Position numbers and translations under genes: made by a program. Under the pieces are notes generated by a model, which saw only the letters and a program-made list of their open reading frames with translations, was not told the origin of the DNA and made no database searches. DNA of 64,000 bases from Rhabdophis nuchalis (Eukaryota; Chordata; Lepidosauria; Squamata; Natricidae): positions 197,257,962-197,321,961 of the forward strand of contig CM077644.1 of NCBI GenBank assembly GCA_039707465.1. The letters run 5' to 3'. Below, piece after piece: positions 1-64,000 of this stretch. Each line of letters starts with the position of its first letter. Position 1 is the stretch's first letter.

Positions 1-90
1 TGATTGATTCTTGACAAACACATACTGGCTCATGTAAAGCAATGCTATCTTTACTGATAGAAAAGAATATGTGTAGTTCAGGGTTGAACA

Positions 91-213
91 GTGGGTCCTT
101 GGTTCTTTCTGAGCTTGGTGGCTTTCTTGCAGATGTTTTATTACCAAATTAAATAATATCATCATTGCAGTGCAAGAGAACCACCAAGCTCAGAGAAGGA
201 CCAAGGACCCCAC
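91..213. mobile_element. Palindromic MITE-like element
   Basis: The two ends are inverted copies of each other: GGGTCCTTGG...GAGCTTGGTGG at about 93-121 and its reverse complement at about 180-210, with a short AT-rich centre. There is no coding capacity. A one-ended relative lies at 38,976-39,020. The family is not recognised by name, and no target duplication is clear by eye. Confidence 0.6.
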
Positions 214-1090
214 AAAGCAATGTTTTCTAAATGCTTACTAACCGTCTACTGTCTGTTCCAGAGTTTCCCCCCACTATTGATGTCAAGCTGATTGCTTTAG
301 TATTTTTTATCTTCCTTTGGTAAGAGAGCAACAGCATTTGCACGTCATTGTCTGAAATTATGGCCACATTATGAATCACAGAGGGTTTTAAGATATTTCA
401 AGACTATTGGATGTAATTGGTCTGGTTGGACTACTTGTTAAAGCATTTCTAGAATGACCTTGGGTTGCCATTCTCTTCTTTTCTAGATCATTCTACTTAG
501 ATGCACTTAAATATCTTCCTACTGGGGAGAAAAACCAAAGCAAAATAGAATTTGCCCTTTGCCCACCATCTGTTACTATCTTAGCATCTTCTACAAGTAG
601 GCTCATTCCTTCTTCTTTTCCCCCTTTTTTTACAATGGATAATTATAAAGTGCAAACACTTTCCATACTCTATTACAATCACAGAAATCCTGTGACATAA
701 TTTATTTATTTCCGTTTTTATGTGTTAATTATTTTGTGTTTTTATGTTCATTTATGCAATATTGGCTTATGAGATGCTATCAATTTTCAAAGCAATAACA
801 GATTGTTTCACTAGGTCCAGATTTTCCACTGAGTTCATTCAATTCCAAAGGGAAAAAAAATTGATTCATAGGAGAAGCAGTACAGAAATAAATGTGTCTA
901 TTTAGTATGATGACTTTTTAACATTTTTAATGTGTGTGTGTGGATGCGTCCAATTTTCTTTCCACTGTGGACATTTTTGAATGCAAAATCCTGACCATGT
1001 TCATATTTGACTTCAACTATTATAGAGTCAGCGTATAATTAATAAAGATAACCAATTTCATTGTAAACCAATTTCATTGTAATTTTTACA
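214..1090. other. AT-rich sequence, nothing recognised
   Basis: No coding, RNA or repeat signature was recognised. The stretch 1050-1100 (two copies of an ACCAATTTCATTGTA motif, then ACAATGACAATAAAG) resembles a LINE 3' end leading into the microsatellite that follows. Confidence 0.5.
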
Positions 1091-1101
1091 ATGACAATAA
1101 A

Positions 1102-1137
<36 letters not shown>

Positions 1138-1138
1138 A

Positions 1139-1176
<38 letters not shown>
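1102..1176. repeat. (GAT)n-(ATT)n compound microsatellite
   Basis: About 12 GAT units run directly into about 13 ATT units. The array follows an AATAAAG motif, so it may be the tail of a lost LINE. Confidence 0.95.
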
Positions 1177-1178
<2 letters not shown>

Positions 1179-2070
1179 GATTTTTTTAAATGAAAATTAA
1201 ATCCACTTTAAAATCTGTTCAACTGTGAGTGAATTTAGGAAATGTTGAAGCTAAAACTATCAGCTTCTCTATTTGGATGGTTCTCAGTTTATATTGGTGT
1301 CTTACAGACAGTTGTGCGCAACTGTGTACAAATAACTTTCATGCATGAGAGCTTTCCTGAAGGGATCCTGTTATCAGGGGGAGAGGTTTATGTAATATTG
1401 TCATGTGGTACATATTTCCATAAAATATGACATCTGAATAGAGCAATGTATAGCAAGAAACATAATTTTCTGCCCCTACAGTTTTCTATCCTTTCAAAAT
1501 ATCAAAACTGGATGTATTATTGGGGGGGGGGGGAGCTACAAAGGGTTGAGAAAACCCAATTCCTTTCTGGTGTCACTGACAGAAGCACTTAGTGGAGTAA
1601 GACACTTAAGTTTAGTCAAATTCTACAAATTAAGATTTCTTCCCTATAAAAGGTGTACCATCTTGGCTTATTAATGGTGCTCTATGTATGAATTATTCTT
1701 TTGATAGAAACTTTAAAATATCTTTGAACCTGATTAGGTTTGCATCAAAATTAAAGGCCAAAATCATTTTGGCAAAAGTGTAAATGGGATGACTCATGCC
1801 AAGAAACTAGTCTTTTGTGTTAAAATATGCAGCCCATGCAAAATGGTAAGACTTCGCATGTATGGAGAGATAAAGAGTATAGTAAGAGGCTGGAGTACAT
1901 AAATTTAAAACCAGGCTGTTCTTGGGACATCATGATTTTATTTATCATTGTTAATTCTGTGGAATTTTGTATCCTCACCTAAACTTAACAAAAAAAATCT
2001 ACCTGTTGTTTATAAAGGATACAGGGTTTTAGCCTAGATAGTAAATAACTATTTACTTTTGGAATGTTAC
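1177..2070. other. AT-rich sequence, no feature beyond a G run
   Basis: Holds a 12-base G homopolymer at 1522-1533. Short ORFs here look random. No repeat family was recognised. Confidence 0.5.
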
Positions 2071-2171
2071 CTCAACCGCTCTACATTTGACAGAGAAGGT
2101 TATTCTCAAATGTCCTGGCACATAAAAGTTTGCCTCCATCTTGAGGAATTCTTCTCCAAAGTGTTTGGCAT
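2071..2171 (-). other. Candidate orphan exon (101 bp), low confidence
   Basis: On the minus strand a pyrimidine-rich tract ending TTTCAG lies just before 2171, and GAG|GTAACA follows at 2071, so both splice signals are present. Between them one frame is open, phase 1 in and phase 0 out, and encodes about 33 residues including EEFLKMEANFYVPGHLRITF. Codon use looks protein-like and the frame stays open upstream. There is a weak by-eye resemblance to the FMVGHRV segment of family-6 glycosyltransferases, but that segment normally lies inside one long last exon, which argues against it. It could equally be a chance ORF or a pseudo-exon. No neighbouring exon was found. Confidence 0.25.
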
Positions 2172-2591
2172 CTGAAAGATCAGGGGAAATGGCTGTGGGT
2201 GTAATGATTTTGGAAATAAATGAATATATAATATTTCTTTTTAGCACTCCTATCAAAAAGAATGTCCCAGGTGCATGGCAAGTCTCCAAATGATCCACTT
2301 ACCAAGTAATTGTAGCACCAACAGATTGTAACAGCTGCAGTTTTAAGCAGTTTCCACATGAGGGAGGGACCCTGAAATCTACCTATCCATTCAATAAGCA
2401 ATAAGAATAAATATTCTTATATCATCATTAGGCACCTGCTTGATTTTTAAAAGTAGGCCTCTTCTTGCCAGGATGCATGCGCAATACTAGAGCTGAGTGG
2501 GGAATTGTAGGTGTCTTCCTCACACACAAATAATCTTGCTAGCTTTAGCAGAGCCACTTCTTGCCTGACAACTAGGAGAGACAATACACAA

Positions 2592-2716
2592 TTTATTTTT
2601 TATTTTTTATTTTATTAAATTTGTATACCGCGCCACTCTCCCAAAAAGGAATTCGGGGTGGTGCACAGGAAAAATAAAACCACGCATATACATAAATACC
2701 GATAATATACATAATA
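2592..2716 (-). mobile_element. L2-like LINE 3' end (outer copy, part 1)
   Basis: Reverse complement of the L2-like 3'UTR that recurs in this window (CCTGTGC...CCGCCC...GGG, then ATAAAT tail). It breaks at about 2716, where a plus-strand copy begins, and resumes near 3131. Confidence 0.75.
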
Positions 2717-3130
2717 CATCCCTCAGACCAATACGCTCCCACAGAGAGGGCCTCCTCAGGGTGCCGTCGGCCGGACAATGCCGACTGGCGACACCCAGGG
2801 GGAGAGCCTTCTCTGTGGCAGGTCCAGCCCTTTGGAACGACTTACCCCCTGAACTTCGCACCATCTCTGACCTCCGCCTCTTCCACAAGTGTCTTAAGAC
2901 ACATTTGTTCCATCTAGCCGGCCTAGCGTAGCCCCCTATACTGACTTTTAGATAGTTTTTAAATTTGGGGATTTTAATCTGGTTTTAGCACAGGTTCTAT
3001 TGAATTAGTTTTTTTAATTTTATATGATGTTTTGTATGTATTTTAATTTTCCTGTGCGCCGCCCTGGGTCCGTTTGGAGAAGGGCGGGGTATAAATTGAA
3101 TTAAATAAAATAAATAAATAAATAATAAAT
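2717..3130 (+). mobile_element. L2-like LINE 3' fragment, inserted copy
   Basis: The 5' part matches the C-terminal coding end seen in the other L2-like copies here (motifs equivalent to RSHREGLLRV, then LWNDLPPEL, then LRLFxxxLKTHLF). A 3'UTR with GCCGCCCTGGGTCC...GGGCGGGGTATAAATTGAA and an (AAATA)n tail follow. It is 5'-truncated and not coding. It sits inside the minus-strand copy at 2592-2716 and 3131-3272. Confidence 0.8.
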
Positions 3131-3272
3131 ATGTCGTAATTTTAAAAACTTATTAAATTAACCCAACTTGTGCTAAAACCATTTAAAACCCCAATAAAAT
3201 CTAATTCAATTTAAAACCAGTCGATGGTCTCAGAAGATTAAGCCAGGCCAGCTAAGCGAAAAAAGTGCGTTT
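3131..3272 (-). mobile_element. L2-like LINE 3'UTR (outer copy, part 2)
   Basis: Continues the minus-strand L2-like copy after the inserted one: GGTTTTAGCACAAG and GGCCTGGCTTA motifs on the minus strand correspond to the UTR and stop-codon region of the copy at 14,133-14,935. Confidence 0.65.
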
Positions 3273-4228
3273 TTCACAATAACGGTGGATTCCCTGCAAT
3301 ATAATAAAAATTATGATGGTTGTCTCTTTAGTAGGTGGATTCTGGAAGACATGTAATGTTTTTCAGGGGGAAAAAGGCATGCATGGAAAGAGATTATGAG
3401 TGTATAAATTGTATGGAAATTCACAACAACGGTGATTAACAGGCAACTTCTGCTGTGATTTTAATTCTTACCATCAAATACTCCATGCAGATGCTAGAAC
3501 AACGTCTAAATTAGCAGCAACTTTTGAAGTAAGCATAAACTTGATGTTGACAGCTATTCTGAAATTAATGGTTACCTCATTCATCTCAAGACCACGATAT
3601 TTAAATCAGAATGGGTTCATTCTGTCTAGTCATTACCAATATGCTCCTTACCTTAATAAGAACAATAAATACATTCCCACTATATTATACAGGTATTTTT
3701 TTCTACATAGTAATTTCCTTCAGGACCAATATCAATGCTAATACAACATTAATAAAGATAACAACATAAAACAATGTTGCACTAAATTTATCTTCTTAGA
3801 CACGGGGACACTATTTCCACTTAAATTTACCTCAAGACAGTTTAATGTTTTCTCTTGCTAGAGTTGCAGAATTAGGGCACGTTGCTAAGAAGACCTCTAT
3901 TACATCCATTAATGAGATTTATAAGAACATTAATAAGTAAATCTAAAGCTCTACTCTATCAGCACTAATGCAAATTAGTGCAGCTTCAACTCTTTTATTA
4001 CAAGTACAAATATCACATTTATTTATACACATATATAACAAAATAATATTGCATATAAAATGCATATAAATATTCACAATTGTTTTATTTTTGTGGTATA
4101 TGCATGTTGTTGAACAGATGTCAATTGTTAGTATAGAATTAGCTGTGATTGCAGCTCATAGTACTATGTACTCATTGGCTAGTTATTTCCATTATCTATT
4201 TGCCTCAATGATGGATCTGTCCCATTTC
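3273..4228. other. AT-rich sequence, nothing recognised
   Basis: No coding, RNA or repeat signature was seen on either strand. Confidence 0.5.
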
Positions 4229-4236
4229 CAATAAGT

Positions 4237-4487
4237 CAGTAGTGGGTTCCTACAGGTTTGGACTGGTTCAGCTGAACTGGTAGTGGTTTGGCAGCCTGGG
4301 TTGCTGGAGCTGGCAGCAACCCAGGCCTGCCACGCCCCCAACCTGGTTTTCCGGGTGGCACTGTAGTCACTGCCATCTTGTTTTTCGCTTCTGTGCATGC
4401 ACAGAGCAATTTTTATCAAATTGTGCATGCGCACGCAGTATCAAGCATGAGCGAACTGGCAGTAGTGCCTGCCGAAACCCACCCATG
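4237..4487. mobile_element. hAT-like non-autonomous element, CAGTGGTGGG family
   Basis: Starts CAGTAGTGGGTTCC and ends AACCCACCCATG, giving imperfect terminal inverted repeats. It is flanked by an exact 8-bp direct repeat CAATAAGT at 4229-4236 and 4488-4495. The 8-bp duplication and CA..TG ends fit hAT transposition (family knowledge). No transposase. The interior is GC-richer than the flanks and includes several TGCATGCGCA-type motifs. Confidence 0.85.
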
Positions 4488-4502
4488 CAATAAGTGTATA
4501 CT

Positions 4503-4552
4503 ACTAATAATAATAATAATAATATACTAATAATAATAATAATATACTAATA
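4503..4552. repeat. (AAT)n microsatellite
   Basis: Interrupted AAT repeats lie directly after the preceding element's target duplication. Confidence 0.85.
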
Positions 4553-4589
4553 GCACCCTCTGTAGTGCTGATAGTATATCAACAGTATA

Positions 4590-4880
4590 TGTGGCAGCCC
4601 CCGCCCTCTGGAATGACCTACCCCCTGACCTACGGACAATCACGGACCTGCACCTTTTCCGTCAGGCTTTGAAGACTTATTTATTCCATGCGGCCGGCCT
4701 GGCATAGTTTCTAAACTGGCATAGTTTTTAAATTTTATAGTTTTATATGGTTTTTAGTAGGGATTTTAACTAGGTTTTATTTAATGTATTTTTAAAGGGT
4801 TTCTATATTTTTATTCGTGTTTTTACTGCTGCCTGTACACCGCCCTGAGTCCCGGAAGGGAGAAGGGCGGTATAGAAATT

Positions 4881-4881
<1 letters not shown>
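4590..4881 (+). mobile_element. L2-like LINE 3' fragment
   Basis: The 5' end encodes the conserved C-terminal WNDLPPDLRT-like segment followed by the LHLFRQALKTYLF-like end. A UTR with CACCGCCCTGAGTCCCGG and GGGCGGTATAGAAATTT follows, ending in an (AAT)n tail. It is 5'-truncated. Confidence 0.85.
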
Positions 4882-4956
<75 letters not shown>

Positions 4957-4958
4957 CT
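4882..4958. repeat. (AAT)n-(AAC)n microsatellite at a LINE tail
   Basis: The AAT array grows directly out of the L2-like 3' end, then switches to AAC. Confidence 0.95.
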
Positions 4959-6481
4959 GAGGTAGAATACAGTATGTTGAATGCTTTGAGGGCAAATATG
5001 TTTTACTCTCTTTTTATAGTTATTATCATACTATAATTATAGCCAATGTTATTATTCATTTTAGTAACGAAGGATTCAAAAATGCAATTTAAATAATTTT
5101 TGCAAAAATAGAAGTTTGATTACAAAGTCCTATGACAGGGGTTAAAGGACCAACCCAGCATACTAGAAATGAAAAACTAATAATTAGGAGTCCAGAGGGT
5201 AGCTATATACAAATATTGGAAGAGTTGTCATAGACAGAATGAGCAAGTTATTCCTATAATTATAGTGCAAACATTGTCTGTCATTGACGAAAACCTCCAA
5301 TATAGCAATTGTTTCAGTATGAAGCATTGTTTGGAAAAATGGTGGAGGGGCGGCAGAGAACTACACTTGTCTGCTACCTTAGTAGTTGTAGGTAGTCCTA
5401 AGATGGCTACCTATGAAGAACGTTCACTCTGCTAACTTAACATTATAATTAGAAAGATTTTATTTTTGCTTAACTGGAGCATATATTTTCTACAAGGGCT
5501 TCCGTTAACTGAAATGAAGAATATATGAGGTTTTCTTACCTGAGGCTTCAAGGCAATATCAAAATATTGGTTGTAAATCAAAGCTTTAGTATCTTCTCTG
5601 CTTAGAACTAAGCTGTATAAACAATGATAAAAAGGCTTCTTGAAAGAAAAAATCACATAAAAGCTGATCTATGCATCAAACCAGCCAATCTTAGTGTCAT
5701 GGCATTTCAAATAGCTATCTCACTGGGTATTTTTTCCTGAACAGGGCCTTAATGAATGAACCATGTTGCTTACATTACCGATGAATAATGAACCTTAAGA
5801 ATTATGGTTGTGAGAAAGTGACTTCTTGACCCTGGTGCTTTTAATTCCTTATGGGAGGCCCGGTTCTTTCTTTTCTAGGGAGAAATTTTAAAAGAAAAGT
5901 ATCCCTTAAGACTTAAATAATCTCAGGTGTTTATCTAAATGCATTGTCTTTATTAGGGTCCAAGAAAGGAACATCTATAAAGATTCTATACTATTCCTAA
6001 CAAACAGCATTGATTTAAACTCATCTTGCAAGTTTATATTGTAGCAGTATATCTTTATGACAAATTATCATTTTTCAACTTTTTATAGTAGAAAGAATTA
6101 TACAAACATATAAGAATTATTAATATAATGTAGACTTAAATCTCTTGCTTCCTAAGAAATATAAACTGAAACCAATATAGAGAGTCTTTCTAGAATTGTT
6201 CAGCATTTTTTCTTTTTAAAAAAATTACCTATCCTGTTGTAAAATAGTAGAGATGAATACTGAGTTGTTATTTTGAAATGCAAGATGATTCTTTTAACTT
6301 CATAACACTGATTTTACTAAATACCTCCGAACTTCTTAAAACAGCTGTGTGCCGTTTTTGCGTGCATAATTCCCTGTAATTCCCAAATTATACTTAACAT
6401 ACAAATGTAGAACTGTGTTATATTTTATAGCTATTTTTCTCCTTCTATAATATTATTAAATCATTTTCAATACCATTTCTC
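4959..6481. other. AT-rich sequence, nothing recognised
   Basis: Short ORFs only. No repeat or RNA signature was identified. Confidence 0.5.
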
Positions 6482-6605
6482 CAATGCATCAAGATAATTC
6501 CGAACTGCCACGAAGTTTCATGTCATCCGCCAATGTGATAAGTACGCTTGCCACTTTTTCATCCAAGACATTAATAAAATGACATACCTAATGTCTTGCT
6601 CCTTC
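6482..6605 (-). mobile_element. Old CR1 reverse-transcriptase relic
   Basis: The minus strand translates to FINVLDEKVASVLITLADDMK, close to the CR1 catalytic segment in which FADD carries the catalytic aspartates. Only this island survives; surrounding sequence is too diverged to follow. It is much older than the CR1 copies at 42 kb and 48-53 kb. Confidence 0.75.
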
Positions 6606-7154
6606 ACTCAAATTAAAAGTAATTGAGTTTATGAAAAATCAATAACATTAATATGCAGTCCATTAAATTACATGGCATTTTTATAGTGATGAGAAAAATG
6701 TATTTGCACTCTGTTAAAATGTGTTCATTGGGTATGGTTTTGACAGCGATATCCACTCCCCTATGCAATCCCTGTAGGATAAAGCTCATTTTACGTGGAA
6801 TAGAGAAATACTGCTATATATAAACTGCTATACAAAGCATCATGGACACAGCCAAAAAAGGCATTATTTGAAAACCAATAGTAAGGCACTTCAACTATCT
6901 AGACTCTATTTGAACAGACGACAAGACCGCTGTTTTTCAGAAGAGAAATTACAAAGACCTGTTTCTTAATGAATTGAGCAAGCAGATAGTCATTAGAATA
7001 ATTACAACAATTTGTCAGGGATTAAACAGAGAATAAGTTTTTATATCATACTAGTGTATTAACCAGTTCATCAGTGCAAAAATATACTATATGTTATGAT
7101 AACAATCACTGTGTTTGGTCACCTTTAAGGCACTCACATGTACTTTCGGTATTT
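6606..7154. other. AT-rich sequence, nothing recognised
   Basis: No feature could be supported here. Confidence 0.5.
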
Positions 7155-7162
7155 GGCTAAGC

Positions 7163-7667
7163 CCATGATGGCAAACTTATGGCATATGTTGGCCAGTTGA
7201 TTTTTGGCCTTCTGGAGGGCCAGGGGAGACTGCTCCCCAGGAAAGCCTCCAGAGCCTAGAAAGGGTGAAAAACAGGTGCAATAGGCCAACCAGAAGTTTG
7301 TTCCTGAATTTCTGGTTAGGCTGTTGGGCCATTTTTTGCCTTCCCCAGGCTTCAGGAAAGCCTCCGGAGCCTAGAAAGGGTGAAAAACAGGCCCAATAGG
7401 TCCACCGGTAGTTCAAACTTCTGGTTGGTCTGTTGGGACTATTCTTGGCTCTCTCCAGGCTTCAAAGGCTTTCCTGAAGCCTAGGGAGGCTGTTTTTGCC
7501 CTTCCCAGGCTCCAGGAAAACCTCCAGAGCCTGGGGAGGGCAAAAATTCTCCCTCATGGGGGGGGGGGTCACTCATGCATGCATGGATCGGAAGTCACTC
7601 TCACATGCGCAGGTGGGTGGGCACACACAGTTTTGGCACACCTTTAGAAAAAGGTTAGCCATCACTG
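7163..7667. mobile_element. hAT-like non-autonomous element with internal tandem duplications
   Basis: The ends are inverted copies: CCATGATGGCAAACTT on the left and AGGTTAGCCATCACTG on the right. Flanks GGCTAAGC (7155-7162) and GCCTAAGC (7668-7675) match at 7 of 8 bases, as expected for an aged hAT duplication. The interior contains an imperfect tandem unit of about 116 bp beginning AGGAAAGCCTCC (at about 7239 and 7355) with a more diverged third copy near 7513. No transposase ORF. Confidence 0.8.
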
Positions 7668-7879
7668 GCCTAAGCTATCTCTTATCTCTCCTCCGTATTC
7701 CAACAACAGTTGGAAGATAAGCATATACTATTTAAATTCCTAGTATAGAACAATATTCCATGTTTTTCTGATGACACAAAGGATTTTTTTTCCTTTTCAC
7801 TGTTTTCACAGTACTTATCTCTGGCTAGGTCTATCTCCCTATGTGCTGCCAATTTATACCAGTGTTGAAGACTACAGCC

Positions 7880-8335
7880 CCCCCCCCCGGTTCACACAAT
7901 TCTGATATATATCATGATTTAGGCTATCCTTAAAACTGTCCATTAAGGCCTCTTCCAACCACCATGTGAACCGACAGCTCACGAAATTCTTGGATGTAGC
8001 CAGCCACTGGATTCTTTCCCTGACTAATAGTTTTCATTCTGGTTCTGGTCTTCTGCTCGATGAGCGAATCATCAAAGTGTTTTCTCAGGGAAGCCATAAA
8101 ACCTGTTAAAGTCTCTCAGCAAGGGAGAGTCATTGTTGTTCAAAGCCACCATCCAGGCCACTGCATTCTCTTCTAATGCCAGGGTAATGACCCTTACCTT
8201 GCTTTCTTCGGTTGGGAGATCCTCCGTGAACTTCTGCTTGAAATTTCAGACTTGGACCAGGAAAAATCCCAGCTCCTTTGGGTCCCCTTCAAATTTCACA
8301 CCAAGAGGAGGAACGTTTGCCATCCAGCATCTGTG
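7880..8335 (-). pseudogene. Ty3/gypsy gag (capsid) relic
   Basis: On the minus strand, with frame breaks, the translation has a gypsy capsid pattern: KFEGDPKELGFFLVQV near 8300, then KVRVITLALEENAVAW, then LRKHFDDSLIEQKTRTRMK and NPVAGYIQEFREL. This is the sushi/PEG10-type Gag core (family knowledge) and would package element RNA. A stop inside the first segment and at least one frameshift make it dead. An upstream leader and probable LTR lie at 8583-9638. No protease, RT or integrase was found downstream, so the element is 3'-truncated near a C homopolymer at about 7880. Confidence 0.7.
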
Positions 8336-8485
8336 TGGGGGGCCCTCCTCCCCTTGGAAGGGCTCTTGCTGCTGCTGCTGGCAGTGGTGGTGGTGGCGCT
8401 CTCTCATCTTTTTTTTTTGGTGGTAATTTTTACCACAATTTTTACCACATTATTTATTTTTAAACAAACACAAATAAAACATACT

Positions 8486-8579
8486 GTGAACAAGTCTGCT
8501 ATGAATCATATTATGAAGTATTTAGATGACACAGCAGTGGTAGCTCTTATCTGGGATGACAGTGAAGAAACTTATAGAT
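8486..8579 (+). mobile_element. L2-clade LINE RT fragment
   Basis: About 93 bp nearly identical to 13,053-13,145, including GATGACACAGCAGTGGTAGC, which encodes the DDTAVV catalytic segment of the RT. It lies between the gag relic and the leader of the gypsy remnant, so it is a later insertion into, or a rearranged piece next to, that element. Confidence 0.85.
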
Positions 8580-8582
8580 ACC

Positions 8583-9207
8583 CCTGTGACCAGCAAGGTT
8601 TTGTCTCCCTCATCACCATCCCTCCAGGAAGGTTTAGGTCACCTATGGACCAAAGGGTGGCAAAAGTTCAACACAGGTCTCAGAGCGCTGAGACCCTGCG
8701 GTGTATCGGTGTGGTGTGGCTCCGCCCTCCAGGCTTCCTCATCTTGATCAGCTCCAGCATCTGCCCCCAGGGTGAGACTAGCCCTCAACAGGTCTCTCCT
8801 CTAGTTCAGGGAAATCAGCTTCTCTTTCAGAACTGCTCACGCGGTTACACCATTTCTCCCAAGCCTCTTGAAAGAATTTCATTGTGTGGGGCATCATGAA
8901 ATCTTCTTTTTTGGCTTCCTGCCAAGCAGCTGCCAGTCGCCAACATCAGCTTGTTGTAACTCCAGGCGGAATTTCCTCCAAATTACACTTCTGTCCCACT
9001 CCCAATGACCATCTGGGGCAGACAGATCTTTCCTCTAAATTCAGTTCCACCATCCACTCCATCTCCAAAGGACATGAAGATCCTGCAGCCCCCATGTCAT
9101 CCTCCTGGTCGTTGCAAAGGTTATACATTTCTTTGAAATTTGTTTGTATTGCATTCCCCTCTGAAGGTGTTAGCTCAGGATGAGTGCGAAGGTGAGACCT
9201 TGCTTAA
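8583..9207 (-). mobile_element. Probable gypsy leader and 5' gag region
   Basis: Lies between the gag core and the putative LTR on the same strand. No clean reading frame or primer-binding site could be identified, so the assignment rests on position only. Confidence 0.4.
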
Positions 9208-9638
9208 TGTCAAGCCAGCCTCTTTCAGTAACCAAGAAAGAAACCACTCAACTCCATTTTGAAGAATTAAGAGTACTTTTACTGGTTATGAAAAGATAGC
9301 AGCTAGGTTAAGCAAGGTCTGAAGCAAAAGCACGTGAAATCATACATATCAATTTATGTCCAACTCCCTTCCTCCAACAACTCCCACCCCATTGTCCAAT
9401 CCGCAAATCCCTCAGGTATCATGTGGCTTGCGTCTCCAGAAGCATCATCAGGTTGGTATGCAGGACAGTTGGCCTTGACCATCTCTAAGCACCAGCCATC
9501 ATCATGCACAGTAGATGGCGAGAACAAAACACCCCTTTTCCATATCTCTCCTGTACCAATTAATCCCATCCCAAATACCATGCCCCCCCTCCCCATTTCA
9601 ATGGCAGCCGAAAGCGAGTAGTGAAGCAGAGGCTGACA
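9208..9638 (-). mobile_element. Probable gypsy LTR (431 bp)
   Basis: On the minus strand it begins TGTCAGCC and ends GGCTTGACA, the TG..CA termini with a short inverted repeat usual for gypsy LTRs. It sits upstream of the gag relic on the same strand, as a 5' LTR should. A CATAAATTG motif could be the TATA element. No second LTR was found to confirm it. Confidence 0.5.
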
Positions 9639-10573
9639 TCCGAATCTTATAATATCTATGTTGTATTTAAGATGATTCCATAATTAGCAAAGACATATAT
9701 GGATAGCCATCTAAAAACTGTAATATTTCTAACAATTATATCATTTTATCAATAATATTTATAGTTAACTTTTTAAGGAAAAAAGCTGATTAATATATAA
9801 TTACACACATTGCTGCAGTATATCAGTTCGTTTGTTTTGAATGTATGGAGCATCCTTTTTTCCAAACAAAGTCTTGATGTTTATTTATTTATTTAATATA
9901 TGCAGTATATTAAGTTATTAATTTAATGTATTGTATTTTTATTAGTGCAATAATTCTGATAATAAAGCAATAAAGTTTTTCTTCAGTAGGAAAGGATTTG
10001 CTAGAAAAGCTTTCTGACCGTAACAGAATTATCAAATAGTTATTTTTGGGCAGAGGCATTACTGGTAACAAATTTAGGCATCAATCCTTTAAACTAGTTT
10101 AAAATTGTTCATCATCATTATTTTGTTAAATCATTTTCAATAATTCAGACTAATCATCTTACAATAGCTTTTTCTGATACAAAAAAAGAATATTTAGAAA
10201 TCTATCAAATACAATAACTACATTGAACATTTCTATTTTGCAATAAATTAACAATGCAGTTTATAAGATGTTTGTTGAATTATTTCTGATGTTTGTTAAA
10301 TTATTTAAAAAAAACAAGGTTCTGTGTATTAGTGGTGTAAATTAATGACTGAAGTGATATAAACTGTGGTTGGGTCAACTTGGAGAGGAAGGTTGTTACA
10401 ACTTTCCTCAGTCAGGAGGTAAAGGAGGTCTGAATTCAGGGAACAGTGCTCAGTTGACCACTAGGCATTAACATGATGGGTGGTTGTCCCCTCAAGGACT
10501 CAAGAATACGAGTTATTATGTTGATAATATTTTTTTTGTTTTAAGTGAAAGAAAAAATTAAATAAGCAATAAG
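9639..10573. other. AT-rich sequence, nothing recognised
   Basis: Contains a short (TTTA)n stretch near 9890. No repeat family or gene was identified. Confidence 0.5.
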
Positions 10574-10618
10574 AAATAGGATATCAAGAAAATTGGATAT
10601 TTTCTTGATATCCTATTT
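10574..10618. repeat. Perfect 20-bp hairpin
   Basis: Arms 10,574-10,593 and 10,599-10,618 are perfect inverted repeats around a five-base loop TGGAT. The stem is shorter than a typical microRNA precursor. Confidence 0.95.
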
Positions 10619-10836
10619 TGTCTAGGAGAGGAAGAGGCAGAGCCCGGGGGAGTCAAGTGAGGAATCTGCCTGGAGTCATTACATTCCCACAAGTGATCTA
10701 AGTCCAGACCCACTGAATTCTGTTAACTCTTATCTAGCGCCAATTTAGTTCTATTAGTTGACTAGCATCTTGTATATAGGCAATAAATCAGCTTCACTGG
10801 AACTTAATGTGTGATTCTGATTCTTTGTGCCTGACA
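10619..10836 (+). mobile_element. LTR-like block, possible solo LTR
   Basis: Begins TGTCTAGGAG and ends GTGCCTGACA with an AATAAA at 10,782-10,787, about 50 bp before the end, as in an LTR R-U5. GC content is higher than in the flanks. No target duplication could be seen, and the 5' boundary is a guess. Confidence 0.4.
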
Positions 10837-12147
10837 CTTCTAAACCATTGACTTCTAAAATGCAAAAAAGAAAAACAATCTAGTGACAGTTATCAGTTTG
10901 GTCCAAGGCTTTATATTACCTACAGTGATGGAAATGATAGTGATCTTCCTAAATCAGAGAATTTCCTTTCACCAAACTCCAAACTCTGTTTGAGACAAAG
11001 GACTCAATATCTCTAAATAAATAAATTTAACTGGAATAATAACCACTAATTTAGAAAGTGGAAGAAACAAATAAAAATTAAACATTAAAAATAGAGCTTG
11101 CATAAGTTATGCATTCATCCAGATCTTGAACAAATCACTTGATGTCGTCCTGATGGTTTGAATTATTCAGATTGAGTTTGAAATCTAAAACATTTGGAAG
11201 GTAAAAGGTTTCCTGTCCCTGATTAAAAGGATGAAACAGAAGCAATGACAAAATTTATATGAGTCAATAGGCTTTAACATAGGAAGTTCAAAACCAAATA
11301 GTTACGTATCAGAAATTTGGATAATTCCAATGCTTCAAACTTCTATAGGCAAATATTCACACCTCTGGTCTATAAAATTGAATATCTATGCCTTTCCCAT
11401 AGTCATAAGTTGTTTATACAACTAGTTTTTTAGGTTAAGTTCTAGAATCCTTAGTCTTTAGCAATTTTTGATTTCAGCCTACTGCTATAAATTGAATGAC
11501 ATTCTTAGTATTTGGGTTTGGTTATTATCAGAAAAAAATACATATTTATAGCTTTGTCTATTCTCTTGGGGCTTTCTGAAAATACGGCTCTTGATAACAG
11601 GCATCTATTGATAATTTCACAGCATGCTATTTCATTTCTCCCCTTTTTTCTTTTCTACAATAATTCTATTTTCATTTGCCATTTACTATTGTGTATACCC
11701 ACTCCAAGCTGTTCTGCTCTTGGCAAGGTCAGCACTCCAAACATCTTCTCTCTGAACTTCTGGTTCTCTTATGAGTGGCAAAGAATGGTAATTTAGCCTG
11801 TAGGAGTGAGTTGCTGTGAGAATACTTAGTGAGATGATATAAAAATGCACTTACAGCCACTTCTGTGTATTTTAATTCTTGAGAAAATGTGCAGAAAATA
11901 AAAGATGTTTAACATCTCTTTGTGAGCAATTTTCTGTATTGTCATAGAAACTCAGCTGAAAGTTCATCCAGATGGCTCAGATTTCAGGATGTAGGTCCCA
12001 ATGTTGTGAGTCAGTCTACTGACCATGTGGTTCATAGAAACAAATGCAGCATTTACAATCATTCATTGTATTTTATATTACGTGTAGTGTTTTTATTAAT
12101 ATTTTGGGACATTGTTTTGACCAATACTGTAAGAATGTGTGCATTAA
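10837..12147. other. AT-rich sequence, nothing recognised
   Basis: ORFs are short and uncharacteristic. No repeat family was recognised. Confidence 0.5.
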
Positions 12148-12495
12148 GGTAAAGTTTCCCCTCGCACATATGTGCTAGTTGTTCCTGACTCTAGGGGGTG
12201 GTGCTCATCCCCATTTCAAAGTCGAAGAGCCAGCGCTGTATGAAGACCACATGTCATGGTCATGTGGCTGGCCTGACTAAACACCAAAGGCACACGGAAT
12301 GCTGTCACCTTCCCCCCAAAGGTGGTTCCTATTTTTCTACTTGCATTTTTACATGCTTTTGAACTGCTAGGTTGGCAGAAGCTGGGACAAGTAATGGAAG
12401 TTCACTCCATTATGTAGTGCTAGGGATTCGAACCAATGAACTGCCGACCTTTCTGTTTGATAAGCTCAGCATCTTAGCTACTGAGCCACCGCATC
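12148..12495 (-). mobile_element. Sauria-type SINE (tRNA head, Bov-B-like tail)
   Basis: On the minus strand the head reads GGTGGCTCAGTAGCTAAGAT (A box) and then GGTTCGAATCC (B box), the RNA polymerase III internal promoter of a tRNA-derived SINE. The 3' end carries CCTAGAGTC and GCACATATGTGCGAGGGG, then a TTTACC-type end, which resembles the Bov-B LINE tail. Full-length, about 345 bp; further copies lie at 25,978 and 31,522. Confidence 0.85.
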
Positions 12496-12599
12496 CATTA
12501 TATACCTGTGCTTTATGTAAAAAAATAATAAGAAATAAGAATTGGTGTAGAATCTAGATTTTACCAATAGTTTTTGTTAAGAAGTTGTATTTAAAACAG

Positions 12600-12678
12600 T
12601 CCTTATAGAGATAATACAAGACTCCACCCTACATTTGACTCATTATAGTTTCCTCATCGGAAGAACTGTTCTATAGAT
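12600..12678 (+). mobile_element. L2-clade LINE RT, 5' segment before a MITE
   Basis: Translation ends in the motif HRKNCS, and the frame continues at 12,754 with IDNALS after a 67-bp insertion. This corresponds to the FAYRxNRSTDDAI segment that precedes the first RT aspartate motif in L2-clade elements. Confidence 0.7.
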
Positions 12679-12745
12679 CAGGGGTCCCCAATCTTTGCAA
12701 CTTTAAGTCTGAAGGACTTAAAGTTGCAAAGGTTGGGGACCCCTG
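12679..12745. mobile_element. 67-bp palindromic hAT-like MITE
   Basis: Two 29-base arms, CAGGGGTCCCCAA...CTTTAAG and its complement (one mismatch), flank a nine-base loop. Exact 8-bp target duplications CTATAGAT lie at 12,671-12,678 and 12,746-12,753. The CAGGGGTCCCCAACC end is a hAT-type terminus. A longer sibling is at 16,819-16,933. Confidence 0.95.
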
Positions 12746-12753
12746 CTATAGAT

Positions 12754-13888
12754 AATGCACTTTCTTATGTGCTTCATCTTAGTTTGGCGTACCTGGAGGA
12801 GGAGAATTCTCATCTGCAAATGATGTTTGTTGATTTTAGTTCGGCGTTCAACACAATAATTCTTCAGCATTTGGTGAACAATCTGGGCCTATTAAATTTT
12901 AATATTTCTTTATGTAACTGGATGCTTGATTTCCTTACTGATAAGCCCCTGTTTGTGTGAGTTGGAAGAAAAGTTTCCAATTTCCTTTCCTTTATGGGTT
13001 CCCCACAGGGCAGTGTCTTGAGTCTGTTACAGTTCACCTTGATAACCCATGACTACTGTGCCAAGTCTGCTATGAATCATATGAAGTATGCAGATGACAC
13101 AGCAGTGGTAGCTCTTATCTGGGATGACAGGGAAGAATCTTATAGAGAGGAGGTGAAGGCTTTGGTGGATTGATGCAATAAAAATAACCTGGTTTTGAAT
13201 GTTAATAAAACAAAGGAGATCATTGTTGATTTTGGAAAGAGCTGGCATAATTATACTCCACTTTGTATCAAGCTGCAGCTGTGGAAGTGATCAACAGTAT
13301 TAAAGTATTGGGAGTGCAGATAACTAGCAACCTGACTTGGTCTCTTCATATGTTATCTTTAGTGAAGTGTGCAAACCGGCATTTGCATTTCTTGTCTTGG
13401 ATGAGTAGAGCACATTTTCTTCCTTCTGTCCTGGCCACTTTTTACAGAGGCACGATTGAGAGCATTTTAACAAACTGTAACACTGTTTGATTTGGTAGTA
13501 GCAATGCTTCAGATAGAAGGTCCATACAAAGAATGGTGAGGACAGCTGAGAAGTTTGTAGGAAACCTGCTTCCTATTATTCAGGACACTGCCTACAATCA
13601 CTATGTACTTAGAATTCGAAGCATTGGCAGAGATACCACACACCCACTTCATGGTTTGTTTCTATTTCTCCCTTCTGGGAGGAGGTTTCAAAGTATCTAT
13701 AGCAAGACTACTAGATTCTGTAATAGCTTTGTTCCTTATTACCATCTGTCTCGTAAATTTACAGGATTCCCCCCACCCCCCGATGTATATGTATACATTT
13801 GAACTAGACTGTGATGTTCCTCTGGTCATATATGTATGTGTATGTGTATATGTCTATAATGGCTATCCTTTGACAATTAAATGCAATG
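12754..13888 (+). pseudogene. L2-clade (Maui/Rex1-like) LINE ORF2 RT, decayed
   Basis: Reverse-transcriptase motifs appear in order across three frames: FVDFSSAFNTI (first catalytic Asp), a GSPQGSVLS block, KYADDTAVVALIWDD (catalytic YADD), CNKNNLVLNVNKTKE, then a C-terminal block ending LPSGRRFQ...CNSFVPY. It would copy the LINE RNA at the nicked target. The ORF is dead: stops or frameshifts occur near 12,958 and a TGA replaces the Trp before CNKNN (about 13,172). The 5' half is missing. The 3' end TTTGACAATTAAATGCAATG abuts another LINE at 13,892. Confidence 0.85.
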
Positions 13889-13891
13889 AAA

Positions 13892-14131
13892 TTATTTTTA
13901 TTTATTTATTTTATTTATTTATTTCCAATTTATACCCCGTCCTTCTCCTAAAAAAGGACCCAGGGCGGTGCACAGGCTATTAAAACCAAAGACATACATA
14001 TAAATACCCATATTAAAAAACAATTAAATCATAATCCTGTGCTAAAACCCATTTATAAAATCTCTAATTAAAATTTTCAATGATTAAAACTCAGTATCGG
14101 GGGTTATCCTAGGCCGGCTTGTTGGAACAGC

Positions 14132-14132
<1 letters not shown>
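13892..14132 (-). mobile_element. L2-like LINE copy B, 3' part
   Basis: Contains the 3'UTR ending GGGCGG...ATAAATTGG with a (TTTA)n tail at 13,892-13,925. At its 5' side it encodes the terminal FQQAGL stop on the minus strand. It is separated from the rest of copy B (14,936-15,135) by inserted copy A. Confidence 0.8.
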
Positions 14133-14219
<87 letters not shown>

Positions 14220-14240
14220 TATTATTATTATTATTTTAAT
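14133..14240. repeat. (AAT)n-(ATT)n microsatellite, tail of copy A
   Basis: An array of about 28 TAA units flips to ATT and forms the tail of the minus-strand LINE at 14,241-14,935. Confidence 0.95.
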
Positions 14241-14935
14241 TTATAACCCACTCTCTCTCCCCGAAGGGACTCGAGGCGGGGCACAGGGAATTAAAAATAC
14301 AATTAAAACAAGACAGAGTACAAAGATTAAAAACAAATTAAACTGGCCCTGCGCTAAAACCCCTATAAAACTAAAATTATCCCTACAAACCCCTAAAACA
14401 ATTTAAACAATTTGAATTACCCTAGGCTGGCCAAGCAGAAGAAGTGTGTTTTTACACACTTCCTCCTGTTGGAAGGAGCGAAGGTCTGTGGTTGTTCTAA
14501 TTTCGGGGGGAAGGTCGTTCCAGCGGGTCAGGCCCACCACAGAGAAGGCCCTTCCCCTGGTCATCGCCCACTGGCATAGCCTAGTGGATGACACCCGGAG
14601 AAGTCCCTCTCTGTGGGAGCGAATCGGCCACAGGGATGTATGAGGCAGGATGCGATCCCACAGGTAGCTAGGTCCCGTGCCATGGAGCGCTTTAAAGATG
14701 ATAACCAACACCTTGAAGCGCACCCGAAAGACGACAGGCAGCCAATGCAGCTCGCGCAGGAGCGGTGTTACATGGGCAAACCTAGAGGTCCCCATAATTG
14801 CCCGCGCGGCTGCATTCTGGACAAGCTGAAGCCTTTGGGTGCACCTCAAGGGGAGCCCCATGTAGAGAGCATTGCAGTAGTCCAGTTGGGATGTCACGAG
14901 GGCATGAGTGACTGTGCAAAGGGCACCCCGATCCA
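14241..14935 (-). pseudogene. L2-like LINE copy A, C-terminal RT and 3'UTR
   Basis: The minus strand keeps a 177-codon open frame: VTHALVTSQLDYCNALYMGL, then LQLVQNAAARAIMG, LLRELHWLPVVFRVRFKVLV, RSHREGLLRVSS and WNDLPPEIRT. This is the C-terminal thumb and tail of an L2/CR1-group RT. The first two thirds of ORF2 are missing (5' truncation), so it is not functional, but the open frame suggests a fairly recent insertion. It lies inside copy B, in the same orientation. Confidence 0.85.
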
Positions 14936-15135
14936 AAGAAGCGTCTTAAGGCGCTGGCGGAACAGGCGAAGGTCCGCGATATTACATAGTTCGGGTGGCA
15001 GGTCGTTCCAGAGGGTGGAGCCCGCCACAGAGAATGCTCTTCCCCTGGGTGTCGCCAACCGGCATTGTCCGGTGGATGGCATCCGGCGAAGGCCCTCTCT
15101 GTGGGAGCGGATCGGTCGAAGGGAAGTATGGGGGA
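14936..15135 (-). mobile_element. L2-like LINE copy B, 5' part
   Basis: On the minus strand it encodes GQCRLATPRGRAFSVAGSTL, then WNDLPPELCN and LRLFRQRLKTLL, the segment just upstream of the FQQAGL end found at 14,110-14,132. The break point is the insertion site of copy A. Confidence 0.8.
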
Positions 15136-15139
15136 GAAG

Positions 15140-15253
15140 GCAGTCTCGTATTAAAATGTCATTTTAATGTATGCTGATTAGTGTACATTTAAAGTGACAA
15201 TAAAATTCTATTTTATTCTATTCTATTCTATTCTATTCTATTCTATTCTATTC
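15140..15253 (+). mobile_element. LINE 3' tail with (ATTCT)n microsatellite
   Basis: AAAGTGACAATAAAATTCTA leads into about nine ATTCT units (15,206-15,251). The GACAATAAA end is like that of the L2-clade element at 13,870, so this may be another copy's terminus. Confidence 0.65.
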
Positions 15254-16810
15254 ATAGCAGGAGCAGAAATTTACTATTTTCCTGATTAGCAGACCATCAT
15301 TGGCTTCAGCCACTCCAATTCCATATTTATGACCACCATTGAACTTCTGGATTATTTTCTATCTCAACTAGTCTGTACGTTTTACTTTTCCGTTCTGTCC
15401 AACAGATTTTTAGCCTGCACTGATGTGACTTATTTTTAGAGCAATTCACAAATGACTTAGATGGCCACAAAGATTGGGCCAAAAGTCTCGAAGGAAGATC
15501 ATAACATCTCCTGCCATAATTGAGCATGTTGATAAAACTGCACCTGCAACGTTGCTCCCAGTTGTACTGAATTAAGATGTCTTAACAGTTTGCTTGGTAT
15601 AAAATATGGTCATCTTTTATCTGTCAGTTTTGGAATACTTATTATATTCTTTATTATACGGTATGAGGAGATATTTTCACATCCAGCCTAAACAATTGAA
15701 ATCAAAAGACTTGATCATGCCAGAATATCTAATACTGTCTTCCATAACTGTCTACACTGATCATAACTCAGGTGAATGGATGAGAAAAGGAGTCTGTGCA
15801 CAAGTGCTCTCAGAATTTGTTTTAATAATTTTCTTTGAAGTTCTTAAAATGTGTTCAAGCTTTTGTAAATAACATCTTTCCCACAAATGCCAAATTCAGA
15901 AATGTAATGAGATACAGCAAGAAAATTCTCAATCAGCACCAGCTGTTGCCCAATTAAACTCAACAGTTCACAGGTGTTCACATGAGAATACACAGTTTTG
16001 CCAAAGCCAATTTATGTTCCTTAACAAAACCTTCAGACAGAGAAATGAAATGGATTCATAGGGTGTACTAGATGGTTTCAAAAAATAGAAAAAGACACAT
16101 ATTTCCTGCTTGTGTCAAGAATTTGATACACAACCACCACATTTCAATTAATCCCAGTTTAGTTTAAACAGAAAAGTCAATTGTAATGGTTGACTTTGCC
16201 TCAAAATACTTGGATTTTTGCTTAAAATTCTTTAGGAGTTGCCCTTTGAACAGAGACACTTCCCAACATATGAAAATATTACCCCATTAAATCTATTAAA
16301 AAATAAAAAATTGTGAGAAAATGTTTTTATTATTCATTCTTTATAGAAAACCACTTTGAAAAAAGTTTTAATAACCACACTGGTTACGCTTTAAATTAGA
16401 ATAACATTTCCAGCAGTGGATGATCTTCCTCCTACAAATGATTTATTTCTTATAAAAAGTCATATAAAGATTTCAAAGCACCTATAATTTAAGAAATAAC
16501 AAATGCATTTCTGTATATGCATATTAATAATGTTGTAGGAGTAAGGAAAAGAGTTAAAAGAGACACCAAAGCAGATTGTTTTTGTTCATAGTGATATAAA
16601 CTCAATTAAATACTTCTTTCCCATTTTTGGAAAAGGAATCTTTGAGCACACATTGATTCTGACATTACTATGATAGAAAAACAACAACAACTTCGAAGAA
16701 AATGTTGCCTTTATGCAGGATTTGACAGTTTATGAGTCTATGAGTTTATGGATCTGAGGCCTAATACATTTTCTTTTAATCTTTTTTTCCCTTTTGTGTC
16801 ATCCAGATTC
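15254..16810. other. AT-rich sequence, nothing recognised
   Basis: An 88-codon frame at 15,606-15,872 shows no recognisable domain and no supporting signals. No repeat was recognised. Confidence 0.5.
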
Positions 16811-16818
16811 ATCTTGAG

Positions 16819-16933
16819 CAGGGGTCCCCAACCTTTGCAACTTTAAGTCTGAAGGACTTCAGCTTCCAGAATTCTCCTGCCAGCTTTACTAAGAATCCTT
16901 CAGACTTAAAGTTGCAAAGGTTGGGGACCCCTG
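16819..16933. mobile_element. 115-bp palindromic hAT-like MITE
   Basis: Ends CAGGGGTCCCCAACC and GGTTGGGGACCCCTG, with arms running through TTTGCAACTTTAAGTCTGAAG. Exact 8-bp duplications ATCTTGAG lie at 16,811-16,818 and 16,934-16,941. It is the same family as 12,679-12,745 with a larger centre. Confidence 0.95.
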
Positions 16934-17044
16934 ATCTTGAGCATGCTCAGTGATTGTTAACAGTAATATTAGTGTTGGAAGTTAAAGCTTACCCATCTCC
17001 TAAAGAAATGAAGTATTTTGAGAAATATTAAAAATGCAGAATAT

Positions 17045-17552
17045 TTTCCCTAAAAAGAGAAGTAGAAACTCAAGAGAGGCAGAAACTCAGCCGCCTCTCC
17101 CTTTGTGAATGGGCCATTAAGGACTGAGCAGAAACCCAGCTGTCCCCACCTTTGTTAATGGGCCAGTAAGGCCTGGGCCAGTCTATTCTACATAACAAAA
17201 CCCAATTTCATTGCCCTTCATTGCACCATTCACCAAGATTCAACTAAACTTAGCACACAGACAACCTACAAAGTTAGTTAAAACACACACACACGGCTCC
17301 TGAAAGTTTTATAACCAATCAGAATGCATTTCTTACATAGGAATGGGAAGCTCTGGGGTGGGGCCAGAGAGGGCATAAAACCAGGGGATTCTCAGCCTTT
17401 TTTTTTCAAAACAAAATTTTTGATGCATGTGATCTCCCTTTTCTGCTCAGGAACTCAAGCCATGTAGTCCTGTCCACCATTAAACCATCTTTCCAAGCAG
17501 TCTCCATGTTTCCAGTGTCTTTTTTTCCACTTGGAACCGAACCCAGATTGAC
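17045..17552 (+). mobile_element. LTR-like block, possible solo LTR of a retroelement
   Basis: Shows promoter-like order: an ACCAATCAGAA CCAAT motif (about 17,310), a GC-rich GGGGTGGGGCC segment, GGGCATAAAACC as TATA (about 17,373), then an R-U5-like part ending CAGATTGACA at 17,552. Start uncertain, no target repeat seen, and no internal coding region. Alternative: an unrelated GC-rich sequence. Confidence 0.4.
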
Positions 17553-19387
17553 ATGTCTTCCAACATTACTGCCTTTTATAATTTTAGACAGGAAACATGT
17601 AAACTTTACTACAAGTCCTAAAATATATTTAATACAGTTTAAAAACAAATGAAAAACAAATTCCAAGACTTTTTCCAAAATCATGAAAAAACCCCAAACA
17701 AATAGAAAATCCTGGCTGTTCCTCCATCACAGTTCTTGTTCCAAAAAATCTTTTAAGAATAGATTATTCCTGCTCCAAAGGATAAGCCAGCAACAATAAT
17801 TTGCGACAAACTAGAAGTGGTATGTAAGCAACATATCATAACATAATATTCACCTTAAGAACAAACCAAGAGAGACGAGTGGAAAGAACACCTAACAATT
17901 GAACAAACTTAAAGAAATAAACGAAGCTTAGAAACTCTTTTATACTTCCTTTGTAACGACCGCCACCCCCCCACCAAATATAAAAAAAAATAAAGAAAAA
18001 AAAGAAACTCTTTTATACTAAATTTATAATCTTGTCCAGAAACATCTTAGTTTGAGGACGTGGGATCAATCCAAAATCTAATACAGTATTTCCAAATCTT
18101 GGAAATTTTCAGATGTGTTCATTTCTCTTTCTTGAATTTTCTAGTCAGCACAGCCATTACTAAGAATTCTGGGAACTAAAGCCTACACATCTGAAAATTA
18201 CCAAGTTTGTAATACATTAATTTCCAAATTGCCTGAACAGACACTAGAACAAACAGTTTAGCCTTTACAAATAGAATAGATACAGAAAAGGATTCTTTAT
18301 ACATTATCTATAGCAGATTTAAACTGATGTAATACAACAGCTGTTTTCAAGATTTAGTTCTCTTTTAAATCCTTTAAATCATAATGCAATAGAACTGATT
18401 GTGTGAAACGGCATAAAACTATTTGAACCTAGTAATGAGGTATGAAATTTTTTCTCAACAATCCTATGTTAAAAAAAAACCTGATGAATTAATATTTATT
18501 GTCTTTGCACACTTTAAAAGAAATCTTTGGTTTGTAAGGATGAAATATGTCTCAAATTCAGAAATGATAAAAGCATTTATAAGTTATTAGAAGTTTGGAA
18601 AATATTTGCATAAATATATGAAATGCAATATGGCTGAAAACATTTGAGTAATTATTACTAAATATAACTGCAGGTATTTGGATCATGTCATTGGCGTACA
18701 AGCATTGCCAATTATTATCTTATTTCTCTCTCTCAGCAAGATAATTGGCAATTATTCTAAGAAATAATGTAGTATGTGGATATACAAATATATATGATAA
18801 TTATTCCTTAAAAGTTTGCAATGAATCCTTTTAACTTCCTGCTGTTTATTTCTCTTGCAGTTTAACAAGCATTTGATCTTTTATTTTAATTCTTTCCATG
18901 TTTTTGTTTTGTTCACATATGATTACATAACGTAATGTTACCAACACAAATAGTATGATTGTTAATAAACATAGGGTAGGAATAAATTACTCTAATTAAT
19001 GTGTACATCCTTGGTTAATGCAATTATCAAGGTGAAAATTGTTAGGGAGCAACACTAATTGTGAAAAATGTGTGTGATTTATCCACCATCCCAGTCTTTT
19101 GTCTATTCAAGGAAATATGATCATCTGCTTGGTCTCCCTGAGTGTTAATCATAGGGAGAACCATTCCCTGGCTGCAGAGCAAGGCAATGCTGCCCTCTTC
19201 ATGAAGAGGCATCTCCCAGGACTCTTCTTATCACGTTTTATAGGAAGACATGTGACATTGTACCAATTGTTTTAATGACAGTAAAATGGGAGGCATATTA
19301 TGTTGGAGCTTTCTCTCTTTCTGAAGATGCTTCTGTCAGTACAGTTTGCAAACACAATAGATCAAATGCTAGTGAAAAATCCTTTTG
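17553..19387. other. AT-rich sequence with one small inverted repeat
   Basis: A short inverted repeat TTGCCAATTATTATCTT / AAGATAATTGGCAA lies at 18,705-18,754. Otherwise nothing was recognised; runs of A near 17,985-18,003 are low complexity. Confidence 0.5.
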
Positions 19388-19764
19388 CATACAGTCCTCA
19401 ATTTACAACCACAACTGAGCCCAACATTTCTGTTGCTAAGCAAGACAGTTGTTAAATGAATTTTGCTGCTTTTTTCTTACTAGAGTTGCTAAGTCAAACA
19501 CTACACTTGTTAAGGTAGTAGTGCAGTTGTTAAGTGAATCTGTCTTACCCATTGACTTTGTTTTTCAAAAGGTCGCAAAAGTTGATCACATGATCCCAGG
19601 ACATCATGAATACATGTCCATTGTTAGGTTTACAATTTAGATCACACAACCATGAGGATGCTGCAACAGTTGTAAGTATGTGAAATGGTAATAAGTCACT
19701 TTTCCAGTGCAGTGGTAACCTCAAATGGTCACTAAATGAATGCTTGTAAGTGAAGGAGTACCTG
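19388..19764. mobile_element. TIR element, 'TCCTC-acttac' family
   Basis: Left end ...AGTCCTCAATTTACAACC is the degraded inverse of right end CTTGTAAGTGAAGGAGTACCTG. The interior repeats GTTGTTAAGTGAAT-type motifs. No coding capacity, and no target duplication found. A right-end fragment of the same family lies at 45,027-45,112. Confidence 0.7.
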
Positions 19765-20763
19765 TGTTACATGTTTTCAGTTTGCAAAATTAAAAAAAAT
19801 ATGGAGATACTATGTAATACATTCTGGGAGAAAGCCATCCTGGACTTAACGGGATGTATTTTTAGATAAACACATATAGGTCTAGTAGCCTTGAAACCAA
19901 AGAACTAAAATGTGTGAATCGGCATTTTACCAGGTGGGCCACCAAGGTCATCAAGAACCCTTGAGATGCTCTTCCTTATCTCTGTGTTACAAACTCAGAA
20001 ACTCTCTAATGATATTCTCTTTGCAGTTTCATGAATCTTGAGAAAAAAGCTTGGTAAATAAAGTACAACAGTACAGCATTTACAGATGCTGTTCCAAACG
20101 TTCAAAAAAAGATGTTCTTCAGAGTATGCTGACATAAGTGAAACGCCCATCCTAGAGGAGCTAAAACTGCTTTGCTTAAAGATTGGGACAGTTGCTTTGA
20201 AGGTTTTCCCTAACTGCCTATGTACCTAGACAGATAACATTCCTGCTGGGGCTGTCAGCAAACGAAGACAGCTAAGCATACATATCCCGGCACAGCCAGG
20301 AAAATACTTCAAAGCAGCTATGTCAGCCTTCTGGAGGATATGGTTATTTTACTGCTTTGAAGAAGGTGTTTTTACTCTTGCAATGTGCTTTGCGAAGCAT
20401 CCTTTTCAAGTGCTTTACATGGCATTACTGTAGACATGATAAAAATTCCAGCTAAGTCAAAATATAATCTTAAACAACTTACAATTTTTCAGAATCTGCA
20501 CCAGTTGCACCCATGAGAATCCATTAATGTACTCCAAAAGGCTCTTTAGTACTGTAAAAAAACACAACTTATTTTAACACTAACATATTTTCCCCTATTA
20601 TTCTGAATGCGAATAGATAAATGGCAAGATATTGCACACACGGATATATCTGATGACTGTACAGTGCAAAATGGCATTTAGTTTTCTAAATATAGGAAGA
20701 ATAATATTTTTTTTCTTATTCCTCTTACCTTGTATTTTCCACACAACAGTTCAGGCTATTATT
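19765..20763. other. AT-rich sequence, nothing recognised
   Basis: The stretch 20,130-20,400 is less AT-rich and more complex than its surroundings, but no gene or repeat was recognised. Confidence 0.5.
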
Positions 20764-21050
20764 AAAATAAGTTATTCTTTTTTTTTTTATATTGAAAAAG
20801 TTTTATTGGTTTTACAGTTTTTCAATAGGATAGGGTAAGGGATACAAAGAAATTTTGAGAGCATTCACGTCAAAGTCGTCGGCCCTACCGGGACATCAAA
20901 ATAGATAATTAATAAAAAACATTTTCCATACACTACAAAGTGAAAGCAAGTACATATTTCTAAGTTCTCAGTTCTATGCTGTCAGTCATTTACAAAAATC
21001 CAGATGCACATGTTGTATTATACAATATTATTCAAAAAATCAAGGCAAAG

Positions 21051-21899
21051 TTATTTTTTAGATCTAAGTCTCTTGGCAATTGTATCTTCTATCTCTCCTT
21101 CCAGGCCCCCAGCGGGCGGGGCCGTGGCCCCCCCTGCCCCCCCTGGATCTTCCCCCAGGAAAGAGGAATGTGTTTTAAGAAAGGCTTCCGCCTCAGCAAC
21201 TGTTTTAATCCTCACTCTTCCTCCTTCCCAGAACACCAGCATCCCTTCGGGCGTCACCCACCTGAACCAGATCCCGTGGTCAAACAATTTTTTGGACAAG
21301 AAGGAAAATTTCCTTCTTGCTTCTCTAATCTTTCTTGGGATCTGCTTCAGGATGGCAACCTCCTTTTGTTGGTAAATTAACAGACCTCCTCTTTGCACTT
21401 TCAAGATTTCCTCTCTGGTTGACCTTCTAACAAATTTAACATGTATCTCTCTGGGTACTTCATTTATCCTGGCATATGCAGAGTTTATTCTGTAGGCTAG
21501 GTCAATGTCCCCCCTGATCTCATCCTTAGGTTTATGTAAATAGTCTGCTATAATTGTGCTCATGAGTTCAGGGAGACATTCACCAGTTTCCTCAGAAACA
21601 TTCTGAAATCTCAAAAAATATGTCATCCTTTCCATATCAATCCTAGACACATGCCCATTTATTTCCACAACCTCATTAGTAACATTTTTAATCTCTCGCT
21701 TAGCCCCCGCCAGCCCCCCTTCCAGTTCTTCATTCTTCTGTGTGTTCTCCAGCACTTGTTTCCATGTGTCCAATAATTCCTTTTTAAAGTTGATATTTTC
21801 TGCCCTCTGGGCCTTGATTTCTTGTACCAAAGTTTGTATAACAGATTCAAGAGAGGCCATCCTTAGTTCTAAGCTTGCCAGTGCTGATTCTTGTGCCAT
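21051..21899 (-). CDS. L1 ORF1 protein (RNA-binding chaperone), intact
   Basis: 282 codons with no stop. ORF1p forms a trimer that coats LINE RNA in cytoplasmic particles. Residues about 8-85 are charged and heptad-like (ELRMASLESVIQTLV onward), fitting the coiled coil. Residues about 92-165 fit the RRM (YFLRFQNVSEETGE, then REIHVKFV), and about 168-240 the C-terminal domain (VAILKQIPRKIREARRKF, then FRWVTPEGMLV). The tail is Gly/Pro/Ala-rich and basic. This is shorter than human ORF1p (338 aa) because of the coiled coil. The ATG at 21,897-21,899 is the first of the frame. Not a host gene unless domesticated; the intact target duplication argues for a young insertion. Confidence 0.9.
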   Translation of the reverse strand: MAQESALASLELRMASLESVIQTLVQEIKAQRAENINFKKELLDTWKQVLENTQKNEELEGGLAGAKREIKNVTNEVVEINGHVSRIDMERMTYFLRFQNVSEETGECLPELMSTIIADYLHKPKDEIRGDIDLAYRINSAYARINEVPREIHVKFVRRSTREEILKVQRGGLLIYQQKEVAILKQIPRKIREARRKFSFLSKKLFDHGIWFRWVTPEGMLVFWEGGRVRIKTVAEAEAFLKTHSSFLGEDPGGAGGATAPPAGGLEGEIEDTIAKRLRSKK

Positions 21900-22756
21900 G
21901 ATTAGCTGTTAAAATCAGTGCCACTAAAATGGCGTTTTTTGGGTGGAGCTGTTGAGGCAAATCAGGAGCCAAAAGTTCAGTTCAGGGTTGTAAAGTTCAG
22001 GAACCAAGAGAGAAACAATTTCCCAAATCAATAAGTATAATAACGAAGGCACTCCAGAAAAGAAATCACAAATCCAAAAAAAAAATTCTTCTTTAGTAAC
22101 CAGAGGGAGTCCAAATCACAAAGAGATGCTGGAAATTTTCCATAAATAAAATAGTCATTCAGGGACAAAGAGAAGCCATTTTCCGCCGCCCAGACTCAGA
22201 GGCAGGAGGAGAGAGTGGTAAAAAAAATGTTTCAAATCAGCCAGACCTAGATACTTTGTTTCAAAGACAAACCGCAGATCACTTTCCCTTGTTTCAAACA
22301 GTCCAGATTAAAGATATCCGCTTCCTCGCAGCGAGGAGCCATACTTAAGGGCCGCTTTAGTCCGAGGGGGGGTTTAACAAGCAGACACCCCCCTCCAAGT
22401 TCTTTCAGCCCAGGCTGACAGCAGAAAAAAAATGTTTAAAACCACTCACTTTCACCCTCGCAGCCGAAGCCCCGGGAAGCCTTCCGACTCAGACGGCCAG
22501 CTCTCTTCATATTTTCAGAATGATGCCGCCCACCATTGGCGAAGGGGAAACCCCCCGCAGCATGTCCTCCTCCACCTAAGCCGAAGACAAGGGTCGCTTC
22601 CCAACTGCTGCTGGGGGAGGACGACCCAGGCAAGCCGGCTTTACGGGAGACCCCCAAAAACGGGGCGTCTCGCCCCCGTGGGGGGGCAGGAAAAGAAACA
22701 AAGCGGCGAGCGAGTCCTAGGCTCGCCCGTCGCCGCTGGAGCCGGAACCGGAAGTC
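21900..22756 (-). promoter_or_regulatory. L1 5'UTR with CpG-rich internal promoter
   Basis: The first 330 bp (22,756-22,430) are strikingly GC- and CpG-rich against an AT-rich background. The element's 5' end carries an ETS-type ACCGGAAGT site at 22,747-22,755. An internal 5' promoter is usual for full-length L1, and retained CpGs imply little time for methylation decay. Confidence 0.7.
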
Positions 22757-22772
22757 AAAATAAGTTATTCTT

Positions 22773-25700
22773 AAATCCCGTCTTCTTGTTTCCTGCCAGA
22801 ATAAATCTATCACTCACTTATATAGGGATTTCATTTGCATGTAGACTGTAAATTTGATCTGCTAATGTGAAAGATTTGTGCTTTCTAATGGGAAAGTATT
22901 TCATTTATGTGTATTGATTTTTTTGGCATTATTTCTCTTTTCTGTGTGTGTTAGCAACAAAAAACTAAAATCCCGAAGAACCATATTAAACATGTCAGAG
23001 AAGATATAAGATTATACTTAGTTATTTTTCCTGAAGAATGTAATAAAGCTCAATAAATCTTGTTTCTCAGACTGTTGGCTATTATAAACACAATATTGTG
23101 ATTTCTAAACATTTTCTTTGGTCTTTTTAAAAAATAACTCTTAATTGTATAATTTATTATATACCTTAATTTTTAAAGTGATATTTTATAAAAGGATGCA
23201 AACATATTTCTTGGTCTAGTTATAAGTTACTGATGAACCAGATGAACCCATATGTGCAGTTTGTAAATTATTTCATTATAAAAATAGAATTTTTGGACAA
23301 AAAAGAATTTTGTCCAGTCAATTGAAGCCTATTTAAGATTGTGTCTATACCTTTTTCTGAAATTAACAGAAATGTTCAGTGCTGAACTTGGCTAATGTTA
23401 TGAGTAGGACTGACAAATATCTTGCATAGATATTTAATATTACCTGTTTGCTAGGAAGTAATGCATATAAATGAGCTTGTAGAATTTGGCATAGAGTTGG
23501 CATGGTTTAGTTCACTTTATAGGTTATAAGACAAATGCACCTATATGATTTATCACAGAACATGTAACAACTGTAAATAAAATGCTGGAGTATATGTTCC
23601 TCACATGTTTGTGTACTTACAATAGTAATTGAGCATCATTTTCTAATAAATGATCATGATTAAGGACAACATCAATTGTCCTATGTGGAATGTATATAAG
23701 AATACAACATCTCTGAGGGAGAAGGCAGTTCAAAAATGTGAAAAACAAACAAAAACCTATACTAACTTGGATTAAAAATAATCTAGTTCAATTTCCATGG
23801 TGTTCATTAACTTATCAATAGGAGAAACACAAACCGCACTTTTCTGCTTATGCTCCCAACAGCTGATCTTGAAAATCAAACCATTTGGATATACTGAAGG
23901 CAAATTACTGTATAAATATTATGATGGGAAACCATTGATAGCCTCACAATCCATTAATTCCATCCCCTTTAAAAACCATTCATTTGGAAGATAATTTATA
24001 AGTTAACTGTGTAATGGATTTCTGGTTAATATGGCAATGCACTGAATTTATGAAGTCTCCCTTCTGTTAAGGGACAGTTACTCATCTTTCAACTGCTTTA
24101 CTGCTAAATTGGTAAGCAGTAAATTGCAAATATCCTTCTTATTTAAAATGCCGCACTTTGGTAAAATATGGGTCCAATGTAAAGAAAACAAGGGCCTCTA
24201 CCTTATCTGAAGTAAAGCTTTTCAGAATGGAAAAAAAATCCAAATTCTGCAACTGAATTTATTTATAACTTGCAAAGGAAAATTAGTAACAGAAAGAGTT
24301 ATGTGGAGTTTCACATCACTTCAAGTATTTCCCATAATCCACTCTCTTTTAGATTAATTTAATTTATGCAGTGGAGAATTAGATAAAATATCTGGAGAGA
24401 ACCAGAGACTTGATACCTTAGATCAGATAATGGAAGCATTAAAATAGTGATGAAATAATACAAATCACTAGTTTGAAATTCTGACACACAACATGCCATA
24501 GATCTTGTAACTGTGTTGAAAATAAATAAGAATTTTACAATGAAGGGTATATTTAAAGTATCCAGTTTTTAGAAATAATGTACAATTTTCAAACATTCAA
24601 AGCTAAACAAAGTATTGTTATCTTTATAAGAAATGTATGCATAGATAACACACAAAGATAATGCAATGCAATAAAAGAACAGATAAACTGGAAACCATTC
24701 AATTGTCACAGTAATTTCTCATACCATGAAAGATTGGACATACCAAGGAGGAAAATGTCAGACAAGTAGACTTAGGAAACCAAAATAAAGCAGGAAAACA
24801 ACTTATCAGTTTCTGCCAACAAGAGCATCACTAGAGTACATAGAAATCCAATGGACTTTATTATTGCTAGAAGAATGTCAAAAAGGTTCATTTGTGATAG
24901 CTAAGACATAGTTAGGGGGTCACTAGGGGCTGACTGTGGAACAGATCATGAGTAGCTTATGTGTAAATTCCAAGTTAAAGTGGAAAATCAAACCAATTTG
25001 GAAAACCAAGATGGAAAACCAATTCATGTCTCTATTTCAAGGATAACATCAGGAAATGCTTTCCACCATTTCAAAGAGAACTTCAGGAATTGCAGTAAAG
25101 TTCTGAAATTCATAGATTGGAACTAGAGAAACTATGGAACAAAATTAAATTGTTAAGGATGAAAGAAGGAAGAAACAAGAAACAATATGAAAAAGTAAAA
25201 TGTGGATTTTGAAGAAGCAGGATAGAGTGAGAATTGATGCCTTAGAATTTGGTGTTAGAGTAGACTCCTCAGAATGCTATGGATATATAGACAATAAACA
25301 AATGATCGTTGCACAAATTAAAGTTTTCACTCAAGTCAAAAAAGACTAGTTTCAAATTATTACATTATGAAAGACCTAGTACTCTTGAGATGTCTGTAAT
25401 GTTACATAGGGTAGAAGGAAAGAAAGGAACAAGTTGACCAGTGACAAGAGGGATGGATTCATTTAACGCCACTCAGTAAGAAATCCTCGGTTTTATATGC
25501 TGTTTAATATTATTAGAGCGTTTTATTTACTGGTATTTTGAGATATAAAATCCTATCATGCATTTTATCCATTCATGCCCATACTTCTACCATTTAAAAA
25601 TAAATGTAGCTTAATAGAGCAGTTGCTGGCACCAATAATTTTTCTCATCTTTTCAATACATAGCAATACTCTAGAAATGGGAAACGTCCAACTTTCATAG

Positions 25701-25975
25701 GAGCTCTAAGTAATAGAGTGAAAGAAATATTATGCTGGATCTTTCTCTCTGGATAACGGCCAATTCATAAAGTGGCACAACCTGACTAACAAGAAAAATT
25801 ATGAAGGTACAAAGTTATTTGCTGCATAGATGAATCCAGAGTCATTTCAGAAGAGAAGATGGCATTTACAGCATATTCAGTTTTGACCAGCATTCTCCTA
25901 AAGTCATGGAAATTTTCAGCAGAATGAGATTTTAGGTTTATTTGTTAATTTATATTTTTAGATAATTTAATATAT
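22773..25975. other. AT-rich sequence, nothing recognised
   Basis: No repeat, gene or RNA signature was recognised in this 3.2-kb stretch. It is the longest quiet interval of the first half of the window. Confidence 0.5.
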
Positions 25976-25977
25976 AA

Positions 25978-26322
25978 GGGATGCAGTTGCTCAGTGGCTA
26001 AGACACTGAACTTGTTGATCAGAAAGGTCAGCAGTTTAGCAGTTTGAATCCCTAGCATCATGTAATGAAGTGAGCTCCTGTGAGGTCTCAGCTTCTGCCA
26101 ACCTAGCACTTTGAAAGTATGTAGAAATGCAATTAGAAAAATAGGGTCCATCTTAGGGACCCTATAAAAATAGGGAAGGTAATAGCATTCTGTGCACCTT
26201 TGGCCACATGACCACAGAGACATCTTCAGACAGCTCTGGCTCTTCGGCTTTGAAACAGAGATGAGTATTGCCCCCCTAGTCGGGAAGCACATATGTGCGA
26301 GGGGAACATTTACCTTTATAGA
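25978..26322 (+). mobile_element. Sauria-type SINE
   Basis: Head TTGCTCAGTGGCTAAGACAC (A box) and CAGTTTGAATCCC (B box), body with CTTCTGCCAACCTAGCA, tail GCACATATGTGCGAGGGGAAC and TTTACCTTT. Full length. It has a local duplication of TAGGGTCC/ATAGGG motifs around 26,140-26,175. Confidence 0.85.
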
Positions 26323-26777
26323 TATAATATTTTATAATATTTTGTATGCTATTATTTTGTACCTTTTGCACTGTAGTTTCTAAACCTTTTCAAAAGAAAC
26401 AGATTCTCTTAAACAAGAAAACCTAGATTGTGAGAATTTTCAGAGGGATAAAGGGTTAATTTACACAGTAGAAAGGAGTCACTTGCAAGCAATTATTTGT
26501 AACTGAGCTTGCCTTCCCGAATTTAGTATATTGGTCTGGACTTAATCTATGTTAAAAAAATATTTTGCATATTGTTGTTTAGATATACAATACAGAAAAT
26601 AGATGTTAACACTTTTTGATATTCCATACATTAAGTGGTTTTCATTTTTGTGCATTAGCAGATGGAGACAACAAAGATTAATATTTAAAATGTATTTTCA
26701 GGATACTTTTATTGACATGTCTCTAATGCAAAGTCATAGAGGTGAAGACATCTGCTTGGGAATACCCTAAAGCAAAT
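26323..26777. other. AT-rich sequence, nothing recognised
   Basis: No feature could be supported here. Confidence 0.5.
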
Positions 26778-26870
26778 GGTGAGCCACTGTGTGAGACAGA
26801 ATGCTGGACTGGATGGGCTGTGGCCTGTTCCAGCAAGGCTGTTCTTATGTTCTTATGTTCTTATATAGAT
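26778..26870 (+). mobile_element. Short CR1 3' end with (TTCTTATG)n tail
   Basis: GAGCCACTGTGTGAGACAGA...GGACTGGATGGGC ends in three GTTCTTAT octamers. CR1 elements lack poly(A) and end in such octamer repeats (family knowledge). Strongly 5'-truncated. Confidence 0.75.
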
Positions 26871-27013
26871 AAACTATGGAAATACTTATTTGTGAACTAT
26901 CTCAAAATAATGCTTGCAACAGCCCCCTTTATCAACCTGGCCAGAGCTAAGTTTTATTTTCTTTCTGAATACTGGAAAATGTAAATTGTTGGTTTGCATT
27001 AACATGTAATGCA

Positions 27014-28020
27014 TTGGACCACCCCGGACCACCCCAACGATGCCATGGAAGTGATGTCCCAGTGTCTGGAAGCCGTGTGAGTCTGGATGGGGAGAAACAG
27101 GCTCCGACTCAACCCGTCCAAGACCGAGTGGCTGTGGCTTCTGGCAGCACAATATAGCTAGTTGGTGCCAGCTCTGGCTATTGGGGGAGAGTCATTGGCC
27201 CCCACAGAGAGGGCTCGCAACTTGGGCGTCCTCCTAGACTCTCGGCTGTCGCTAGAAGATCATATGACAGTCGTGGCCAGGGGGGGCTTTTATCACGTCT
27301 GCCTGATACGCCAGTTGCGCCCCTTTCTGGATCATGATGCTTTATGCATGGTCACTCAAGCCCTCGTCATCTCCTGCCTGGACTACTGCAATGCTCTCTA
27401 CATGGGGCTTCCCTTGAAGTGCACCCGGAGGCTCCAGTTAGTTCAGAATGCGGCCGCGCGGGGGATCATGGGAGCTCCTAGATGCTCCCATGTGACACCT
27501 CTCCTGCGCGAGCTGCACTGGCTGCCGGTGGCTTAGTAACTACCTTTAAAGCGCTCCATGGCAAGGGACCTGGTTACCTGCAAGACCACCTCCTGCCATC
27601 AAATATCTCCCATCGACCAGTGCGCTCCCACAGAGAGGGCCTCCTCAGGGTGCTGTCGGCCAGGCAATGTCAGCTGGCGACCCCCCCTTCTCTGTGGCGG
27701 CTCCTGCCCTTTGGAATGACCTACCCACCGACCCATGCACGACCACGGACCTGCGCCTCTTCCGTCGGGCTTTGAAGACCTATCTATTTCGTGCGGCCGG
27801 CCTGGCGTAATTTTTTTAATGGTTTTTAGTAGGTTTTATTAATGGTTTTAGAACAGGCGTATTATTTAATATATTTTAAATATATATTTCATGTATTTTA
27901 TATTTTCATATTTTATATCACTGATTTTATTGCTGCCTGTACACCACCCTGAGTCCCAGAAGGGAGAAGGGCAGTATAGAAATTTAATAAATAAAATAAA
28001 TAAATAAATAAATAAATAAA
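27014..28020 (+). pseudogene. L2-like LINE, C-terminal RT and 3'UTR
   Basis: The longest L2-like copy here. Motifs in order: LRLNPSKTEWL, ARNLGVLLDSRLSLEDHM, VISCLDYCNALYMGL, LQLVQNAAARGIMG, LLRELHWLPVA, FKALHGKGPGYL and VRSHREGLLRVLSARQCQL. A UTR with CACCACCCTGAGTCCCAG, GGGCAGTATAGAAATTTA and an (AAATA)n tail follows. Stops at about 27,100 and 27,160 and frameshifts near 27,535 and 27,690 break it. The catalytic core is missing by 5' truncation. Confidence 0.85.
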
Positions 28021-28562
28021 AAAAATTGTTTGGAATACAGTTCTATGGCATTTCCTACGTATAAACTAACATTTGCACATATCCTCACAATGCAGTAATT
28101 CCCATTGGAACTATGGTTGCTATTTGCAGTGATAACTGTAATTCGATTGATCTGTGATATTTCTGTAAGATCAAGCCAGATTTATGAAATTTTATATAAC
28201 CCCTGGACCATGTCTGGATTTAGTTTACAACATTCCAGGCAATTTATAAGTTATGTTGAAACTAGAGATTCTTGTGCAGCCAAATTTGTTAATAGGTTTG
28301 CTGATTTTCCAGTGTAGCTGAGTTGAATATGGACCAGCTGCAAATTCCAGATCAGTATATAACTTCCTAAATCTGAAAGAGCTTTTACAATGCAATGCTA
28401 TCTTGTGTTAACATTTCTATGCTATTACTCCATAACTGTGTATCAAAGTAGTCAATGAAATTAATGTTTTGGTATATTTCCTTATTTGTTTTCTTGAATA
28501 TGATACATTCAAAAATGTCTATTCAGAATATGTTGCCCTTTATTCTGGGATTAATAATTATT
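28021..28562. other. AT-rich sequence, nothing recognised
   Basis: A 70-codon frame at 28,105 has no recognisable features. Confidence 0.5.
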
Positions 28563-28683
28563 ACCTAGACAGCTAGTTTGGTGCAGTAGTTCATCTTCAA
28601 GTCAGAAACTGGCAGGTCTGCGTTCTAATTCCACCTTAGGCAAGCTGGGTGACCTCTCTCAGCCCTAGGAAGTAGACACTGCC
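28563..28683 (+). mobile_element. tRNA-derived SINE, head part
   Basis: A-box-like GTTTGGTGCAGTAGTTCATC and B-box-like GCGTTCTAATTCC, then a GGCAAGCTGGGTGACCTCTC core as in MIR/CORE-type SINEs. It is broken at about 28,683 by a CR1 3' end; the tail resumes at 28,857. Confidence 0.7.
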
Positions 28684-28776
28684 ATACGATACGATACGTT
28701 ACGATACGATACGATACGATACGATACGATACGATACAATACAATACAATACAATACAATACAATACAATACAATA
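28684..28776. repeat. (ATACG)n-(ATACA)n microsatellite
   Basis: About 11 CpG-containing pentamers are followed by about 8 pentamers with G replaced by A. It forms the tail of the minus-strand CR1 fragment that follows. Confidence 0.95.
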
Positions 28777-28856
28777 CCAGAGTTGGAAGGGACCTTGGAG
28801 GTCATCTAGTCCAACTCCCTGCCTAGGCAGGAAGCCCTATACCATTTCAGACAAAT
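28777..28856 (-). mobile_element. CR1 3' end inserted in a SINE
   Basis: GAGTTGGAAGGGACCTTGG, then TCCAACTCCCTGCC and ATACCATTTCAGACAAAT, the same CR1 3' end as at 48,230 and, inverted, 43,540. Strongly 5'-truncated. Confidence 0.85.
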
Positions 28857-28955
28857 ACAATTTCAGAAAAATCTTGCCAGGAAAAAAACTTTAGGGACTT
28901 GTCCCGACAGTCTCTAAGAATGAAACACAACTAAATTGAAGGGAATAAAACCCCT
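28857..28955 (+). mobile_element. tRNA-derived SINE, tail part
   Basis: CAGAAAAATCTTGCCAGG, GGGACTTGTCC, then CTCTAAGAATGAAACACAAC, a decayed version of the Bov-B-like GAGTCGGACACGACT tail. It completes the SINE begun at 28,563. Confidence 0.65.
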
Positions 28956-31521
28956 ATACAAACAAGGAAACCAAAAATATAAAGTTCTATTTTTCAAGCA
29001 CTTGATCTGGGTGTTAGGGGGAATGATTTTTCAACGAGGGTTCTAACTAGGGAAATTTAAAGGTACCTTGTGTATTGGAGGTTTACTTGGCAACCAAGCT
29101 GACATTCCAGCACCATACATATCAGTAATTATCTGAGAAAAACTTTAAATTTAAACAATGGAAGAACCATACCTCTACATGAATTAAATGAAGGATGCAT
29201 AAAGAAAACCTCTGATCTCTGTGAGGTTTTTACAGGTGCTATTATTATTCCTGCTGTTCTTCTAAGGTTCGGCTTTACTAGTTTTTCTGGAACAAAATGG
29301 ATTTTTAGCTAAAATGTCAGAAATACAAGCCCCAACTTTGTATGCATAGCAGTTTCTCTACACAATATATATTGAAGTTTGATGAAGCCCAAAAATGTTG
29401 TTTTCAGAATGGTACCACACATCTTTCTAAAGTTAAAAGGGATATTTCTTCCTGAATTATAATTTAAGCTCCTAAAGCTAAGAGTAGACTTGGTACAGTT
29501 TAAAGTGGCCTGGTGTCTTCTGGGTTGCTGGATTGAAATTCCCATAATGCCTGTGGCTTGCATACAACATATAAAATGGCATACAATTTAGGAAAGCTGG
29601 TTGAAAGATATACAAATTTCTTAGAACTTTTGATGTAATCCTGTTTATGGTACTTAGATGTCCTTCTTGCTGAAAACTGCATATCTTTCACTTTCATTGG
29701 TTCCTGGTATTATCCTTTTCTAATTTCTAAGAACTGTGGTGCTTTAGAAGCAATCAGTTCAGTTCTGTGTTTAAAAAGTAGGCAAAATATTTTTTTCCCC
29801 TACTAACAATTGCTTGAAGCTCTCCAGGGAATCTTCCGTAGGTTTGTTTAATCCTGGTATCCTGTTGGTGAACTAGTTTAAATCTTCCACTTATAGTTAA
29901 GCAGATGTGTGATGGTTTTCTTCCCATGTGTCCAGCACGTTATTATTCAGTGTGAATATGCAATATAGTGGAAGTATATTCTTAAATAATCGCACCAAGT
30001 GAGTGAATCAATATACTTTTCAGTTGAATAAGAGCAAAGTATTACAGAGTACTTTGTGTTTCTGTAAAATGTAAATTGGAATATATATCTAGGAACTCAG
30101 TGAATCATGGTTCTTTGTTGGATAGAAACCTAAACCTAACTTTCATTTGCATAGGGAAACCCAAAATTTGTGTGACTGACTTGTTTTGTTGCAATATTTG
30201 CTTTATTGCAGTCTGAAACCAAACTTGCAATATCTCCAAAGTATGCCTGTAGAAATATAATATTCTAATACACTAACTTATATTGTCAAAAAGCTCTTAC
30301 TTTTCCCTACATAAATTTATATTTCCTCATGCACTGAAATTAGGAATGGAAAAAACAACCCTTCCTGTTAAGAAGATATATTCCTTCCACAGTTTTTCTA
30401 TCAACAAATTGTTCTTATTTTGTCTTATTCAGATAAAATGAAGGGTGTCTGAAAATGTATGTATATTACATATTTTAAGTGGGGATCTAGTCCTACATTT
30501 TTCATACATAACAGTACAGGTCCTCAATAAAAAACAGATAGCTACACTATAGAATTAGGTCAAAAATTAATATTTGGTAATATTAAGTTCTCCAGTCATG
30601 TTTTATAGAAATAAGCAAGATTCTTTAACAGCTTTTCCTATGATTTTGAAACAGATACCAAGTATGAATATGAAATCAGAGATGAGAAATGATAAATGCA
30701 AATATTAACATCAATGGCAAAATCTTCTTTGAAATCATCACATCTCTAGTTACTTCAATGACATCTGGGCTTAACATTAGCCTGTGTTTAACATTAGACA
30801 TCAAAATGTCATCAATTAAAGAGCAGAACAAATGTACTCATGGGCTAAAAAGAAAAAGAAACTAAAAAGACACAAAGAAACATATGGATTTCTCTTTGCC
30901 AGTTACATGAACTCTGCACATTTCCTATTTGCCTAGAAATAGATTTTTTTGGACTGGAACCATCAGCACATTTCCATGTTTTCTTGATAAAGCAAAGCAG
31001 ATGTACAAGTCAAATTTCAATAAAACACAATCTCATTTACAAAGTTCCTCATGCAAAAATCCTCATATGGATCCTTTTCTCCATTGGGCTAGAAAAACTA
31101 TGGTAGCTTGCAATCAGGAAGAAACTCTGCATAGGTTTGTTGAACTGAGCCAATATACATTGGAAAATCTTATAAGAGAGTTTAATACACTGCGGCATAG
31201 TGTGAAATTTTCTAAATATAACTTAAAATTACATCCTAGCATATAACAGCTTAGACTAGCTGTGAGTCTATTAAATGATTAAGGACATTGCTGAGACTAA
31301 TGACAGGTACACTGTTTACTAAAATAGTGGTAGATTAGCATTTAACTCTATTCCATATGTACACTTAAATAATCTTCAGTCATCCACAAACATCTAATTT
31401 TATATATACCATTATTTATCGAGGATTAGAAGAGTAGTATTTTGACAATAGAGTTGTTGTATATATAAACTATCATTAATATAAGATGCTTTCCGATGTG
31501 TGAGATGTGGGTGGGTATTTA
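28956..31521. other. AT-rich sequence, one unassigned ORF
   Basis: Includes a 105-codon frame at 30,929-31,246 (plus strand) without a recognised domain. Its C-terminal half is rich in Leu/Val heptad-like spacing. Nothing else was recognised. Confidence 0.4.
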
Positions 31522-31857
31522 ATGTGGGACGCGGTAGTGTCGATCAGAGAGGTTGGTAGATCAGTGGTTTGAATCGCTAGTGCTGTGTAATGGAGTGAGC
31601 TCCCATTATTTGTCTCAGCTTCTGCCAATCTAGCACTTTGAAAGCACGTAAAAAATGCAAGTAGAAAAATAGGGGCCAGCTTTGGTGGGAAGGTAACAGC
31701 ATTCCATGTGGCTTTGGCATTTAGACCTGCCGGTCACATGACTATGGAGACATCTTTGGACAGTGCTGACTGTTCAACTTTGTAACGGAGATGAGCACCA
31801 CCCCCTAGAGTTGAGAACGACTAGCACATATGTGTGAGGGGAACCTTTACCTTTTAT
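31522..31857 (+). mobile_element. Sauria-type SINE with deleted A box
   Basis: B box GGTTTGAATCG and a full body and tail (CCCTAGAGTTGAGAACGACT, GCACATATGTGTGAGGGGAAC, TTTACCTTTT) are present. The A-box stretch CTCAGTGGCTAAGA is missing between GGACGCGGTAG and TGTCGATCAGA, so the copy is probably silent for Pol III. Confidence 0.85.
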
Positions 31858-34499
31858 TTAATGTGTGTGCAATTGAATGAATAGCTTCATATCTTTATTA
31901 ATGTATTTTGTTGGTTTACTATATAACACACTGTTTTGGAACAGAGTGGAGTGGAAACCGATGGCATGCTGACTTTAGAAATTGGCTTATGATGTTCCTA
32001 TTGCTCTTGTTCCATATATGAAAAGTACCAAAAGTCTAGATACTTCACAATGTTGCCGAAACATTGTTTTAAAAATCAGATGTGCTTCCTCAATGATGTC
32101 TCTTCTGGTTGGAAGAAAGAGAAAGGATCTCACTGAAGCTGATAGGGTCATCTGAAGAAGGCAATATTTTTGATTGGTGATAGTTGCCCACTTTAAAACT
32201 CAAGGATCAAAAAGCCTCAAAATCTGGTTTACAATCAAATGGTAACTTATGCTAACTGACCATTTGACTTAGTGTGCTGTACAAATACTGTCTGTATTTC
32301 TTCAATTAATCATATATCAGAGAAATGTACATGTCAAATAATAGCATATTTATATTTTAAAATGGTGTTATTTTACAGTTACACATACAGTAATGAAAAC
32401 CTCCTTCCTTCCTTCCTTCCTTCTTTCCTTCCTTCCTTGGTAGAAAAATTGGACTGGAATATTGCCTTATTCATATAAAAATAGTAGAGAGGACAGTTTT
32501 TTAGGAGATATTCACACTTTTGCACATTCCTATTGAAGCCTCAGGACAGAAATAGATTATGCTGCATACAGGAACTCTGGATGCAGAAAATATAATGGCC
32601 ATTCCTTACTTTTCTCAATAGTCATTGGATTAACAGCTGAAAGCCTCTGTTAGGCCAAACACAATAGTATAACTCAGCAGAGAATCAATAAAAAGCTTTA
32701 TTTTGGAAATAAAATGGCACAAAAAGGAATAGCCAGAATCTTGCATATAGACTTTTAAAAATCTCTTTGTTATAGTCATCAGAAGTTAAAAAGCCTTTGT
32801 ATAACTTGAGCAAGGTGCTATTATGATCACTTCCTGTTTTGCCAAAGTTGCTAAATAAGTGCAAAGCTATGAGAAGTTTTTAAAGTCACATGCATGTTGA
32901 AGAATCACTTTGGAAGTTTGAAGTGGAGAAGTTTTGAAGAGAAAGAACACCCATGGGGATAAATTCCTCTTTCCACCTCCTGGTTCAATAACTTTAATGT
33001 GGCAGCAAGCACGACACTCATTGCGTCTCACTGTATGTCAGAGATGCAGAAATGGCTGCTGCTGGCAATCTCCTGTGATGATAGACTGAGAAATGCAGCC
33101 AGGCATTCACAGCCATTGTAAGCTTGAGAGAGAGCGAGTGAAGAGGCTGCAGACATAATGACAAATCAGTTTCTGAGACTGATGGAAAAATAGAGCAATG
33201 TGATAGAAGACAGGCAGCCTAATCTCCCTTTAGAGGAGATTAACAGATGAGCATCTTCAGTGCTAGCAATTCCAAGGTAATATTCACCAAATTATCTGCA
33301 CAGAGAAAGAGAATATTCTTTCGAACAACATCTCATCCCAGACTAATATCTCACCCAACAACAGGCACAAGCCTATTGGCAGTGATATGTGTTTGAATAT
33401 TTTCCTTATCTGCAGATCAGTTCCTTCTGATGCGGCTAAAATAATGAGACACGACTGAAGTGCAAATACAGAAAGTAGAAAATTTCGGTCTGAATGAAGT
33501 GGTTTTGTGCTATTTAATCATACTAATGAAAGAAAGAAATCTATATTTAAGCACATCAAGAAAAGAAATGCAACAATACACAATGTCATTTCCTTTTGTC
33601 TCACCTCAGTCCTTTGCTTATTGCTGCTTCAGCTGCTGACATTGTAATGAAAGGGATGAAGGAAAATGTGAGATGTGAAGGGAAAAAAGGGGGGTTCTTG
33701 CATTAAGAAGAATTAATCTCTATGAGGTCCTCACTGTTATAAGTATCAGTTAAGAATGTACGGATGTTGTGGATCACAAGGGCTAATTTAGAAATTTTAA
33801 GGATTTTCTTGAACACCCTCCACTTTTCTCCATAACTAACTTGGACCAAATTGGTATCACGGTTGGAAGGAGAATTCAAATACATTAAGTTAATGTTTTA
33901 CCTCTTGCAATATTTAGGAATAAAGGAATATAGAAAATAAAAATAAATGTAAAAAACCCAATAAATAAAACACTGTAACATGTAAAATATCAGCTCTCCT
34001 GTGGTCAAGCATTAGAGATTGACCACAGGGCAAGATATTGATCAATCTGTTCATTATGTTGACAGCCAATTGATAAAATGAAAGGAAAAAATCCAAGAAA
34101 TCCAAGATTGCAAATCCAAAGAGATACTACATTTCCTTTACAGGGAAATAATCTTTTTTCCTAGGTCCCATGATCAATACATTCATAATACTGCATAAAT
34201 TGATACAATTTGAATATATGATCAACATTTTCAACGCATATTAATTTCCCCCAAAAAACCTTATTAATACATTTATGTACGTCAAACTGAAACGGAACAA
34301 TAGTGTGGTAAAGCATATACTACATGCGTAAGCATTCAACCTATAATTTCACATTTTTGATATAATGAATTTGACAACTAATCCTTTCAAACATTCTGTT
34401 ATTCAATAAGAGAATAATTTTGGTTGATTTAATTTCATAATTTCTTTTTATTTCAAAGACTAAGTTCATTCACTGCCCATAATGAGTCACAAAGAGTTT
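31858..34499. other. AT-rich sequence; a more complex block at 33.0-33.3 kb
   Basis: Holds a (TTCC)n microsatellite at 32,401-32,438. The segment 33,020-33,290 is less AT-rich and of higher complexity than its surroundings and matches no repeat recognised here. No gene was identified. Confidence 0.45.
32401..32438. repeat. (TTCC)n microsatellite
   Basis: About nine tetramers with one TTCTTT interruption. Confidence 0.95.
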
Positions 34500-34979
34500 G
34501 TAAAGAGTCCGACAGAAGCCTGCTACAGTCTTTATCTTCTTCGAAATGCTGCCAAAGACCTAATTGCCAATTAGCTTTGCAAGGCCAAATGGAGCACAGA
34601 CTCAAAGTGGAGCTTCAGAGTTTAAACCAACCAGAATGAACAAAGTTGTTTCCTGCAAAGCCTCATGTGCCTTTGCTCCTCCTTTATGTCTTATGAGAGG
34701 GACCAATCATCTCCAAGACTTACTCCTGAGTCATCCCTTTTGTTTTAAATGTTCTTGCCTTCTGGCAGCTCAGCGCATGCACGTTCATCTGTTCCTCTGC
34801 CTTACTGATGTCCGACTCTGGAGCTTTGGAGGCAGTATATAACTCTCAGATGGCTCTGCCTCTGACACAGAGACCTCGCCAAGCCTTCCCCAGACTCCAG
34901 GATTGGCCCATGTTCCTCCCCAACCTCCTCATTGTCTGACTCTGCTTCCACCCTCACAGGCTGCTGGCGGACCACAACA
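34500..34979 (-). mobile_element. LTR-like block, possible solo LTR
   Basis: On the minus strand it begins TGTTGTGGTCCGCC and contains a GAGTTATATACTGCC TATA-like motif and GAAGATAAAGACTG. It is GC-richer than its flanks and has no open frame of note. The distal boundary and target duplication could not be fixed. Confidence 0.45.
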
Positions 34980-35989
34980 GATCCTGCCAAAACAGCCTAT
35001 TTTCTTTAAGTTCTTTAAGAATTGATTTTTGAGCATTTTATTCCAAACTTCTTGCACAATAATATCAACTTTAATATTTGTAATTTCCTGAAAAAAGTAT
35101 ATTTACAATCATCCAACTCATTTTACAGTCCTAATAATAATCCAGGATTGATAAAAAAAATAGCAGATGCTGTAATTGGTTCCAGTGAAATTGCACAATT
35201 CAAAAAGCTTTAATTGAATTGACAATTCTCTATATTGAGACAATTCAAATTCTCTCTTGCAATAACTCAAATTAAAAAAACTTAATTGGCTATAACCTGG
35301 TATGAAGTATGAATAAACTTACTAGCAAACAGATGCCTAAATTCTTAAATCAGTATTAATAATGTGGTAAATTTAAAACTGGGATTATCCCAAGTATAAA
35401 TATTATTATTAATTTAAAAGATGTATCTACCCTAACAATTTCCTAATATGACTTGCAGCCTTCCATGGAAATGGAACACAATATGATAAAAAGAAAAATC
35501 AAACTGTCACATTATTCTAATTATATCCTCAATAATTTCTAAGAATTACCATCTGAATCTCACAAAGAAATAAAAGTAAAAATATGACCTAATGATAAAG
35601 AAAGGTTAAATTGTAATTACTGTAATTTTGATTCTGAGTCTAAAAATTTTGAGTCTAAAAATTAGACTTGTTTTTCCTATAAAAACCTTTTAATATCTCA
35701 TCTATCCATCAAAGATATTTTAAATACATTAATTTCACAAAATATTTTTTTATTTTTATAATATTGACTTTGGCATAAGCTCTTTGGTCAATATTAACCC
35801 GAAATTAATTACCTGATTAGATTTATATCTTTGTTATAAAGTTTTTTTTTCATTTTCATAACAAATAATCACATGTATATTACTACATAGCCAATATCAT
35901 ATTGTATTATTAAATGTTTACATCGATTCATCTTACCATCCACTCCCAAAAACAATTATTGGCTCTTTTGCTCTCCATACATCATATTT
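34980..35989. other. Very AT-rich sequence, nothing recognised
   Basis: Among the most AT-rich stretches of the window, with no repeat or coding signature. Confidence 0.5.
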
Positions 35990-36190
35990 GTGCCTTATTC
36001 ATCACTTTCTTCACTCTTTCTTCCACTCCCTACCTCCTTTCTTCCCTCTGTCATCCTCCCTTCTCTGCTTCCCTTTCCTCTCTCCTTCTCCTCTCTCCCC
36101 TTTTCACTCCTCATTTCTCTCCTCCTCTTTCCCCCCTTGCCCTCTCTCCTATCCCTCTCTTTTTCCCTCTCTCTGCTCTATTTCCCACTC
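35990..36190. repeat. Pyrimidine-rich low-complexity tract
   Basis: About 200 bp almost entirely C and T on the plus strand. It opens three overlapping frames that are composition artefacts. Confidence 0.9.
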
Positions 36191-36342
36191 TTTATCTCAT
36201 TTACTTGGTGTATTTCAGCTTCTGAGCAACCTCCATTTTATGTTGGTATTTATAATTCCTTTTCAATATACATATTTAATTTTAACATGTATTATCCTCT
36301 CTTTTTTAAAAAAAAATAGAACAAATAAAGTATATTGTATTT

Positions 36343-36735
36343 TTCGGAGTATAAGATGCACCGGAGTATAAGACGCAGCAAGGTTTTAAAGAGGCAAATT
36401 ACAAAAAAAAGTAGGTAGGTAGATAGAGGGATAGAGAGGAAGAGAAAGAAAGAGAAATACAGTAAGTATGTAGAGAGAGTAGGTAGGTAGGTAGATAAAG
36501 GGATAGAGAGAGAGAAAAATAGAGAGAAATACAGTAGGTAGGTAGGGAGAGAAAGAATGTGTGTAGATAGATAGGTAGGTAGAAGGATAGAGAGAGAAAT
36601 AGAAAGAGAGAGAGAGAAATTCAGTAGGTTAGTAGGGAGAGAGAGTGTGTGTGTAGGTAGGTAGGTAAAGGGGGGAGAGAGAGAAATGCAGTATGTAGGT
36701 AGGTAGAGAGACTGTGTGTGTAGGTAGATAAACAT
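36343..36735. mobile_element. One-ended copy of the TA-flanked TIR element
   Basis: Left terminus TATTTTTCGGAGTATAAG, then GAGTATAAGACGCA and GGTTTTAAAGAGGCAAATTA, matching 41,227-41,290. The rest is a purine-rich (GTAG)/(GATA)/(GA) low-complexity expansion to 36,735. No right terminus. Confidence 0.75.
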
Positions 36736-37171
36736 CTGTAAATTCAGGTTAAGGATAATTACTGGTTTCTATGTAAAGCAGTTGATATCACATTAGTGTG
36801 GAGTGTTATATAGGTATACCTGACATTCTGCAGTTCAGAACAAGCAGATTTCTAGGAGAGGGAATGTTTCCATGTGAAAGAAGGTTGTTACAGTTCAAAA
36901 TATTAAATAAATTATTAACTGCTTGGAAACAATCCAAGTATTTATAGATATTACAAAATGTCTCTGAATCGTAGAGTTTCAAAGAATACCACATACCTTC
37001 TCTTCTTCACTTGAAGAAAAACATTTAAAATTATTTGATTATAAATCTTAGTCATTGCTTATTTAGGGTCTTTCCTTTTTTTTGGTCCAACCATCAAATG
37101 ATGTTCTTTAAGTAGCTTAATATAACAATTCATTTAGAAACACATATTTTTATTTGTTATTTGTGTATAGT
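36736..37171. other. AT-rich sequence, nothing recognised
   Basis: No feature could be supported here. Confidence 0.5.
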
Positions 37172-37555
37172 TGTGTACATCCCTACGGCCGATCCGCTCC
37201 CTCAGAGAGGGCCTTCTCAGGGTGCCGTCGGCCGGGCAATGCTGTCTGGTGACACCCAGGGTAAGAGCCTTCTCTGTGGCAGGCCCTGCCCTTTGGAACA
37301 ACCTCCCCCCTGAACTACGTACCATCTCGGACCTCCGCCTCTTCCGCCAGTGTCTAAAGACACATCTTTTTCAGCAAGCCGGCCTAGCCTAACCTCCCAC
37401 TGGGGCTATTTTAGGATTGGTTCTAGTAATTTAATATGCTTTTAAATTTTGTATATTTTGTCTTATATGCTTTTAAATTCCTGTGCGCCGCCCTGGGTCC
37501 CTCGTGGAGAAGGGCGGGATATAAATTGAATAAAATAAAAAAATAAAAAAAATAG
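37172..37555 (+). mobile_element. L2-like LINE 3' fragment
   Basis: A clean 73-codon open C-terminal frame (RPIRSLREGLLRVPSAGQCC, then LWNNLPPELRT and CLKTHLFQQAGLA) is followed by GCCGCCCTGGGTCCCTCG, GGGCGGGATATAAATTGAA and an (AAATA)n tail. The least decayed of these 3' ends, but 5'-truncated. Confidence 0.85.
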
Positions 37556-38821
37556 TTTGCAAAGTTAGTGAGTTTCAAAATAACTAGAACCCACTTATAA
37601 TACTGCTGATTTAATACTTCCATTGCTAATACTGCAATGGAAGAACCCTTAATTGTGCTAAAAGGATGCAGATCATATATGGGAAAAGTCTCTGTGAAAT
37701 GATTGGATTACACTGGGAACAGACTTATGATCCTGTGCAGATCTCATAGAACATTTGTTATATTTTCCATTTGTTATATGAGTCTGTAGAAGACTATGGT
37801 CTGAGCGCTGCCTATGCAAATCAAATTGATTAAAGGCACATAATTTACTATTGTTTAGGGCTGAATAGCAGTTGATAATTCAGAAGTGTAAGAGCCCCCT
37901 TGATGAGAAACGGGAAAGTATATGCATATGAAAATATGTACAAGTTAAGCAAATGTTTGTAAATGCATTTTCTAAAGAAAAAAAATGTAACATAAGATAT
38001 TTGTGCAAAAGGAAGATTGAACAGAAAAAAAATCCCTCTAGTAAATTATATTACATCAAATCCACAATGATCATTCCATTTTAAAGATAATTGTTTGGAC
38101 AAATTTAAATATTTTCAGATAAATGTTACAGAACTGATTTTTTTCCACACTACTTTGTTTAGCAAATTGCATATGCTTTACTTTCTTAAGTTTCCTTTTA
38201 AATTTTAGGTCTGCTTTTTTTTTTTACTAGAAGTTCCTCATCTGAGGAAAGCAGGATAAAAATAAAATAACTATATATTTTAAACACTGAAAGGTAGAAA
38301 GGTATTAAAAACAGTGATAAAAATACAGAGTAAGCATTTTGAGCTTTATAATGCTTGCTAGAATCTCAGAATTTTTATAGGTGATATGCAGTGAAACAAA
38401 AATACCCCCCCCCCCCAAGATTGGCTTGTCAGCTTTTAAAGTTATGGGATTTTAAAAAAAAAGTCTGAGGACTATGCAGTACAACAGAATATTTGTTCTT
38501 TCTTCCCCAAGGAGCTGAAATCTTTTCCCATACTGCTACTGCTGAAATTGTTTTCTTAGGGATCAGCTAGCTGTGGTAACTATTTCTGATGTGATGTCAA
38601 AGGTCAAGAAGTATAGCATCAGATGTCAGTGTCCTTCACAGATTCTTCTCACAGTTCTTTTCCCACCCAAAATTATGCTTAGGGGGCTTCAGGTGTAGTC
38701 GAATGGATTTAAATAAGATTTTAACTGCATTCGCCAATCAGGTTTTTTGAGATCATCATGACTAATAAAAATTAACTTTGTGGGAATTGTAATGATGATT
38801 TTAATGTTTTTCAATGTTAAC
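37556..38821. other. AT-rich sequence, nothing recognised
   Basis: Includes a C homopolymer at about 38,404-38,417. No gene or repeat was recognised. Confidence 0.5.
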
Positions 38822-38866
38822 AGAATAAGAGTTGGAAAGGACCTTAGAGATCTTCTAGTCCAGGGC
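38822..38866 (-). mobile_element. CR1 3'-terminal scrap
   Basis: GAGTTGGAAAGGACCTTAGAG and TCTTCTAGTCCA match the CR1 3' end seen at 28,777 and 48,230. Confidence 0.7.
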
Positions 38867-38957
38867 TATCAAATGGGATTTTGTATGCCCGGCGAAAATG
38901 TACTAAGCAATGAATTTGAAATAAGGAAACACGCAGAGGATATCTGAGTTTACAGTA

Positions 38958-39020
38958 GACCAGATCAAGAACTGGGGAATCCTTGGTGCTCTCTGAACTT
39001 GGTTGTTTGTTTGTAGATGT
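38958..39020. mobile_element. One-ended copy of the palindromic element of 91-213
   Basis: AATCCTTGGTGCTCTCTGAA, CTTGGTTGTTTG and TAGATGTT align with the left arm at 93-140. The opposite arm is absent. Confidence 0.55.
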
Positions 39021-39071
39021 TGCAAGATGTTGGGTATGGCTAGTTTCATTTTGTTGCTTTTCTATACATGC

Positions 39072-39566
39072 CAGTGGTGGGTTTCAAAATTTTTAGAACC
39101 TCTTCTGTAGGTGTGTGCCTGCTTTGTGGGAGTAGCTTGTTGGCCATATGACCAGGTGGGAGTGGCTTGCCAACCATGTGACCCAGTGGGAGAGGCTTGG
39201 CAGTCATGTGACTGGGTGGGCATGGCCAACTTGTAAAATGTGGTGAAACTCACTTAACAATGCTCTTGCTTAGCAACCAAAATGTTGGCTCAGAAACTCT
39301 GGCATTTGAACCACACAAGTCTTAAAGCTGTCAAGTTACAAGACCCTTGCACCCTAATCCTTTAGAAAAAACCCCCCAGGGATGTTCAAACTTGACAGCT
39401 TTAAGACTTGTGGTCTTCAACTCCCAGAATTCCTCCTCTTGCTCTTCATCTTGATGATGTGTGGAACGGCAGGGGGAGAGAGTTTGAACCGGTTCTAAAT
39501 GGATTTGTGTAGATTTGTGGAACCTCTTCTATAGAAGAGGTTAGAACTGGCAGGAACCCACCCCTG
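39072..39566. mobile_element. hAT-like element, CAGTGGTGGG family, with inner palindrome
   Basis: Ends CAGTGGTGGGTTTC and GGAACCCACCCCTG, flanked by the exact 8-bp duplication ATACATGC (39,064-39,071 and 39,567-39,574). Inside it, CACAAGTCTTAAAGCTGTCA (about 39,313) and its complement near 39,413 form a second palindrome, and 39,194-39,300 is a module shared with the elements at 55.1 and 62.7 kb. No transposase. Confidence 0.92.
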
Positions 39567-39574
39567 ATACATGC

Positions 39575-41220
39575 TTTCTAGAGTCTCAACAGCTTTTTTA
39601 TATCATGGCAACCAAAACTAGATGAGATATTCAAAGTGTTTTATATATAAGATGTCCAGAGTCATTGGATATGAGATGGATAACAAATAAATTTAATAAA
39701 TAAATAAATAAATAACAGATTATCATTAAGTATTGCCACCAAGCCATGAATGCATGCATATTTGCAATTAATTTTGCTTTAATTCTATATACATATAGAA
39801 TTATATACATTAATCAAATGTATATAGCTAATCATCTTACCATGGGAGATTCTAGGCAGCAAACGGCAATCAAGTTATTATTTGATTGATATATTTCGAT
39901 GTTATATGTATATGTTTGTATTCATGTATACATATGTATACATGAATATGTATACACTATGAAGACATAGTGAGCATATTTAGATGATTTGCATTTCTAG
40001 AAGAATGAAGAAAGCATTACTATAAATGTTCTTATGTTACAAAAAAAAAAAAGACATTACAGAAACCTAAGCACTCACTGGCCATTTGCTATTCCTACTG
40101 TAATAATGAAAAGATTGGTATCTCAACATTATCCCGGGACACGTATGCCTTCATTCATTGGCATCTCTGCTAACAATGTTTAGAAATGGGGTGACATGAA
40201 CTACTAAATAAGTACACAATCGAGTTCTTGACATGGACATTTTCACACCATTGTAATTGACTGGCATTGATTACCATTAATTATGTTGAATCCATAGTTG
40301 GAAGGAACAGAATAGATAGATAATAGGATCCTCAGGAGCACAGCTGGAAGTAATTTTTCTAGACAAAGTAGAATTATGGCAAATTTCTGAAATATGCTCA
40401 CACTCCATAGTACATGATAGAGAGAAAGTAAATAAGGGCAGTAGAATGAAGACATAGTGAGCATTTGAACATAAAGGCTGGCAAGAGTTCAACTTCTGTG
40501 GCAGAATAATTAAGGAAGACCTAGAGAAAATAACATGCACGTTCCTTTTCACTTTAATTGGCATAGCTTGCAACTGAGTTCTTTCTCTGAGGGTGTCTTG
40601 CATTCTGAATGGTGTATCAGTGGACCAATTTGTGTTCACCTGTTCTCAATTACTTTTTGGATTAGATTGTTGCCACTGAGCCTTAAGGATGACATGGCTA
40701 CAAACTATTAAATATGCTATCTGTAAGTAGCTATTAATCTTGGACAAACTGTTTTCCTTTCCTTCACTGTTACACTGCTAGATTGTGTCAAAGCAACAGA
40801 AATAATAAAACTAGACACATTATTGGGCGGAGGTACTTGTAGCTGTGCTGCGCCAATAGCCAATAGATGTAAGGATTTATGATAGAAATAGAAATATTTT
40901 AAAATAGATTTTAACCTGTGTATTGTAGACTATTTTTAAATCAGATTTGGTGTAAAATCTCCTGTGATGAACACAATCCTGCATAATATTACTACATTTG
41001 CAAACTCACTGAATAGATCTACTATATAGATGTTTAACAAATTCCAAAGTAGAGATGGTTAAGGACAATTGGGACACAATGTTATACTTTGAGGTACAGT
41101 GTCGGAAATTTTATACAGTGTCAGAGCATCAAATGTTATGCTTACCTGAAATAATCTGCAAGAAATTTAAATATATACATGTTTATATTGATCCAATGCA
41201 CCTTGTATTGAGTACACTAT
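39575..41220. other. AT-rich sequence, nothing firm
   Basis: A (AAAT)n stretch at 39,690-39,713 may be an L2-like tail. An 18-bp direct repeat TGAAGACATAGTGAGCAT occurs at about 39,959 and 40,447. Frames at 40,243-40,639 are not recognisable. Confidence 0.45.
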
Positions 41221-41222
41221 TA

Positions 41223-41838
41223 CCATATTTTTTGGCGTATAAGACGCACTGGAGTATAAGATGCACCCAGGCTTTGAAGAGGCAATTTAAAAAAAAGTAG
41301 GTAGATAGATAGAGGGATAGAGAGGGAGAGAAAGAGAGAGAAATACAGTAGGTAGGTAGGGAGAGAGAGAGAGTAGGTAGGTAGGTAGGTGGGGGGAGAG
41401 TGAGAGAGAGAAATACAGTAGGTAGGTAGGTGTGCCCTTTTTTTCAAATAAAAGGCATGAATAGCCTTGGGGGGGCTTGCAGAGTGCTCCTGGGGGGGGG
41501 GGCTGAGGGGACCCAAAATGAGGAAAAATGGCCTTTTATTTTCATGAAAACGGGCCATTTTTTGGTCAAAAAATAGAATGCATAGTCTTATGGAGGCTTA
41601 TAGAGTGCTGCTGGGGGGTGGGGGTGGGGCAAAACGCCCTGTTTTTTGCTCATTTCTGCCTTCCCCAGCCCCCAGGAGCTCTCTGGGAGCCTCCATAAGG
41701 GTATGTGCACTGCCATTTTGGTGAAGGGGCGGGGTTTCAGGAGGCAAAAAAATGCTGTATTCGATGTATAAGACGCACCCAGATTTTTAGCCTCTTTTTA
41801 GAGGAAAAAATGTGCGTCTTATACTCCAAAAAATATGG
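41223..41838. mobile_element. TA-flanked TIR element with purine-rich interior
   Basis: Ends CCATATTTTTTGGCGTATAA and TTATACTCCAAAAAATATGG are inverted repeats, extended by AGACGCAC / GTGCGTC. TA dinucleotides lie on both outer sides (41,221-41,222 and 41,839-41,840), which would fit a Tc1/mariner-type TA duplication, though the superfamily is not certain. The interior has (TAGG)n and (GA)n expansions at 41,298-41,430. No transposase. Confidence 0.8.
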
Positions 41839-41840
41839 TA

Positions 41841-42281
41841 AGTGTGCACAAAATTACTTTTATTGAGCTCCCAGTTGTGATTTAACACCAGATCTTTATG
41901 TACACACTAACTAAATAATTCTATAGCTTTTAAAAACTGACAGATATCCCACCACAATTTCTCTGGATATTTACTTCTGTGAAATTCCTCACTTGATGCT
42001 AGATGAAACCTCATCTGTGTCTATGATATAATCATTATTGAGAATTGTGGTGATTACTGTATTTCAATGTGATTAACACAAATGAAGGCATATCAGGACT
42101 CACACTGCCATATATATTAATCAACATCTTTTGTCTCTCCTCAGCTGTGAATGGTATAATTCTCTTGAGGTGGAAAGATACTTTCTACATAAATTGAGCA
42201 TGTTGTGTTGGATCAATCAGCATGTTGTGCTTTGACTTGGAACAAAAATTGGCAGACTCAGAGTAGCATCCCAGATATATT
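41841..42281. other. AT-rich sequence, nothing recognised
   Basis: No feature could be supported here. Confidence 0.5.
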
Positions 42282-42913
42282 GTGTCCAAGACTCACAAAT
42301 ATGAAGACCATCAGGAGCTGAAAGAAGAGGATAGGCTTAAGATACAGAAGGATCTTGACAAACTTGAACATTGGGCACTATCTAACAAAATGAAATTCAA
42401 TTGTGAAAAAAGTAAGGTTCTACATTTAGGCACCAAAAACGAAATGCACAGGTACAGTATAGGTGGTACCTTGCTCAATAATAGCAACTGTGAGAGGGAT
42501 CTTGAAATCCTAGTGGACAACCATTTCAATATGAGCCAGCAGTGTGCAGCAGGTGCCAAAAGAGCCAACACAGTTCTAGGCTGCATAAACAGAGGGATAG
42601 AATCAAGATCACGTGAAGTGTTAATACCACTTTATAATGCCTTGGTAAGGCCACACTTGGAACACTGCATTCAGTTTTGGTCACCACGATGTAGAAAAGA
42701 TGTGGAGACTCTAGAAAGAGTGCAGAGAAGAGCAACAAAGATGATAAGGGGACTGGAGGCTAAAACATATGAAGAACAGTTGCAGGAACTGGGTATGTCT
42801 AGTTTAATGAAAAGAACTAGAGGAGACATAATAGCAGTCTTCCGATATCTCAGAGGCTGTCACAAAGAACAGGGAGTCAAACTATTCTCCAAAGCACCTG
42901 AGGGGAGAACAAG
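42282..42913 (+). pseudogene. CR1 LINE ORF2 C-terminal part, open frame, before an insertion
   Basis: About 210 codons stay open: RLKIQKDLDKLEHWALSNKM, KSKVLHLG, NNSNCERDLEILVDNHF, LGCINRGIESRS, LIPLYNALVRPHLEHCIQFW, LERVQRRATKMIRGLEAKTY, MKRTRGDIIAVFRYLRGC and KLFSKAPEGRTR. This is the CR1 RT thumb and C-terminal region; the catalytic core is lost by 5' truncation. The frame is cut at 42,913 by an L2-like insertion and continues at 43,341. Confidence 0.88.
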
Positions 42914-43340
42914 ACCTGTCTACTTGCAGGACCGCTTCCTGCCACATATTTCCACCCAGCCTGTCCGCTCCCACAGGGTGGGCCTCCTCAGGGTGCTGTC
43001 CGCCGGACAGTGCCGGCTGGCGGCCCCAGGGAATAGCCTTCTCTGTGGCTGGCCCAGCCATCTGGAACGACCTGCCCCCCAACCTCCGCACAATCACGGA
43101 CCTTCGCCTCTTCCGTCGAGCACTTAAAACACACTTCTTCCATGTGGCCGGCCTGACATAGTTATGTTTATTATTGAATTTTTAGCTGGGTTTTTAAATT
43201 AAGTTTTAGCACGGGTCAAATTCATTTAATTTAATTTTAAACTTACTTGTTGTCTGTTTATTTATATTTTATTTTTATTCCTGTGCACTGCCCTGAGTCC
43301 CATTTGGGAGAGAGGGCAGTATAAAAGTATGAATAAAGTA
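42914..43340 (+). mobile_element. L2-like LINE 3' fragment inserted in CR1
   Basis: Starts with the LQDRFLPHIS and VRSHRVGLLRVLSAGQCRLA segments, then UTR with CACTGCCCTGAGTCCCATT and GAGGGCAGTATAAAAGTATG. A two- to three-base AAG may be the target duplication. Confidence 0.85.
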
Positions 43341-43574
43341 AGAAGTAATTGGTGGAAATTAATCAAGGAGAGAAACAACTTAGAACTGAGGAGAAATTTC
43401 CTGACAGTTAGAACAATTAACCAGTGGAACAGCTTGCCTCCAGAAGTTGCGAATATTCCAACTCTGGAAGTTTTTAAGAAGATGTTGTATAGCCATTTGT
43501 GTGAAATGGTATAGGGTTTCCTGCCTGGGCAGGGGGTTGGACTAGAAGACCTCCAAGGTCCCTTCCAACTCTGG
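43341..43574 (+). mobile_element. CR1 LINE, C-terminal end and 3'UTR after the insertion
   Basis: The CR1 frame resumes with WWKLIKERNNLELRRNFLTV, QWNSLPPEVANIPTLEVFKK and a stop near 43,512. The 3'UTR GGGTTTCCTGCCTGGGCAGG and CCCTTCCAACTCTGG leads into the tail microsatellite. Confidence 0.88.
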
Positions 43575-43646
43575 TATTGTATTGTATTGTATTGTATTGT
43601 ATTGTATTGTATTGTATTGTATTGTATTGTATTGTATTGTATTGTA
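43575..43646. repeat. (ATTGT)n microsatellite, CR1 tail
   Basis: About 14 perfect ATTGT units are continuous with the CR1 3' end. Snake CR1 elements are known to seed microsatellites. Confidence 0.97.
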
Positions 43647-44699
43647 AGAGGAGAAAAACATTTGTTGGGCTTTGACCTTAAAGCTATTATCATTGCATTT
43701 CAGTCCTGTAACTAAGCAAATAGAATTCCATGTTTTCAAAGATTAGATTTTAAAATAGTGGATCGATGCTACATAATGAAATCTCTGATTGCGAGTGTAT
43801 ATTATATGTCATTCTGATTAGTGAACTGGTTTCTGTGATGCAGATATTTCCCCACTCGTCTTTACCAGTTAATAATTGGTTTTCTTCACTCCTGAATTAC
43901 TAAATATCACAGAAGGTAGATATGCAGAGAAATCAAAATAATCTGCAAAGATCTGGATAACCATTTGGTTGCAAAGAAATAGCAAGAGCTCTTATCTATC
44001 ATTGTGTTGATTTTTGCAATCTGGCTATAACAACCCTCTGCTGCATGAATTGTATTGTAATTCTGGTTGATTTATTTCAAAATGTGCTTTTAACAATTGT
44101 AGATTGTAAATCAACTAATACAGAACAAAATTTTAATCTTTGAAAATCACCATAAATCAATTGCAATAGACAGCTTATATCCTGTGATGACATTTTTAAT
44201 ACCATCAAACAATATCTCCTTAACCCAGCTCTTTGGGAAGGACTTAATGGCTTAATAAAAGTGCCAAATTCAGTCTGAACACCTGGCTGACTGTGCAATG
44301 AACTCTGTGGATACCTGCTTGTCGTAGGGAAGGAACTTGTGATGTTCTGATAAGGTTGAGAGCTATGCTGGTGGTAGTGCATTCTACCAGAAGGGTCACC
44401 AATACAGATCTCTCTTCCCCTGAGATGAAGTGGAACCACCAACATATTTAATATGGCAAGAATACAGAAAAAGAATCTCATATTAGGTCAGCCATGCCAG
44501 ATGTTAGAGTTTCTGGGCATCTGTTGATAAGTGAGCAACAGGAGCTGTGGCTCAGTAACCAGGGTTTACCACAGTAGTATTACCGAAAGAACAGCAACCA
44601 CAGCTAAGGCAAACATATACTGTGTTTAAAAATCACACCATTATGGCCTGCTATTATAAATTGGAGTCCACAAGCTACTTAAAGCAATGTTTGAATATT
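43647..44699. other. AT-rich sequence with one 134-codon ORF
   Basis: The minus frame 44,481-44,077 opens with a signal-peptide-like run (MRFFFCILAILNMLVVPLHL) and a Ser/Gln-rich middle, but no family was recognised and no splice or promoter evidence was found. Probably chance. Confidence 0.35.
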
Positions 44700-44965
44700 G
44701 GAAAAGAATTTATCCAAACATATTTGATTTATTTGGATGATCTGAAACTTTTTGGAAAATTATGAAATCTAGTAATTGACAAATGCTGTAAGAATTTTTA
44801 GTGAGATAGAGTAATGAGATTGGGTATAGAGAAATGTGCTTTAGTAGCAATTAAAATCACCAAACAGTAATGGAATTATAATGTCGAATGTCCAAACCAT
44901 CAGGATGAAGCCCATAAGTATCTTGGCAGTTGGATAACATCAAGAGTCAAAAAATTTAAAATGGG
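44700..44965 (+). pseudogene. R4-like (or R2-like) non-LTR RT relic
   Basis: One frame contains YLIYLDDLKLFG (catalytic YxDD box), then MRLGIEKCALVAIKITKQ and DEAHKYLGSW, spaced as in R4/Dong-type reverse transcriptases. At least four in-frame stops show it is dead, and neither end is identifiable. R4 elements are known from lizards. Assignment to R2 or another clade is possible. Confidence 0.55.
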
Positions 44966-45026
44966 ATTGGCATACAACCTCATGAAAATGCAGGGACACT
45001 TTGATGGCCTCGACTACAAGGACCAA

Positions 45027-45112
45027 TCATAAGGGCACCATAGTCAGTGCCACTGTAACTTTGAATAGTCACTGAACAATTGGTTATTCAATGAGGATAA
45101 CTATACCTCTAT
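45027..45112. mobile_element. Right-end fragment of the 19.4-kb TIR element family
   Basis: TCATAAG, CAGTGCCACTGTAACTTTGA, ATAGTCACTGAAC and GAGGATAACTATACC match the right third of 19,680-19,764. Confidence 0.6.
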
Positions 45113-45988
45113 AACATTACCAGGACTTTTGATCTTCCAAAAGTTTTTAATCCAAGTAGCTCACCAATGAACTATAGTTGCACAAGGATTTATCTGAACA
45201 TTTAGGAAGACAGGAAGACTAGAATGAAAACTAGTGAAATAGATTTTTCTATGTGAATTTTCACATAAAAGATAAGGTTTTGTAATAGCTTTATTTTTGT
45301 CTTCACATAGGTTTTTTTTTACAATCATATCATCAAGTTCTTTTCCTTTTTAATGGGTAGGCTGAACCAGTAAAATAGAGCATATTGTAGCTAGACATTA
45401 AAGGCATTCATAATTTATGTTTCAAGTGAAGCTAAAATTGTTCCTATTGTCATTCTTGGCATAGCAATAATTTAATTTATGACTTTGTTAAATGCTGATT
45501 AGTAGGAGACAGCTATTCCACTTCCCGAGTTACCTGTATTTCTTTTTTTTTTGCTTTGATTTATTTAAAAAAATGGACTCCTGCTTGTTCAAAATCCATT
45601 AAACCTCTCCTAGCATTTTTATTTAAGTTTTACACCATTTGATTTTTCTCTGGTGGGTTCCTTTAATTATGATGATTATACATTTATTTTTATCCGATAA
45701 AATTTAGATGTAAGCGAATAGATCCTGGTTGAACTTTCCTGTCTGAGTAATGATAAGTTTAACATTCTGATTTTCAGTAGCTGTGAACATATATCAATAT
45801 ATTGGTTAAAAGTATGCATATTTTCTTCATAGCTTCTGAGATGTGTAGAGGAAATAAAATTTTATGGGGAAAAATGTAGCTTTGTGGATGGTTTTGAATA
45901 AACCTTATAAAAATCTTTTCAGATTTTTGCGTGCTCTAAAACATCTGAGGATATGTGAATATGCGATGAAGAGGGTTTGGGACTGTAT
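45113..45988. other. AT-rich sequence, nothing recognised
   Basis: No feature could be supported here. Confidence 0.5.
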
Positions 45989-45996
45989 ATGCGAGT

Positions 45997-46331
45997 CAGT
46001 GGTGGGATTCAAATTTTTTACTACTGGTTCTGTGGGTGTGGCTTGGTGGGCATGGCATAACTTGGTGGGCGTGGCTTGGTGGGCATGGCATAGCTTGGTG
46101 GGCTTGGTGGGCATAGCACGGGAAGGATACTGTAAAATCTCCATTCCCTCCCCACTCTAGGGGAAGATTACTGCAAAATCCCCATTTCTTCCCGATCAAG
46201 TGTGACTCGGGAGAAAGAGAATAGATGGGGGTAGGGCCAGTAAGAGGTGGCATTTACCAGTTCTACGAACTACTCAAAATTTCTGCTACCAGTTCTCAGA
46301 ACTGGTCAGAACCTGCTGAATACTACTTCTA
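45997..46331. mobile_element. hAT-like element, CAGTGGTGGG family, with GGTGGGC tandem repeats
   Basis: Left end CAGTGGTGGGATTC, decayed right end GAATACTACTTCTA, flanks ATGCGAGT (45,989-45,996) and ATGCAAGT (46,332-46,339) matching at 7 of 8. The left half carries repeated GTGGCTTGGTGGGCATGGCA-type units at 46,040-46,115. No coding capacity. Confidence 0.75.
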
Positions 46332-46559
46332 ATGCAAGTGCTTTCTAGTTTAACCTGGTTTATTGTATGCTTTTTGTTCTATTCCCACACAGGTATTTTT
46401 TTTTTCATTTAAACTAACTGGCCTATCCCGTTTGTGTTGGAAGTACTGTTTAAGCCATTTCTGGGTTGAAAGGATTAGCTAGTAACATCACTGTTGGCCA
46501 AGGGATGCCCGTGATACTATCTGTCAGAGTTTCACATTTGGTGGGTCCTAAGCAGTAGA

Positions 46560-46885
46560 AATTATTTGCTGTGGCACCCATTGTATGGAACCTTCTCTGT
46601 CCCCCTCCCCAAAGTTTGGCTAACTCCATCCTTGTTGCTATTTAGGAAGTCCCTCAGGATCTGGTTAGGCCATTATGTCTGCGGGTTGATTTAGCGGCAA
46701 AACTATTGAGACAGATATACTCATTATCTTTCTCTTGGGCTTTGTATATATTTCTAAACATCTCTATTTTAATGCTAATTTTTCTATTTTTAAATGTCTG
46801 ATTTTATATATGTATTCTTTTTAAGTGATTATTGTACAGTCACTTCTTATGAGATGGTCGGTTATATAAATTTGATAAATAAATA
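46560..46885 (+). mobile_element. Old L2-like LINE relic
   Basis: GGCACCCATTGTATGGAACC corresponds to the conserved WN-LPP coding end of L2-like LINEs, and GGTCGGTTATATAAATTTGA with an (AAAT)n tail corresponds to the UTR end. Much more diverged than the other L2-like copies. Confidence 0.5.
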
Positions 46886-48177
46886 AATACGCAAAAAAAC
46901 CTTATACTTTCCAGCTCAGTCCTTGACTTTTCATGAGAGCTCTTGAAGACAGTTTGATTCCTAAAGAGAAAGAATTATTTCAGTATCCTGGGTGTAATCC
47001 TTGATAGCTCTTCACAATTCTACTGATGAATTATAACACCACTCCCAGAAATTAAAGAGGAAACTCTACCAGAATATAAGCTTTAACGATAAGTGGGATG
47101 CTCCTGAGGGATGCTTCCCTGAGATACACAATAGCTTATAAAACTCAATTATAGCTAAGATGTGTGATTTCACAACTGACAGGATGAAATCCCATCAAAT
47201 CCTAAAGGTATCTTCTATATTAATCTGGGTATCATCCTTAAAAATATTCCTTCAGAAATTATGGTGAGCATCCTGAAATTTCATGACAGTTTCTCTAAAG
47301 TTAAAAGGACATTGTGGCTTACATATGATTTTTTCCACCTGCATGCATCAATGTTATGCAGCACAAATTACACATTGTGCTTGTTGTATACTTTATGACT
47401 ATATTTTATGCTCTTTTCTTTTGTATTATTAGTATACTGATGTGCAGAGAGGGGAAAATTTTCTTCACTCTCTCTGTTTTCTTGCTGAAAAATAAACCCA
47501 GAAAGGTACCATACAGAATGAAATCTTAGCAGAAAGTTTCTACTGCTGCCTGTAAGAGGCTGGAGTGACACCCAGTTAAACAAATAGTGCAGAACTTGCT
47601 TTCTGTCTGGCCTGTGGGTGGCCATAAAACTTAGCAATGTATGCAAATGCTTACATCTGCTTTGCTTTCAGGTCTGTTTTAAATGTGATTCTTTTTAATT
47701 TGCTTGCAAGATATTGAGAGCTTTGGTACCTGGTCCAGTTGCCTTTGATCCAGTTCTTTGGTTTTCCTCAAAGAGAAATGTCTATATATATATCAGAGTG
47801 AATGATGTTTACATGATGTGGTCAAAATGTTCTTTAATCCGTGTTTGACTTTTTAAAGATGAAATAGGAAATATGATTGGTAGCTTTGAGACGTTAAAGA
47901 GTTCACTAGTCAATACAATTTATTTTAGTTCATGTGAATATAGTAGCCCAAGTGGTTTCAGGAAAATCAATATTTTTATTGATATGGCATAATAACTTTA
48001 TTATCTGTATTGATGAGAGAGTCTAGCAGCACTTATTCTCTCTCTCTTCTCCGTATGTCTGACTGACTGTCTATTGCTAGAGCACATATGTAGATCTTTA
48101 TACTGTGCAGCAATTGTGAAACCGCTTGCCTAATATATACAGAAAATCGCTAATGTCAAGGAAATCTTTGTAGGATA
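46886..48177. other. AT-rich sequence, nothing recognised
   Basis: No feature could be supported here. Confidence 0.5.
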
Positions 48178-48206
48178 TTTGTATGTGTATGTGTATGTGT
48201 ACGTAT
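48178..48206. repeat. (GTATGT)n microsatellite at a CR1 tail
   Basis: Three to four GTATGT units next to the CR1 3' terminus. Confidence 0.85.
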
Positions 48207-49072
48207 ATAGAAACAGAAAACAGAATAACAGAGCTGGAAGGGACCTTGGAAGTCTTCTAGTCCAATTCCCTGCTTAGGCAGGAAACTCTACACCACTTCA
48301 TTAGATAAATGGTTATCCAATATCTTCTTAAAAACTTCCAGTGTCGGAGAATTCACAACTTCTGGAGGCAAGTTGTTCCATTGTTCTAACTGTCAGGAAA
48401 GTTCTCCTTAGTTCTATCTTGCTTCTCTCCTTGATTAGTTTCCATATATTGCTTCTTGTCCTGTGCTCAGTTTCTTTGGAGAATACCTTGACTCCCTCTT
48501 CTTTGTGGCAGCCCTTGAGATATTGGAACACTGCTATCATGTCACCCCTAGTCCTTCTTTTCATTAAACTAGACATAGCCAGTTCCTGTAACCGTTCCTC
48601 ATATGTTTTAGCCTCCAGTCCCCTAATCATCTTTGTTGCTCTTCTCTGAACTCTTCTTAGAGTCTTACACACACACACACCTTTTTTAATATCGTGGTGA
48701 CCAAAACTGGATTTAGTATTCCAAGTGTAGCCTTACCAAGGCATTATAAAGTGGTATTAACACTTCACATGATCTTGATTCTATCCCTCTATTTATGCAG
48801 CCTAGAACTGTGTTGACTTTTCTGGCAGCTGCTGCATACTGCTGGCTCATATTTAAATGGTTGTTCACTAGGACTTCAAGATCTCTCTCACAGTTACTAC
48901 TATTGAGCGAGGTACACACCTGTGGCTGTGCATTTTGTTTTTCTTGCCTAAATGTCGAACCTTACTTTTTTCACCATTGAATTTCATTTTGTTAGCTAGC
49001 GCCCAATGTTCAAGTCTGCCAAGATGCATCTGTATCTTAAGCCTATCTTCTGGAGTGTTGGCTATTCCTGCT
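48207..49072 (-). pseudogene. CR1 LINE, 3' part (downstream of an LTR-element insertion)
   Basis: Read on the minus strand from 49,072: AGIANTPEDRLKIQMHLGRL, EHWALANKMKFNGEKSKVRH, NSSNCERDLEVLVNNHLNM, LGCINRGIESRS, LIPLYNALVRLHLEY, VQRRATKMIRGLEAKTYEER, MKRRTRGDMIAVFQYLKGC, then ELRRTFLTVRT and the 3'UTR. A few frameshifts and an (AC)n expansion at 48,665-48,680 break it. The upstream half of the same copy is 52,036-53,095. Confidence 0.9.
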
Positions 49073-49402
49073 TGTTGTAACTTCAAGTAAAGACAGGGTC
49101 CGGAGTCAGGTTTGCTCAGAAACATAGCTTTTATTAGCTAGGCACAGCTTACAGAAGAAGATAGGTTCAGTTAAAGAAATAGGCGGTAGACAGGGGCTCC
49201 CGCGCTTTGACAGCTCTTTATATTTGGAGCTGTCAAAGGGGGAGCCAATCAGGCTGCAGCAAGGGCCAGGCGCGCCTCAGCCAATCAGGCGCGTCTGTCA
49301 GTTGGCTGCCTTGCTACAGCCTGTTGCCAAGGCTCCAAAGGCAGCCTGGAAGACCTGCGGCCGGTCGTAAGTTGAGACCGGTCGCAGGTCGAGGATATAA
49401 CA
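49073..49402 (-). repeat. Left LTR of the inverted gypsy element
   Basis: 330 bp. On the minus strand it runs TGTTATATCC...TTACAACA. TATA-like CTTTATA complement at 49,216-49,222, AATAAA complement at 49,130-49,135. Its U3 and early R (about 240 bp) differ from the right LTR at one position that could be seen; the last 85 bp are clearly diverged. It joins directly to the protease coding sequence with no polypurine tract. Confidence 0.92.
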
Positions 49403-50164
49403 CTGGATAGGGAAACCAATCCAGGCCGATGATGGCCGCCAGGGGATCAGAAACCACCAGAATAGGCAAGGGCCCCTTGAAACCCCCGTACTCCACCCTC
49501 AGGGAAATCTGGCCCAGGGTGGGGATTGACGATCCCTGATAGTCCCGCAAAACCGTGAGTGGGGGGGACAATTTGTCTAAGGAAAGGCCGGGGCGTAGCT
49601 TGGCCAACTGTGCCCGGGAAATGATGGACCGAGACGAGCCAGAGTCCACCTCCATGCGGACCCCCACCCCCTCCAGTTTCACAACTGTCCTGAGCCGCGT
49701 ACGGTCGGGCAGGGCTTCCAGCAGAGAGTTGTCGTCGGTCAAGGCAAAACAGCCGGACGGCTGCGGCTGCTGGCGTCTGCCCCGGCGGCGTTGGGTGGGT
49801 GGGTTGGCCGCAGGCCCTCTACGTTCCTCTCCGGAGCGGCGTTGGGGCTCGGGGGAGGGTTGGTCTTCCGCGGGCGCAGCGGCGCGGCAAGCGGCGGCCA
49901 GGTGTCCCTTTCGGCCGCAGCGGCGGCAGATGGCTTCCTTGAACGGGCAATCGGCCCGAGGGTGCTTTCCCCGGCAGCCCAAGCATCTGTAGGTAGCCGG
50001 CATGGGCGGCTTGCGGCCGGCGGGCCTAATGTAGGCGACCTGGTCGTCCTCGTCGGGGTCCTCGTCCTCCTCAACCAGGCACGCGCGTGCGGGCGGGTGG
50101 CGGTCCAAGTCTCTATCCAGGGCCGAGGACTCGGACATCTCGAATGCCCGAGCCTCGTCCACCG
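49403..50164 (-). pseudogene. Gypsy Gag nucleocapsid and protease segment
   Basis: Open on the minus strand from 50,164 to the LTR. Two CCHC-type knuckles appear in order, CLGCRGKHPRADC and CRRCGRKGHLAAAC, which bind element RNA. An Arg/Pro-rich linker follows, then a retropepsin with VKLEGVGVRMEVDSGSSRSI (catalytic Asp-Ser-Gly, coding near 49,640) and a C-terminal GLDWF flap-side motif. Capsid is missing upstream and RT is missing downstream: the frame runs into the LTR. The segment is open but cannot make a complete polyprotein. Confidence 0.88.
49975..50118. repeat. Left arm of 144-bp perfect inverted repeat
   Basis: Reverse complement of 50,165-50,308 with no difference seen. It encodes the Gag region just before and into the first zinc knuckle on the minus strand. 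The 46-bp spacer (50,119-50,164) continues the Gag frame of this arm, so this arm is the original and the other is the fold-back copy. Confidence 0.95.
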
Positions 50165-50308
50165 GGATAGAGACTTGGACCGCCACCCGCCCGCACGCGC
50201 GTGCCTGGTTGAGGAGGACGAGGACCCCGACGAGGACGACCAGGTCGCCTACATTAGGCCCGCCGGCCGCAAGCCGCCCATGCCGGCTACCTACAGATGC
50301 TTGGGCTG
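50165..50308. repeat. Right arm of 144-bp perfect inverted repeat
   Basis: Plus-strand copy of the same Gag segment, ending in the middle of the first zinc knuckle (Cys-Leu-Gly), where sequence jumps to the integrase. Confidence 0.95.
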
Positions 50309-51508
50309 GGGGGATCGGGTCATCGTTCCCCCCCCCTCCGTCACCAGGTGCTCCGAACGCTCCACGCCGACCACCCCGGCATAGCCCGGATGAAGGCGCT
50401 CGCCCGCAGCTATGTGTGGTGGCCGGGCTTGGATGCGGAGGTAGCTGCCTGGGTCGGGGGTTGTGTCCCTTGTCAAACCACCCGCCCCGCCCTCCGGTCG
50501 CCCCGCCCAGGGAGTGGGACTTGCCCCGGAGCCCTTGGTCCAGGCTCCACATAGACTTCGCAGGCCCCTTCCGGGGCCAAACGTTCCTGGTGGTCGTGGA
50601 CGCCTACTCCCGTTGGGTGGAGGTCATCCTGATGGCTTCCACTACGGCCGAGAGTACGGTCAGGGCCCTGCGCCGCCTTTTTGCGACGCACGGGTTGCCG
50701 GACATCGTGGTGTCCGACAACGGGCCCCAGTTCCAGTCCGCCACCTTCCAGGAGTTCTTGGCCTCGCAAGGGATCCGCCACGCGCCAGTGGCCCCTTATC
50801 ATCCAGCCTCCAATGGTCGGGCTGAACGGGCCGTCCGCTCGGCCAAGGAGGCTCTGGGACGGATGACCAAAGGGGACTGGCCCGCAAGGGTGGCTGCTTA
50901 CCTGCTAGGTCAGCATTCCACACCTTGCCCTGCCACACGGAAAAGCCCTGCCAAGCTCTTGATGGGTCGCCGCCTGCGGACAACCTTGGACAGGCTGCAC
51001 CCGGCTTACAACGATGTGCAGCCTTGCAACCTGGGGGCCCCACCCCCCCGCCTTTTCCAGCCCGGGGACCCTGTGTACGCCCGCCACTATGCAGGGAACA
51101 CTAAGTGGGTTCCGGCCACAGTAACCGAGCTAACGGGTCCCTGCTCTTTCAGGGTCAGCCTCCCGGACGGGTCCGAGTGGCGGCGCCACTTGGATCAGCT
51201 AAGGCGCCGCCTTCCCACACCTGCGGACCCATCGTCGGAACCGCCCTTCCCCGTTGCCCCGGTTGGGCCAGTCAACCCGTTCCCAGAGAAACCGCTCGGG
51301 GCCTTCGCTTCTTCAGGCCCGGCCGAACTGAACGCCGCCTTCCGGCATACACTTCAGAAGCTGTCTCAAGCCGAGGGGGACGCGCGGGCCCTTGCGCCTA
51401 AGGACCCGCCCTGCACCGCCGCAACCAACCGGCATCCAGCATACTATGCCCCCTCGCCCCGACTTACCAGCTCTGACGACTCCGCCTCCGCGGGTAGGCC
51501 TCGATGAC
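50309..51508 (+). pseudogene. Gypsy integrase, frameshifted
   Basis: The N-terminal HHCC zinc domain lies at about 50,340-50,480 (LHADHPGIARMKALARSYVW, then CVPCQ). The catalytic core is in another frame: LHIDFAGPF (first Asp), IVVSDNGPQF (second Asp), YHPASNGRAERAVRSAKEAL (Glu). The C-terminal GPCSFRVSLPDG-like module and a Pro-rich tail follow. All three DDE residues are present. The frame changes between about 50,480 and 50,520, so the copy is broken, and no RT or RNase H precedes it. Integrase would join the cDNA ends to target DNA. Confidence 0.9.
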
Positions 51509-51684
51509 GTCACCACCTGGAGCTCCACTCCCCGAAGGGAGGAGCTCGCACAGGGGCAACCTACCTCTCCGACGTCCCACCAGCAACTGAGGCGGTCTGG
51601 GCGTTCCCGGCGCCGCCCCGCCTACTTTCAAGACTACGCATGCTCGTGCATCAGAACGAACAATTCCTCGAGCATGCGCAGACC

Positions 51685-51699
51685 GAGGGGGGAAAGGGG
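51685..51699 (+). promoter_or_regulatory. Polypurine tract before right LTR
   Basis: GAGGGGGGAAAGGGG sits directly before the LTR TG, the expected plus-strand primer for gypsy reverse transcription. No equivalent is found at the left LTR. Confidence 0.85.
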
Positions 51700-52035
51700 T
51701 GTTATATCCTCGACCTGCGACCGGTCTCGACTTACGACCGGCCGCAGGTCTTCCAGGCTGCCTTTGGAGCCTTGGCAACAGGCTGTAGCAAGGCAGCCAA
51801 CTGACAGACGCGCCTGATTGGCTGAGGCGCGCCTGGCCCTTGCTGCAGCCTGATTGGCTCCCCCTTTGACAGCTCCAAATATAAAGAGCTGTCAAAGCGC
51901 GGGAGCCCCTGTCTACCGCCTATTTCTTTAACTGAACCATTCTTCTATTGTAAGCTTGCCTAAAATAAAGGGCTGTGTTTTTGAGCAAACCTGGCTCGGA
52001 CTCCCTCTATTCTCCTCCGTGCAGAGAATCTAACA
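51700..52035 (+). repeat. Right LTR of the inverted gypsy element
   Basis: 336 bp, TGTTATATCC...GAATCTAACA. CCAAT-type GATTGGCT motifs at about 51,817 and 51,851, TATAAAG at 51,880-51,886, AATAAA at 51,964-51,969. The end after about 51,944 is unlike the left LTR in sequence although it has the same layout. Confidence 0.93.
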
Positions 52036-53092
52036 CTGCTAGCTTGGTGTCATCTGCAAATTTGATGAGTTCCCCATCCATCCCCTTGTCCAAATCATTG
52101 ATGAAGTTGAAGAGTACTGGGCCTAAAACAGAGCGTTGGGGTGCTCCACTGCATACTTCCCTCCATGTAGATACAGTTCCATTGAGGACTATATGTTGAG
52201 TGGGATTGGTCATCCATCTGGTGGTGATACTGTCTAGTCCACATTTTTCTATTTTATCTAGTAGTAGGTTATGGTCTACTTTATTAAATGCTTTACTGAA
52301 GTCCAAATAAATTATATTGACAGCATTCCTTTGGTCCACTAATTTTGTCACTTTGTCAAAGAATACAATAAGATTAGTTTGGCATGATCTGTTTTTGATG
52401 AACTCATGTTGGCTTTTGGTTATTACTAGGTGTTTGCTGACTTGTTGCTTGATTATCTTTTCCAGAATCTTTCCTGGTATTGAGGCCAGTCTGATAGATC
52501 TGTGATTTCCTAGATCTATCCCCCCACCTCCCTTTTCGAAGATGGGAACTACATAAGCTCTTTTCCAGTCCTTTAGTGATCCTGGTGCTCCAGGATCTTT
52601 GAAAGATATAGTTCAGTGGTTCTGAGATCTTGTCTGCCAGTTCCTTCAGAACATTGGGGTGTAATCCATCTGGTCTTGGTGATTTAAACTTGTCTAGGGT
52701 AGGCAGGTGGTCACTTATCATTTTCTTCGCCATTTTAACTTGTGTTCCTAATCTGTTTTTGTGGTGCTGTTTTTGACAGGTTGGACTGCTTTTTTCCCCT
52801 TTGTGTAAAAATAGTTGCAAAAATGAGTTAAACAGTTCTGCTTTCTCCCTGTTGCTTGTCACCTTTTTGCCACATTCTCCCAGCATTGGACCAATTGTTT
52901 TCTTGACCTTTTTCTTGTTTTTTAACATGTTGGAAGAAGCTTTATTTTATTTTATTTTTTACTTTTGTTGCTAGCTTTTCCTTATTGTGAGCCTTAGTTT
53001 TCTTCACTTCTTCTTTGCAGGCTCGGGCTATTTGCTAATATTCTGCCTTAGTTATGTGCCCCTCTTTCCACTTTTTATACTTGTCCTTTTTG

Positions 53093-53095
<3 letters not shown>
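52036..53095 (-). pseudogene. CR1 LINE, 5' part (upstream of the LTR-element insertion)
   Basis: On the minus strand, with frameshifts: HITKAEY and ARACKEEVKKTKAHNKEKLA at the 5' end, [48 protein letters not shown] (first catalytic Asp), [13 protein letters not shown] and [13 protein letters not shown] (FADD). The next residues of the domain continue at 49,072. With the other half this gives about 1.9 kb of CR1, 5'-truncated at the (AC)n repeat. Confidence 0.9.

Positions 53096-53137
<42 letters not shown>
53096..53137. repeat. (AC)n microsatellite
   Basis: About 18 uninterrupted AC units and one GC interruption at the CR1 5' boundary. Confidence 0.97.
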
Positions 53138-53861
53138 TCTATTTTTCATAATGTTGAAATTCTGAATGCAAATACAACATAAAATCTGCTGTCCATATAT
53201 GAAGAGCTAACCTATTTAAATCTACATAGTTTTCTGGCTTAATATGTTCATATAGGGTTATTTTTTTAAAAAAATGGTCTTGACTCCTTCACTTTCCTTG
53301 TTTTGTTTTCTTGACTAAATGTCTATAGAACAGTTTTGCAGCCCTGGAAAGGTTGCTTACTAGTTTATGATGCTTTAGTTGATCTTTGTGAAAAGGAGTG
53401 AACTAGTATGGACTTTGAGTTCTTGTAATGGCTCTGCATATCTTCCAGCCATTTTTGACAGCAGGATTTGACATAAGCTATATTTTTTCCTGATCTCATC
53501 ATAGACTGATCTCATCATAGGCACATGTTTAAATGTCAGTTCGAATGATGTGAGCAAAGGTGGAGAAGAAAGTTAAAAAACTACTATTTCAGTTAACTTG
53601 CCTCAAATAATATCACAGGAACAAGCATTGATTGTGACAGGCAAATATACCGCTCCCAGATGTTTATATTATGGAGAGTAGAAAATGCTTTTAAAAATCA
53701 TTTTACAATATTACTTTCACCAATGTACTCATAAACCTACGTGCAATATGTAGCACTTTAGGCCTTGAAATTTAACCTTGCAAATATGTACTATAGCTTA
53801 AATGGGAGGCAATCTTTCCCTAAAAAGCAGCTTATCCAGAAGCACCTCTTTTCATACATTT
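53138..53861. other. AT-rich sequence, nothing recognised
   Basis: CTGATCTCATCATAG is tandemly duplicated near 53,490-53,520. No gene or repeat was recognised. Confidence 0.5.
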
Positions 53862-53966
53862 TATTTGATTTTAGCTTTGTATGCTGTCTTGTTGTAATTT
53901 GTTTTTTAATTTCCCTGTGCCCCGCCTTGAGTCCCTTTGGGGAGAGAGAGCGGGATATAAATAAAA
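53862..53966 (+). mobile_element. L2-like LINE 3' end
   Basis: CCCTGTGCCCCGCCTTGAGT, CCCTTTGGGGAGAGAGAGC and GGGATATAAATAAAAATTA match the UTR end of the L2-like copies. Only the UTR is left. Confidence 0.75.
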
Positions 53967-54090
<124 letters not shown>

Positions 54091-54861
54091 TATGTATTCA
54101 AATACATGATCCCCCCCCTCATTTGTAAGTGAATCTAGTCTTTCACTGTATTTATACCATCATCTACTCCACTAGATAAAGTGAATGTTGAAGCATGGTC
54201 ATATTGCAAAATTCTGATGGTCCAAATATTTCATTTATATGGGAAGCCTACCTACTGATTGTCCACTTCAGACTTCCTCTCCATGGTATAGAAAATAGTA
54301 AGGATGAGAATTGTATGGAAGAGGCATGATTGAGGTGTTAGCATCAATGATAGCTAACATCAGATAGTTCACTGATGTATTACTAGGTGTGATTCCTTAT
54401 TTCTATTCATAGATTAGATAGCATTAAAATTAGCTACATGCCTGGATATGTTCAGTCTGCTCCATTCAAAGGAAAGAAATATTTGTTAGAATTTTTCTGG
54501 TGACATAATATCATTCCAATAAATTTGGGTAATGACATGTTAAACACTAAGCCTTGTCTTTGAAGAACTATCTACCAGAAAATTGACCATTGATGATAGC
54601 ACAACTGTGCTAACAGGGATAGACATTTTCAAATTGACTTTGGAAACAGAAGCACATAGATACTCATGCTGTAGATATAGGAATATGTACTCTATGTCTC
54701 TGCCTTCTGGCTGTAGCTTCTCTGCAAGTAATAGCTACACACAAAGAGATTATTTTCTAAAATGCATTACTGTACTTTTCTGGTCTTAGGGCTATATTAA
54801 GAGCTTCTCATCTTTATTTAGTCATTGAATTTTGGTTTCTGCTCTAAATGTATTGAAAACC
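54091..54861. other. AT-rich sequence, nothing recognised
   Basis: No feature could be supported here. Confidence 0.5.
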
Positions 54862-55218
54862 CTTTAAGGCAGAGGTCCCCAACCTTTTTTGCACCAGGGA
54901 CCGGTTTCATTTTAAAGAAAATTCTGCGGACCTGCTGGCATAGAGGACGAGAGGGGAGGGGGAACAGGCGGCGCATGCGCATGTGGGGGGCGTGAGTCGG
55001 CTCACTTGGCCGTCTAGGGCAGTGGTGAGCAAACTTATTAGTCAATAGAGCCAAATATCAACAGTACCACTACTGAAATTTCTTTTGAGAGCCAAAAGAT
55101 GTGGCCTGTTTTGTTTTGTCATGTGACCCAGTGGGCATGGCCAACTTGGAAAATGTGGTGAAACTCACTTAACAGTCTTGCTTTGCAATCAAAATTTTGG
55201 GCTCAATTGTGGTCCTAA

Positions 55219-55220
55219 GT

Positions 55221-55304
<84 letters not shown>
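55219..55304. repeat. (TTTC)n microsatellite
   Basis: About 21 TTTC units, inside the composite element. Confidence 0.97.
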
Positions 55305-55308
<4 letters not shown>

Positions 55309-55529
55309 CCATTTCTGGTTGGTCTTTGGTCTTCTGAAGATGGTAAAAATGGATTTATGGGCACTCGTTATATATAAAGGCAGCCCATGACTCTTTGGGA
55401 TGCTGGTTTGAATCCAGGAAATGACTCAGAGGATGTGATTCCTTTGAAATGACCACCGGGAGAAAAATAGATCTTTAACCTGGTTAACCAAACAGGTAGC
55501 TTGAGGTGGAAGGAAATAGGAAAACAGAT

Positions 55530-55912
55530 TTCTGCCTTTCCTTTCCTTTCCTTTCCTTCCTTCCATTGCCTCCCTCCCTCCCTTCTTTCCTTCCCTCCCT
55601 CCTACCCTTTTCCCCCTCTTTTTCTTTCTTTCCTTCCTTCCTTCTTTCACCCCTCCCTTCCTCCCCTCCCCTTCTTTCCTTCACTCCCTCCCTCCCACAT
55701 TCCATTCATCTTTCTTTTTCTTTTTCTTTCTTTCCCTTTCTCTGTTTTTTTGTCTCTCTCTCTCTGTATCTGTCTCCTCCCTCCACCTATCTCTGTCACT
55801 CTGTATGTGTGTGTGTGTGTCTGTGTGTGTGTGTCTGTTTCCCTCTCTCTCTCTTTCTGTCTCTCTCTCTAAGTCTGCCTCTCTGTGTGTCTGTCATTCT
55901 CTCCCTCCCTCC
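55530..55912. repeat. Pyrimidine-rich satellite-like tract
   Basis: CCTTC, CCCTC, TTTC and TCTC runs plus (GT)n at 55,806-55,838. It opens long meaningless frames on both strands. Confidence 0.95.
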
Positions 55913-55950
55913 CCCCGGGGAAGCAGCAGAGGAGTCGGCATGTTGGCTGC

Positions 55951-56109
55951 CGAGGTTATCCCGCAGCGGGCGGGCGAAGGACCCGAGCTCCGTCCGGGCG
56001 CCTCACCGGGCTGGAAGGGAGGTGGGCGTGTGGCGCCCGGATGGCTTTGGCGGCACCTTAAGGTAACCGCAGCTTGAGTCCTTCACCCGCCCGCTGCGGG
56101 ATAACCTCC
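55951..56109. repeat. GC-rich inverted repeat (39-bp arms)
   Basis: Arms at 55,951-55,989 and 56,071-56,109 share GAGGTTATCCCGCAGCGGGC and its complement, with about 80 bp between. CpG-dense. It lies in the right third of the composite hAT-like element. Confidence 0.9.
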
Positions 56110-56306
56110 CCAGCCGACATACTGGCCCCTCCAGGAAGCCCCGGAAAGTGCATTGGGCCGTCGGAAGGAGCTGGTGGAGGCGCGCTCGGCCATCCGCTGC
56201 CCAGGGGGCTGCTCCCTCCTCCTCGCTGGCCTTGCGGCCCGGTTCCTATGAAGCCACGGACCGGCACCGGTCCGCGGACCGGAGGTTGGGGACCCCTGCT
56301 TTAAGG

Positions 56307-56571
56307 AATACCTGGAAAATGTTTGCTAATATTTGAGCAACCCTCTATACCTTTAGCCAAAATGATTGCCATCTTCTTTAAGGAAAATCTGGAGATAGGT
56401 TTTTATTTGGTTTAAATTTGATAGCAACTATATATGTACTTCGTCAATAACAGAAAACCTTCATTTCATTTCATTCCATTTTAATGGTATTTTTGAACCA
56501 GAAAAGCCTGAACGGTATTTTTTGTATCTATGTCTCTCCCTGCGCCTGCGCCTACGCTTATGTCTATATCA

Positions 56572-56607
<36 letters not shown>

Positions 56608-57535
56608 CTATAAATCTATATAAAATTCAATTTTACATGCACTTTATTCAATTGTATTAAATTTATGGTGTGCTAAAATTTAGCATTTACCTTTTAATCA
56701 GTTATATACATTTAAAAAAAATAAAATACCACTGTTTTTTAAATACTCCATTCACAAATGTAGATACTTTTCTTGTGCAAATTTTTGAGTGGAGGGACTT
56801 GTAAATATATTCAGTTTGGCAAGTATGTATACTGGAAGGTGACTTATAATTCAAGGACTAAAATACATCATGTCATATTCATAATGAAGATACTGTCAGA
56901 GACAAAAATCTTGGTCTCTGTGGCAACACATACTGTATTGTGTACCTTTTAAATGTGTACTCTTGGCTTATCACTGTTATTCACTGAATTAACTGTAAAA
57001 ATACCCAAAACTAATATTTTAGAATTTTCTGCTAAAGAATGTCTCTGAGTAGCTGCAGGAGTCTGCCATTAATCTCTTGAGTTACAGCTGCTCTATTCTG
57101 AACTGTAAGGATTTCATATCTTTAACGCTCTCAATGCAAGTTGCACATTTCTTTGAATGACAATATGGCCTGCTTTCCAAACAATTGTGGGACTTGTTTG
57201 TTACAGCTATTTTTATAATAATACAGAGAGCTTGTTAATTTAAAAATTGACATATACAGATCATGGGTGAGGAAAACCAGCAGAGATAAGAATAACCATT
57301 CACTAATGAAGTATCCTGAGACAATTATTAATTTGCAGCAGCTAATTACTTTTCTTTAAACAAAACAATGTGAAAAATAGGAACCAAGGAATAAATTGCT
57401 TTCTAGAATGATAAAACGTGTTCTAATGCTGAAGTATGCAGCCCATGGTGACTCAAGGACATTTATTATGGTCTTGTCACTATGTGACTTTTAATAAAAT
57501 TTTATATGTCTAATATAGTGTAGCAATCGTCTTCA
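56307..57535. other. AT-rich sequence with a (TC)n microsatellite
   Basis: (TC)n at 56,574-56,608. No gene or repeat family was recognised elsewhere. Confidence 0.5.
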
Positions 57536-58245
57536 GTCTTTTTTTCCCATATGTATAATTTTGGTTGAACTCCTCAAAGTATAAAATACAAATGAAAAAG
57601 AAAATAGTGGGAAAGTGGGTAAGGGGAAAAGAGGGAGAGAAACTTGGGATAAAAGGGAAAAAAGAAAAAAGCTTTAACTTCTGACTGTGTTGTAGAATAA
57701 AAACAATAACATTACAGTCTCAACTTTTTAACTTTTGATTACTTAATATATACTACTAATCATTTTTATAGCAACAAACTTGTCTAATCAAAAAAATCCC
57801 AAAATCAAAGTTTTATTTTTTCTCTATCTTGAGCCCAAAATCCAAATGTAGTTTTCAAATAGAAAGTTGGGTATGCTAGTTTTTTTTGAGTAAAGCAATT
57901 AATTTTGCAATATCTGCTTATTCTATTAGTTTTTTCCAGCCATTCTTTCATTGTGGGAATTAATATATCTTTTCATTTTTGTACATAGAGCATTCTCACA
58001 GCTGTCAACATATATAACATACAGTATACAGTATAAGCTGCAATTTTCCACTCAAGTTCTTTGTCTATTAAACCTAAAAGAAAAGTTTCTGGTTTGATTT
58101 TTATATTCATTTTGACAATCTGCTATTTTAAAAAGTGAATCTTATCTCAATATTTCCTTGCTTCATAAGTCCATGAAAGATGGTACAAAGTTCCTTCTTT
58201 GCATTTATATTTCTGACATATAATTGACGCATCGTTATACATCTT
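57536..58245 (-). pseudogene. L1 ORF2 C-terminal relic with 3'UTR
   Basis: On the minus strand, from about 58,240: EGTLYHLSWTYEARKYW, then IKIKPETF-like, then RMLYVQK, ILIPTMKEWLEK and DIAKLI, in broken frames. This is the Cys-containing C-terminal domain and the IPT..EWL..K end of L1 ORF2. An AT-rich 3'UTR and a short poly(A) (T run at about 57,539) follow. 5'-truncated and old. Confidence 0.7.
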
Positions 58246-61200
58246 TAAAAATTTGTTAGATGTTAAATACCATCACTACATATTATAAGAAAATTCCTTT
58301 AATTTACAGTTTAATGTATAATTTAAACTGTTTATCCACATGTTTTCCCATTATTCAAGCATTGTTCAAATATTACATTACACCCAACAATCTTTATCCA
58401 CCAGTTACCACCATCTATCTACTCCTGATGTCTGAAGGCTGAAGTCTTTATAGTCATGGAAGATTCAGAGCTTAAGAAAGCTATTCTGCATGGTGCTGCT
58501 CTTTGTATAATGCAGAATTACTGATTATTTTATTTATTTGATCTTTATCCTACCTTTTCTGAAGATTTTTGAATGACATATAGTGTTCTTCATCTTGTTC
58601 TCTTTCCCTGACGCCAACTACTATGTAAAGATTAAGAATCTAAATCTGAGATGTTGATAAAATCCAGTATTTCTGATATAAGCTATCTACTTACAATAGC
58701 TTTCTGACATGAATATTCTTCTTGAATAGTGAGTATACTGGATAAGCTTAGGTATTTTCCCTCTAACAATCATTTAGAAGATACTCAATCTTCTAACCTC
58801 ATTTAAGCAAAAATGCAACTGACAGAGAAGAATATTTTCCAGAAACAGTAACTACGAATAAAGGCGACTATACGTGTCCAGGATAAAGTTGCAAGATCGA
58901 CTTTGGGTCGGTAGCTGGAACAGATGTTTACCTGGTAAACCCAGTAACCAACCTGGATTCAATCTTACAGTAACTACTACTATAAAAACAACAATTTAGG
59001 ACAAATCAAATCCATACAAATACATCTTATTTATCATGTCTGATGTCTTTAAGCCTCTGGCAGCTTCAAATGTCATTGCTTTGTCTTCTCTCTCAAATGG
59101 TTTGATTTGTCAAAGATCAAAGTCAAGTATATATATGCTGTTTGTTGTTTGAGTCTAACATTTGCCACAGAATTATTCCCAAGTTTATCCTTAAACTATA
59201 TAGGTTTTAAAACTGGAGCAGCAGCTTATGAAATCAAAAGGGTGGTGTAAAAGGGTAATGAGTACGTTTTCTCTATGCAAGAATAAAACTGAGGTAAAAT
59301 AAAATGTAGCACTTTTCTCGTTTCCAATTTTCATTTCAGTTGCTGTGATTAAGCACTGAAAATTTCTAGAAATTTTCCAGACCTTAACATGACAAATTTG
59401 AAAGCATACTATTTACATTCCTAGATCATTTGAAGCTGACAGTTATGTTTAAAAAAAGTGTTGGTGACAGAACATTCCTGTGACTGCTTTGTATAACCAG
59501 TAATATACATCCCCATGAAGTTACTTAGAAAAAAATATTTCCCCCCAACTAGTATTGTTAAAATATCGGTCTAAACACCCACATCACATTTATAAATATG
59601 GGGGAATGTCAGGGTACAAAAATGTTGGCAACAACAATGAGCCTCTGGCTGATTTCCTTTCTCTTTACATCTCTACCTTGGCTTTTTATAAAGACTTGGT
59701 TGTGATTGATCAGTTTAGATTTTCACATCCAAAGGCTGTGCTGTTTTAAAAGACTTTGTCTTGAGTAATAGTCTATACCCAATAAATATTTATTTCACAT
59801 GAAAAAACTGTTCCCACAATTTGCTACTGGCAAAAAATATATTTCAAGTCTGCATTGCTGACATAATTCCAGCAAAATAGTTACTTGTCTTGGTGGCAAA
59901 ATGCTCACTTGGGTTTGAAGGTTAATTCTTTCCATTGAGGTTTATAAAGTTTATGCCAAGTCTCCTTTTCTAGTTACTTTTGAAAATTTGAGAAGAACAT
60001 GAATAGATAGCGTACTGACTGACCATGCTGAGGTGGAATTAGGAGTGTGGTGGTCTAACACTTTTCCTATTTGATTGCCTTTGACTTTCATACATCTATA
60101 AATAAAGACATTCTCTTCTCAGCCTCAAACAGAAATATGGAAGTTGGGTATAAGTTTAATAGCAGTAGTAGTTAGGTAACCCCACGCTTGAACTTTTGGG
60201 AGTGATGGACAAATTTGGAATATCAAAAGCATGTCATAGACAGCCTCATGAAATAGCTAATACCATGGGCATAACAAATGCCAAGTATCCATTTATATTA
60301 GGTGATTAGCCTTCTAATGTGTCACATACCATCTTATCTTTACTTTTTTGTAGATGGGCATATTTCCAAAAGTAGGACTCTGGCACACTCATAGAAATAT
60401 AGAATATGTTAGAAGTTGCATACTAGTGTCTACTATGAAAAATATCTCATAAAATTTAATCCTCTTGTACTCAAAAGAGGATTTGTTCAAAAGAAAACAG
60501 GTTCTGGTGAACAATAGCTACTTTATTATAAAAAATGTATAATTGTAATATGGGGAAGAAGGATCCTTTGGTAGTTACCTATTCAATTTGCTGTCAATGG
60601 GATCCTAATCTTTCCGAACAGAACCCTAGTTAGCTCAAGGAGTCACTTGCGTCCCATGACATTCATATTCTACTGATGTCCATATCAGTAGTGTTACTGA
60701 GTTAGAGTAGTCCATTACTATCTCATTGACTGGCAGTCGCTTTCCAAGATCCTATGTAGTATTTTTCTTCACAATTGCTATCATTATCGCTACCAATCAC
60801 ACTGTGGCTTAAATCAAGCTGCCCATGTCTATCATGTACTCTGCTACTGACATGTAGGCACTTTTCTATCAAAACTGGAATTAGACAGTAGTTGCAAGAC
60901 AAACAAAGTGGAGATGATGGTAAACTATAAAAACATTAGGGACTGTTTATATCACTGAAACAGAAAAAATGTGGAACCTTTTAGAATTAACATTGGAATT
61001 AATTTTAATATTCTTAAATTGTGTTTCTTTGTTTTCTGGTTTTTATTAGTTGCAGTAATGACTCAGTTGAGTAGAAAGGTAGAGTAGAAACTGAATTACT
61101 CTCTAGAGGAAACAAAGGGTTAAAGCCCCTCTTCATTGATGCCAAGCTCTTGGAATATAGATTGAGCTTCCTTTTACTCAGTAAACAAAAATAAAACTCT

Positions 61201-61799
61201 CAAGAGCCAACCCTTTGCAAGGGATTTGCTTCAATGGTTCACAGACTTTTTAAAAAGGCGTGTGCTTTTTAAAAAACAAAGAAATAGCTTGTTTTCACAG
61301 TATTCTATCAGCACAATTGGTACTAAAAGGTTCATTTGGATGACAGAAGTACTGCTGGAGGAGCAAACTTTGTGTTTTTTTCCATATCAAGCAAAGCAGG
61401 ACAAATAACTAACCTAAGTATGACAGAAAATTCAGTAAGTTTTCCCAGAAATTTATTGAGGGCCTTCAGTGAAGCATCATTGTCACTGAACATGATTTGA
61501 CTGAATATAATGCTTAAACACATATTTTCTTTACAGTTTCTGACATAAAATTAGACTGGGTGTACTAGATGGATGGCTCTTATTTTCTTTATTCTTTTAT
61601 TAATGCTATCCCCTAAAATAAAAAAACCTTGCCTCTACTGTTCATTTCTTAAAATACATGTTTCAGAGAGGGATTTTTAAAAATAAAAAATTAAACTAAA
61701 TCTATTAAAACTAAATCAGTTTAACTTGATTGCCTTGGGTTTTGTGTGTCTAGTATTGGGAATGGTATGCTAAGAAGGATTCTTTCCAAAGAAAAAGTT
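58246..61799. other. AT-rich sequence, nothing recognised
   Basis: A 3.5-kb stretch without recognised repeats, RNA or genes. TTATTTATTTGATCTTTATCCTACC at 58,535 could be an ancient L2-like 3' end on the minus strand. Confidence 0.45.
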
Positions 61800-62208
61800 C
61801 ACTGAAAGGCAATAAGAATGACTTGAAATTAGAGTCTGTGAGAAAGGAAAAATTAAAGATTAGGGAATGTTTTCTGAGAAACTACTTCTGAAAAAAGAAG
61901 ATCAGGGATAGGATATCTTCAAATATCTGAAAGGAAACTCATATAGGCAAGGGTCAAAGCCTTGGCATGTAGGGGATAAAATAATGATTTCCATTTACAG
62001 GAACAAGGATTCCAATATTACAAGACAATTCCAGACAGGATGAGCAATTTGATGGGAAGAACTTGACTTCCATCACTGGAACTCTTTAGGAAATGAGAAA
62101 TAGTCATCAGGTGGTGTGGCTTCAGCTTGAATTTCTGGGCTTAGCAGAAGATTGAACAAAGTGGCCTCGACTGTACCTTCCAATTCTGAGGTTTTATCCT
62201 TGTGTCAC
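61800..62208 (+). mobile_element. Old CR1 LINE 3' relic
   Basis: ATCTTCAAATATCTGAAAGG encodes IFKYLKG, the CR1 C-terminal motif, and 62,150-62,200 (GAACAAAGTGGCCTCGACTG, CCTTCCAATTCTGAGG) matches the classic CR1 3'UTR. Much more diverged than the CR1 copies at 42 and 48-53 kb. Confidence 0.6.
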
Positions 62209-62467
62209 TAGGGAAAACTGCCAAATTACCCTTTTTATACTTACTGTACTCCTATTTCCTCCCAAAGAATTCCTGTTTTACCAAAGTAAAATCGGCTATG
62301 TCGCTATTATTTTCTGCTTCTGAAGGTATTTAGCTAGTATCAAAAGTTAGAAAAGAATCCGAATGAATAGCTTGTTGAACAATTCTGACTTATAATGTGC
62401 CCAAATACCTTGTTACGTATTTGAAATTTTCTTTTGCTAGTTAACATTCCTTTCCCAGTCTTTAAAC

Positions 62468-62832
62468 CAGTGGTGGGTTTCTGCAGGCTCGCACCTACTC
62501 GCAAGAGCCGGATGGTGAAATTTAGAGAGTCGGTGAGAGGGGTTTCCCCCGGCGGACCCAGAAGTAAGTCTGGCCTGCCGCTGCCAGTAACCCAATGGGA
62601 AGGATAGGAAAGAAAGGAAAGAAAGGAAAGAAAGAGAGAGAGAGAGAGAGAGAGAATTTATCATCACAATTGAGCCCAAAATTTTGGTTGCTAAGCAAGA
62701 GTGTTGTTAAATGAGTTTCACCACATTTTACAAGTTGGCCACTCTCACACTGTCACATGACTGCCAAGCCACGGCCACAAAATAGGCCACACCTAGAGAG
62801 TAGGTTCTAAAAAAAATTAAAACCCACCACTG
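62468..62832. mobile_element. hAT-like element, CAGTGGTGGG family, with microsatellite
   Basis: Ends CAGTGGTGGGTTTC and AAACCCACCACTG are near-perfect inverted repeats. Exact 8-bp duplication CTTTAAAC at 62,460-62,467 and 62,833-62,840. Interior: GC-rich left part, (GGAAA)n(AG)n at 62,600-62,655, then the shared module (62,659-62,765, inverted relative to 39.2 and 55.1 kb). Confidence 0.95.
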
Positions 62833-62840
62833 CTTTAAAC

Positions 62841-63030
62841 TTGCTGTTGCTGCTGCTGTTACTGTGAGGATACCGCTGAGGTGGACACCGTTTCCCCAAA
62901 CTTGTTATAAGAACCTATTTTTGTTGCTGTTTCAAATGTTCAGAATCATTATGCCCCCATTTGATTTAAAAAAAAAATATACCAATACTGGAGCATTTAT
63001 AACTTGAAAGCAAAAGGTGTTTTGAAACAT
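62841..63030. other. Short unannotated stretch
   Basis: A TTGCTGTTGCTGCTGCTGTT low-complexity start; otherwise nothing recognised. Confidence 0.5.
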
Positions 63031-63226
63031 ACAGGTACTGTGGTAGCACAGTAGTTAGAATGCAGTACTGCAGGCTACTTCTACTGACTGCTGGCTGCCG
63101 GCAGTTCGAGACTCATCAGCTCAAGGTTAACTCAGCCTCCCATACTTCTGAGGCCAGTTAAATGAAAACCCAGATTGTTGGGGGCAATATACGGACACTG
63201 TAAATTGCTTATAGAGGTCTGTAAAG
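63031..63226 (+). mobile_element. tRNA-derived SINE, 5' part
   Basis: A-box-like GTGGTAGCACAGTAGTTAGA, B-box GGCAGTTCGAGACTC, then AACTCAGCCTCCCATACTTC and CCCAGATTGTTGGGGGCAAT. Interrupted at 63,226 by a 128-bp hAT-like element. Confidence 0.8.
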
Positions 63227-63354
63227 CAGTGGTGGATTGCTTACTGGTTTACTATCGGCATGCATAGAAGCGTTCAGGCGAGAAGGTGGAGCCTCCTGCC
63301 GCCACTACTACTGGTTTGGCCAAACCGGGCCGAACTGGCAGCAACCCACCTCTG
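63227..63354. mobile_element. 128-bp hAT-like element, CAGTGGTGGG family, inside a SINE
   Basis: Ends CAGTGGTGGATTGC and GCAACCCACCTCTG; exact 8-bp duplication CTGTAAAG at 63,219-63,226 and 63,355-63,362. The SINE sequence continues without loss on the other side. Confidence 0.95.
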
Positions 63355-63413
63355 CTGTAAAGCACTGTGAAACAGTATTTAAGTCTAAGTGCTACGTATT
63401 GCTATTGCTACTG
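63355..63413 (+). mobile_element. tRNA-derived SINE, 3' part
   Basis: CACTGTGAAACAGTATTTAA and GTCTAAGTGCTACG, then a (TTGCTA)n tail, completing the SINE started at 63,031. Confidence 0.8.
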
Positions 63414-64000
63414 CTCTCTGACCAGAGCACCTATCTGGAATTTCAAAATGTGGCTTTTCATGGGAATGTGTGGCAGCTGCGAAGATCAGTTGTATCATCC
63501 CAGGAAAAGATGCAGATGCTTTAAGACTTTGCCAACAGATGCTACATCTGTTGTCTTTGTGCTCTTTGGGGCATACTTTTGTCTTCAGATCTAACGGCAC
63601 TGCCTAGCCTTACTGTTTTGCAAGGGCTTCTTGTTTCTCAATAATTCTGAGTTATGAAGGGTTCCAAAGAGACGATTAGTGGTAAGATCATGTCCAGGGG
63701 GGATGAACACATTTGAAAGCTTTGAACTGCTTTGAGATCTAATCACATAGCAGTCTATAGTATTGTTTTCTTCTCACTGACAAAAGCACAACAAAATTAT
63801 AAATGTGAAAGGAAGGTTCTTGCAGTGATGCTTAAAGGAGAGGCAACAATTGAATAAGAAAATGAGAAGGACACACCTTGCCTTCGTTGCATGTTGACTA
63901 TCTTTGCCTGCCTCGGGGTTCAAAAGTGCCTACACAAAACATAGTTTGTCCAGATAAATAAAAGCTACAGCACAGCTGAAACATATGATGTCACAAGCAA
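63414..64000. other. AT-rich sequence, nothing recognised
   Basis: Overlapping short frames on both strands at 63,367-63,600 are not recognisable. No repeat signature was seen. Confidence 0.5.

Follow-up and report, generated by a model that had tools for sequence, protein, structure and literature searches.

A fragmentary gypsy insertion with inverted LTRs and outward-facing U5 ends in a LINE reverse transcriptase frame

The insert and its target site

The window, i.e., the whole 64-kb stretch of DNA that was analysed, contains at positions 49073-52035 a 2,963-bp insert, which is a fragmentary gypsy element with two inverted LTRs. Along the plus strand, the left half comprises a LINE flank, CTGCT, the left LTR, protease and gag (the last three on the minus strand) and a hairpin centre, and the right half comprises gag, integrase, a polypurine tract, the right LTR (all on the plus strand), CTGCT and again a LINE flank (Table 1). 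This arrangement, with the left LTR on the minus strand, the right LTR on the plus strand and both U5 ends outward, had been claimed in a preliminary description of this DNA, and its coordinates proved exact. Within positions 47500-54000, the inverted pairs are the LTR arms (258 nt, 98%), the gag arms (152 nt, 98%) and a 26-nt R-U5 piece (88%). No third LTR was found within the 64-kb window, in which, besides the two LTRs, there are just short self-matches inside them. The direct-LTR arrangement with whole gag-pol, as in canonical Ty3/gypsy elements, is absent because the LTRs are inverted. In addition, no reverse transcriptase occurs among the domain (Pfam) and protein matches of the insert, and neither 5' gag nor a primer-binding region was seen in it. 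There were no Rfam matches at the gathering score in the insert or in the whole 64-kb window, and a tRNA scan found none.

Table 1. Features of the insert and its flanks (positions in the window)
Feature	Positions	Strand	Basis or remark
Left flank: LINE reverse transcriptase, downstream part of the frame	48868-49072	-	last 5 bases are CTGCT
Target-site duplication CTGCT, left copy	49068-49072		sequence, empty-site test
Left LTR, 330 bp	49073-49402	-	TGTTATATCC...TTACAACA; outward U5 end, 49073; first U3 base, 49402
Left LTR beyond the break: 3' part of predicted R and U5	49073-49163	-	unlike right LTR
Left arm: gag and aspartic protease	49403-50164	-	Pfam, protein comparison; zinc knuckles by eye
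Exact inverted gag block, left copy, 144 nt	49975-50118	-	alignment
Centre: 46-nt imperfect hairpin between the gag blocks	50119-50164		folding, alignment
Exact inverted gag block, right copy, 144 nt	50165-50308	+	alignment
Gag-to-pol junction	50298-50310	+	short motif common to both sides
Integrase: H2C2 zinc domain and DDE core	50336-51222	+	Pfam PF17921, PF00665
Polypurine tract ahead of right LTR	51686-51699	+	sequence
Right LTR, 336 bp	51700-52035	+	TGTTATATCC...ATCTAACA; U5 end outward at 52035
Target-site duplication CTGCT, right copy	52036-52040		sequence, empty-site test
Right flank: LINE reverse transcriptase, upstream part of the frame	52036-52612	-	open frame, RVT_1

The flanking LINE, which we take to be of the CR1 type, preserves the history of the integration. 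When the insert is excised and a single CTGCT is kept, a 258-codon LINE reverse transcriptase frame is open; when the flanks are joined with two copies of CTGCT or without any, the frame is lost. On the joined flanks, PF00078 (RVT_1) covers residues 34-231 (E 3.1e-21) and spans the join. Since the frame is restored by exactly one CTGCT and RVT_1 runs across the join, a single integrase-type insertion is indicated, and the observations agree with one concerted integration event on target strands cut 5 bp apart. A target duplication of 5 bp is usual for the K02A2.6-like group of Ty3/gypsy elements. The duplication exceeds chance expectation: agreement over 5 bp arose in 455 of 200,000 random site pairs drawn in the flanks. 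The exact duplication bracketing the insert, as well as the contention that a later inversion of a normal provirus does not explain the structure, were both part of the preliminary description, and both are upheld by the in-frame empty site with one CTGCT. The same evidence bears on the idea of two independent insertions, or of a normal provirus later rearranged by inversion or gene conversion. Such histories would accommodate the two LTR types described below, but they would also have to produce the same exact duplication on both sides and a one-copy empty site in frame, with every extra event ending exactly at the LTR edges, and we regard them as very improbable.

Inverted LINE fragments, presumably of the CR1 type, lie at 42326-42816 and 48555-49051, about 6 kb apart and 89-93% alike. 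The second copy of the flanking LINE (match 42326-42704) stops short of the insertion point and is thus unusable as an outside empty site. Elsewhere in the window, Pfam matched none of four ORFs. An open frame of 285 codons at 21051-21908 (minus strand), which has no Pfam match, looks like an L1 ORF1-type protein. Long simple-repeat arrays occur at 14132-14219, 53967-54098, 55220-55304, 36408-36667 and 43574-43646 (TAA, ATT, TTCT, GTAGG-rich and GTATT, respectively).

Gene content of the two arms

The arms carry different parts of a gypsy element. In the left arm, the aspartic protease matches PF13650 at 22.6 bits (E 1.8e-4), slightly under the cut-off of 24.3, and its stretch at 49655-49413 shows 47% identity with P0057, a protein of Thamnophis, over residues 1-81 of the latter. 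Nucleocapsid zinc knuckles in the gag of this arm were recognised by eye, with no Pfam zinc-knuckle match. No relatives of the gag-protease were found at E <= 0.001 among 3541 protein candidates or, in a second protein search, at E <= 10 among 2141 candidates. Among viral contigs, 25 and 2 stretches fitted a pattern, none of which was a relative by tblastn. The joint between protease and U3 is exact (49402/49403) and has no polypurine tract, the first U3 base being reached ten bases past the last matched codon of the protease.

In the right arm, both the zinc domain and the core of the integrase are recognised by Pfam (PF17921, 8.7e-14; PF00665, 1.1e-17), and the DDE residues are present in the core. 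A protein search gave at least 582 proteins at E <= 1e-5 among 7994 candidates scored. The best 120 matches listed start with Thamnophis sirtalis and T. elegans, whose K02A2.6-like proteins include the top two at 74% identity (for P0001, over 71% of the query). Most of the entries that come next are from further snakes and lizards, whereas unnamed entries, those of ticks and Trichinella, and others stand lower in the list. This distribution points to a squamate as the host, and probably to a snake. The Thamnophis proteins matched by the integrase and protease arms are either K02A2.6-like or uncharacterised. By sequence comparison, the integrase is closest to the K02A2.6-like gypsy proteins of snakes, among the matches listed. 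In a sequence comparison with solved integrases, that of 3dlr ranked top (E 9.2e-15) among the best 60 of 98 distinct sequences at E <= 0.001. The insert is a rearranged derivative of the K02A2.6-like family of Ty3/gypsy rather than a canonical member. It should be noted that P0019, P0029 and P0062 (from Ixodes, Rhipicephalus and Trichinella) resemble the integrase at 54-55%, compared with 51-57% for several gecko and snake proteins; whether the likeness to the tick and Trichinella proteins reflects horizontal transfer or contamination could be asked.

At the gag-to-pol junction, CLGWGDRVIVP in the window corresponds to CLIWGDRVVIP of P0002 (8 of 11 residues), and gag here reads CLGC. The switch from gag to the integrase linker thus lies within a shared stretch. 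The integrase reading frame shifts twice (near 50330-50336 and 50488-50512), one of the shifts falling at a C run; this reflects either earlier decay of the template or wrong base calls. Because of these two changes, the insert as it stands is unlikely to be a source of integrase activity, and the integrating activity would have come from another copy.

The frame changes also bear on the reliability of the locus. In favour of an assembly or sequencing artefact, such as a fold-back read or a misjoin at about 50.14 kb, both changes could be base errors, and palindromic reads are a known artefact. However, unlike U5 ends, unequal arms and matched duplications that restore a frame are not expected from an artefact, which we consider quite improbable. 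An assembly join at 50.14 kb is itself unlikely because such a join would not yield matching outer duplications.

Two templates and a proposed origin

Counted from the U3 edge, 238 of 239 positions are identical between the two LTRs, whereas beyond this point only 69 of 101 alignment columns agree (Fisher P 1.7e-10 for the contrast in mismatches before and after the break). The parts after the break are still related, since their alignment score is 29 whereas the highest score in 300 shuffles was -2.5, and they appear to be two types of R-U5 from one family. The TATA begins at LTR position 181 in both LTRs and the break lies at 239/240, 58 nt past the T that opens TATA and upstream of AATAAA. 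In promoters of such LTRs, the R start is expected about 25-30 nt past TATA; with R predicted on this assumption, the break falls inside it. R is the site at which minus-strand strong-stop DNA is handed over (first strand transfer). For the Arabidopsis element Onsen, most within-LTR recombination products are reported to be consistent with template switching at the first such step, in R (PMC5668417). As a separate feature of U3, a palindrome with 12-nt arms (CTTTGACAGCTC...GAGCTGTCAAAG) surrounds the TATA box in both LTRs (51864-51897 and 49205-49238).

Judging from these comparisons, at least two templates contributed to the insert, because R-U5 differs, the arms carry different genes and exact sharing within gag is limited to 144 nt. 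This conclusion touches directly on a simpler idea, namely that one cDNA folded back and copied itself in full, which would give inverted arms, outward U5 on both sides and a central hairpin. Self-copying predicts sameness, whereas the R-U5 regions are unlike and the arm genes differ; the identical arms and LTRs expected of a self-copied fold-back cDNA are absent. Complete self-copying is contradicted unless one LTR end and one arm were largely replaced later, and we find it scarcely credible. The preliminary description had proposed that a cDNA with U5 at both ends was integrated. Its view of a single insertion of such a DNA, with a 5-bp duplication, stands, while a simple self fold-back has to be given up in light of the differing arms and R-U5.

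The explanation that we favour, and hold to be probable, is that reverse transcriptase fused, head to head at the gag hairpin, two minus-strand cDNAs that differed in R-U5 type, and that integrase then used the two U5 ends. In a first step, cDNA A would start on a tRNA at one R-U5 type, move within R onto the U3 type common to cDNA B, and continue through protease into gag. Its 3' end would then fold on the gag hairpin, prime itself and copy 144 nt of its own gag. In a third step, synthesis would switch at the gag/pol motif to cDNA B, from which integrase, polypurine tract and LTR would be copied to the U5 end of B. Finally, the duplex with U5 at each end would be integrated with a 5-bp stagger.

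Features of the centre can be read in favour of either fold-back priming or simple joining of ends. At the 3' end of the left cDNA strand, the hairpin (50122-50166) has a folding energy of -11.2 kcal/mol, a stability equalled or exceeded in 70 of 2121 arm windows outside the centre; it is fair but not exceptional, and the 3' end of the strand pairs imperfectly where copying would begin. The minus frame is open through the centre, but it also continues for 429 codons into sequence that is antisense to the right arm, so that its openness is weak support for fold-back. The main alternative is that breaks in the gag of two double-stranded cDNAs were followed by head-to-head end joining, before integrase used both U5 ends. 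This would likewise account for inverted arms of unequal content, for both U5 types and for the single target duplication, and it agrees with the TCGA palindrome at the exact centre (50140-50143), on either side of which the bases align imperfectly; two diverged gag ends would then meet at this palindrome. Given that the 144-nt block lies so near the joint, however, the two breaks would have to coincide in gag to within about 26 nt, whereas a cDNA that folds back and copies its own gag would produce an exact block without two equal templates. Fold-back is favoured mainly because end joining needs two breaks at nearly the same place, and we therefore judge end joining unlikely. Fold-back priming of the kind proposed was not found in the literature searched.

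The joint between protease and U3 calls for a further step. Under the favoured two-cDNA origin, its preferred source is a read-through RNA from a provirus with a putative nested same-sense LTR in protease, with the poly-A located in this putative nested LTR. Such an RNA would account at once for three features, namely the exactness of the protease-U3 joint, the lack of a polypurine tract and the mosaic nature of the LTR. A cDNA from a transcript lacking the polypurine tract could not begin its plus strand normally. In the complete route, a nested read-through RNA without polypurine tract would give rise to cDNA, fold-back in gag and the switch to cDNA B would supply the second strand and the second U5, and integration would take place in the germ line; we advance this whole chain tentatively and would not rate it as likely. 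Alternatively, strong-stop DNA of one type may have annealed to the plus-strand strong-stop of the other type, been extended as far as the U3 edge and from there switched to protease RNA. This would likewise explain the exact U3 edge, the absent polypurine tract and the mosaic R-U5, with no need for a nested locus, but it requires one more jump, a blind one, where a template ends; it is conceivable, although we lean against it. It competes with this one step only, and its probability is counted apart from those of the other alternatives. Autointegration, in which the U3 end attacks its own DNA, was rejected by reasoning only; it predicts circles or an LTR that leads into the primer-binding region, rather than a free U5 end abutting the flank.

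Under the favoured origin, integrase would have joined two like ends. The terminal bases of the LTRs are alike (TGTT opens U3, and AACA closes both U5 ends), so one integrase could presumably read both outer ends. Donors with PFV U5 ends or with ASV U3 ends have been used in assays of full-site integration in vitro (PMC4358916), from which it appears that two like ends can be used by integrase. Integration during infection, according to a review, needs action on both U3 and U5 ends (PMC11054761). This requirement would make a U5-U5 event exceptional and counts against the best explanation. What sets the event apart is the linear DNA that served as substrate, since each of its ends would have been a U5 end.

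The insert among known systems

The insert is most likely a rare, one-off dead-end product without function, which limits its weight. Nonetheless, it is a natural record which suggests that a gypsy integrase can insert DNA in a concerted manner by two U5 ends, and the joints of the insert retain marks of the strand transfers made during a single event of aberrant reverse transcription. Direct-repeat LTR finders are expected to miss inverted-LTR insertions. If the read-through and fold-back route is true, such insertions may constitute a recurrent, overlooked class in such genomes.

Normal Ty3/gypsy elements have direct LTRs and whole gag-pol. Among the nearest known systems, the K02A2.6-like Ty3/gypsy elements of squamates (Thamnophis and others) resemble the insert in integrase (74% identical) and protease (47%). 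The insert differs from a normal gypsy element in its inverted LTRs and in having no reverse transcriptase match, 5' gag or primer-binding region. Inverted LTRs might bring to mind the DIRS elements, which are not known to have a target duplication. A DIRS-type origin was rejected because a DDE integrase and a 5-bp duplication are present in the insert; a Pfam scan of three pieces gave no tyrosine recombinase. DIRS-1 is described as having inverted LTRs, as in the insert, but also a tyrosine recombinase and circular intermediates (PMC5633606), where the insert has a DDE integrase and a target duplication.

Among the literature matches listed (titles and abstract starts, with few subscription papers), there was no clear case of an integrase-type inverted-LTR element within one target duplication. 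A paper on locust gypsy elements mentions an inverted LTR pair, in a passage that gives no joints or target duplication (PMC8786324). The recombinants of Onsen are similar to the insert in that the mosaics in their LTRs are likewise placed mostly at the first template switch in R, as far as that account describes them; inverted LTRs are not mentioned, and the word "inverted" occurs 0 times in the main text (PMC5668417). A parallel in mechanism is provided by the complex LTR insertions of Triticeae, rice and maize, which by Sabot and Schulman's 2007 model arose from two templates during reverse transcription, and in which a flanking 5-bp duplication shows one integration (PMC1950507). In these, a third, internal LTR is common to two direct elements, and the switch took place between R regions. 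The insert shares with them a single target duplication around a product of two templates. However, it has two inverted LTRs and a head-to-head gag joint, and a third internal LTR with near-identical outer LTRs, as in those insertions (PMC1950507), is absent, R-U5 being unlike. With its inverted, head-to-head form, the insert thus departs from these template-switch LTR insertions in the number and the orientation of its LTRs.
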